Shown: in pieces, positions 1 through 38,560 of the stretch
Layout: every line of letters begins with the position of its first letter
Position numbering within the stretch: the stretch's first letter is position 1
DNA from: an uncultured Pseudomonadota bacterium
GTDB taxonomy: Bacteria > Pseudomonadota > Gammaproteobacteria > Competibacterales > Competibacteraceae
DNA length: 38,560 bases
NCBI GenBank assembly: GCA_903844665.1
Contig: CAIMUS010000035.1
Location: 1-38,560 of the forward strand
Reading direction: 5' to 3'
Position numbers and translations under genes: made by a program
The notes under the pieces: model-generated
Told to the model about the DNA's origin: nothing
The model's input: only the letters and a program-made list of their open reading frames with translations
The model's database searches: none

Positions 1-590
1 CCCAAGGGCGCTACGGGGAAGCGGAACCGCTCTATCAGCGGGCGCTGGCGGCCCGTGAGAAAGTGCTCGGCCCCGAACACCCGGATACCCTGCAAAGTGT
101 CAACAACCTCGCGGCTTTATATGACTCCCAAGGGCGCTACGGGGAAGCGGAACCGCTCTATCAGCGGGCACTGGCGACCCGTGAGAAAGTGCTTGGCCCC
201 GCGCACCCGGCTACCCTGACCAGTGTCAACAACTTCGCGGCTTTATATCAAGCTCAAGGGCGCTACGGGGAAGCGGGACCGCTCTTTCAGCGGGCGCTGA
301 CGGCCCGTAAGAAAGTGCTCGGCCCCGCGCACCCGGATACCCTGCGCAGTGTCAACAACCTCGCGGCTTTATATGAAGCCCAAGGGCGCTACGGGGAAGC
401 GGAACCGCTCTATCAGCGGGCGCTGGCGGCCCGTGAGAAAGTGTTTGGCCCCGCGCACCCGGATACCCTGCAAAGTGTCAACAACCTCGCGGAGTTATAT
501 CAAGCCCAAGGGCGCTACGGGGAAGCGGAACCGTTACTTCAGCGGGCGCTGGCGGCCAGTGAGAAAGTGCTCGGCCCCGCGCACCCGTTT
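1..590 (+). repeat. 126-bp tandem repeats inside the TPR-CHAT gene
   Basis: The motif AAGGGCGCTACGGGGAAGCG recurs near 4, 130, 256, 382 and 508, a constant 126-bp period equal to 42 codons. Units differ at only a few bases each, much less than expected from protein-level conservation alone, which implies recent duplication or gene conversion. The repeat continues beyond the left edge of the window. Confidence 0.9.
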
Positions 591-2318
591 ACGCTGACGG
601 TACAACTCAATTACACGGTCACACTGGTCAATCTAAAACAGCCGAAACGCGCACTGCAAATGCTGGAACGCATGGAGCCGCGCCTGCTGGGGCTCGCTGC
701 GCTGCAGTTGCGTTCTACCCAGCAGGAGGGAGTTCGGCGGCTGTTTCTTTTCAAGCAATCGAACTTTCAGGATGTGGTTCTCACATTAGCCTTGAGCAAT
801 CCCGAACCGGACTATGTCGATCTCGCCGCCAAGGTTATGCTGCGCTGGAAGCAGATTCAGGGTGAGGAAGAAGCCTCCCTGGCGCGTCTGGTGCGCCGCA
901 GTGAGAAGGATTCCGAAATAGGCGAATTGGCAAAGCAAATCGCCGATCTGCGGCGCGACCTCAGCCATCTCGCCAATCTGCCGAAGCCGGATGCTGACTT
1001 ACAGCGTAAGAAACTGAACGAACTGGAAGCCAAGGAAATACGGCTGGCCCAAATCAGCGGCGAATTCAATCGCCATTTGCAGGTGCGCAACGCTGACGTT
1101 GACAAAGTGCGCCACTATCTACCGCAGGATGGCGGTGCGCTGCTGGAACTACGCCTGTACGAGCCGGTTGACTTCAAGACTGGAAAAGGTGGCGAACCGC
1201 ATTGGGCGGCTTTACTGCTGTCGGCGGCCGGCGAGATGTCATTGCACGATCTGGGACCGGTGGCGGCAACACGGAAACTGGCGCAGAAACTGTGGGAAAC
1301 CCATGCACATGCAGATGCCGCCGCCCTGTACAATAACTTGTTCAGCAAGCTGGACGAGAAGCTGAAACGCTACGACCCGCTCTACATCGCGCCGGATGGT
1401 TTCCTCAGCCTGCTTGCCTTCGCCCAACTGGTGACGCCGGACGGTCAATACTGGGTTCAACGCCAGACTTTGCGCCAGGTCAGCGTCGGGCGGCACCTGA
1501 TTCCTAGAGATAGTCGCAATCCGAATAAACTCAAGGGCCTGCTGGCATTGGGTGAAGTGGATTATGAGCGATTCAGTCCTGCTGAACCTTCAGCGCCGAA
1601 AGAAAAGCAGGCGCAAACAGATCAAAACGTGTCGGTCGTTAAGCGTGCGCTAAGGAAAGGGGTTGGCCAATTCGGGGTGCTCAAGGAAACCGGTAATGAA
1701 GTTACAGAGGTGGAAAATAGGTACTGGAACGATTCGAACATCCCTTCGCAGGTCTGGCGTGGTGTTGACGCCTCTGAGCCCCGTTTGAAAGCTCTCACTA
1801 CACCACCTAGTGTACTGCACCTGGCGACACATGGTTTTTATCTCAATGACAATGAAAAGCTGATCGAGAATACGGCTAACCGGCCGCTGGTGCTTTCCGG
1901 TCTCGCCCTGGCGGGCGCCAATCAGGGACTCAAAGGTAAAGCCGGTCCCGATGGCGAAGACGGGATTCTGTACGCCCTGGAAGTGCAGGATCTCAACCTG
2001 GAAGATACCGAACTGGTCACGCTGTCGGCCTGCGATACCGGCGTCGGCACGCTGGATTACTCCGAAGGCGTGTACGGCCTGGTGCGGGCGTTTCATACCG
2101 CCGGCGCTCGCAATGTGCTGATGTCACTCTGGCCACTGGGCGACCGCTCGGCGCGCGACTTCATGGCGCGGTTCTATCGCACCTGGCTGAACGGCCCGAA
2201 ACCCAAGGATCTGGCGGTGGCGTTACGCGACACGCAGCTTTCGTTCATCAACGACAAAAACGAGCCACTTCGCAATCCCGAAGTCTGGGCGCCGTTCGTG
2301 CTGGTGGAAGGACCGTAG
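1..2318 (+). CDS. TPR-CHAT protein (caspase-like protease), 5' end outside window
   Basis: The reading frame is open from base 3, so the true start lies to the left; the GTG at 63 is only an internal valine in a repeat. The N-terminal part has about five 42-residue tetratricopeptide repeats of the kinesin-light-chain type (core GRYGEAEPLYQRALA followed by GPAHPDTL). A helical linker with charged coiled-coil segments (about 850-1130) follows. The C-terminal CHAT domain keeps the caspase-type dyad: the His codon is at 1830-1832 in HLATHGF and the Cys codon at 2031-2033 in SACDTG. The family cleaves proteins after activation through the TPR sensor, and some members are effectors in defence systems. 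No Cas or gRAMP gene is near, so the partner is unknown. The next gene starts 83 bases downstream. The assignment to TPR-CHAT is firm; the physiological role is not. Confidence 0.9.
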   Translation, partial: QGRYGEAEPLYQRALAAREKVLGPEHPDTLQSVNNLAALYDSQGRYGEAEPLYQRALATREKVLGPAHPATLTSVNNFAALYQAQGRYGEAGPLFQRALTARKKVLGPAHPDTLRSVNNLAALYEAQGRYGEAEPLYQRALAAREKVFGPAHPDTLQSVNNLAELYQAQGRYGEAEPLLQRALAASEKVLGPAHPFTLTVQLNYTVTLVNLKQPKRALQMLERMEPRLLGLAALQLRSTQQEGVRRLFLFKQSNFQDVVLTLALSNPEPDYVDLAAKVMLRWKQIQGEEEASLARLVRRSEKDSEIGELAKQIADLRRDLSHLANLPKPDADLQRKKLNELEAKEIRLAQISGEFNRHLQVRNADVDKVRHYLPQDGGALLELRLYEPVDFKTGKGGEPHWAALLLSAAGEMSLHDLGPVAATRKLAQKLWETHAHADAAALYNNLFSKLDEKLKRYDPLYIAPDGFLSLLAFAQLVTPDGQYWVQRQTLRQVSVGRHLIPRDSRNPNKLKGLLALGEVDYERFSPAEPSAPKEKQAQTDQNVSVVKRALRKGVGQFGVLKETGNEVTEVENRYWNDSNIPSQVWRGVDASEPRLKALTTPPSVLHLATHGFYLNDNEKLIENTANRPLVLSGLALAGANQGLKGKAGPDGEDGILYALEVQDLNLEDTELVTLSACDTGVGTLDYSEGVYGLVRAFHTAGARNVLMSLWPLGDRSARDFMARFYRTWLNGPKPKDLAVALRDTQLSFINDKNEPLRNPEVWAPFVLVEGP

Positions 2319-2335
2319 GTTCTTTCTGGCAGGTT

Positions 2336-2355
2336 GGCACGGTCTGCACCGTGCC
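2336..2355 (+). terminator. Short perfect hairpin after the TPR-CHAT gene
   Basis: GGCACGGT and ACCGTGCC form a perfect 8-bp stem with a 4-base loop, 17 bases after the stop codon. There is no T-run, so it may be a weak terminator or a dispersed repeat; similar GTGC-containing palindromes occur near 3100 and 11030. Confidence 0.35.
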
Positions 2356-2401
2356 CTACCGTGCTATAGTCAACATTCCGATAGCGTAGAGAGGTTTGGT
2401 C

Positions 2402-2635
2402 ATGGAACAGTCAGTGGTCATGTTACCTACAGCACTCAAGAAACAGATCAAATTGCTGTCCAGGGAAAAAGGCGTGTCCGTTGCCGAGTTGCTTTGGCAA
2501 GCATTGGCGGAAGTATCACCCCAAACCGAACTCGACCGGCTGCAAACCAAATTGGTAACTGCTGCCGCGGCTCTGGATGAAGCCGAAAAGAATGTACAGG
2601 AAACCTTGCGGTTCCTGGCTTCCAGAACGAGCTAA
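2402..2635 (+). CDS. Small ribbon-helix-helix-like protein with coiled-coil tail
   Basis: The 77-aa product starts at the ATG at 2402, with AGAGAGG about 8 bases upstream; a TTG two codons earlier is less likely. Residues 5-35 (VVMLPTALKKQIKLLSREKG and the following helix) look like the strand-helix-helix of MetJ/Arc-type DNA-binding proteins. The rest is a heptad-rich helix (LDRLQTKLVTAAAALDEAEK). The gene ends 9 bases before the next coiled-coil gene, so the two are probably co-transcribed and may interact. It could be an antitoxin-like regulator, but no toxin is adjacent. Function is unknown. Confidence 0.6.
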   Translation: MEQSVVMLPTALKKQIKLLSREKGVSVAELLWQALAEVSPQTELDRLQTKLVTAAAALDEAEKNVQETLRFLASRTS

Positions 2636-2644
2636 GGAGCAACG

Positions 2645-2971
2645 ATGTCCGGCATCGGGGAAATCATGAAGGCGCTCAAGGATGCCATCCTGCTGACCGA
2701 GCGCGTGCAGAAACTGGCTGAAGATACGACCGCGCTGGCGCGCGCCATCCGCGAGGAGGCTCAGCACAACCGCCGGGAAGTCGCCGAGTTAAGGGATCGG
2801 GTAACCCGGCTTGAAGCACGCCTCGATACCCTGCTCGACATTATCAAAATCAGGGCTACGATACCAACATCGATCACCCATGATGTGCAGCCGACTCTAA
2901 TGAACCCGCACCGACGACAGGATAACGAGCCGTCCCTGAACGGCGATTCCGAACCATCCGGCAAAACATAG
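2645..2971 (+). CDS. Small coiled-coil hypothetical protein
   Basis: The 108-aa product starts at ATG 2645 with a good AAGGAG site overlapping the end of the previous gene. Residues 1-70 form an amphipathic helix with clear heptads (LTERVQKLAEDTTALARAI, then RDRVTRLEARLDTLLDI). The last 35 residues are polar and look disordered. There is no signal peptide or membrane segment. It may multimerise with the upstream RHH-like protein. I do not recognise a characterised family. Confidence 0.55.
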   Translation: MSGIGEIMKALKDAILLTERVQKLAEDTTALARAIREEAQHNRREVAELRDRVTRLEARLDTLLDIIKIRATIPTSITHDVQPTLMNPHRRQDNEPSLNGDSEPSGKT

Positions 2972-2984
2972 TTCGCATAGGACC

Positions 2985-3024
2985 GTAGCCCGGCTGGAGC
3001 GGAACTGGCGGGGCGCAATCCGGG
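2985..3024. repeat. Dispersed REP-like element (AGCCCGG...CCGGG type)
   Basis: Sequence of the type AGCCCGGCTGGAGCGG...GCGCAATCCGGG forms imperfect inverted ends. The same family, with CTGGATGGAGCGGAGC, is seen at 4468-4499 and 23189-23235. These are short non-coding palindromes between genes. The rest of 2972-3161 shows no gene. Confidence 0.5.
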
Positions 3025-3161
3025 TTCCTCCCCCGAACCTCGGATTCCGGCCTTCGGCCTGCATCCGCTCTACCTCTACTCCCTGGCTTATGGCATAAGG
3101 TGCGTACCGTGCACCCTATGACCGCCTTGATAGATCAACTTCTCATGATTATGATTATTCC

Positions 3162-3431
3162 ATGATTACGACAGTCACCCAGAAAAATAGGGTTACCATA
3201 CCGGCTGAAATTGCCCGGAAACTCGGCATCAAACCGGGCTATAAGCTCGACTGGCAAGCGGTAGAGGGGAAGGACGAAATTGTGGTCAAGATCATTCCGG
3301 ATCGCGGCGAACTGGCGCGCCGGTTGTGCGGCATGGGCGCCGATCTGGCGCCGGGGCGCGATATCATCGCCGAACTGGATGATGAGCGCGAACAGGAAGA
3401 CCGCGAGCGGATGCAGGAACTGGGAGGATGA
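3162..3431 (+). CDS. AbrB/MazE-type antitoxin (swapped-hairpin DNA-binding)
   Basis: The 89-aa product starts with MITTVTQKNRVTIPAEIARKL, the signature of the AbrB/SpoVT swapped-hairpin fold, where RVTIP marks the first hairpin. The C-terminal half (about 45-89) is acidic and helical and would wrap around a toxin. Its stop codon overlaps the start of a PIN-domain gene by 4 bases (ATGA), the usual antitoxin-toxin coupling. Such pairs normally repress their own promoter. The partner is truncated here, so the antitoxin is probably a relic or acts in trans. Confidence 0.8.
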   Translation: MITTVTQKNRVTIPAEIARKLGIKPGYKLDWQAVEGKDEIVVKIIPDRGELARRLCGMGADLAPGRDIIAELDDEREQEDRERMQELGG

Positions 3432-3570
3432 CCTATCTCCTGGATACCTCGGCGCTGCTGGCGCTTTATCTGAAGGAACCGGAAGCAGACCAGGTGTTGG
3501 CGCTGTTCGATGATCCGCAGCGCGACATCCTGCTTTCTTCGCTATCTATATTCCAATGGCGCATTTTCAA
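3428..3570 (+). pseudogene. vapC-type PIN-domain toxin, truncated after about 45 codons
   Basis: The frame begins MTYLLDTSALLALYLKEPEA, the first strand and helix of a PIN ribonuclease with the first catalytic Asp (LLDTS). It continues through a second helix and the LLSSLS strand, then loses similarity at about 3565, where the frame runs on out of register over the Uma2 gene to a stop at 3686-3688. A complete VapC needs about 130 residues with three or four acidic sites; only the first is left. The break lies just upstream of the Uma2 ribosome-binding site, so an insertion or deletion probably joined the two loci. Confidence 0.7.
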
Positions 3571-3585
3571 CCGGAGGCGACCGTC

Positions 3586-4362
3586 ATGCACGCCAACCCA
3601 CTTGAAGCCCCTGTGCAAACCGTTATCTACCCCGACAGCGACGGCAAACCGATGGCCGATAACACCCTACAATTCCGCTGGATCGTGACGATTGTCGGCA
3701 ATCTGGAGACCCTGTATGCCGACGACCCTAATGTCTTCATCGCCGGTGATCTGCTGTGGTATCCCGTCGAAGGCAACAACAAAATTCGCAGTGCACCGGA
3801 TGCACTGGTGGCCTTCGGCCGGCCCAAGGGCGACCGCGGTTCCTACAAACAGTGGGAAGAAGGCGGCATCGCGCCGCAGGTGATGTTCGAGGTGCTGTCG
3901 CCGGGCAATACCCGGCGGGAGATGGACGAGAAGCTGGCGTTCTATGACCGCTATGGGGTGGAGGAATATTATCTTTATGACCCGGATCGTGGCCGGCTGC
4001 GGGGCTGGCGGCGACAGCAGGGCCGGTTGGCGGAAATCACGCCGATGCGGGGCTGGGTCAGTCCGCGTCTCGGAGTGCGATTCGACTTGGATGGATTGGA
4101 TCTCTGCCTGACCGGACCGGACGGTGAACGCTTCGCTTCATTTCTTGAGGTCGCCCAGGAAGCCAGGGGAGCCAAGCAACGCGCCGTCGCCGAGTTTATG
4201 GCGCGCCAGGTGGCCGAACAGCGCGCCGAGGCCGAAGCTGCCGCCCGCCGGGAGGCGGATCGGCGTGCAGTAAACGCCGAACAACGCGCCGCCGCCGCCG
4301 AAGCGGAACTCGTCCGCTTGCGTGCCCTACTCGAAAGTCAGGCCGGCGGCCGTTCCATCTGA
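3586..4362 (+). CDS. Uma2 family (DUF820) PD-(D/E)XK nuclease-fold protein
   Basis: I chose the ATG at 3586 because GGAGG lies 8 bases upstream; an earlier ATG at 3556 is in frame but lacks a site and lies in toxin remnant. The 258-aa product has the Uma2 core at about 15-180: SAPDALVAF contains the first acidic site, and FEVLSPGNTRREMDEK with YGVEEYYLYDP gives the E...K part of the PD-(D/E)XK active site. Residues 190-255 are an Ala/Arg/Glu-rich coiled coil, common in proteobacterial members. The biochemical role of Uma2 proteins is largely unknown, though nuclease activity is predicted. Confidence 0.85.
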   Translation: MHANPLEAPVQTVIYPDSDGKPMADNTLQFRWIVTIVGNLETLYADDPNVFIAGDLLWYPVEGNNKIRSAPDALVAFGRPKGDRGSYKQWEEGGIAPQVMFEVLSPGNTRREMDEKLAFYDRYGVEEYYLYDPDRGRLRGWRRQQGRLAEITPMRGWVSPRLGVRFDLDGLDLCLTGPDGERFASFLEVAQEARGAKQRAVAEFMARQVAEQRAEAEAAARREADRRAVNAEQRAAAAEAELVRLRALLESQAGGRSI

Positions 4363-4390
4363 TACCGGCCTTCTGAAGGGAGAACGAATC

Positions 4391-4597
4391 ATGAAGCGCT
4401 ACGGTTATTGGGTAATAGTGGGGTTGCTGTGCTTGGGCGCTGTCGCTCATGCTCAGGAGCAGAAAGTAGCCGGCGTAGCCTGGATGGAGCGGAGCTTGCA
4501 TCTTCTCAAAACGCACTCTATCCAAGACCCAGTGAACGGCATTCTCAAAGCCCCAGCAACCGTTCCAGATAATGGATATTCATCCCCCCCTCGATGA
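4391..4597 (+). pseudogene. Exported-protein gene fragment broken by a dispersed repeat
   Basis: A GAAGGGAGA site precedes ATG 4391. The first 19-20 residues are a textbook signal peptide (MKRYGYW, then VIVGLLCLGAVAHA, cleavage after AHA). Eight codons later the frame enters a dispersed REP-like repeat at 4468 and then runs into the 3' end of accC on the other strand, stopping at 4597. The C-terminal part has no protein-like pattern. The parent gene has probably lost its body, and only the leader is left. Confidence 0.6.
4468..4499 (+). repeat. Dispersed repeat shared with 23189-23220
   Basis: A 32-base sequence beginning AGCCGGCGTAGCCTGGATGG recurs at 23189-23220 with a single mismatch. The second copy continues into GAAGCGCAATCCAGG, which completes a palindrome of the GTAGCCTGGAT...ATCCAGG type. 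This copy lacks that right half and interrupts the signal-peptide gene. Confidence 0.75.
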
Positions 4598-5885
4598 AAC
4601 CGGCGTCGCTGAGAATCCGCCGATGCAGGGGGACATTGGTTTTAATCCCCTCTATCACCAACTCCGCCAGGGCGGTGCGCATCCGCGCCAGGGCGGTGGC
4701 TCGATTCTCGCCGTGGGCGATCAATTTGCCGATCAGAGAATCGTACTGGGAAGGCACCCGGTAGCCGCTGTAAATATGCGAATCCACCCGGATGCCCGGC
4801 CCGCCCGGCGGATGATATTGGGTAATCAGGCCGGGCGAAGGCAGGAAAGAGTCAGGATCTTCCGCGTTGATCCGGCATTCCAGCGCATGACCGGTGATAC
4901 GAATGGCGTCCTGGGTATAGCTCAGGGGTTCGCCGGCGGCAATGCGTAATTGCTCCCGGACGATATCCGCGCCCGTGATCATCTCCGTTACCGGATGCTC
5001 CACCTGCACCCGGGTATTCATCTCGATAAAATAGAATTCGCCGTCCTGATAGAGAAACTCGAAAGTGCCGGCGCCGCGGTAGCCGATCCGCTGACAGGCT
5101 GCCACGCAGAGCCCACCGATATGCCGGCGTTGCTCCGGAGTAACACCAGGGGCGGGGGCTTCCTCGATCACTTTCTGGTGACGGCGCTGCATGGAACAAT
5201 CCCGCTCCCCCAGGAAAATCGCATCGCCGTGGGTATCGGCCAGCACCTGGATCTCGATATGACGGGGATGATCCAGATATTTCTCTATATAGAGCGTATC
5301 GTTGCCGAAGGTGGCCTGGGCTTCGCCGCGGGTCAGGGCGATGGCGTGCAACAGGGCGGCCTCGCCGTGCACCACCCGCATGCCGCGCCCGCCGCCGCCG
5401 CCGGCCGCTTTAATGATCACCGGGTAACCGATCCGGGCCGCCAACTCCAGATTGGCCGCGCTGTCATCCAGCAGGGGACCGTCGGAACCGGGCACGCAGG
5501 GCACGCCGGCGGCGCGCATCGACTGAAGGGCGGAGATCTTATCTCCCATCAGCCGGATTGTCTCCGGCCGCGGACCGATGAAGATAAAGCCGCTCTGCTC
5601 CACCCGCTCGGCGAAATCGGCGTTCTCCGCCAGGAAGCCATAGCCCGGATGGATGGCCACGGCGTCGGTGACTTCGGCGGCGCTGATCAGCGCCGGCATA
5701 TTGAGATAACTGCCGCTGGCGGGCGGAGGACCGATGCAGACGGTTTCATCGGCCAGCAGCACATGCTTCAAATCCCGGTCCACGGTGGAATGCACCGCCA
5801 CCGTCTGAATACCCAGTTCGCGACAGGCCCGGAGAATGCGCAGCGCGATTTCGCCGCGATTGGCAATGACGACTTTATCCAGCAT
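4545..5885 (-). CDS. accC: Biotin carboxylase subunit of acetyl-CoA carboxylase
   Basis: The 446-aa product matches the usual length of about 450. It carboxylates the biotin of BCCP with ATP and bicarbonate, the first committed step of fatty-acid synthesis in the cytoplasm. The N-terminus is [20 protein letters not shown]. The ATP-grasp domain has the glycine-rich loop [13 protein letters not shown] (about 160-172) and the catalytic region [14 protein letters not shown] (about 288-301). It lies 28 bases after accB in an aroQ-accB-accC operon. In many gammaproteobacteria prmA follows accC; here a gene fragment and a Uma2 gene do. Large antisense frames over this gene are shadows. Confidence 0.98.
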
Positions 5886-5913
5886 GGCGACGCTTCAGGG
5901 TGGGGGAGGGAGC

Positions 5914-6378
5914 TTATTCCAGCAGAAACAGCGGCTGGTCGTATTCCACCGGCTGGCCGTCTTCCGCCAGAATCCGGGTAATGACGCCGGCCTGATCGGC
6001 CTCGATTTGATTGAACATCTTCATCGCTTCGATGATGCAGATGGCGTCGCCCACGGCCACGGCCTGGCCGATTTCCACCAGGGGCTTGGCGCCGGGCGAA
6101 ACCGAGCGATAAAACGTGCCGACCATGGGCGAGCGCAAGGGCCGACCTTTGGGCGGTGCTTCGACCGGCGGTAATGCAGGCGAGGCCTCGACCACCGGCG
6201 CCAGCGGCGCGGCAACGAAAGGGTTATAACCGACCTGGGAAATCGGGATATGCATCACCGTCGGCGTCGGGGCATGCCGGCTGATCCGCACGGCTTCCTC
6301 GCCTTCCTGGATTTCCAGTTCGGAAATCCCGGATTCTTCAACCAACTCAATCAGTTTCTTGATTTTCCGAATATCCAT
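5914..6378 (-). CDS. accB: Biotin carboxyl carrier protein of acetyl-CoA carboxylase
   Basis: The 154-aa product carries the covalently bound biotin that shuttles between AccC and the carboxyltransferase. The N-terminal helix is [20 protein letters not shown], a Pro/Ala-rich linker spans about 45-80, and the biotinyl domain at 80-154 has the EAMKM signature (lysine near residue 120). It starts 11 bases after aroQ and 28 bases before accC, so co-transcription is expected. Length and layout are normal. Confidence 0.98.
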
Positions 6379-6389
6379 GGCAGGGTCTT

Positions 6390-6836
6390 TCAGGAACGGT
6401 TGGCGAGCCGCCGGTCGGCGGCCTGAATGGCCAGTTCATAACCCTGGGCGCCCAGACCGCTGATCACGCCGACGGCGACGTCCGATAGATAGGAACGATG
6501 GCGGAACGGCTCGCGGGCGAATACGTTGGACAGATGGACTTCGATAAAGGGTATGCCGACCGCGAGCAGGGCGTCACGCAGGGCGATGCTGGTATGGGTG
6601 TAGGCCGCCGGATTGATCACGATAAAATCCACCCTCTCGCGGTAGGCAAGATGAATTCTTTCCACCAGTTCATGCTCGGCGTTGCTTTGGAAAAACAGCA
6701 GTGCATGCCCCAGCGTTTGCGCCAGCGCTTCACAACAGCAGCGGATATCGTCCAGCGTGGTGGAGCCGTAGACCGTAGGTTCGCGGGCGCCGAGCAGATT
6801 GAGATTCGGGCCGTTGAGGATAAGCAGCTTGGCCAT
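6390..6836 (-). CDS. aroQ: 3-dehydroquinate dehydratase, type II
   Basis: The enzyme dehydrates 3-dehydroquinate to 3-dehydroshikimate in the shikimate pathway. I place the start at ATG 6836, giving 148 aa beginning [20 protein letters not shown], the normal family start; a longer frame up to 6971 adds an unlikely N-terminus. Conserved elements are the NGPNLNLLG loop with the catalytic Tyr shortly after (TVYG), [21 protein letters not shown] and the histidine of EVHLSN. It is the first gene of the aroQ-accB-accC group, 193 bases after dsbD. Confidence 0.97.
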
Positions 6837-7029
6837 GTGGGTAAACACGGTTGTCCATAGAAGGCAGGGCGGTGATTCTGCCGCAAAGCGGCGGGATTGT
6901 CCAGGAAGACGGCCAGGAAAACGGCAGGATCGGCGCAAATAGCCGCCGGTTGCCGGCAAATTGCTACCCATTATTTCATCTGCTCAGCCACGAGAGCGGA
7001 CGACGGGTTACGCCCGTGTGCTTTGTGGT

Positions 7030-9363
7030 TCAATCCAGAGAGCGTAATACCTGCTCCAGATGGGCCTTAAAAGTCTCCGCCGGCATATAACCGACCACCC
7101 GGTAAGCCCGGCGCTCCCGGCCATCAGGCCCGAAGAACAGGACGGCGGGCGGACCCAGAACCCCGAAATACTGTAACAGGGCCTGATCGGGCGCGGCGTT
7201 GGCGGTCACATCGGCCTGTAGCGTCACGATATTTCCCAGGGCGGCCTGTACCGCCGGGTCGCCGAAGGTGTATTTCTCCAGTTCTTTGCAGGAGACGCAC
7301 CAGTCGGCATAAAAATCCAGCATAACGGGACGGCCGTTGGCCTGCCGCAGTTCCGCTTCCAGTTGGGCCAGCGTTCTGACGGGGCGGAATGACGTCGGCT
7401 GCGAGGTGGCGCCGGCGATGAAACTGACGCCACGCAGCGGTTGCAGGACATCCCGGCCCCCGGAGGCGACCCCGACCAGCAGCAGAATGCCGTAGATCAG
7501 CAGCACCACGCCCAATCCCTTGATACAGATACGCCAGCCGGGAGCTTCCGCCTCCACCGCTTGCAGCGCGCCCAGGTAAACGGCGCAGACGATCAGCAGC
7601 ACGGCCCACAGCACCATGATCGGCACCGCCGGCAGAATCCGCTCCAATAACCAGAGCGCCATCGCGAGCAGGATGACGCCGAAGAGGTTTCTGATCTGCT
7701 CCATCCAGTGGCCAGCCCTGGGCAGCAGGCGTCCGGCGGAAGCGCCGACCAGCAGCAGGGGTGCGCCCATGCCCAGGCCGAGGGCGAACAGGGCACTCGC
7801 GCCCAGCAGCGTATCTCCCGTGCCGGCGATCACCGCCAGCACTCCCACCAGCGGCGGCGCCACGCAGGGGCTGACGATCAGCGCCGACAGCAGCCCCATC
7901 GCGGCCACGTTCAGATAATGGCCGCCGCGCTGGCGGTGGCTGTACTGGTCGAGCCGGTCGCGCCAGCGGGCAGGCGGTTGCAGGTCGTAAAAACCGAACA
8001 TGGACAGCGCCAACGCCACGAACAGGGCGCTGGTGGCGCTGATGATCCAGGGGTTTTGAAACCAAGCCTGGATGTTCTTGCCCAGCAGCGCCGCCAGCAC
8101 GCCAGCCGCGGTATAGGCGGCCGCCATCGCCAGCACATAGACCAGCGACAGCAGCAAGGCCCGGCGGGTACCGACGTGGCTTCCTCTGCCGACGATCAGG
8201 CCGGAGAGAATCGGCACCATGGGGAGGACGCAGGGGGTGAAAGCCAGTAGCAGGCCGAAGCCGAAGAAGGCCGGCATCGCCCAGAATCGCTGTTCGCTCA
8301 ACAACCGCGCCATCCGATCCTGTTCCGCTTCCACGGGGGCGGCCTGTGCGGTTTGGGTGAGCGCCAGCGGCGCGGCGGCGGGCAGCGCCGCCAGCATAAC
8401 CGGCAGGGTGCGGCTGATCGGCGGATAGCATACGCCGATGGCTTCCGCGCAACCCTGATAAGTCACCTGCACGTCGATAGCGTGGCTGCCCCGGTCGGCG
8501 CCTTGGAGTTGAGCGAGGAGGCTGGCCTGACGGTAAAAAACCTGCTGGCGACCGAAGTGCGCATCCTCGATCATTTCGCCCGGCGGCAGGTCCACTGTTC
8601 GGATCTGCAGATCTGCCGCATCGCGCAGGCTGAACTCGATCTTGTCTTTATAAAGGTAATAACCGTCGGCGATATCCCAGTGGACTTTCAAGGTACGCGG
8701 CGCGGTGGCCGTAACGGACAGCATAAAAGCCTGATCCGGCTCCAGTGGGTTATCTCCAATCTGGCCACGCAGGGAGTTATTACCGGCTTTGAGGGCGCTC
8801 AGAGGATCGATCTGTGAGGAGGAGGCCGGAGAAAACGCGGGTTCCATGGCCGGCTGTTCGGAGCCGCTGTCTGCCCGGTCGCCGGTGGTGGCAAGCGGTT
8901 TGGCGGGCAGATCGACAGCCACGGTCTGGGTCCGGGGCGGATAGCAGAAACCGGCATCGGCGCAACCCTGGGAGACGGTTTTCAGCTCTATAGCGGCAGG
9001 GGCGCCGGCCTCGCGCTCCACGGGAATTTCGACACGGACGGTATTTCGGTAAGTTTCCACCTGTCCGGCAAATTTATCCTGCTTGATGATTCCCGTCGGG
9101 AAGCGCGGTTCACCCAGACGAACGCCGGGCTTGGGGGTGCTGAATTTGAAACGGTCCCGATAAAGATAATAGCCTTCGGCGATGGACCATTCCGCCGTTA
9201 CTGTATTGGCATCCTGAGCCGTGGCGATAAGCACGAAGGCTTGATCGGCGGTGAGCAGGTCCGCCTCGTCGATGGCGCGCGTGGCGCGCGGCAGCAGGGC
9301 CAGAAGGCTCGGGCCAAGGCATAGAATAATCAGGAAGATCAAACGGCGTCGGGTGTCAGTCAT
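7030..9363 (-). CDS. dsbD: Thiol:disulfide interchange protein DsbD with two alpha domains
   Basis: The protein moves electrons from cytoplasmic thioredoxin across the inner membrane to periplasmic disulfide isomerases and cytochrome c maturation. At 777 aa it is about 200 residues longer than usual. After a signal peptide (1-28) come two homologous periplasmic alpha domains: about 30-155 with QGCADAGFCYPP and about 205-330 with YQGCAEAIGVCYPP, each also with a GYYLY(R/K)D motif. The beta membrane domain (350-630) has the reactive TPCVLP (about 378) and SPCVAP (about 499). The gamma thioredoxin domain (660-777) has WCVSC near 688. The upstream position to aroQ-accBC is conserved in gammaproteobacteria. 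Confidence 0.95.
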   Translation of the reverse strand: MTDTRRRLIFLIILCLGPSLLALLPRATRAIDEADLLTADQAFVLIATAQDANTVTAEWSIAEGYYLYRDRFKFSTPKPGVRLGEPRFPTGIIKQDKFAGQVETYRNTVRVEIPVEREAGAPAAIELKTVSQGCADAGFCYPPRTQTVAVDLPAKPLATTGDRADSGSEQPAMEPAFSPASSSQIDPLSALKAGNNSLRGQIGDNPLEPDQAFMLSVTATAPRTLKVHWDIADGYYLYKDKIEFSLRDAADLQIRTVDLPPGEMIEDAHFGRQQVFYRQASLLAQLQGADRGSHAIDVQVTYQGCAEAIGVCYPPISRTLPVMLAALPAAAPLALTQTAQAAPVEAEQDRMARLLSEQRFWAMPAFFGFGLLLAFTPCVLPMVPILSGLIVGRGSHVGTRRALLLSLVYVLAMAAAYTAAGVLAALLGKNIQAWFQNPWIISATSALFVALALSMFGFYDLQPPARWRDRLDQYSHRQRGGHYLNVAAMGLLSALIVSPCVAPPLVGVLAVIAGTGDTLLGASALFALGLGMGAPLLLVGASAGRLLPRAGHWMEQIRNLFGVILLAMALWLLERILPAVPIMVLWAVLLIVCAVYLGALQAVEAEAPGWRICIKGLGVVLLIYGILLLVGVASGGRDVLQPLRGVSFIAGATSQPTSFRPVRTLAQLEAELRQANGRPVMLDFYADWCVSCKELEKYTFGDPAVQAALGNIVTLQADVTANAAPDQALLQYFGVLGPPAVLFFGPDGRERRAYRVVGYMPAETFKAHLEQVLRSLD

Positions 9364-9611
9364 CAGGGTTTCAAGGCAATGAATCGAGTCGCTTGGCTTG
9401 CATTATTGAAAATCCAAACCCTTTATACTATGAGTTATATCAAGGTATGGTTGTTCAGATTTCTCCTTGGATATCTTCTTCAGCCACACCTCGAAGGACA
9501 AGTCACGGGTGTGGCGGCTGGCGGAACGGTTGCGGAACGCCGGGCTGAAAATCTGGTAAGCTGGATACAGCTCAACCCCGACTCGATCCACTCAATTTAA
9601 GGTGAAACGGT

Positions 9612-10040
9612 ATGGAAAAATACGCCGCCGACCTCGCCAAACTCAAAGAACTGTTGCAGACCGCCGACAATTTCGGCGATATCGTAAAGTATTTCTTCGA
9701 TCACCTTGGCGACGATCCGACTTTTATCAAGCTCAGCAAACCCGCCAAACATCCCCTGGTCAGGAAGACCCTGCAACACGTCGCCGCCTCTCTATTCAAA
9801 CAGGAGGTCACCGTCACCAACCTGCTGCTGCTGAAACTCAGCAAATCCCAATTCTATCATGGCGCCTGTTTCATCCAGGGCAGGCCGGTCAATATCCTCT
9901 ATTTCGAGGATATTGACATGGGGATAGTATGCGCCGCCTCGACCTATCCCTATATGCTGTATACCCGCTTCACCTGCTACCGGCTTAAAGATTTGGACAG
10001 AAACAGTATCTTTAAAGCCGGCAGCCATAGTATCAACTGA
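9612..10040 (+). CDS. Hypothetical protein, 142 aa
   Basis: An AAGGTGAAACGGT site precedes ATG 9612. The product starts MEKYAADLAKLKELLQTADN, has no signal peptide or membrane segment, and ends with a beta-rich half (FIQGRPVNILYFEDIDMGIV, then YTRFTCYRL). The mixed helix-then-sheet pattern and normal codon use indicate a real soluble protein. I do not recognise the family. It stands alone between dsbD (divergent) and a DUF1232 gene. The preceding 9364-9611 gap holds no convincing gene. Confidence 0.7.
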   Translation: MEKYAADLAKLKELLQTADNFGDIVKYFFDHLGDDPTFIKLSKPAKHPLVRKTLQHVAASLFKQEVTVTNLLLLKLSKSQFYHGACFIQGRPVNILYFEDIDMGIVCAASTYPYMLYTRFTCYRLKDLDRNSIFKAGSHSIN

Positions 10041-10139
10041 ACCAGAGGCCAGAATCACCCGCTGCCGGGCATGATGCTGTCATCGCTCCCAGGGAAGATG
10101 GCATTTTTTATACAGGTTTTAAAAAATCGGAGATGACAA

Positions 10140-10574
10140 ATGAAACAAGTTTATGAGAGCGACAGCTATAAGGCTGCGCGCAACAAGGCAGCCGGGTACA
10201 CCGATGATCCCGGCAAACTGCAAAATTTACTGGACAGGGCCTGGGAGAAACTGGCCAGACAGGGCAAACTGCTTGCCGATGTCCGGGATGCATTTATAAC
10301 GATGCTGCGCCTGTTGAAGGCCTACGCCAAAGGCGACTATAGGGAAACACCATGGCGCAGTCTGCTCATGATCATCGCTGCAGTCATTTATTTTGTCATG
10401 CCGATCGATTTGATCCCGGATTTTATCGCCGGCGTAGGGCTGCTGGATGACGCCGCAGTGATAGGCTGGACGCTGGCGGCCGTAAAAGCCGATATCGATA
10501 GTTTTGTCGCCTGGGAACAGGCCCACAGGGTAGAAGTCGCCACTGTCGATCATGATGGGGGGCAGCCAACTTAA
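10140..10574 (+). CDS. DUF1232 (YkvA-like) membrane protein
   Basis: The 144-aa product starts at ATG 10140 with GGAG about 8 bases upstream. Residues 75-115 contain the DUF1232 signature: a hydrophobic helix (SLLMIIAAVIYFVMPIDLIP) followed by DFIAGVGLLDDAAVIG. The N-terminal 70 residues are charged and helical. The family is widespread and of unknown biochemical function, with one short membrane hairpin. Its stop is 11 bases from the end of the convergent RHH gene. Confidence 0.85.
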   Translation: MKQVYESDSYKAARNKAAGYTDDPGKLQNLLDRAWEKLARQGKLLADVRDAFITMLRLLKAYAKGDYRETPWRSLLMIIAAVIYFVMPIDLIPDFIAGVGLLDDAAVIGWTLAAVKADIDSFVAWEQAHRVEVATVDHDGGQPT

Positions 10575-10584
10575 GGTGGAACAG

Positions 10585-10902
10585 TCATCGCCACCATTTT
10601 TCACCAGGCTCATCGGTCCACGGCTCTCCCGGTCTACGCCCCTCGGCCAGATCCAATGCTTCATTATCGAGCGCGACTGAGTCCTCAGCCAATTCCTGAG
10701 CTTCGCGTTGAGCCTCGGGATCGGCGGCCAGAGCGCGGGCCGCGGCAATCATTTCGGCCATAAATCGTTCCCGCTCACGCCGTGCGAGAAATTCGGTAAT
10801 GGCCTGTCGCGCCACCTCGGAACGGGAACGACCTGCCAACTTCGATTCGTGGGCAAGCCGGGTATCAATATCTTCAGGTAATCTCAAACTAAGCGCACCC
10901 AT
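10585..10902 (-). CDS. Orphan CopG/RHH-type antitoxin-like protein
   Basis: ATG 10902 gives a 105-aa product beginning MGALSLRLPEDIDTRLAHES; a GTG three codons earlier is possible. Residues 3-45 are a ribbon-helix-helix (LSLRLPED strand, then GRSRSEVARQAITEFL). The remainder is a helical, acidic tail ending in WTDEPGEKWWR, which would suit binding of a toxin. A ParE/RelE-type toxin would be expected immediately downstream, but that strand carries only the end of the convergent DUF1232 gene. It is therefore an orphan antitoxin or regulator. Confidence 0.7.
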   Translation of the reverse strand: MGALSLRLPEDIDTRLAHESKLAGRSRSEVARQAITEFLARRERERFMAEMIAAARALAADPEAQREAQELAEDSVALDNEALDLAEGRRPGEPWTDEPGEKWWR

Positions 10903-10966
10903 GTCATACACTCTGACTTACATAAGGTAATGCAATAGTACAAACAAGATCGATATCAAGCAAGAT

Positions 10967-11064
10967 TCGGCCGGGTAGCCGGGTAGGATGAGCATAGCCC
11001 ACCTTTTCCCGTGAACCCTGATTTGAATGGTGGGCCGTGCCTACCCTACAAGGCTACCGGGCTG
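10967..11064. repeat. Nested imperfect palindrome, intergenic
   Basis: Outer arms CGGCCGGGTAGCC and GGCTACCGGGCTG and inner arms GGGTAGGATGAGCATAGCCC and GGGCCGTGCCTACCCTAC can pair into a long interrupted hairpin. It lies between the orphan RHH gene and the end of the broken vapC gene and looks like a dispersed repeat rather than a terminator. Confidence 0.5.
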
Positions 11065-11086
11065 CGCGGTTCCGCCCTACGCGGGT

Positions 11087-11456
11087 TCATCGGGGATATG
11101 GTTGTACTGTCTTGAGTTCAGGTACGACCCGGTAGTGCTTGACATTGAATGTGCAAAGCGTCGCTGATCTTCCAACGGCACACGCAGCAATCAAGGCATC
11201 GAGTAACCCCAGACGGTGCGACAGGTGGTAGGCGATGAAGTCAGACAAGGCACGCTGGCAATCCGTTTCCGCTGGCCACACTACCGGCAGGGGTGCAACC
11301 AATTTCAATACCTGTTGAACTTGTTGGGCATTCTGAGCGTCCTGAATCAGTTCCATGACGACCAAACCAGGTACAACAGGAAGTTGCAAACCACTTCACT
11401 GCGGGAGCATGGCCACGCTGGATGTCGATCAATACATCAGTATCCAATAGGTACAC
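11087..11456 (-). pseudogene. vapC-type PIN toxin, interrupted by a frameshift
   Basis: The first frame (start 11456) reads MYLLDTDVLIDIQRGHAPAVKWF, the N-terminus of a PIN ribonuclease with the first catalytic Asp. After about 22 codons the homologous frame jumps by +1 and continues at about 11389 as QLPVVPGLVVMELIQDA, through HRLGLLDALIAACAV (later acidic site) to TLCTFNVKHYRVVPELK and the stop at 11087. Joined, the parts give a full-length VapC of about 122 residues. A small deletion near 11388-11392 would explain the shift; a sequencing error is the alternative. It starts 5 bases after its antitoxin. Confidence 0.75.
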
Positions 11457-11461
11457 TGCTG

Positions 11462-11725
11462 TTATTCCTGCACCCTTCTTTCGGCGTGATGGCGTAGTTG
11501 ACGGGCGTGTTCCTGGCTATTAGTAATGTCACCCCGCGTGCCGATCACTCCTTGACGTTGCCAGTAGGCTACCAATTCCGCACCCGTTTGCGGTACAGTT
11601 CCTCCCCTGGTTCGCCGGGTGAGGAGGACACGCAGGGCATACTCAGACAGGGGCAAACCCAGCCGAGCAGCCTCGGCAGAGAGTTCACTTTCCAAATCTT
11701 GTGGCAGATCAAGTGTAATGGACAT
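11462..11725 (-). CDS. VapB-like antitoxin
   Basis: The 87-aa product starts MSITLDLPQDLESELSAEAA, a strand followed by a helix as in RHH antitoxins. After LPLSEYALRVLLTRR comes a flexible arm (VPQTGAELVAYWQRQGVIG) of the kind that covers PIN toxins. It ends 5 bases before the vapC start, and the pair would form one transcript. Since the toxin is frameshifted, the antitoxin may be silent or neutralise related toxins. Confidence 0.7.
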   Translation of the reverse strand: MSITLDLPQDLESELSAEAARLGLPLSEYALRVLLTRRTRGGTVPQTGAELVAYWQRQGVIGTRGDITNSQEHARQLRHHAERRVQE

Positions 11726-11880
11726 TTTCAGCCTCTTGCTGGAAGTATTCGGATTGGATCAACGGAGGGGCCGATCCTATTTTGATCCTCTAGCCATTTA
11801 ACAAATTCACCCGCTATCCCCTGCTTGGCTACCTGGCTAAAGTGCTACGCGCTTGGATGGGGATGTGTCTACCCATCCTA

Positions 11881-11922
11881 CGGGCTACGGGCTACGGGCT
11901 ACGGGCTACGGGCTACGGGCTA
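11881..11922. repeat. Six tandem copies of a 7-bp unit (CGGGCTA)
   Basis: Six exact head-to-tail copies of CGGGCTA run from 11881 to 11922, preceded by a partial copy (CCTA). The last copy contains the stop codon of brnA (TAG on the minus strand). The unit resembles the arm of the local GGGTAGCC repeats, so it may have grown from one of them by slippage. Confidence 0.95.
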
Positions 11923-12201
11923 AGCAGACAAATCGGCCAAGGCTTTCACCAGTGTCTCCTCGGGTACGCCTTGTGCTTTCAGATTGTCCAGCAATCGAGC
12001 GATAGGGGTATCCTCCAAGCGCTCCAGATCGGCGCGTAACCCCTGACCAATGTAAGCACGGATCAGCGGTTGATAGCCGGAATAACCCAACAAGGGTGCA
12101 ATGCGCTTCAGATCCTCGATGACATCTTCCGGCATCCGCAAGGTGACAGTTGTCATCGGACGGTCCTTGCGCAGCCGCTGTTTCAACTCAGCCATCTTCA
12201 T
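11920..12201 (-). CDS. brnA: BrnA-type antitoxin
   Basis: I place the start at ATG 12201 (MKMAELKQRLRKDRP), inside the last codons of the toxin gene, giving 93 aa. Residues 14-60 contain a ribbon-helix-helix motif (TTVTLRMPEDVIEDLKRIAP, then GYQPLIRAYIGQGLR). The tail (ERLEDTPIARLLDNLKAQGV) is unusually long for this family. BrnA binds BrnT and represses the operon. The 14-base overlap with brnT supports coupling. The stop codon lies in a heptamer repeat array. Confidence 0.75.
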   Translation of the reverse strand: MKMAELKQRLRKDRPMTTVTLRMPEDVIEDLKRIAPLLGYSGYQPLIRAYIGQGLRADLERLEDTPIARLLDNLKAQGVPEETLVKALADLSA

Positions 12202-12484
12202 AGTACCGGCGCTCCTCACGGGTCGCTTTGCGGGCGGAAATCAAACGGATACAGTCATCCTCCAGCAGCAGATGTACTACGAACAAGAGACGGGTGGAGT
12301 GGTCGCTGCCGATGATCGCGTCACGGGCTTCGTCATGGCGACCGGCGTCGACCACTTTGAGGAAGGGATCAAAGAATGCTTCTGCCGCCTGTTCGAAGGG
12401 CACGCCATGCTTGCGCAGGTTGCGGCGCGCCTTGTCGCGATCGGCGACAAACCGAATGCCGTGCCGCGCAAATTCGATGTCCAT
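12188..12484 (-). CDS. brnT: BrnT-type toxin (RelE-like ribonuclease)
   Basis: The 98-aa product matches BrnT (DUF497) in length and order: an N-terminal strand, DKARRNLRKHGVPFEQAAEAF, FDPF, then the DAGRHDEAR segment, and the C-terminal RLISARKATREERRYYED, where the Arg-rich strand and last helix are the usual signature. BrnT cleaves mRNA and inhibits translation. The toxin comes first, as is normal for brnTA. No frameshift is seen, so this is the one intact toxin gene of the local cluster. Confidence 0.85.
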   Translation of the reverse strand: MDIEFARHGIRFVADRDKARRNLRKHGVPFEQAAEAFFDPFLKVVDAGRHDEARDAIIGSDHSTRLLFVVHLLLEDDCIRLISARKATREERRYYEDG

Positions 12485-12490
12485 GCACGA

Positions 12491-12523
12491 AGCTTAGCGA
12501 AGTGTATTTACATTGTCAATACA
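12491..12523 (-). promoter_or_regulatory. Probable brnTA promoter with operator-like palindrome
   Basis: On the minus strand a perfect TTGACA (12519-12514) is followed after 17 bases by a weak -10, TAAGCT (12496-12491), only 6 bases from the brnT ATG, which implies a very short leader. The -35 is embedded in an imperfect palindrome, TGTATT...AATACA (12503-12523), a plausible BrnA operator. AT-richness here contrasts with the surroundings. Confidence 0.45.
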
Positions 12524-12593
12524 TATTGTTGGCACTGGAGGTGGCATTCGCCGCAGTGCAGGTCGGGCAAAGACGTGCCCGGCCTACCGGGCT

Positions 12594-14261
12594 TCAACGT
12601 CCCCCCGACCCCAAGGCAGCCTGTCCCTTTTCGATAGCCGCCAGCAACGCAGCGCTATTCCCTTCTTCAATCGCCGTCAGCATGTCTGGCAGCCAGGTGT
12701 GGGCAGCCAAAGCGGGCTGTTGACCGATAAAGTGTTTTGTACCCGTAAAAATCCATCCGCCAACCGCGTCAGGTTTGGCGGCGACGGCTTCATGCAATGC
12801 TGTCAACTTGGATGGAAGGGCGCTCTTCTCGTCGAGGGCCAACAGCGTGGCGATCTCCAGAGCTTGCAGGACGATCCGGGTCTGAGGTTCAATCTCCGGC
12901 TTGGCCAGTAAATCCGCCAGACGGGCTTTGGCTTCTGCAAAGCGGCCGGTAACAAAGTGGGTCTCAACCAGGTTAGCCTGAGTCTTGGCCCAATAGTAGG
13001 GCAGATGCTCACGGGTTCTCACCTCCAGGGCGTGACGGTAGGCGGCCACCGCCTCCCCCAGCAAGCGCGGCCCTGCCTCCCCACCGGTGCGGATGCCTTG
13101 CGTCTGCAACGCATTCCCCAGGTTGTTCTGGGTCATGGCCCAGTCCTGCGGCAACTGCTCGCGGGTATAAACCTCCAGGGCGTTACGGTAGGCGGCCACC
13201 GCCTCCCCCAGCAAGCGCGGCCCCGCCTCCCCGCCCGTCCGAATCCCTTGCTCCCGCAACGCATTCCCCAGGTTGTTCTGGGTCGCGGCCCAGTCCTGCG
13301 GCAACTGCTCGCGGGTATACACCTCCAGGGCGTGGCGGTAGGCGGCCACCGCCTCCTGCAGATGTTGCTGGGCAGCTTTTCCCTCTACACGAATGCCAAG
13401 TTCCAAGTTCGCTTTTCCAATGTCACTGAACACCGTCGCCCACAGAAGCGGTTGCCTTTCCCTGGAAACATAGCCCAGCGCCCGCTGATAACTCGCCAGC
13501 GCCTTATCAAAATCATAATTGTTGTAAGCCGCATCTCCGGCCAGCCGGAAATCCCGGACGGTTTCTTCGGTCAGCGTCTGTTCTTGCTGCCGCACGGCTT
13601 CCAGGCGTTCGGCCTTGGCGTTACCCGCTTCCTCGAACAGGTCATGCGCTTTGCCAAATTTCTTCTCGGCAAAAGCGGCCAGACCGAGTTTGGTGAGATC
13701 GTCCTGATTCTTTTGCACGTCGGCGACCCATTTGTCGATTTCCGCCCTGGCTTCCTGCGGACTGAAACCGTACTTGGCCGCCCAGTCCTTGATATACCGG
13801 CTGAAATCGATGTTCTTCGGACTGCCTTCCGTCCGCACCTGTTGCCTGGTTTGCTCCGCCATGTCCTGGATGAATTTCTCAATCCGATCGTCCGACCAGA
13901 ATTTCCTGGAGCCGACCGGCAGCAGCCGGATTTCCACCTGTTCCTTTTCCAGGTCAGCGGGAACGCGGGCTTCTCCCTCCAGCGGGTATTGAATGCGCCA
14001 GTCCGGCTTATTCACCAACAGCGTGATTTTCTCTCCGGCCTTGTACACATCCGGCAGAAACAGCCGAAACAGCCCCTGTGCCTTGGTGCGGACCGTATCC
14101 CCCCGTTCCTTGAACGTAATCTCGACGCCTTCTTCCACCGCGACGGTTTCGTCATGCTCTTTGACCAGCACCACCTGACCCTTGAGCAGGCGCTCTTCGG
14201 CCAGCAGCAGCGCCGGCAGCAACAGCAGAACTCCCAGGATGATCGGATAACGCTTCTTCAT
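12594..14261 (-). CDS. Exported TPR-repeat protein, partner of TIR protein
   Basis: The 555-aa product starts at ATG 14261, overlapping the TIR gene stop by 4 bases, with a strong GAGGAGG site. A signal peptide (MKKRYPIILGVLLLLPALLL) is followed by a beta-sandwich-like segment (25-115; LKGQVVLVKEHDETVAVEEG, then LFRLFLPDVYKAG). A charged helical linker follows, then TPRs at about 235-450 with near-identical units around AVAAYRHALEVYTREQLPQD and TQNNLGNAL. Such TPR units often sense or scaffold effectors. The product is probably periplasmic, which is odd for a partner of a cytoplasmic TIR domain. The DNA repeats near 13020-13350 are about 126 bp and almost identical. Confidence 0.75.
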   Translation of the reverse strand: MKKRYPIILGVLLLLPALLLAEERLLKGQVVLVKEHDETVAVEEGVEITFKERGDTVRTKAQGLFRLFLPDVYKAGEKITLLVNKPDWRIQYPLEGEARVPADLEKEQVEIRLLPVGSRKFWSDDRIEKFIQDMAEQTRQQVRTEGSPKNIDFSRYIKDWAAKYGFSPQEARAEIDKWVADVQKNQDDLTKLGLAAFAEKKFGKAHDLFEEAGNAKAERLEAVRQQEQTLTEETVRDFRLAGDAAYNNYDFDKALASYQRALGYVSRERQPLLWATVFSDIGKANLELGIRVEGKAAQQHLQEAVAAYRHALEVYTREQLPQDWAATQNNLGNALREQGIRTGGEAGPRLLGEAVAAYRNALEVYTREQLPQDWAMTQNNLGNALQTQGIRTGGEAGPRLLGEAVAAYRHALEVRTREHLPYYWAKTQANLVETHFVTGRFAEAKARLADLLAKPEIEPQTRIVLQALEIATLLALDEKSALPSKLTALHEAVAAKPDAVGGWIFTGTKHFIGQQPALAAHTWLPDMLTAIEEGNSAALLAAIEKGQAALGSGGR

Positions 14262-15061
14262 TTTTTCCTCCTCAAGGTGAAACTGATCTGCGTATTCCCC
14301 AGCGTAGTGTATTGTTCAGAAGTTTGATAACCGTCTTTCCGGGCCAGCAATTCCACCTGCGCCTGATGCGACGCCTTGTCCACACGCAACTGGAAATGCC
14401 CGAAGGTATCGGTCGTGGCGCTTACGCCAAGCGCCGGCAGGGCAACTTCTACGCCCACTACCGGGTCGTTGGCCTCGTCCCGAATCGAGCCGGCCAGCAC
14501 TTGCTCCGCCTGTCCGTTTAATGAAAGGTATAGCACAACGCCGGTGAGGATGCTCAGAAGCAGCAGGGCGATCAGCAGGGGTTTGAAGCGCCGTCGCCGG
14601 ACTTCGTCGGGAAACTTTCCCAAAATAGTCCTGGCGACTTTCAGAAACACCTGTTCCTGTTCTCCCGGCGGCAAACTGACCAGCGGCCGGGCGGGATCGT
14701 TGACCGCCTGGAAGCGGGCCAACTCCGGCGTGTCCCGAAACAGGCAGGGGCTGACGATCACCGGCAGAATGATAGCGCCGTCCCGTTCGGCGGCCTCCAG
14801 CAGGGGTGGCAGTTCATGCTCGGCGATGTAATCCGAGGCGAGAAAATCCGCGCTGATCAGCAACACCGCCACCTTGGTGGACGCCAGCGCCTGGCGAATC
14901 TCCTCCTGCCAGTTCGAGCCGGGCGCGATACGGGTATCGTCCCAGGGGTCCACCACACCCGCCCGCTCCAGCGGCTTGAGGTGCACTTGCAAGCGCTCCA
15001 GCCATTGCTTGTCCCGATGGCTGTAACTGATAAAGACCTTATTGCGGGGTGGGGATGACAT
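14258..15061 (-). CDS. TIR-domain protein with membrane anchor and beta-sandwich domain
   Basis: I use ATG 15061 (267 aa); a TTG two codons upstream is less likely. The TIR domain at about 7-150 starts KVFISYSHRDKQWLERL and includes DDTRIAPGSNWQEEI and the AVLLISADFLASDYIAEHEL segment, whose Glu is the likely NADase catalytic residue. A membrane helix (about 163-185, PLLIALLLLSILTGVVLYL) follows, then a carboxypeptidase-regulatory-like beta sandwich (190-265; GSIRDEANDPVVGVEV, GHFQLRVD). TIR would lie in the cytoplasm and the sandwich in the periplasm. The downstream TPR gene is translationally coupled. NAD hydrolysis or signalling is inferred from the family only. Confidence 0.85.
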   Translation of the reverse strand: MSSPPRNKVFISYSHRDKQWLERLQVHLKPLERAGVVDPWDDTRIAPGSNWQEEIRQALASTKVAVLLISADFLASDYIAEHELPPLLEAAERDGAIILPVIVSPCLFRDTPELARFQAVNDPARPLVSLPPGEQEQVFLKVARTILGKFPDEVRRRRFKPLLIALLLLSILTGVVLYLSLNGQAEQVLAGSIRDEANDPVVGVEVALPALGVSATTDTFGHFQLRVDKASHQAQVELLARKDGYQTSEQYTTLGNTQISFTLRRKK

Positions 15062-15394
15062 GGTCAACTGAACATAACGTTAATCGATAACCTGTCGGAG
15101 CAACCATTTTGCTGCCAGCGTCGTGCGGATGTCGATACGTCCGGCTCGTGCTTCGGATGGCGGTGTATATTTTGCTCCGGAATTTCCAGCCGTCGTAGGC
15201 CATAGCAGAATCGCCTATCCAAAAACTATCGGTATACCCGTCATTTCACTTACAATTACCGCCGCGTTACGACAGGATACAGATCAAAGCCCGTCACCGG
15301 AGCGGACGGGCGACATGCTCTCACCGGAACGCGCCCTAGCCAGCGCGGCATCGGGTCCGTTACCACTTCCTACAACGACCAGGAGAAGAACTTC
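15062..15394. other. Intergenic region between the TIR gene and mdh
   Basis: This 333-base divergent gap has no convincing gene. It should hold both promoters. A GCCCGTC / GACGGGC hairpin (15289-15295 with 15305-15311) lies in the expected mdh leader, and AGGAGAAG precedes the mdh ATG. Confidence 0.5.
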
Positions 15395-16375
15395 ATGAAA
15401 CAACCAGTACGTGTAGCCATCACGGGCGCCGCCGGCAATATCGGTTACGCCATCGCTTTCCGTATCGCCTACGGTGACATGTTGGGCCCCGACCAGCCGG
15501 TTATCCTGCATCTATTGGAAATCACCCCCGCCCTGCCGGCCTTGCAGGGGGTGGTGATGGAACTGAACGATTGCGCCTTTCCGTTGCTGCAGAGCGTCGT
15601 GGCTACCGACGACGTCAATGTCGCCTTCAAGGACGTGAATTTCGCCCTGCTGGTCGGCGCCCGGCCACGCGGTCCCGGCATGGAGCGCAAGGATCTGCTG
15701 ACCGCCAACGGCGCCATCTTCGGTCCCCAGGGCAGGGCCCTGAACGACCATGCCGCCCGCGACGTCAGGGTGGTGGTGGTGGGTAATCCAGCCAATACCA
15801 ATTCCCTGATCGCCGCCTGCAACGCCCCCGACCTGGACCGCCGCCAGTTCACTGCGATGACCCGGCTGGACCATAACCGCGCCCTCAGTCAGTTGGCCGA
15901 AAAGACCGGCAGCCATGTCAACGACATCAAGAAAATGCTCATCTGGGGCAATCACTCCTCCACCCAATATCCGGATATCCGCTTCTGCAGCGTGAAAGGA
16001 CGGCCGGCGACCGAATTGGTGGAACAGAACTGGTATCGCAACGAGTTCATCCCCACCGTGCAGCAGCGCGGCGCGGCGATCATCAAGGCCCGGGGCGCGT
16101 CCTCCGCCGCCTCCGCCGGCTCCTCCGCCCTCGACCATATGCGCAGTTGGGCGCTGGGCACCGCGGAAGGCGACTGGGTGAGCATGGCCATTCCCTCCGA
16201 CGGCAGCTATGGCATCGACGAAGGCGTGATCTACTCCTATCCCTGCGTCTGCAAGAACGGCAAGTACGAAATCGTCCAGGGTCTCGACATCGACGACTTC
16301 AGCCGTGAAAGAATGCAGCTTACCGAGCAGGAACTGCGTGAAGAGCGCGCCGCTGTCGAAGAACTGTTGAAATAG
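15395..16375 (+). CDS. mdh: Malate dehydrogenase (NAD-dependent)
   Basis: The 326-aa product interconverts malate and oxaloacetate in the TCA cycle. The Rossmann motif is [16 protein letters not shown] at 9-24, the substrate-binding Arg loop is [15 protein letters not shown] at about 88-102, the NAD contact is GNPANTNS, and the active-site His is in [11 protein letters not shown] at about 185-195. This is the short-chain-type MDH of about 327 residues found in many proteobacteria. The RBS AGGAG is 9 bases upstream. The following prpE suggests shared C3/C4 metabolism, but a 163-base gap separates them. Confidence 0.97.
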
Positions 16376-16538
16376 TCATACCGGTGGGTTAGGGCGAACC
16401 TGCCTTAACCCACCCGACTGCACCACCAGAGGCAAAGAGAACGCTCCGCCCGTCCCTGCCAGCGGCAGGAACGGCCGGGTAAAAATCCCTTGAGCATGCT
16501 GTGCTCGAACCATCCGTGTAATCGCTAGAGGAGTGATC

Positions 16539-18428
16539 ATGAGTTACGAAACCGTCCATCGCCAGTCCGTCGAAGATCCCGAAGGCTTTTGGGGCGAAGA
16601 ATCCAAGCGGATTTACTGGCACAAACCCTGGCAGAAGGTGCTGGATTATTCCAAGCCGCCGTTCTGCAAGTGGTTCGTCGGCGGCGAAACCAATCTCTGC
16701 TACAACGCCATCGACCGGCATCTGGCGGAGCGCGGCGATCAGAAAGCGGTGATCTATATCTCCACCGAAACCAACGAAACCGAAACTTATACCTTCAAGG
16801 AACTGTACCAGGAGGTCAATCGTTTCGCCGCGGCGCTGCAATCGTTAGGACTGCAAAAGGGCGACCGGGCGGTGATCTACATGCCGATGATCTCCCAGGC
16901 GCTGTTCGCCATGCTGGCCTGCGCCCGGCTGGGCGTGATCCATTCGGTGGTGTTCGGCGGATTCGCGGCGCATAACCTGGCGGTGCGGATCGACGACGCC
17001 AAGCCGAAGGTGCTGATCAGCGCCGACGCCGGCATGCGTAACGGCAATCCAGTGCCTTACAAGCATCTGGTGGACGAAGCCTGCCGGCTGGCCAAGTTCC
17101 CGCCCCAGCACGTGATTATCTATAACCGCGGCCTGGACAAGAACATGCCCATCACCGAAGGTCGCGATCTGGACTACGCCACCCTGCGCGCCCAGTACAT
17201 GGATGCCGAAGTGCCGGTGACCTGGCTGGAATCCAGCGATCCCAGCTATATCCTCTATACCTCCGGCACCACCGGCAAGCCCAAGGGCGTGCAGCGCGAT
17301 ACCGGCGGTTACGCGGTGGCCCTGGCGACCTCGATGGACTATGTCTACGGCGCCAAGCCGGGCGAAACCATGCTGACCACCTCGGATATCGGCTGGGTGG
17401 TGGGTCATTCCTATATCGTCTACGGCCCGCTGATCTACGGCATGACCACCATCGTTTACGAAGGTCTGCCGATCCGGCCCGACGCCGGTATCTGGTGGAA
17501 GATCGTGCAGGATAACAAGGTCAGCACCATGTTCTCCTCGCCCACCGCCGCCCGGGTGCTGAAGAAGCAGGATCCCAAGTACCTCAAGGCGTATGACCTA
17601 AGTTGCCTGCGCTACCTGTTCCTGGCCGGCGAGCCGCTCGACGAACCGACCGCCCACTGGCTCAACGACGGCCTGGGCGTGCCCATCATCGACCACTATT
17701 GGCAGACCGAGACCGGCTGGGCCATTCTGACCTACCTGCCGGGCTTGGAGCTGAAACCCAACCGCTTCGGCTCGCCGGGCTTCGCCAATCTGGGCTTCAA
17801 CCTCAAGATCGTCAGCGAGAACACCAGTCAGGAACTGGGGCCCAACGAGAAGGGCGTGCTGGTGGCGCGGCCGCCGCTGCCGCCGGGTTGTCTGACCACG
17901 GTCTGGGGCGACGACGCCCGCTTTATCAAGAGCTATTTCTGCGATTTCAAGGACATGCTCTACACCACCTCCGACTGGGCCTTGCGGGATCCGGACGGCT
18001 ATTTCTTCATCATGGGCCGTACCGACGACGTGATCAATGTGGCCGGTCACCGGCTGGGCACCCGCGAGATCGAGGAGGCCGTCAGCACCCATCCGGCGAT
18101 TGCCGAGGTGGCCGTGGTCGGCGTTCACGACGAGTTGAAAGGCCAGGTGGCGGATGTGTTCGCCACCGTGAAGAACGCCGATATGATCCAGAACGACGCC
18201 GACCGTATCAAGCTGGAGAAGGAGATCCTGGATGTGGTGGTGAAGCGGTTGGGAGCGGTGGCGCGTCCGGCCAGGGTGTACTTCGTCAACGCCCTGCCCA
18301 AGACCCGTTCCGGCAAGCTGCTGCGGCGGAGCATCCAGGCGCTGGTGGAAGGCCGCGATCCGGGCGATCTGTCCACCCTGGACGATCCGACCTCGCTGGA
18401 AGCGGTGCGCAAGGCGGTGCAGGGTTAA
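16539..18428 (+). CDS. prpE: Propionate-CoA ligase
   Basis: I use ATG 16539 with GAGGAG 6-7 bases upstream, giving 629 aa, the normal PrpE length. It activates propionate to propionyl-CoA via an adenylate. Motifs: the P-loop-like YILYTSGTTGKPKGVQRD (about 240-257), the DHYWQTETGW motif (about 386-395), TSDWALRDPDGYFFIMGRTDD, and the C-terminal PKTRSGKLLRR with the catalytic, acetylation-controlled Lys (about 592). An acetyl-CoA synthetase would be slightly longer and keep a Trp-pocket signature, so PrpE is preferred. Confidence 0.93.
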   Translation: MSYETVHRQSVEDPEGFWGEESKRIYWHKPWQKVLDYSKPPFCKWFVGGETNLCYNAIDRHLAERGDQKAVIYISTETNETETYTFKELYQEVNRFAAALQSLGLQKGDRAVIYMPMISQALFAMLACARLGVIHSVVFGGFAAHNLAVRIDDAKPKVLISADAGMRNGNPVPYKHLVDEACRLAKFPPQHVIIYNRGLDKNMPITEGRDLDYATLRAQYMDAEVPVTWLESSDPSYILYTSGTTGKPKGVQRDTGGYAVALATSMDYVYGAKPGETMLTTSDIGWVVGHSYIVYGPLIYGMTTIVYEGLPIRPDAGIWWKIVQDNKVSTMFSSPTAARVLKKQDPKYLKAYDLSCLRYLFLAGEPLDEPTAHWLNDGLGVPIIDHYWQTETGWAILTYLPGLELKPNRFGSPGFANLGFNLKIVSENTSQELGPNEKGVLVARPPLPPGCLTTVWGDDARFIKSYFCDFKDMLYTTSDWALRDPDGYFFIMGRTDDVINVAGHRLGTREIEEAVSTHPAIAEVAVVGVHDELKGQVADVFATVKNADMIQNDADRIKLEKEILDVVVKRLGAVARPARVYFVNALPKTRSGKLLRRSIQALVEGRDPGDLSTLDDPTSLEAVRKAVQG

Positions 18429-18452
18429 CCCCCGGCTCTGAGCCTTCGATTT

Positions 18453-18502
18453 CCACCCCTAAGTTCCCTCCCCCCTTCGCGGGGGAGGGCCAGAGTAGGG
18501 GT
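18453..18502. repeat. Strong hairpin between prpE and the Memo gene
   Basis: CCCTCCCCC (18466-18474) pairs with GGGGGAGGG (18481-18489), flanked by ACCCCT / AGGGGT extensions. It has no T-run. It could act as a weak terminator for prpE or be a dispersed palindrome. Confidence 0.5.
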
Positions 18503-18520
18503 AACTAAGGAGGTATGCCC

Positions 18521-19309
18521 ATGACTACAGTCCGCACTCCCGCCGTGGCGGGTACGTTTTATCTCAATAACGCTCGTAAACTGCACGAACAGATCCAGAA
18601 TCTACTGGCCCAGGTTACGACCGTCGGGCCGGCACCCAAGGCGATCATCGCCCCCCACGCCGGTTATATCTACTCCGGTCCGGTGGCCGCCTCGGCTTAT
18701 GCCCGCCTACGGGCCGCCAGGGACAGCATCCATCGGGTGGTGCTGCTCGGTCCGAGCCACCGGGTCGGCTTTCGCGGCATCGCGGTCAGCCAGATGGACG
18801 CCTTCGCCACCCCTCTGGGCAATATCCCGCTGGACCATGAGGCCATCGCGCAACTGCGGGAACTGCCCTATGTCAGTGCCCTGGAACGGGTCCATGTACA
18901 GGAGCACAGTCTGGAGGTGCATCTGCCTTTCCTCCAGGAAGTGCTGGGCGATTTCAAGCTGGTGCCGCTGGTCGTCGGCGACGCCGAGCCGGAGCAGGTG
19001 GGCGCCGTGCTGGAGCTGCTGTGGGGCGGTCCGGAAACGCTGATCGTGATCAGTTCGGACTTAAGCCATTACCACGCCTATGAGACAGCCAGACAGTTGG
19101 ACGCCGCCACCTCCAACGCGATCGAAGCGTTGCGCTACGAGGATATCCAGGGCGAAGACGCCTGTGGCTTCCATCCGGTCAACGGGCTGCTCTGGGTGGC
19201 GCGCCGCAAGCATCTGCACGGCGTCACGATCGATTTACGCAACTCCGGCGATACCGCCGGACCACGCGACCAGGTGGTAGGGTACGGGGCCTATGTCTTC
19301 AGTGAATAA
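18521..19309 (+). CDS. amrB: AmmeMemoRadiSam system protein B (Memo family)
   Basis: A strong AAGGAGG (18507-18513) sets the start at ATG 18521 rather than the ATG at 18515, giving 262 aa. Memo proteins have a fold related to extradiol dioxygenases. Conserved features are AIIAPHAGYIYSGPVAASAYA (about 43-63, metal-binding His), GPSHR, the HSLEVHLPFLQ segment and SSDLSHYH with further His ligands. Bacterial members occur with AMMECR1 and a radical SAM protein; the function of the set is not established. The next gene, AMMECR1, overlaps by 17 bases. Confidence 0.92.
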   Translation: MTTVRTPAVAGTFYLNNARKLHEQIQNLLAQVTTVGPAPKAIIAPHAGYIYSGPVAASAYARLRAARDSIHRVVLLGPSHRVGFRGIAVSQMDAFATPLGNIPLDHEAIAQLRELPYVSALERVHVQEHSLEVHLPFLQEVLGDFKLVPLVVGDAEPEQVGAVLELLWGGPETLIVISSDLSHYHAYETARQLDAATSNAIEALRYEDIQGEDACGFHPVNGLLWVARRKHLHGVTIDLRNSGDTAGPRDQVVGYGAYVFSE

Positions 19310-19889
19310 TACGCTTTCCCAACAAGACCGGGCGACACTGTTGGACGTCGCCCGCCGTTCGATTCAGCATGGCTTGAGTGATCGATCACCTCTGCCGGTC
19401 GAGCCGGAGGAATATCCGGCAACGCTGCGCCCCGTGAGAGCCACCTTTATCACGCTGGAAATCGAGGGTCGGCTGCGCGGTTGCATCGGCACGCTGGAAG
19501 CCCGTTCGCCGCTGGTCAGGGACGTGGCCGACCATGCCTACGCCGCCGCTTTCGAGGACCCGCGCTTCCTGCCGCTAAGCCCGGAGGAATTTCCCCGTCT
19601 GGATATTCACATCTCCGTGCTGTCGCCCGCGGAACCGCTGCATTTCCAGTCCGAAGACGAGTTGCTGGCGCAGTTGCGGCCGGGGGTGGATGGCCTGATC
19701 CTGCGCCTTGGGCAACAACGCCGCGCCACGTTCCTGCCTTCGGTCTGGGAGAGTCTGAACGATCCCTATATCTTTCTGGCGCAGCTCAAGCAGAAAGCGG
19801 GATTGCCCCTGGATTTCTGGTCTCCCGAGTTGCAGGCGGAACGCTACACCACCGAGTCTTTTGGCGCGGGCGATGTGAATTGTTCTTGA
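19293..19889 (+). CDS. amrA: AmmeMemoRadiSam system protein A (AMMECR1 domain)
   Basis: The 198-aa product starts inside the end of the Memo gene, so translation is coupled. The AMMECR1 domain fills the protein, with the hallmark LRGCIGTLE at about 60-68, FEDPRFLPLSPEEFPRLDI and the C-terminal FLPSVWESLNDPYIFLAQLKQKAG. The third member, a radical SAM protein, is not in the window. The molecular role is unknown. Confidence 0.93.
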   Translation: MSSVNNTLSQQDRATLLDVARRSIQHGLSDRSPLPVEPEEYPATLRPVRATFITLEIEGRLRGCIGTLEARSPLVRDVADHAYAAAFEDPRFLPLSPEEFPRLDIHISVLSPAEPLHFQSEDELLAQLRPGVDGLILRLGQQRRATFLPSVWESLNDPYIFLAQLKQKAGLPLDFWSPELQAERYTTESFGAGDVNCS

Positions 19890-19907
19890 GACTCGCCGCC
19901 GCTTGCG

Positions 19908-20542
19908 TCACTTCAAAAAAACTTTCAGGTCTCAAAAAAGCTCTTTTTCGATACCTCTTGATCCTTGGAGAAACCGATGGGTACGCCAACCCCGTTTGAA
20001 GATGCCTGGAAGACGCTCCAGGAAACCAGCCGTCTACTCAAAGAGCAAAGTCAGGAGACCGACCGTCGTTTCCAGGAGAATGAACGCCGGCTGCGGGAAC
20101 TGGATAAACAAATCGGGCGTCTGGGCAACCGCCTGGGAGATTTCGTGCAAGAAATGGTTGCCCCGGCCGTGGTTCAATTGTTTGCCGACCGGGGTTTACA
20201 GGTGCATCAACTCGCCCGTAACGTGCAGGCCAAACGCAATGGTCAGGCGATGCAGATCGATCTGATGGTGCTGAACGATGATGTCGCGATCCTGGTGGAG
20301 GTAAAAAGCGCCCTGTCGGTGGATGATGTCAACGAGCATCTGCAGCGGCTGGCGGGCTTTAAAACAGTTTTTCCCCGGTATGCCGATGCCGGGGTGATGG
20401 GTGCGGTAGCCGCTATGGTTATCCCAGACAATGTGGCCAGTTATGCCTACCACCAGGGCCTGTTCGTGCTAGGCCAACGGGGGGAAACCATGCAGATCCT
20501 GAACGATGCGCAGTTTCAACCTCGTACCTGGTAGGCGACTGT
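19908..20542 (+). repeat. Direct repeat, copy A
   Basis: This unit, including about 70 bases upstream of the gene and 8 bases after its stop, is nearly identical to 21402-22077. The copies differ by scattered substitutions, a 42-bp insertion in copy B, and a single-base difference in the T-rich leader. Confidence 0.92.
19977..20534 (+). CDS. Coiled-coil PD-(D/E)XK nuclease-like protein, copy A
   Basis: ATG 19977, with GGAG 7 bases upstream, gives 185 aa; a TTG at 19965 is in frame but less likely. Residues 10-50 form a coiled coil with heptads (QETDRRFQENERRLRELDKQ). Residues 60-185 have a restriction-fold pattern: NGQAMQIDLMVLNDD with an acidic site and ILVEVKSALS, the (D/E)XK element. This matches the DUF3782/DUF3782-like group often seen beside Uma2-type genes. 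Function is unknown; DNA binding is plausible. Copy B at 21470 is a recent paralog with 14 extra residues. Confidence 0.8.
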   Translation: MGTPTPFEDAWKTLQETSRLLKEQSQETDRRFQENERRLRELDKQIGRLGNRLGDFVQEMVAPAVVQLFADRGLQVHQLARNVQAKRNGQAMQIDLMVLNDDVAILVEVKSALSVDDVNEHLQRLAGFKTVFPRYADAGVMGAVAAMVIPDNVASYAYHQGLFVLGQRGETMQILNDAQFQPRTW

Positions 20543-20573
20543 TCGAACTCTATCTAAAAAACAACGCAAGACT

Positions 20574-20637
20574 GCCTAACAAAGTGCTGCAAGCCGGCCG
20601 CGCCTGCAGCGCGGCGGCTGAGCTTCATCGTTTCGGC
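20574..20637 (+). other. attC-like (integron recombination site-like) palindrome
   Basis: GCCTAAC (20574-20580) fits the left consensus RYYYAAC. The inner arms AGCCGGCCGCGC (20592-20603) and GCGCGGCGGCT (20609-20619) pair with one unpaired base, as in attC extrahelical bases. The right end GCTTCATCGTT keeps GTT but is followed by TCGGC instead of RRRY, so the site is degenerate. It lies just after the copy A gene and before the AT-rich gene. Confidence 0.5.
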
Positions 20638-20664
20638 CAAGTGACTATGTGAGTGGTAACCAAT

Positions 20665-21318
20665 ATGAACTTTAAAATTGGCAATTCAGTTAAGGTTAAA
20701 CCTGGGGTAAAAGATCCTGATTTGGAAGCTGATATTAGTGGATGGCAGGGAAGAATATCAGCAGTTCAGGATGACGGTATTGTATGTATCGATTGGGACA
20801 GTATTACATTAAAGGAAATGCCGGCTTCAGTTATAAAAAAGTGTGAACAAGAAGGATGGGGATGGGATCAAATTTACCTTGAGGTATCGGAAATTGAATT
20901 AACCAAAGCAAGGGATACGGAAAAGGATGTAAAGAATATTATTTACAAAATCCAAGGTGAAAATGCATGGATTCACTTGGGTGAAGAAGGTGAAAGAATA
21001 CAGTCCGTACTAGCGGGTATCGCACCAGAAGATGACTGGAATTCGTTCAAGGCTTGGGAAAAATATTTAAAGAAAAAATTGAGCTTTCCATTTAAAGCAA
21101 CCGTCGAAGAATTTCAAGAAAGAGGGCCTATAAAAGCGGGCGATGAAGTGATGGTTCACGGGATAAGTGATTTAGATGATTCATGCGGTATTCTTGTTGA
21201 TATTGAGTATAAGAAAGGTCGCTTTCATTTTCCATTAGCTGATCTTGAAGTAAAAGAGAAGAAAGGGAAAAACTACACTCCTGTAAAAGATTATGTGATA
21301 TGGTTTGCAAATAGATAA
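20665..21318 (+). CDS. AT-rich gene, calcium-binding-protein-like (unverified)
   Basis: ATG 20665 gives 217 aa; a GTG at 20653 is in frame. The gene is much richer in A/T than its neighbours and uses AAA/GAA/ATT codons heavily, which suggests transfer. N-terminal residues 1-60 look like a small beta barrel (KIGNSVKVKPGVKDPD, GWQGRISAV, IDWDS). The C-terminal 80 residues (SFPFKATVEEFQERGPIKAG, then HFPLADLEV, DYVIWFANR) resemble proteins that databases call calcium-binding; I recognise this only from memory. It sits between the two direct-repeat copies and next to an attC-like site, as an integron cassette might. Confidence 0.65.
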   Translation: MNFKIGNSVKVKPGVKDPDLEADISGWQGRISAVQDDGIVCIDWDSITLKEMPASVIKKCEQEGWGWDQIYLEVSEIELTKARDTEKDVKNIIYKIQGENAWIHLGEEGERIQSVLAGIAPEDDWNSFKAWEKYLKKKLSFPFKATVEEFQERGPIKAGDEVMVHGISDLDDSCGILVDIEYKKGRFHFPLADLEVKEKKGKNYTPVKDYVIWFANR

Positions 21319-21333
21319 ATAGGGTCTTAACTT

Positions 21334-21356
21334 GGCCTTGCTGTAGAAGCAAGGCC
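21334..21356 (+). terminator. Hairpin downstream of the AT-rich gene
   Basis: GGCCTTGC (21334-21341) pairs perfectly with GCAAGGCC (21349-21356) 16 bases after the stop codon. A T-run (TTTTTT, about 21370) lies 14 bases further on, not adjacent. It is a plausible but non-canonical terminator. Confidence 0.45.
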
Positions 21357-21401
21357 CGTAACAAGACACTTTTTTGGCTCTCTAAAGGAGAGGAGAATCA
21401 T

Positions 21402-22077
21402 TCACTTCAAAAAAACTTCAGGTTTCAAAAAAGCTCTTTTTCGATACCTCTCGATCCTTGGAGAAACCGATGAGTACGCCAACCCCGTTTGAAGATGCCT
21501 GGAAGACGCTCCAGGAAACCAGCCGTCTACTCAAAGAGCAAAGTCAGGAGACCGACCGTCGTTTCCAGGAGAATGAACGCCGTTCCCAGGAGGCCGACCG
21601 CCGCTTCCAGGAAACCGACCGCCGGCTGCGGGAACTGGATAAACAAATCGGGCGCCTGGGCAACCGCTTGGGAGATTTCGTGCAAGAAATGGTTGCCCCG
21701 TCCGTGGTTCAATTGTTTGCCGACCGGGGTTTACAGGTGCATCAACTTGCCCGTAACGTGCAGGCCAAACGCAATGGCCAGGCGATGCAGATCGATCTGA
21801 TGGTGCTGAACGATGATGTCGTAGTTCTGGTGGAGGTAAAAAGCGCCCTGTCGGTGGATGATGTCAACGAGCATCTGCAGCGGCTGGCGGGCTTTAAAAC
21901 GGTTTTTCCCCGGTATGCCGATGCCGGGGTGATGGGTGCGGTAGCCGCGATGGTTATCCCGGACAACGTGGCCAGTTATGCCTACCATCAGGGCTTGTTC
22001 GTGCTCGGCCAACGGGGGGAAACCATGCAGATTCTGAACGACGCGCAGTTTCAACCTCGCACCTGGTAAGCGACTGT
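21402..22077 (+). repeat. Direct repeat, copy B
   Basis: Copy of 19908-20542, in the same orientation, with the same T-rich leader and ribosome-binding site. It begins about 80 bases after the AT-rich gene, which is therefore bracketed by the two copies. Confidence 0.92.
21470..22069 (+). CDS. Coiled-coil PD-(D/E)XK nuclease-like protein, copy B
   Basis: ATG 21470 with GGAG upstream gives 199 aa. It is nearly identical to copy A except for 14 extra residues (RRSQEADRRFQETD) in the coiled coil, exactly two heptads, plus a few substitutions (for example VVVLVEVKSAL for VAILVEVKSAL). The ID...EVK acidic pattern is intact in both. The DUF3301 gene follows after 6 bases. Copy B is therefore the copy in the older context, with copy A nearer to AMMECR1, but the direction of the duplication cannot be decided from this window. 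Confidence 0.8.
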   Translation: MSTPTPFEDAWKTLQETSRLLKEQSQETDRRFQENERRSQEADRRFQETDRRLRELDKQIGRLGNRLGDFVQEMVAPSVVQLFADRGLQVHQLARNVQAKRNGQAMQIDLMVLNDDVVVLVEVKSALSVDDVNEHLQRLAGFKTVFPRYADAGVMGAVAAMVIPDNVASYAYHQGLFVLGQRGETMQILNDAQFQPRTW

Positions 22078-22408
22078 GTACCTCAGTCCACCAACCTTTT
22101 TTGGGCTATTGATAGTCCTGGGATTGCTCGCCTGGTGCTGGCAAAACACCATGCGCGCCTGGGAAAATGCCCGTGCGACGGTCGCTCTGGCCTGCCAGCG
22201 CGACGGGGTGCATCTGCTGGATGATACGGTGGCGCTGCAGCGGCTGTGGTGGCGGCGGGACCAGGATGGGCGGTTGCGCGCCGAGCGTATCTATCATTTC
22301 GAATTTACCGACAACACCGGCTCGGCCCGTCGCCTGGGCCGGCTGGTCATGTTGGGCTGGCGGGTGGAGGAGTTGCAGATGGAGGGGGAGGATTTGATTG
22401 TACCTTGA
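22076..22408 (+). CDS. DUF3301 family membrane protein
   Basis: The start is GTG 22076, 6 bases after the copy B stop, giving 110 aa. One N-terminal membrane helix (FFGLLIVLGLLAWCW) is followed by a helical segment (MRAWENARATVALACQRDGV) and beta strands (LLDDTVALQRLWWRRDQDGR, IYHFEFTD, GRLVMLGWRVEELQM). This pattern is typical of DUF3301, a small family of inner-membrane proteins of unknown role in gammaproteobacteria. Its 5' edge coincides with the end of the direct repeat. Confidence 0.8.
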   Translation: MYLSPPTFFGLLIVLGLLAWCWQNTMRAWENARATVALACQRDGVHLLDDTVALQRLWWRRDQDGRLRAERIYHFEFTDNTGSARRLGRLVMLGWRVEELQMEGEDLIVP

Positions 22409-22431
22409 ATCAATGGAGGCAAAGGGCACAG

Positions 22432-22524
22432 TATAGTCCTGCTAATTGATATCAAGACATTTTTCTAATGCCAAGTTTCAACTGAACTATTAGCAATATA
22501 CGAATCATAATTAGCGGAATTATA
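22432..22524. mobile_element. MITE-like element, copy 1 (about 93 bp)
   Basis: The ends TATAGTCCTGCTAATT and AATTAGCGGAATTATA are imperfect terminal inverted repeats. The interior is AT-rich (ATTTTTCTAATGCCAAGTT) and matches copy 2 at 22663-22760. No coding capacity. Elements like this are moved by a transposase in trans. Confidence 0.6.
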
Positions 22525-22640
22525 TCTGCGTGATCCCTTCATCAGCGTCAATCTGCGGTTCAGACCTTGTTAATCCGCAGTCTAAACTCTGTCACCCTGT
22601 CTGAACCGCAGATTGACGCAGATTAAAGGATTACACAGAT
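22524..22640. repeat. Long hairpin between the two MITE-like copies
   Basis: A perfect 21-bp inverted repeat (22545-22565 with 22599-22619; core CAATCTGCGG) is extended on both sides by imperfect pairing, ATCTGCGTGATCCCTT (22524-) with AAAGGATTACACAGAT (-22640), around a 33-base loop. Together with its flanks it makes a nested composite palindrome of about 330 bp. Confidence 0.85.
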
Positions 22641-22662
22641 GAAAAGATAGCGGTGATGAATC

Positions 22663-22760
22663 TACAGTCCCGCTAATTGAGATCAGGATATATTTTTAAT
22701 GCCAAGTTATTAATCAATTTAACCATTAGCAATGTATGGATCATAATTAGCGGGACTATA
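22663..22760. mobile_element. MITE-like element, copy 2 (about 98 bp)
   Basis: The ends TACAGTCCCGCTAATT and AATTAGCGGGACTATA are near-perfect inverted repeats. The interior matches copy 1 (ATCAGGATATATTTTTAATG, then CCAAGTT, CATTAGCAATGTATGGATCA). Same orientation as copy 1. Confidence 0.6.
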
Positions 22761-22813
22761 GCTACCGAAACTGAAAAACTCTAAGAATCAGGATGTTGGG
22801 ACACTCAACTACT

Positions 22814-22990
22814 CACCGTCTAAAGACGGTGGGTTGGCTGGCGGGGGGATAAACCCCCGCCTGAAACGCTTTTGCGGTGGGTTGAACCACCGCCTAAAGA
22901 CGCGACGTCTAAAAACGCGACGTCTAAAGACGGTGGTTTGCACCACGGGCTGCCGCCCAGCGAGGCTAAAGCGCGGGCTAAAGCCGCAGC
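22814..22990. repeat. Cluster of short perfect hairpins
   Basis: Four adjacent hairpins occur: CACCGTC/GACGGTG (22814-22831), GCGGGGG/CCCCCGC (22841-22860), GCGGTGG/CCACCGC (22874-22893) and GTGG/CCAC near 22933-22945. A 14-base direct repeat (ACGCGACGTCTAAA) is at 22900 and 22915. The pattern resembles REP/BIME arrays or subterminal hairpins of IS200/IS605 elements, but no transposase gene is present. Confidence 0.65.
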
Positions 22991-23050
22991 TATGGAAATC
23001 AAGCAACCAAGCTTCTGTGATACTGGAACGGATACGCAAGGGAACTCTAA

Positions 23051-23345
23051 GGCCATGATCATCGTTTCGGCCATAGTAAGAGTAGGCCGGAATAAGCGGA
23101 GCGTTAAGCGGAGCGTTTCCGGCACCCGAAGCATTGCCGGAAACGGCCGGCGTTGCGGCCTTATTCCGGCCTACGGGACTCTTGTTACAGCCGGCGTAGC
23201 CTGGATGGAGTGGAGCTTGCGAAGCGCAATCCAGGTTCCTCCGGCCATGAGCATCGTTTCGGCCATAGCAATCTACAGGAGAGCCAGCTTGCCAAAGTTG
23301 ATAGCGATGCAAAGGAGGGTGCTGGCCGAAACGATGATCATGGCC
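23051..23345. repeat. Palindrome-bounded segment with nested inverted repeats
   Basis: A perfect 22-bp inverted repeat (GGCCATGATCATCGTTTCGG at 23051 and its complement at 23324-23345) bounds about 295 bases. A one-mismatch direct copy is at 23243-23264. Inside are GTAGGCCGGAATAAG with CTTATTCCGGCCTAC, and the REP-like AGCCGGCGTAGCCTGGATGG at 23189 shared with 4468. No gene is visible from 22409 to 23481. Confidence 0.75.
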
Positions 23346-23481
23346 AACTGTAACCTCCAATCAGTCTTTGCATATTTCATCATTTAGGCGCCTTCCAAGT
23401 GAATTCGCATCTCTCTGTGCAAGCGCCATTCTAAATTCCATTTGCAAAAGAATCATGACTTTATCCATAATTCACGTTGGA

Positions 23482-26400
23482 TCAAACTTTTAAGCTATCC
23501 CAGGAAAGCATTTTTGCCAGACAGAACCCAGGCCGATGCAAAATATCAAAAGTATTACAACACGGCAGCATCTCGACCCCTCTATTAAATTCTTCTACCA
23601 GTTCCTGTATCTGAGGGTGATTATTTGACCAGAGCGGATGAGTAATAACAGCTCGCAACTCATCTTGGGCCTTTACAATCCGAAAATCTTTAAAAGTCCC
23701 CGGCCCTGCTCCAGGAATCGCAGCTTCAAGCGATTTGGCAGCACGATCTGGCAAGCCTTGCCAGTAAGGTTGGTTGAAATCGATCTGAGCATCTGCATCA
23801 GCGGCAAGTTGCGCCAAATCAAGTCCCAGCCGCCAGTCAAGCAGGGGATGCATATCTGAGTTATTATAATCACGCAAGCAGTCGTAACAGGAGCTGTCGC
23901 AATTCTCAGCATGGCGACTATCGAGCAGCCGCTCATAAAAGCGTCCGCCTGGCAGTAAGGTCTTAATAATGGCTTCAGACAGTCGCTGGGGGTCAGCCAG
24001 ATGATGGCAGTAACCGGCTCCGTTTTCCAGCGCATCTACCAGGAAGACCTCATATACCACCTGTCCATTAGCGTCTCTGATGAGTCGAAGGTTCATGTTT
24101 AGCTCACGAGGATCGACATCAAGATAGTCGCAGGCTGCTTTCCGCAGCAGATGTCCCCAAGAATAATAGGCTGCTCGCACGTAGGCGCGTTGTTCACCGG
24201 TCGGGTTCAGATCGAGCGCGCCGGGAATCTGGCTTAAACGCAGCAACAACAAGTCAGTATGTTTGGATGATATTAATCCCACTTTTTCTTTTTGTGTTTG
24301 TAGAGGGATTTGATTACTCCAGTTTCCTTCAGGTTTAAGTTTGTTACGCACAACCCAGATGTTTGCATGAGCCAACTGTTCGAAGTAAAACAGTTTACCA
24401 TCATTATCATTAAGACTGATTACTTCAGGTTCGTCAGTATAATAGATAAGATTATGGTCAACAGGGCCATCCAAATCGTGTGACTGTTCCAAACTGAGGC
24501 GGGCGTTTGTGGCGCGGGGAAGCCAGTCGAACTGTCCGTCAAAGTCCCGTTCTGCCCCCGGTTCGACAGTGAAACCGAGTGGTTCCCACGTTTCGATCTG
24601 CTGATACTGAGGTGAGTTGGCCGCGCAAACCGGGCAGACTTCCGACAAGCCGTTGCTCAGTGTCCCACAGTTCTTACACGTTCCCAGCCGGCGCTTATGA
24701 CCACGGCCATCAACAGCTTGTACCCGCCCGCGTTCCCTGACGTAATGAACCAGACCAACTGCTGTGTAAACCGTCTTGTCTTTGACTGTTTCACTGCCTG
24801 GTGCAAACTGGCTGATAGCGATATCCAGATCGCGATCAATGGCATGCTTGGGCGGCAGGTCTTTGGGAGGATGTTCCTGATATAGTACACGGACACGAGT
24901 GGGAAACCCAAACATGGGCAGCAACCCTGCATTAGCCAGGCGCTCGCTCAAAGCGCTGTGTGGATAACGCTCAACATCTTCTGCAATCTCGTCGATCTTT
25001 AGGATCAGATGATAGCGCACATCGTCGAGCAAATGCTGGCGTTCTTGGTTCAGTTTTGTGCGCCTTAGCAAGGCCTCCAGAATCCGCTCGATTTGCGCTG
25101 GGTGAGTGTTGATCCAGATCTGTACCTCCGCCCGATATTTGGGCCAGTCACGGGCTTTGCCAAATTCACCATGAACGTTATCGGTACGACCCTGGTCACT
25201 CAATTCATCAACTTTGCCAAATGCTTCCCGCAGGACTTCCTTGATGAGCATCCGCCGCAGAATCTTCTTGCGGCGAACATCCAGGTATGGCGTTGGTGGC
25301 GGCGAGGACACGATACGTTGAGGATCGACGAAATGAGTTTCGTCATGGCTGCGTCCGCGTGCAACGGTCAAAGCGATTGACAATCCCTCCCCACGCCGTC
25401 CAGCCCGACCGACCCGCTGCTGATAGTTAAAACGCTGAGGCGGTACGTTGCCGAGCATGACTGCCAGGAGAGCGCCAATATCCACGCCCGCTTCCATAGT
25501 AGTGGTCACACTGAGCAGATCAATGGTATCAGCCAGCTTAATCTCACCCGGCAGACACAAATCCTGGAACAGGCGTTGCCGGGCGGTAGAATCATCCTTA
25601 TTAGTTTGCCCGGTAAGTTCCTCACAGTGCAGGCGGAATGGCTCACACGTTTTAAAGGCCAAGTAGGTGTAGTAATCCTGCTCGTCAGAGTCAACTTGCC
25701 GGACTGTAAGTTGCTGTGGGTTCTCTGGCAGCGAGGCGTAGCAGTTGGTACACAGACCAAGCCCCTTATGGAGATGTTTGGTGGCGCATTTCTCACAAAT
25801 CCAAACTGGATCGCCAGTTCCGGCTGGTTGGAACCAAAGCGCATCTGGATCAAGCAGAAAGTGTTCATCGATAACTTGGTGGTCCTGTAAATGATCGCGC
25901 AAACATTCCAGCCACTGGTCAGTTAGATTTTTATGTTGGATGTAGCGCTGGATGTAATTACGCAGTGCGCGTGGAAAAGATTTGGGTAACCAGCGAAACT
26001 CCACACCTTTGAAACGCCGTCGTTCACCCAGCAGGCGCAGCGCGACATCCACAAGTTCTGCAAAGTTCTGCGGGTTGAGACCAGCCGGCAAAACAGACGG
26101 TTTAAGATGAGGATTAATCCGCATCCAGCCTAAAGCCAGCGACTCGACGGACTTGCGCTTATGCGCGAAAAACGTAAACATGCACTCAGTCAAACAACTG
26201 TCTTGTAATTTTGTAAGGAAGCTTCGCTGATCTGACAGTAAATCGCCCGATTGCTTTTCACGAGGAGGAAAAGGTTCCCAGTTGATCAGTTGCTTCCAGG
26301 AGCGATTATTTTGTTCCAGGCTGCTCTGCTTAGGCCCACCCGGATTACAGCCTAATTCGAGCAATGTCTGCCAGACATGTTTATCTACGGCAGTTAGACG

Positions 26401-28938
26401 AAAGGGTCCGTTGGCTCTTTCGCGTAATCGGGTTACCCGCTGGTTATCGTCCTTGCTGGCCATACTGTCACGCATATTACGGATGGCGTCCGCATCATCG
26501 TGGAACTGTTGCATGAAACGCTGCCAAGCCTGGCGTTCCTCTTCACTTAGGTTCTGCGGTCCGTCATCAAGGTACTTCAGCGCCACTCCAAAGTCATCGC
26601 CCAACTGATTGAAGCCACTTATCAGTGCCTGGCGAACCAGATCACGGTAATGGTCCAGTTCGATACCGGCAGCAAGCTTCGCAGCATCCTGGCGGCTGTC
26701 AGTGAAGATAATCAATTTGCGGTGATCATCTCTCATTTGACGCATCAATCCATCTGCCAGTACCTGATTGACTTTTTGTACACCTGTGCTGTGCACGCCA
26801 ATGACTTTATAACGGCTTTGCCCCCAATCAGCACCGCAACGGGGGCACTTATCCGGAAATGCCGAAGGCGGTTCAGTCGCATCCTCCGACTGCTTGATTT
26901 TAGCATCCTCCGACTGCTTAATTTTATAGACCCAGCCGTTAGGCGGCACGGCCCTAACTTCCAATGAGCCAGAAGTGGGCTCCAACTGTGCCAAGACCCA
27001 TCGCATGGTGTTATCATCGCCTCTCCATTCAATGTCAAGTGGCTTGTCTCGACCAGGCCAGAAGACTGCATACTCTTGATGATATCTTTCACCCAGTGGC
27101 CGGGCATGTTGGGATTCGAAATCAGGTTGTTCATGAACCAGATATTGATATTCACCATTTCTGGCATGGCCACGATAATACCCTCCCAAGAAAATCTCAC
27201 CACAATTGCGACATACAAGTAAATCAAGCACCCGCGAACCACATTCACAAACCAGCCTTGGCATACTGTACAGTTTACCCACCTGCCTCTCAGAATTGCG
27301 CCCCGGTTGATCCTGTTCAAGTGCGGTGCAGGCTGGATTACTGCAAGCCCAAAGGCCAGGTATGTTGCGGAAAAACAGATGCTGACGAATGAGTAACGGC
27401 GCCAAACCAGTGGTATCGCGGGCGACTGTCAAAGCAAGCAGTAGTCCTCTTACTGTATCAAGCTCTACACCAGAGCCGAATACACGGTTGGCTAGCTCAG
27501 TCGGTGTTTCAGGTTTACGATGATAATTTTCTGTGATTGCCAGGATCGCATCAGCATTTTGTAAAACCTCTGCTAGAGCTACCTGTGGCTCAGTTAAGGA
27601 ATCTGGAACTGCAACTGATAGCTCTTTAGCCAAACGGTTTATTGCGTTGAGAGGATCAGCCTTCCATTCATCAGGAAAAGACATAAAAGCAGTCGCTTTG
27701 TGGTGCAGTGGTTTAGGCTGTCCAGGCGCAATAAGATTTGGTTGCCCACCAATCAAAGCAAACTTTTCAGCGAATTGCTTAGTATCTTGACTATTCGCCT
27801 CAACACCAAAAAAAGAGCAAATATAGTCCCTACTGGCCTCGTCCTCTTCAAGCGAGGCACTGGATGCCAGAAAACGTATCTGGGGTGAATCAGGAGCTAG
27901 GCCAAGCCGATATAGTAATAGCCGAATGAGATAGGAAACCTCGGTACCGGCAGTACCGCGATATGAATGTAGTTCATCGATCACCAAGTGGAAAATGCGC
28001 GTTGGGTGACCATATTGCCGAGGTGACTTGCGCCAGGGATCTTCAGCCAACCAGTCCTTAGTTTGGTCAAAAATCGGCGCTTCAATTTGCCGCATCAACA
28101 TGATATTAAGCATGGAATAGTTGGTGACCAGCAAATCAGGGGGTTCGCTTTGCATAGTCCAACGATCCCAACACTCAGCCCAGGACTGACCGTTGTCGTC
28201 CAGGCTGGGAAACTGGTAGCGCAGAATGGGGTTATTGCTTACTTGTCTTGCCTGACGAACCAGCCTGTCCCGCTCTTCTTTTAGTTCATCCTGCTTGCTT
28301 TTCGATTTTCTACCAGCCACCGGGGTACGCCCGGTATAACGTCCGAAATAAAAGCGATGACCGGAGCGATACTGTTCCAACCAACTACGTGCACCAGGAC
28401 GATGAGGCATGTCCACACTGTCCATAGTCCGGCGTAACCGTACCATTTGATCTTCGGCCAGTGCATTGAGAGGGTAAAGCAATAAGGCGCGCAACGCTCG
28501 TGGGCGACTCTTTTGCCAACTGGCGGATTCGCGTACCAAGTGCTCAAAAATCGGCAGTAGAAAACACTCAGTTTTACCTGAACCGGTGCCAGTGGTAACG
28601 ATGAGGTGACGATGCTCTACAGCCACGGCGCGTAGCGCTTCGTCCTGATGGCGGTATAGCTGGCGGGGGCGACCTTCATCGCTGACGAAAAGACCACGTT
28701 CGCAGAAGTCGGCAAACTCAGTCGAGAGACCTAATTTCCTGGCTGCGGTACGCAGAGAATCTGTCTCTTTGTAACGCGGCACCAGTTCGAGCAACGGTTC
28801 CTGAAACAGTACTCCCGGTTCTTCATAAAGCCGTCGCCGCTCTTTCATCAGCCGTTCATCCCGCAACGGTAGGGCGCTATCCAGATATTTTAGATAGAGT
28901 GCCTGTAGATTACTGGCGATTTCTAACGGATCATTCAT
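23482..28938 (-). CDS. Giant DEAD/DEAH-box helicase with DUF1998-like C-terminus (DruE-like)
   Basis: The 1,818-aa product is the last gene of the operon; its ATG overlaps the preceding stop by 8 bases. Motifs in order: a Q-like segment [14 protein letters not shown] (92-105), Walker A TGTGSGKT (116-123), motif II DELH (321-324) followed by [20 protein letters not shown], motif III SSAS (359-362), a late [13 protein letters not shown] (about 1141-1153) and motif [15 protein letters not shown] (about 1171-1183). Cysteine clusters that may bind zinc lie near 531-584, 704, 1046-1064 and 1419-1436, and [14 protein letters not shown] near 1680-1693 is the DUF1998 (MZB) signature. Length and architecture resemble Druantia DruE; DISARM DrmA is shorter. 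It probably translocates on or unwinds invading DNA. No nuclease domain is visible in it. Confidence 0.93.
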
Positions 28939-29194
28939 CGTATATCTCCAACTTTAATGCCAATATGCGTGCTACCTGGCGGGCTTTATATTTGCTGATT
29001 TCGGAGTAGCAAAGATAGTACTGACTATCTCGCCACTCTACAGTAGGACACAATCCACTGGCCAACCTCAACGGACGGTCGAGTAGTAATGGTAACGGCC
29101 ACCCTCCCCTCGGCAAGTGGATATACAACTGTGAAGAGCGCACTTGGTAGTGCAACTTTCCGCACTTACTTTTTCCAATCTCGTCAACGGGCAA
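28931..29194 (-). CDS. 87-aa ORF, possible C-terminal part of the 252-aa gene
   Basis: The frame opens with TTG 29194 (no clear ribosome-binding site) and overlaps the end of the 252-aa gene by 11 bases in a +1 frame. Its stop overlaps the helicase start by 8 bases (ATGAATGA), which shows that this frame is translated into the helicase junction. The sequence is protein-like: [20 protein letters not shown], then [14 protein letters not shown] and [19 protein letters not shown]. It may be a separate subunit made by reinitiation, or the C-terminus of the 252-aa protein split by a frameshift. Confidence 0.6.
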
Positions 29195-29942
29195 CGTAAT
29201 TCAATTCAGGTTGATCCAGCAGAACTGTTGTTGTACCTTTGCCATCAGGATGCCGCTCAAAAATGAAACAGGCATAATTGCTCTGCTCACGGGGTCGATA
29301 TAAACCTTCAGGAAGTGGTTGGCGTAATTGAATGGGTTGCCAATGTAGCTGGCTGGCCGGGCAAAACTGCTCCCACTGCCCATGCTGCGGGAACTGGCAT
29401 GGCTCCAGATGCGCTATAGCCTGAGCCAGAGTTGGCAGACTGGCCAGCAATTCGTCACTGCGATCCGGGTATACCTCAACCGACAACGCCTGTTCCAACG
29501 CCGCTAATACGTCGTCAGTAGCCATCTCAATCTGCCAGCGTGTAGGGCCATTATCTTGCCCAGTCTGCGACAGCGTTGCGCCGCAGGTTTGGCAAACAGT
29601 ATGGAACTGCTGCCAGAGAGAAGTACTGCGAGCACCGTACAGGCGCAGCACGCTGCGATTTTCGTTAACAACAGTTCGGATAGCCACTGGCGGGATAAGC
29701 ATCCAGCGATCCTGTGCTATCTGCTCTACATGACCAAGCCGATAAAGCGGATCAAATAGCTGATAGCGCCAATGGCTCTGTGAGAGTTTCTCAGCACCTT
29801 GGACCTGTGCCAACATACCAGTAGATTCAGCCAATCTACGACAATTCAATGTTAATGTGGTGGTGCTCAACGATGGCTCCGGTCTTGCACTAAGCCACGC
29901 CAGTAACAAGTCGTGAGGACCACTTAAATTACTCGTCGTCAC
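29184..29942 (-). CDS. Unrecognised operon protein, 252 aa
   Basis: The start is GTG 29942, inside the last codons of the 688-aa gene (14-base overlap), so translation is coupled. No signal peptide or membrane segment is seen. It opens LLLAWLSARPEPSLSTTTLT and has a mixed alpha/beta pattern: a Cys pair CQTCGAT near 132, WQIEMATDDVLAALEQALSV near 155, and a beta-rich end (YACFIFERHPDGKGTTTVLL). The N-terminal 90 residues could be a winged-helix-like unit. The function is unknown; by position it should act with the helicase. Confidence 0.65.
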   Translation of the reverse strand: MTTSNLSGPHDLLLAWLSARPEPSLSTTTLTLNCRRLAESTGMLAQVQGAEKLSQSHWRYQLFDPLYRLGHVEQIAQDRWMLIPPVAIRTVVNENRSVLRLYGARSTSLWQQFHTVCQTCGATLSQTGQDNGPTRWQIEMATDDVLAALEQALSVEVYPDRSDELLASLPTLAQAIAHLEPCQFPQHGQWEQFCPASQLHWQPIQLRQPLPEGLYRPREQSNYACFIFERHPDGKGTTTVLLDQPELNYVAR

Positions 29943-31995
29943 GGCGATTAAGCTTCATGTAGTCTTCGGGCCAACGACAGCGAATTTGACGAGCTATATG
30001 CGCTGGATCATCATGTTGCCCGAAGTTCTCCAACACCTGTTGCAATCGCAGCAAGTCGCCGGCTATCAACCGGGTCGCTGGTCCCGCCACCTCTGATTCG
30101 GCCGGCAGCGTTGGTATTGATGCCAGCGGTGGACCGCACCAGCACTGCCAAGCTTCCAGGGGAACGTAGCCATTATAGAGCGTTGGTACCTCTGCCGGTG
30201 CCTTGCCGATACGATTGAACGGGACCGCTGCGAAGTACCTTACCACTTGTTCGGCCAACGGATAACTTGCGCTGTCAGTAGCGACTGTCAATAACAGGCG
30301 CAAATTTTCAGGCCACGGGTATTGGCCCGCCGTATCGAGTGTTTGCCGAAAACCAGCCAATAAATTCAGCAACGGCCGTGCCCAACACTCTGGTAGTGAG
30401 CGGTTTATGTCCTGCAAGACCAACAGGTAAAGATGATGTCTGTCCTGAACCGCCTCAGACCAAAACTGTGAGAAATCTTTGTTGAATGCATCTGCAAAAC
30501 TTAACCAAGTTGGCTCAACCTCATGGATCTGCAATCGACTGGTTACCCCTAGAGCTTCTTGATAACCAATTGCCCATGCACAACTTGGTACCAGCAGTGC
30601 TCGACAAGCAAGCAGTGTGTAATGAAATAGCTCAACCCAACGCAATGTAACATTAGGAAGCCATTGTAAAAGCGCTGGAAACAAACGTTCGTTAATAAAC
30701 AAGTCGCAGTTCTCGATAGGAACAGTTAGTTCATCGATGGGATATGCGGGAGGTTTCCCACCAGCACTCTCTTTAGGTATCGATGTTTCAACAATAGTAT
30801 CATGTTGTCCAGTTGCACTGAGCAATGTCTGGAAAGCGGTAAACTCTATTACCAATTGACTTTGCTGCTGACGAAGAAATTCTGCTGCCTCGAGTAGTTG
30901 TGCTTTTTCTTGCTGCAATTTCACATTTTGAACTACGACCTCTTCCTTGATTTCCTCCAGTTTTCTATTTTGTTTCCCAATCTCCTGCTTAAGGTTGTTC
31001 ATTATCATAACCGTCTCTTCTTTTTCCCGCTCACGTTTTTGTTGTTCAAATGCACAAAACTCAACTGTTTCTTGTTCAGCCTGAAGACAAATTTGTTCTC
31101 TGTAAGGAGCCACAGCTTGCTCCCATTTTTCCTGAAAAATCGAATTTTGCCTTAGCTGCTCAAACTCCCTTTGTTCAATAACCAGGTATTGCAATATCTC
31201 ATCGATATGTTTCCACCGGCTTAAAAATATTTTTTGCTTGGTTTGATCGTTAATCTGGGTGAAATAATTTATTAGTTGGTTTCTCCAATTCGGGCATTGC
31301 CCATCAAGCTGTTCTATGACCTGGGCAACAATATTAGAAGCATAGGGTAACTGTTCCAAAAACCATTTAACTTGTTTTTCACCACTCGCTACATCAACAG
31401 ATTCAGCTATACTTTGGGGTAGGTCTGGTAAGACATACTCCCTTGTTGCTTCGTCCTCTTTTACTTGAACCAAGCTAAGGGGATTAATCTTTGAGCGTGG
31501 ATAGCGGTAAACTAGATCTGGTGTATCCTTTGGAGAAAGGAAATAACTTGATTGATTGTATTGTACACGCCAAGGGCCAATCAGTATGTCTTCTTCCGAG
31601 TTGTAAACATAAACAATACTTCTTTCGGGGACGCCTTTGATCCAACGTGGTTCGTTGCTCCAATTTGCTTCTGATTCGTCCACTACAAAAGCACCAAAAG
31701 GCTCGATTGCCAAACCTCTACCATCAGGTTTACTAGCAACAATATGTGAGTCTTTATCTGAACCTGCTACGGGCCTAGAATTCGAAGTGATATCAAAGCG
31801 AACTAATGCACGATCTGTTAGGCCAATTCGAGCAATCGGTACTCGGAGGAATACCTTATCTGTTGATCCAATTTCTTCAGAAATATCAAAAGACTTATCA
31901 CGAATCCACCTATTTCCGTCTTTAATTAAACGTGCAAAAACAGTAATTCGAGCACATCCACTGTATAGCTCACGTACTTGTCCAAAATAACGCAT
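29929..31995 (-). CDS. Coiled-coil protein with degenerate McrB-like AAA+ domain (putative)
   Basis: The 688-aa product starts at ATG 31995, with GGAGGTG directly after the stop of the 619-aa gene. The N-terminal 180 residues are beta-rich (ITVFARLIKDGNRWIRD, VFLRVPIARIGLTDRALVRF). Residues about 305-385 are a long coiled coil (EEIKEEVVVQNVKLQQEKAQ). The C-terminal part (about 445-640) has the order of an McrB-type AAA+ domain: a helix ELFHYTLLACRALLVP where the P-loop should follow, VEPTWLSFADAF, LYLLVLQDINRSLP (Walker-B-like with Asp/Asn/Arg) and LLLTVATDSASYPL (sensor-1-like). No GxxGxGK(T/S) is present, so ATP binding is probably lost. This is inference from pattern only. Confidence 0.6.
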   Translation of the reverse strand: MRYFGQVRELYSGCARITVFARLIKDGNRWIRDKSFDISEEIGSTDKVFLRVPIARIGLTDRALVRFDITSNSRPVAGSDKDSHIVASKPDGRGLAIEPFGAFVVDESEANWSNEPRWIKGVPERSIVYVYNSEEDILIGPWRVQYNQSSYFLSPKDTPDLVYRYPRSKINPLSLVQVKEDEATREYVLPDLPQSIAESVDVASGEKQVKWFLEQLPYASNIVAQVIEQLDGQCPNWRNQLINYFTQINDQTKQKIFLSRWKHIDEILQYLVIEQREFEQLRQNSIFQEKWEQAVAPYREQICLQAEQETVEFCAFEQQKREREKEETVMIMNNLKQEIGKQNRKLEEIKEEVVVQNVKLQQEKAQLLEAAEFLRQQQSQLVIEFTAFQTLLSATGQHDTIVETSIPKESAGGKPPAYPIDELTVPIENCDLFINERLFPALLQWLPNVTLRWVELFHYTLLACRALLVPSCAWAIGYQEALGVTSRLQIHEVEPTWLSFADAFNKDFSQFWSEAVQDRHHLYLLVLQDINRSLPECWARPLLNLLAGFRQTLDTAGQYPWPENLRLLLTVATDSASYPLAEQVVRYFAAVPFNRIGKAPAEVPTLYNGYVPLEAWQCWCGPPLASIPTLPAESEVAGPATRLIAGDLLRLQQVLENFGQHDDPAHIARQIRCRWPEDYMKLNRRDDE

Positions 31996-32008
31996 TATCT
32001 CACCTCCA

Positions 32009-33868
32009 TTAACGTCTGGCCCGTTTAACTGCTTTTAACAAAGTACGCACAAGCGGGTGATTAGGTTCCTCGATAGAAGGCTGTAACCACGATGCTTTTG
32101 CACCACCACGCAATTGCAATATTAGTTTGATTGCCTGACGACGTATGTTCGTTGCTGTTTTGGGTACTGTAGGCCATTTTCCAATGATGACCGATCCGCT
32201 TAATCGCCCTTCAGTTGCTGTTAAATTATCATGCGACTTCAGCATCAGCCGGGGCCAACCCTGATTCATCCAACTCCAACCGGAAGGTAGGGCTGTGTAT
32301 GCTCTTGTTAGCTCCGGCTGTTGTACCTCGACGCGAAGTGGTTTATGGCCGGGAAGAGCAACGACATGTACCCCAGGATTGTTCAGAGCAGGTGCTTGCA
32401 TGGGAGTTAAACAGTTATTGTTTATTCGATAGATCTCCCTATCAAGACGCAATTCATGAACCAATTCCTGAAGATTTATCCGTATATACGGTCCCGCCCC
32501 TGCCATCCAGACTGATCTATGCAAACGCAGCCCGCCAACAGGCTCCATCACCTGTCTGTCAGAACGAATGATATCGTACCAAGGGCCTGCTGTCCATTGA
32601 TCCAATATTGGCTTTTCTTTGGCTGTGCAATGTACCGCGCACCAACCCGCTGGCAACCCTGCAAGCGCTAAAACCTCCTTTGACTGCTTATCGCTTGACC
32701 TCCTGAACCACTGTACTGAATCAGCAACTTGGTGTAAACCGTTGCACCATTTTGTGCGATCTGCTGCCGGCACCAACAGAATCAGATCGTCACCTGGCCG
32801 GGCATGTCGTCTCTCAATCCAACGCTCGGAAAATTCATCGTAAACCGTCAACCACTGATTTTTCCGAATTGGCCTATATACATATCCGTGCTCAGGGTCA
32901 ATTATTTCAGGTTGCCGATAGAGTTGCGAGAGTAACTCTGCAAGAGAGACTCCTTGCATAACAGTGCGGATCAGATTAACTGACTGTTCAGCCAGTCCAC
33001 CGGTTAGGGATGATACCTGTGGCCCATCGCGAAGCTGTAGCCACAGGCGTAATGCGCCGCCTTCCCTTACCCATTCTCTACCTAAATGATGTTTGCTGCC
33101 AGCAATGATTCCAGAGTTTCCATCCCAACGCCGGAGGATTCGAGCAATCTGCTCGCAGGCGGCGTCAATCCTATCCGGATCATCCAGTACCCGTTGTGCA
33201 TGGCGGTGAAAATAATCTTTGTACGTACTGATTTGTTCTTTAATATATTCTGGATCATCTTCTCCGGATCGAAGACCAACATAGCTAAAAAATGCCGGTA
33301 GAGTTTCCAAATCAGCTTGGCGTAACAGCGCCTGAGATTTCGGCAACCTGATATAGCGTCCTGGCCCATGTCTGTCCACTGGCAATCTTATAAAGCCAAG
33401 CGCTCCATGCAAAAGATTATTGGCCCAATGCTCCAATCCATCCCGCCATAAAGCTAAATGTGCCTCACCAGTCAGATTTAGTGGCATAGCTTGCTGGCAG
33501 TTAGGATCGAGCATTTCCCGCAAGCGCGGCCAATAGGCATTATCACTCCAATATTCATCATCATGCATATTGGCAACAGCCAGCACCTGCACGGCTAACT
33601 GAGCCAGGAAACACGGATAATTTTTTATATTTTCAGGAAGTTTTCCTACCACCCAACCCTTTCGTTGTAACTCAGCCCGAACCGCTGTGACCAAATTCTG
33701 TTCAGCTTGCTCAGGTGAGTCAAATGACATTGGTGGATTAGCGCTTTCAGCTATAAGTAAAAGAATGTTTTTTTCGATTGACAGGAAAACAGTTTCACCA
33801 GCATACTCTGGGCGAAAGAAGTAACAACTAATTGCAGTGTTCCAAATATTATATTCGTTAGTACCCAT
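32009..33868 (-). CDS. Unrecognised first protein of the helicase operon, 619 aa
   Basis: ATG 33868 is the furthest upstream start and has only a weak ribosome-binding site. The protein has no signal peptide or membrane helix. The N-terminus (NIWNTAISCYFFRPEYAGET, then VFLSIEKNILLLIAE) is mixed alpha/beta; the middle is helix-rich with many Trp and Arg (LREMLDPNCQQAMPLNLTGE, WANNLLHGALGFIRLP); the end is beta-rich. The next gene starts 13 bases after its stop. The family is unknown to me. Its base composition is lower in GC than the flanking metabolic genes, as in the rest of the operon. Confidence 0.65.
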   Translation of the reverse strand: MGTNEYNIWNTAISCYFFRPEYAGETVFLSIEKNILLLIAESANPPMSFDSPEQAEQNLVTAVRAELQRKGWVVGKLPENIKNYPCFLAQLAVQVLAVANMHDDEYWSDNAYWPRLREMLDPNCQQAMPLNLTGEAHLALWRDGLEHWANNLLHGALGFIRLPVDRHGPGRYIRLPKSQALLRQADLETLPAFFSYVGLRSGEDDPEYIKEQISTYKDYFHRHAQRVLDDPDRIDAACEQIARILRRWDGNSGIIAGSKHHLGREWVREGGALRLWLQLRDGPQVSSLTGGLAEQSVNLIRTVMQGVSLAELLSQLYRQPEIIDPEHGYVYRPIRKNQWLTVYDEFSERWIERRHARPGDDLILLVPAADRTKWCNGLHQVADSVQWFRRSSDKQSKEVLALAGLPAGWCAVHCTAKEKPILDQWTAGPWYDIIRSDRQVMEPVGGLRLHRSVWMAGAGPYIRINLQELVHELRLDREIYRINNNCLTPMQAPALNNPGVHVVALPGHKPLRVEVQQPELTRAYTALPSGWSWMNQGWPRLMLKSHDNLTATEGRLSGSVIIGKWPTVPKTATNIRRQAIKLILQLRGGAKASWLQPSIEEPNHPLVRTLLKAVKRARR

Positions 33869-34202
33869 GATCGATTAATTTCTTGAATGGTTTCACAAAA
33901 TTATAACTCTTATCATATACAAATGCTATTTTATAAACTTTGCACACCTGTAGCATAGCATCGATCAGCCAACTTGAGAGGGTGATGGTTGCACGTTCTA
34001 TCGCTGGACTGTAGCTCGCATGGCGTGGCTTGTATAGGGGCGGGCTTGATCGCAAGAGCGTCTACAGCGACGCAATTCTACTCTCTCTGCGAGAGGTTTA
34101 CCTCAGCTAAAATACGCTCCCTAGCCAGGCCCCAGCCATGTTATGCTGCATTTCATGATCTGCTGTGAACGACTTGAATGCTTTGACTTAAGGTAGAAAC
34201 CT
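33869..34202. promoter_or_regulatory. Divergent intergenic region upstream of the helicase operon
   Basis: The 334-base gap separates the operon from the nitroreductase gene. The operon-proximal 100 bases are AT-rich and contain TATAAT on the minus strand at 33905-33900, about 32 bases before the ATG, but without a good -35 at 16-18 bases. A small CTCTC/GAGAG hairpin lies near 34084-34096. No gene is convincing; a 65-codon minus-strand frame (34055-33858) overlaps the operon start and is probably chance. Confidence 0.35.
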
Positions 34203-34784
34203 GTGTCAGTTCAGGAAAACTCTTCCGCAAATGCCGCCATCGTCGCCGAACTGATCCGTTCCCGGCGCACCATCCATGAATTCCTGCCGCAACAACCGCC
34301 GCCGCGCGAGCTTATCCTTCGCGGCATCGAGTTGGCCCGCTGGGCGCCCAATCATTTCTTGACAGAACCCTGGCGTTTCTATCTGCTGGGGCCGCAAACC
34401 GCCGCCGCAATCGCCCGCCTGAACGCCGAACTGGTCAGCCGCAAGCAGGGACCGGACGCCGGCCAGGCCAAACTGGAAAGATGGCTCACTATCCCAGGCT
34501 GGCTGGTGGTGACCTGCGAGAACTCGGACGACCCCATCCGGGCGCGGGAGGATTACGCCGCCTGCTGCTGCGCCATCCACAATTTCTCGCTGTATTTATG
34601 GAGCGAAGGCATCGGTGTCAAATGGACCACCGGCGCCGTTACCCGCGAGCCGCAATTCTATGATCTGATCTGGGTCGATCCGACGGTGGAAACCGTCGTC
34701 GGCCTGCTGTGGTACGGTTACCCGGCGGAAATACCGCAGACCCCGCGTAAAGCGCTCGATGAAATTCTGGTAGAATTACCCTGA
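34203..34784 (+). CDS. Nitroreductase family protein
   Basis: The start is GTG 34203 with AAGGTAG about 8 bases upstream, giving 193 aa. The FMN-binding SRRTIHEF near the N-terminus (residues 19-26) with ELARWAPNHFLTEPWRFYLL (about 44-63) is the usual start of the nitroreductase fold. The C-terminal VETVVGLLWYGYPAEIPQTPRK is the second FMN contact. These homodimeric flavoproteins reduce nitro compounds, quinones or enones with NAD(P)H; the substrate here is unknown. It is separated from the kinase gene by 160 bases. Confidence 0.88.
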   Translation: MSVQENSSANAAIVAELIRSRRTIHEFLPQQPPPRELILRGIELARWAPNHFLTEPWRFYLLGPQTAAAIARLNAELVSRKQGPDAGQAKLERWLTIPGWLVVTCENSDDPIRAREDYAACCCAIHNFSLYLWSEGIGVKWTTGAVTREPQFYDLIWVDPTVETVVGLLWYGYPAEIPQTPRKALDEILVELP

Positions 34785-34944
34785 ATTCGAGTTCCATTAG
34801 CTTCTTGCCACCGTCCATGCTCCCGCTCACCATTGGAAACGGCGGCCACTTCACCTCACGGTTACCGTCTGCAGCCGGCTTAACCCGCGCCGGGTTGGCG
34901 TTTATATCGATCCGACTGTTAAGCCTGCCAGCGGAGAAACACCC

Positions 34945-36888
34945 ATGACTGACATCGGGGACGGCCCGGAAATCAGAACCCGCGATACCGCGCTTATCGG
35001 CGCCATGGTCGAAAGCGCCGTGGATGGAATTGTCGTCATCAACGAACGCGGCGCCATCAAGATGATGAATCCGGCGGCCGAGCGCCTGTTCGGTTACCAC
35101 ATTTATGAGGTGCTCGGCCACAACATCAGCATACTGATGCCCGAACCCTACAGCAGCCAGCACGATCGTTATATCAGCAATTACTTGCTGACCGGGGTAC
35201 GCAAGATCATCGGCATCGGCCGGGAGGTCATCGGGCGGCGCAAAGACGGCAGCACGTTTCCGATGTATCTGTCGGTGGGTGAAGTCAGTCTGGGCGATTG
35301 CCGCCTGTTTACCGGCATCGTTCAGGATCTGACCGAGCGCAAGCTGGCGGAGGAACAGATCGCCCGGTTGCAGCATCGCCAGGAACTGATTCTGAAATCC
35401 ATCGGCGAAGGGATTCTGGGTCTGGATACGGAAGGCCGGATTACCTTCGCCAATCCGGCCGCGGCCGCCATGCTGGGGCGCGATGAAGAACAACTGATCG
35501 GCGCGTCCCTGAACAGCATCTGGCTGATTTTCAAGGACTGTCCGCTGTACCGGGTACTGGAGGACGGCATCATCTGCCGGGGGGAGGGCAACCTGTTCAT
35601 CTATCGGGACGGCAGCCACTTCCCCGTCGCCTACAGCATGACGCCGATTCTGGAAGCCGGACAGGTGGTCGGTTCGGTACTCAGTTTCCAGGACATCACC
35701 GAACGGCTGCGCACCGCTCAGCAAATGCAGCGCATGCGCTCCTACCTGAAAAACATCATCGATTCGATGCCTTCGATTCTGGTCGGGGTGGATATCGAAG
35801 GCCGGATCACCGAATGGAATCAAGGGGCCGAAAAGACGGTCGGCATCTCCCAGCATGAAGCTCAGGGACGACTGTTTACCGAAGTCCTGCCTTATCTGGA
35901 GTCGCAGTTGCAGCAGGTCCAGGAGGCTATCCGCAATCATACCCCCCTGCGCAACGAGCGTCTGGCATTCGAGCAGGACGGTCAGTTGCATTACACCGAT
36001 GTCATGGTCTATCCGCTGGTCGCCAATGGCGCCCTGGGCGCGGTTATCCGGGTGGACGATGTCACCAATCGGGTGCGGATCGAGCAGATGATGGTGCAAA
36101 CGGAGAAAATGCTATCCGTCGGCGGCCTGGCGGCTGGGATGGCGCACGAGATCAACAACCCGTTAAGCGCCATACTGCAAGGCTGCCAGAATATCCAGCG
36201 CCGCCTGTCGGCGGACCTGGCCGCCAACCGCGCCGCCGCGGATGAACTGGAACTGGATCTGGACAAAGTCCATGCCTATATGGAAAAACGCGGCATCCTG
36301 CGCTTTCTGCAAGGCATCCAGGATGCCGGCGTCCGCGCCACCAGCATCATCACCGATATGCTGGCTTTCAGCCGCCGCGGCAAGGCCGAGATGTCGCCGG
36401 CGGCGGTGGAGGAAATGCTGGATACGGTCATCCGGCTGGCGGCCAGCGATTACGATCTCAAGAGAAAATACGATTTTCGCCAGATCGAGATCGTTCGCGA
36501 CTATGATCCGGCGCTGGGCACGATGCTCTGCGGCCACACGGAGATCGAGCAGGTTCTGCTGAATCTGGTCAGGAACGCCGCCCAGGCGATGTCGTCGGCC
36601 GGTAGTCCTGCACCCCATCGCATTATCCTGCGTACCCGCAAGCAGGGTGACGACGCCCTCATCGAGGTGGAAGATAACGGGCCGGGCATGACCGAGGAGA
36701 TCAGGCGTCGGGTGTTCGAGCCGTTCTATACCACCAAGGTCGCCGGGGTGGGCACGGGGCTGGGTCTGTCGGTGTCCTATTTCATCATCACCGAGCAACA
36801 CCAGGGATCCATCAGCGTCAGTTCGGCGCCCGGACAGGGCGCCTGCTTCACGATCCGTCTGCCGATCAAGGGCAAGAGAGACGACTGA
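34945..36888 (+). CDS. Three-PAS histidine kinase, FixL-like first PAS
   Basis: The 647-aa product has no membrane segment and should be cytoplasmic. PAS1 (about 15-132) is FixL-like: HDRYISNYL with His73 at the position of the FixL heme ligand and KIIGIGREVIGRRKDGSTFP with Arg93 at the position of the O2-sensing Arg. PAS2 is at about 145-260 and PAS3 at about 265-385. The kinase core has the H box AHEINNPLSAIL (His401), N box NLVRNAAQAM (about 540) and G boxes DNGPGMTEE and GTGLGLSVSYFI (about 575-615). No response regulator is adjacent, so it is an orphan. Redox or oxygen sensing is inferred from PAS1. Confidence 0.93.
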   Translation: MTDIGDGPEIRTRDTALIGAMVESAVDGIVVINERGAIKMMNPAAERLFGYHIYEVLGHNISILMPEPYSSQHDRYISNYLLTGVRKIIGIGREVIGRRKDGSTFPMYLSVGEVSLGDCRLFTGIVQDLTERKLAEEQIARLQHRQELILKSIGEGILGLDTEGRITFANPAAAAMLGRDEEQLIGASLNSIWLIFKDCPLYRVLEDGIICRGEGNLFIYRDGSHFPVAYSMTPILEAGQVVGSVLSFQDITERLRTAQQMQRMRSYLKNIIDSMPSILVGVDIEGRITEWNQGAEKTVGISQHEAQGRLFTEVLPYLESQLQQVQEAIRNHTPLRNERLAFEQDGQLHYTDVMVYPLVANGALGAVIRVDDVTNRVRIEQMMVQTEKMLSVGGLAAGMAHEINNPLSAILQGCQNIQRRLSADLAANRAAADELELDLDKVHAYMEKRGILRFLQGIQDAGVRATSIITDMLAFSRRGKAEMSPAAVEEMLDTVIRLAASDYDLKRKYDFRQIEIVRDYDPALGTMLCGHTEIEQVLLNLVRNAAQAMSSAGSPAPHRIILRTRKQGDDALIEVEDNGPGMTEEIRRRVFEPFYTTKVAGVGTGLGLSVSYFIITEQHQGSISVSSAPGQGACFTIRLPIKGKRDD

Positions 36889-36898
36889 GTCATTTCTT

Positions 36899-37369
36899 AT
36901 GTCGTTCGGGCTGCTCATTGCCGCTATTATTCTGGTAGCCGGTCTGATTACCCTCGGTAGAGGCGATAAGACCGGCCTCGTACTGATTGCTTTCGCCGTC
37001 TTCGTCGGCGCCGGTTTTTGGTGGAATGCGGCAAGACAACGGGATTATCAGGCGGCGCTTATGGCGCTGGAAAAAACAGGATTCCATAGCGACGAGCGGC
37101 TGGAAGGAAACCCTGATGTAGTCTTCGATACGCAGCAGAAAAAAATCGCCATTATTTCCACCGGCGCCCCCCACGTTTACGATTATAAGGACATCACCCA
37201 TAGTGAATGGGTCGTTTATGAGGCTTCCGGCTGGAAGGATAAAAGCGTCCCTGTCCGTTCTTATCGCCTGATTCTCGAGCTGCGCGGACAGGCGCCGGTA
37301 GCGGTGGATGTGAGCGAGGAGACCGCCGCGGCGTGGCGGGGAAAACTGGAAAAGCTGTTGAAATATTGA
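36899..37369 (+). CDS. Hypothetical membrane protein, 156 aa
   Basis: ATG 36899 lies 10 bases after the kinase stop, with no strong ribosome-binding site. Two N-terminal hydrophobic helices (FGLLIAAIILVAGLITLG and TGLVLIAFAVFVGAGFWW) are followed by a soluble C-terminal domain (residues 50-156) with beta strands such as DVVFDTQQKKIAIIS and SYRLILELRGQAPVAVDVS. This resembles a DUF4755-like domain, which I cannot confirm. It may be co-transcribed with the kinase. Confidence 0.7.
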   Translation: MSFGLLIAAIILVAGLITLGRGDKTGLVLIAFAVFVGAGFWWNAARQRDYQAALMALEKTGFHSDERLEGNPDVVFDTQQKKIAIISTGAPHVYDYKDITHSEWVVYEASGWKDKSVPVRSYRLILELRGQAPVAVDVSEETAAAWRGKLEKLLKY

Positions 37370-37472
37370 TAGCCTATGATCAGATTCCGCGGCGCGCCGG
37401 GATGTCGATTACCACCGCTAGTTGAAAGTGCTAAAGTTAACTTAAGTTCACATCAAACGAGGAGATCGATTC

Positions 37473-38273
37473 ATGGCTCAATCCATACCGGTTCGAGAAG
37501 GCTCACTCACGTCGCCACGGGTACGCCATATCACCACCGAGGCCCCATGGCATTGGCTGGAGGCCGGCTGGCGGGACATGTTGAAGACACCGCTGGCCAG
37601 CCTTTTCTATGGCATCGTGTTCGTTATCATGGGTTATTATCTGACGAATATGGTGACGGAACAGTTTCATCTGGCGCTGGCGTTGACCGCCGGTTTTCTG
37701 CTGGTCGGACCGTTTCTCGCCATGGGACTCTACGATCTCAGCCACTGTCTGGAACAGGGAAAGCCGGCCACGCTAGGAGGATCCCTGCTGGCCTGGCGCA
37801 GCAATCTCATGGCCATTCTGCTGTTCGGCATCGTGATAGGGCTGGTTCTGATCATCTGGGTGCGGGCCTCGGCGGTGCTGTTCGGTACGTTCCTCTTAAG
37901 CGACACCCCCAGCGTGGACACCAATACGGCGTCGATCTTCTTTTCCGGCGACGGACTTAGGTTTTTGCTGGTTTTCGCCCTGATCGGCGCCATCCTGGCC
38001 GGCGTGGTGTTCACGATCAGCGTGGTGTCGATTCCGATGCTGCTGGACTGCAAAGTGGACTTTATCACCGCCGTCGAGACCAGCATCGCCGCGGTACGGG
38101 TCAATCCCGGCCCCATGATCCTGTGGGCGGCGCTGATCGTGATGTTCACCGGGGTGGGTCTGGTGCCTATACCCTATCTCAATATAGCGCCGGGATTGCT
38201 GATCACCATGCCGCTGATCGGACACGCCACCTGGCACGCCTATCGCGATGTGGTGGAGCCGGCGAAGGCGTAA
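37473..38273 (+). CDS. DUF2189 family integral membrane protein
   Basis: ATG 37473 with GAGGAG 9-10 bases upstream gives 266 aa. After a short cytoplasmic start (VRHITTEAPWHWLEAGWRDM) there are about six membrane helices, including ASLFYGIVFVIMGYYL, FLLVGPFLAMGLYDLSH, LLFGIVIGLVLIIW, LLVFALIGAILAGVVFTISV and MILWAALIVMFTGVGLV. The first helix with the LEAGWRD motif and the GPFLAMGLYDLS loop mark DUF2189, a proteobacterial family of unknown function. It stands alone, 103 bases after the previous gene. Confidence 0.85.
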   Translation: MAQSIPVREGSLTSPRVRHITTEAPWHWLEAGWRDMLKTPLASLFYGIVFVIMGYYLTNMVTEQFHLALALTAGFLLVGPFLAMGLYDLSHCLEQGKPATLGGSLLAWRSNLMAILLFGIVIGLVLIIWVRASAVLFGTFLLSDTPSVDTNTASIFFSGDGLRFLLVFALIGAILAGVVFTISVVSIPMLLDCKVDFITAVETSIAAVRVNPGPMILWAALIVMFTGVGLVPIPYLNIAPGLLITMPLIGHATWHAYRDVVEPAKA

Positions 38274-38303
38274 ACCAGGGCTGGGTTCATCGGCAGGAAT
38301 AAC

Positions 38304-38390
38304 CTGTGGGAGCGGCGCCCTCGCCGCGATCAGCCCGGTAGCGCCACGGGGTGCGGCCAGTTATCGCGGCGAGAGCGGCCGCTCCCACAG
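38304..38390. repeat. REP-type palindrome
   Basis: CTGTGGGAGCGGC (38304-38316) through GCCGCGAT (38323-38330) pairs with ATCGCGGC (38363-38370) through GCCGCTCCCACAG (38378-38390) with a 32-base loop. The TGTGGGAGCGG...CCGCGAT core is the type seen in dispersed REP elements of pseudomonads and related bacteria. Confidence 0.8.
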
Positions 38391-38522
38391 CGCAGAGTTG
38401 TCAACCATGCGGCGCAATACCAGCAATTCCCGCTCTAATGCACCGGCGTCAGTAGCTAATTGATCAGTAATTACACAAGAATCATAACGACAAAAACTAC
38501 CCCTGACTTCCTCGGAAGCCAT
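38361..38522 (-). CDS. Possible small ORF, 53 aa, ending in the REP element
   Basis: From ATG 38522 the minus strand encodes MASEEVRGSFCRYDSCVITD, then a helix-like stretch ALERELLVLRRMV, and stops at 38361 inside the REP palindrome. An in-frame stop lies just upstream, and a GAGAG is about 11 bases before the start. The sequence is protein-like up to the point where it enters the palindrome, so it may be a gene whose 3' end was replaced. No family is recognised, and it could be chance. Confidence 0.3.
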   Translation of the reverse strand: MASEEVRGSFCRYDSCVITDQLATDAGALERELLVLRRMVDNSALWERPLSPR

Positions 38523-38560
38523 AATGAACAGCTCTCATTTTAACCACTTTCTTTCAACAC

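Follow-up and report, generated by a model that had tools for sequence, protein, structure and literature searches.

A probable type IV-lineage Druantia operon with a divergent DruG-like protein and a DruL in two pieces

Druantia type IV, published in 2021, consists of DruE, DruF and DruL and is described as lacking DruM and DruG, in contrast to type II (PMC8565338). Another study names Druantia I and II type IV CoCoNuT and reports inactivated homologues of CnuB, an McrB-like GTPase, in both types, those of type II having a coiled coil (PMC12458937). DruE is common to all subtypes, and that of Druantia III engages ssDNA-containing intermediates, according to a further report (PMC13192584). We found no experimental or mechanistic work on Druantia type IV in the open-licence papers searched.

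Translation of the window (the whole stretch of 38,560 nt analysed here, from an uncultured member of the Competibacteraceae) revealed an operon of five minus-strand ORFs of 619, 688, 252, 87 and 1,818 aa, listed below in the order of transcription.

32009..33868, minus strand: druF, 619 aa, the first gene of the operon (PADLOC DruF4 PDLC00054)
29929..31995, minus strand: DruG-like protein, 688 aa (hhalign against nine type II DruG; without PADLOC match)
29184..29942, minus strand: N-terminal three quarters of druL, 252 aa (PADLOC DruL4 PDLC00057)
28931..29194, minus strand: C-terminal quarter of druL in the next frame, 87 aa (PADLOC DruL4 PDLC00057)
23482..28938, minus strand: druE, 1,818 aa, YprA-family SF2 helicase with MZB/DUF1998 domain (PADLOC DruE4, Pfam, tree)

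These lengths and coordinates agreed with a preliminary description of the locus, as did the spacing (a 13-nt gap followed by overlaps of 14, 11 and 8 nt), the lower GC content of the operon ORFs (0.445–0.522, versus 0.60–0.62 in three flanking genes), the lack of a methyltransferase in a Pfam scan of 15 window proteins, and the palindrome-rich boundary at 22.4–23.4 kb, whose best pair has 42-nt arms. The palindrome was rejected as a part of the operon: positions 22430–22770, the part of the palindromic stretch that was searched, recur at 82 sites across the genome, including three inside the window, and are therefore a dispersed repeat outside the operon. A reading as five separate genes was likewise rejected; a single DruL accounts for both the 252- and the 87-aa ORF, which leaves four genes in the operon, DruL being the broken or split one.

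PADLOC profiles placed four of the five ORFs in known Druantia families, an outcome that the preliminary description had named as evidence against its own proposal. The published type IV set is complete in the window, with DruE, DruF and DruL all matched and DruL in two pieces. The proposal of a Druantia-like operon was therefore borne out by the DruE4 helicase and its DruF and DruL partners, and the view that the four proteins encoded with the helicase resemble no known Druantia component proved wrong, since the 619-aa protein is DruF and the 252- and 87-aa ORFs are DruL. The suggestion of an undescribed system or subtype stood only in part: four ORFs belong to known families, whereas the 688-aa protein, encoded between DruF and DruL, departs from published type IV. 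In our view the operon probably represents an anti-phage Druantia system belonging to the type IV lineage (DruF, DruL, DruE), with a divergent DruG-like protein between DruF and DruL that brings parts of types II and IV together. The operon looks like a mosaic type II/IV variant of a known system rather than a new system, with a possibly damaged DruL.

The helicase matched PADLOC DruE4 (PDLC00051) with 1639.7 bits, and its previously noted Walker motif (TGTGSGKTE at residue 116), Cys clusters (seven CxxC) and DUF1998 region were all confirmed, along with DELH at residue 321 and RVGRAGRRG at residue 1175. MZB is the MrfA zinc-binding domain, the DUF1998 region; it scored 25.8 bits (cut-off 24.2), and DEAD (55.3 bits) and Helicase_C (28.2 bits) were also above their Pfam cut-offs. 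As a YprA-family helicase the protein also resembles DrmA of DISARM (E 1e-14) and DpdJ of Dpd (E 2e-15); however, DruE4 scored 1,640 bits against about 50 bits, and helicase and DUF1998/MZB lie in one protein, whereas DISARM carries the module in a separate DrmB, and membership in DISARM or Dpd was rejected. Neither DrmB nor DrmC was among the PADLOC matches listed (25 of 33 families for the helicase, all for the other ORFs). In a tree of 25 DruE proteins, the window DruE fell in a clade with eight loci carrying DruF, DruL and DruE (F-L-E loci; support 99/99); two further F-L-E loci fell outside that clade.

Some loci were kept outside the type counts, namely L019 (DruE with DruA, type I; the outgroup in the trees), L045 (DruE in pieces), L006 (3.3 kb only) and L046 (ambiguous type; in the first DruE tree only). 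Haloplanus was left out of the 20 plasmid matches, and those of Sinorhizobium meliloti and Methylobacterium, obtained via another query, correspond to L040 and L041. Scanning viral contigs with DruE gave nothing useful, and the scan of genome contigs gave one short Chloroflexia contig.

The 619-aa protein matched eight DruF models in PADLOC, the best being DruF4 (E 5.5e-29, residues 5–255), and a phmmer search of a small set of Druantia proteins matched it to DruF on a plasmid of Nostoc sp. C052 (E 3e-27). Among 369 genomes of the class searched with DruF4, its own genome alone was matched. The 252-aa ORF aligned with positions 3–210 of the 309-position DruL4 profile (E 1.1e-9) and the 87-aa ORF with positions 256–307 (E 7.7e-5). 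The two translations, when joined, aligned along 13 other DruL or C-termini of fused DruF, with a frame change in the window DruL after residue 252.

This break may reflect recent damage, a working split protein or an assembly error. That a frameshift broke DruL and left a decayed, non-functional operon is a possibility to which we give appreciable weight, short of calling it probable. Consistent with decay, each of the 14 other DruF/DruL loci compared has an unbroken DruL, either as its own ORF or within a fused one, and the 87-aa piece lacks a clear ribosome-binding site, although such a site is also missing ahead of the 619- and 252-aa ORFs. On the other hand, the operon's remaining three genes are long and intact, and the 87-aa piece is open throughout and retains the end of DruL that is conserved. 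Coupled re-initiation would be possible across the 11-nt overlap, and an assembly error may account for the break.

The 688-aa protein had no PADLOC match and nothing near cut-off in Pfam or NCBIfam. Its layout comprises an N-terminal region, a long helix or coiled coil at about residues 299–394 and an AAA-like C-terminal region without a Walker A motif. An hhalign comparison with nine type II DruG aligned residues 477–547 with profile positions 488–564 (probability 80.8, E 1.3e-5), a match spanning just about 70 residues. The C-terminal 269 residues, which exclude the coiled coil, scored 31.9, compared with at most 21.5 for 243 segments from other ORFs and 21.9 for 200 shuffles used as decoys. 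A DruG HMM matched the protein in three stretches in DruG order, two of them below zero bits. The match weakened to E 0.011 when the DruG of L053 was left out, and a three-DruG profile gave 0.0021, whereas four genuine DruG, each left out likewise, retained E values of 5.6e-11 to 3.9e-18. Pairwise BLAST against DruG from a genome of the same family was not significant (E 0.16), and comparison with solved structures gave chance-level matches only. AlphaFold prediction without homologues yielded a mean pLDDT of 39.7 for the protein and 35.0 for residues 425–688; the model contains a helix at 299–394, and the sole long stretch with pLDDT above 50 is at about 311–376. As the fold prediction was of low confidence, the DruG assignment rests on sequence profiles, by which the protein distantly resembles DruG and would be a strongly divergent member.

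The 688-aa protein might instead be an unrelated coiled-coil accessory, making the operon a plain type IV system with cargo, which we regard as unlikely but well short of negligible. The shortness of the DruG match and its weakness without L053 would fit this explanation. Further, when 381 ORFs were searched by HMM, an unrelated coiled-coil ORF of L033 (E 0.03) came out ahead of the protein (E 0.089), and the GC content of its first 500 codons (0.39–0.44), below that of the other operon ORFs, would fit separate acquisition. However, the hhalign score exceeded all decoys with the coiled coil excluded, the N-terminal region, coiled coil and AAA-like region follow the order in DruG, and DruG is the known type II partner of these genes. 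No homologue outside its own genome was detected in plasmids, phages, viral contigs or 40 genomes of the order (its own included). DruF, DruL and DruE occur together in other loci, but the 688-aa gene was present in none of the 14 other DruF/DruL/DruE loci compared.

Comparison with type II (DruM, DruF, DruG, DruE) revealed that the window carries a coiled-coil protein distantly resembling DruG, and that its DruF and DruL jointly cover type II DruF. We consider it very unlikely, though, that the operon is a genuine type II Druantia whose DruF was divided into DruF and DruL, despite the DruG-like gene and the match of DruL to the C-terminal part of type II DruF. The window DruE lies in a type IV clade, and a single clade joining it with nine DruG-bearing type II loci was rejected (p-AU 2.05e-6), and with it type II membership of the helicase; moreover, DruF4 is the best model for DruF, and a much greater distance separates the 688-aa protein from type II DruG than separates the four tested DruG from the rest. 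The window order is F-G-L-E with separate DruF and DruL, in contrast to FL-G-E in type II, and a Pfam scan of 15 window proteins found no DruM, the cytosine methyltransferase of type II. A true DruG, if that reading of the 688-aa protein is right, would break with the absence of DruG described for type IV. An independent and so far undescribed defence system with only the helicase in common with Druantia would accommodate a 688-aa protein without a notable family match, but is extremely improbable given that DruF and DruL profiles match three of the other four ORFs, DruE4 fits the helicase and the DruE tree places it in a type IV clade.

DruF, DruL and DruE occur in direct succession in ten other loci. 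The C-terminal part was matched by DruL in both fused DruF (probability 99.7) and type II DruF (95.3, E 2.1e-8), the N-terminal part by type IV DruF (99.9 and 94.1, respectively). DruL thus matches the C-terminal part of long DruF, and types II and IV therefore have F, L and E as a shared core, to which G may be added. Within the window's DruE clade, three F-L-E loci have a C5 methyltransferase gene beside DruF or one gene away; the contrast between types II and IV is therefore not general. A wider reading, which we hold to be rather unlikely, is that the two types form one family with a core of DruF, DruL and DruE and an optional DruG pseudo-GTPase scaffold. The window would then be a link: of the type IV clade, ordered F-G-L-E with all four modules separate, with a DruG below the reach of current models and a DruL whose two pieces arise through coupled re-initiation or through frameshifting at TGA then C. 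Should DruL represent the second half of DruF as a gene of its own, with DruG optional, defence annotation tools would need new subtype definitions and results would be transferable between subtypes. The compared loci show that DruG models in use miss divergent members: at the limits used, PADLOC gave no DruG match for two of the five type II DruG scanned. Of 398 genomes searched with a DruG model, 12 had weak matches (best E 6.2e-5); we read these as coiled coil because they are located on that part of the model.

By analogy with its relatives, the system would most likely act through DruE, which as a member of the YprA/MrfA family would be an ATP-driven DNA translocase and may load onto ssDNA of replicating or freshly entered phage DNA and then block its processing or replication. 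DruF and DruL would form a joint module that senses infection and regulates DruE, and the DruG-like protein, with its coiled coil and AAA-like region without Walker A, would serve as a scaffold rather than an ATPase, joining DruF/L to DruE. DruF and DruL are a single polypeptide in type II and in fused variants.

The two relatives with a similar nitroreductase offered no basis for an empty-site comparison, as in both this gene is on another contig than the DUF3301 gene. Elsewhere in the genome, the only PF00145 matches were grouped together on a single contig (C50), and the same genome contains a second, ordinary Druantia type IV locus.

Comparison of the five ORFs in the minus-strand operon (23482-33868; 619, 688, 252, 87 and 1,818 aa) with PADLOC models revealed that four of them match Druantia. 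The 619-aa protein was matched by eight DruF models, best by DruF4 over its first 250 residues (E 5.5e-29); the 252-aa protein covers positions 3-210 of the 309-position DruL4 model (E 1.1e-9), with further matches to the C-terminal portion of two long DruF2 models; the 87-aa protein corresponds to DruL4 256-307 (E 7.7e-5); and the helicase scores 1,640 bits against DruE4. The preliminary description, which took the system for a candidate undescribed one and judged the other four proteins unlike known Druantia, is thereby contradicted, except that the 688-aa protein had no PADLOC match at E 1. The four partner ORFs had no match above cut-off in Pfam or NCBIfam. In the PADLOC paper (PMC8565338), type IV combines DruL with DruE and DruF and lacks DruM and DruG; the published type IV set is therefore complete in the window. 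The operon is thus quite probably a known system type, Druantia type IV, that carries one additional, divergent subunit; so far this combination has been seen once.

The layout described previously was confirmed: the five ORFs lie where claimed, separated by a 13-nt gap and overlaps of 14, 11 and 8 nt, and the helicase motifs and domains agree. The claimed lower GC was likewise found (0.445-0.522 in operon ORFs versus 0.60-0.62 in three flanking genes), and GC3 was 0.385-0.545 versus 0.72-0.77 in the flanking nitroreductase, histidine kinase and DUF3301 genes. A palindromic repeat with 42-nt arms (22524-22565 and 22599-22640) lies within a duplicated unit (22432-22763); the stretch 22430-22770 has 82 matching places in the genome, three of these inside the window, and therefore belongs to a dispersed repeat family.

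Loci for comparison were collected by searching plasmids with DruE (20 matching records) and with DruG (5 records), and by DruE4 genome searches at E 1e-150, which matched 3/398, 4/340 and 2/367 genomes in overlapping samples, with the window's own genome counted among the matches in the 398- and 340-genome samples. The 23 classifiable fetched loci, window excluded, were arranged as follows.

Gene arrangement at the comparison loci
DruF, DruL and DruE in direct succession (F-L-E), n=10: L009-L014, L005 (second own-genome locus, contig C306), L023, L051, L052
DruF and DruL fused, n=4: L015, L016, L024, L054
DruF-DruG-DruE (type II), n=9: L017, L018, L020, L040-L044, L053

The DruF match at L023 was weak (E 2.6e-4); at L040-L044, DruF was checked separately. 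Neither direct comparison with the 688-aa protein nor the DruG profile detected a DruG-like gene in the fourteen F-L-E and fused loci.

In a tree of 25 DruE proteins, which includes 16 rows of unusual composition and a long branch for the type I outgroup (L019), the window DruE grouped with those of eight F-L-E loci in one clade (support 99/99), and nine type II DruE formed one clade (100/100). An earlier 22-row tree has a similar outline and supports the window clade less strongly (89/88). Grouping the window DruE with type II was rejected, at a cost of 188 log-likelihood units (p-AU 2.05e-6). Its closest relative was the DruE of L051 (42% identity). L013 and L014 were placed nearer type II, and the F-L-E loci are therefore not a single clade.

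The 688-aa protein contains a long coiled coil, with a helix at 299-394 in the predicted model, where ~311-376 is the only long stretch with pLDDT > 50. In its translation, the coiled coil is followed by a Walker-B-like LLVLQDINRS and, further downstream, by NLRLLLTVATDSA; no Walker A was seen there. Bell et al. (PMC12458937) describe inactivated homologues of CnuB, an McrB-like GTPase, in Druantia I and II, those of type II having a coiled coil; we infer that DruG is this type II protein. Against a profile of nine type II DruG, residues 477-547 aligned on 488-564 (probability 80.8%, E 1.3e-5); a different alignment of the same nine gave E 4e-5, and a three-DruG profile E 0.0021. The C-terminal 269 residues scored 31.9, versus at most 21.5 for other ORFs (243 segments), at most 21.9 for shuffles (n=200) and 14.7 for the reversed control. 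Leaving out L053, from a genome of the same family as the window, reduced the match to E 0.011 (probability 3.8%), whereas four real DruG left out likewise gave E 5.6e-11 to 3.9e-18; pairwise BLAST with the L053 DruG gave no significant match. A DruG profile search of 381 ORFs placed eight type II DruG far in front, followed by an L033 ORF with a coiled coil (E 0.03) and then by the 688-aa protein (E 0.089). On this evidence the 688-aa protein is probably a distant DruG relative. The missing PADLOC match is no argument against this reading, because the DruG of L042 and L053 have none either. The type II locus L053 (12355-14826) encodes an 823-aa, very divergent DruG unrecognised by PADLOC DruG models.

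The C-terminal part of DruF was matched by a profile of ten DruL, both in four fused DruF (probability 99.7, positions 744-1045 of 1047) and in seven type II DruF (probability 95.3, E 2.1e-8, 579-835 of 880); the DruL profile matched neither type IV DruF (0.6%) nor DruG (0.1%). A profile built from eight type IV DruF matched the N-terminal part of fused (99.9) and type II DruF (94.1). DruL is thus not peculiar to type IV and is the counterpart of DruF's second half, and, judged from these profiles, Druantia types II and IV have one shared core. No statement of this correspondence was found in the open-licence papers searched.

In the window, the 252-aa frame stops at TGA, with C as the next base; the 87-aa frame is shifted by one base, with an in-frame stop a few codons upstream of its TTG. 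The joined translations align along ten DruL and three fused DruF C-termini, the second piece carrying on from the first and retaining the conserved DruL end. DruL is one ORF or a fused part in 14/14 other DruF/DruL loci. As the alignment indicates, DruL here is a single gene broken in two; the gene may have decayed, the two pieces may still work as a split protein, or the assembly may be in error.

According to PMC13192584, Druantia III DruE loads onto 3' ssDNA-containing DNA, and its authors propose DruE as a common core whose activation is set by partner proteins. A second group reports that DruH-DruE prevents phage DNA from circularising and replicating (PMC13316683), and Bell et al. predict that type I and II DruE ends in an inactivated Vsr domain (PMC12458937). 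In the DruE of the window, Pfam detected no PLD nuclease. Accordingly, DruE would be expected to exert translocation-driven interference with phage DNA, rather than cleavage by DruE itself; DruF and DruL would form the trigger module and the DruG-like 688-aa protein the scaffold, the whole mechanism being expected by analogy with relatives.

The own genome has a second Druantia type IV locus, L005 (2360-16840), encoding DruF (555 aa), DruL (438 aa, with an N-terminal extension of ~140 aa) and DruE (1,917 aa); downstream in the same direction lie a GNAT protein, one part of which weakly resembles DpdA, as well as a 287-aa ORF and a 1,153-aa AAA-domain protein. At L051 (12459-17546) and L052 (2256-8231), F-L-E is preceded by genes for a C5 cytosine methyltransferase and an endonuclease III-like HhH-GPD protein, and a methyltransferase is also present at L023; the published contrast of type IV as lacking a methyltransferase is therefore not general. 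At L051 (3700-6851), DruE is directly followed by a SIR2-domain gene and another gene whose Piwi match is weak and lies below cut-off, possibly a short-Argonaute system adjoining Druantia. Two fused DruF-DruL plus DruE loci are followed by related proteins (E 2.5e-144) of 733 aa (L015, 12205-14406) and 655 aa (L016, 11779-13746), possibly another accessory subunit; the 655-aa protein has weak NERD/UvrD- and GajB-like matches.
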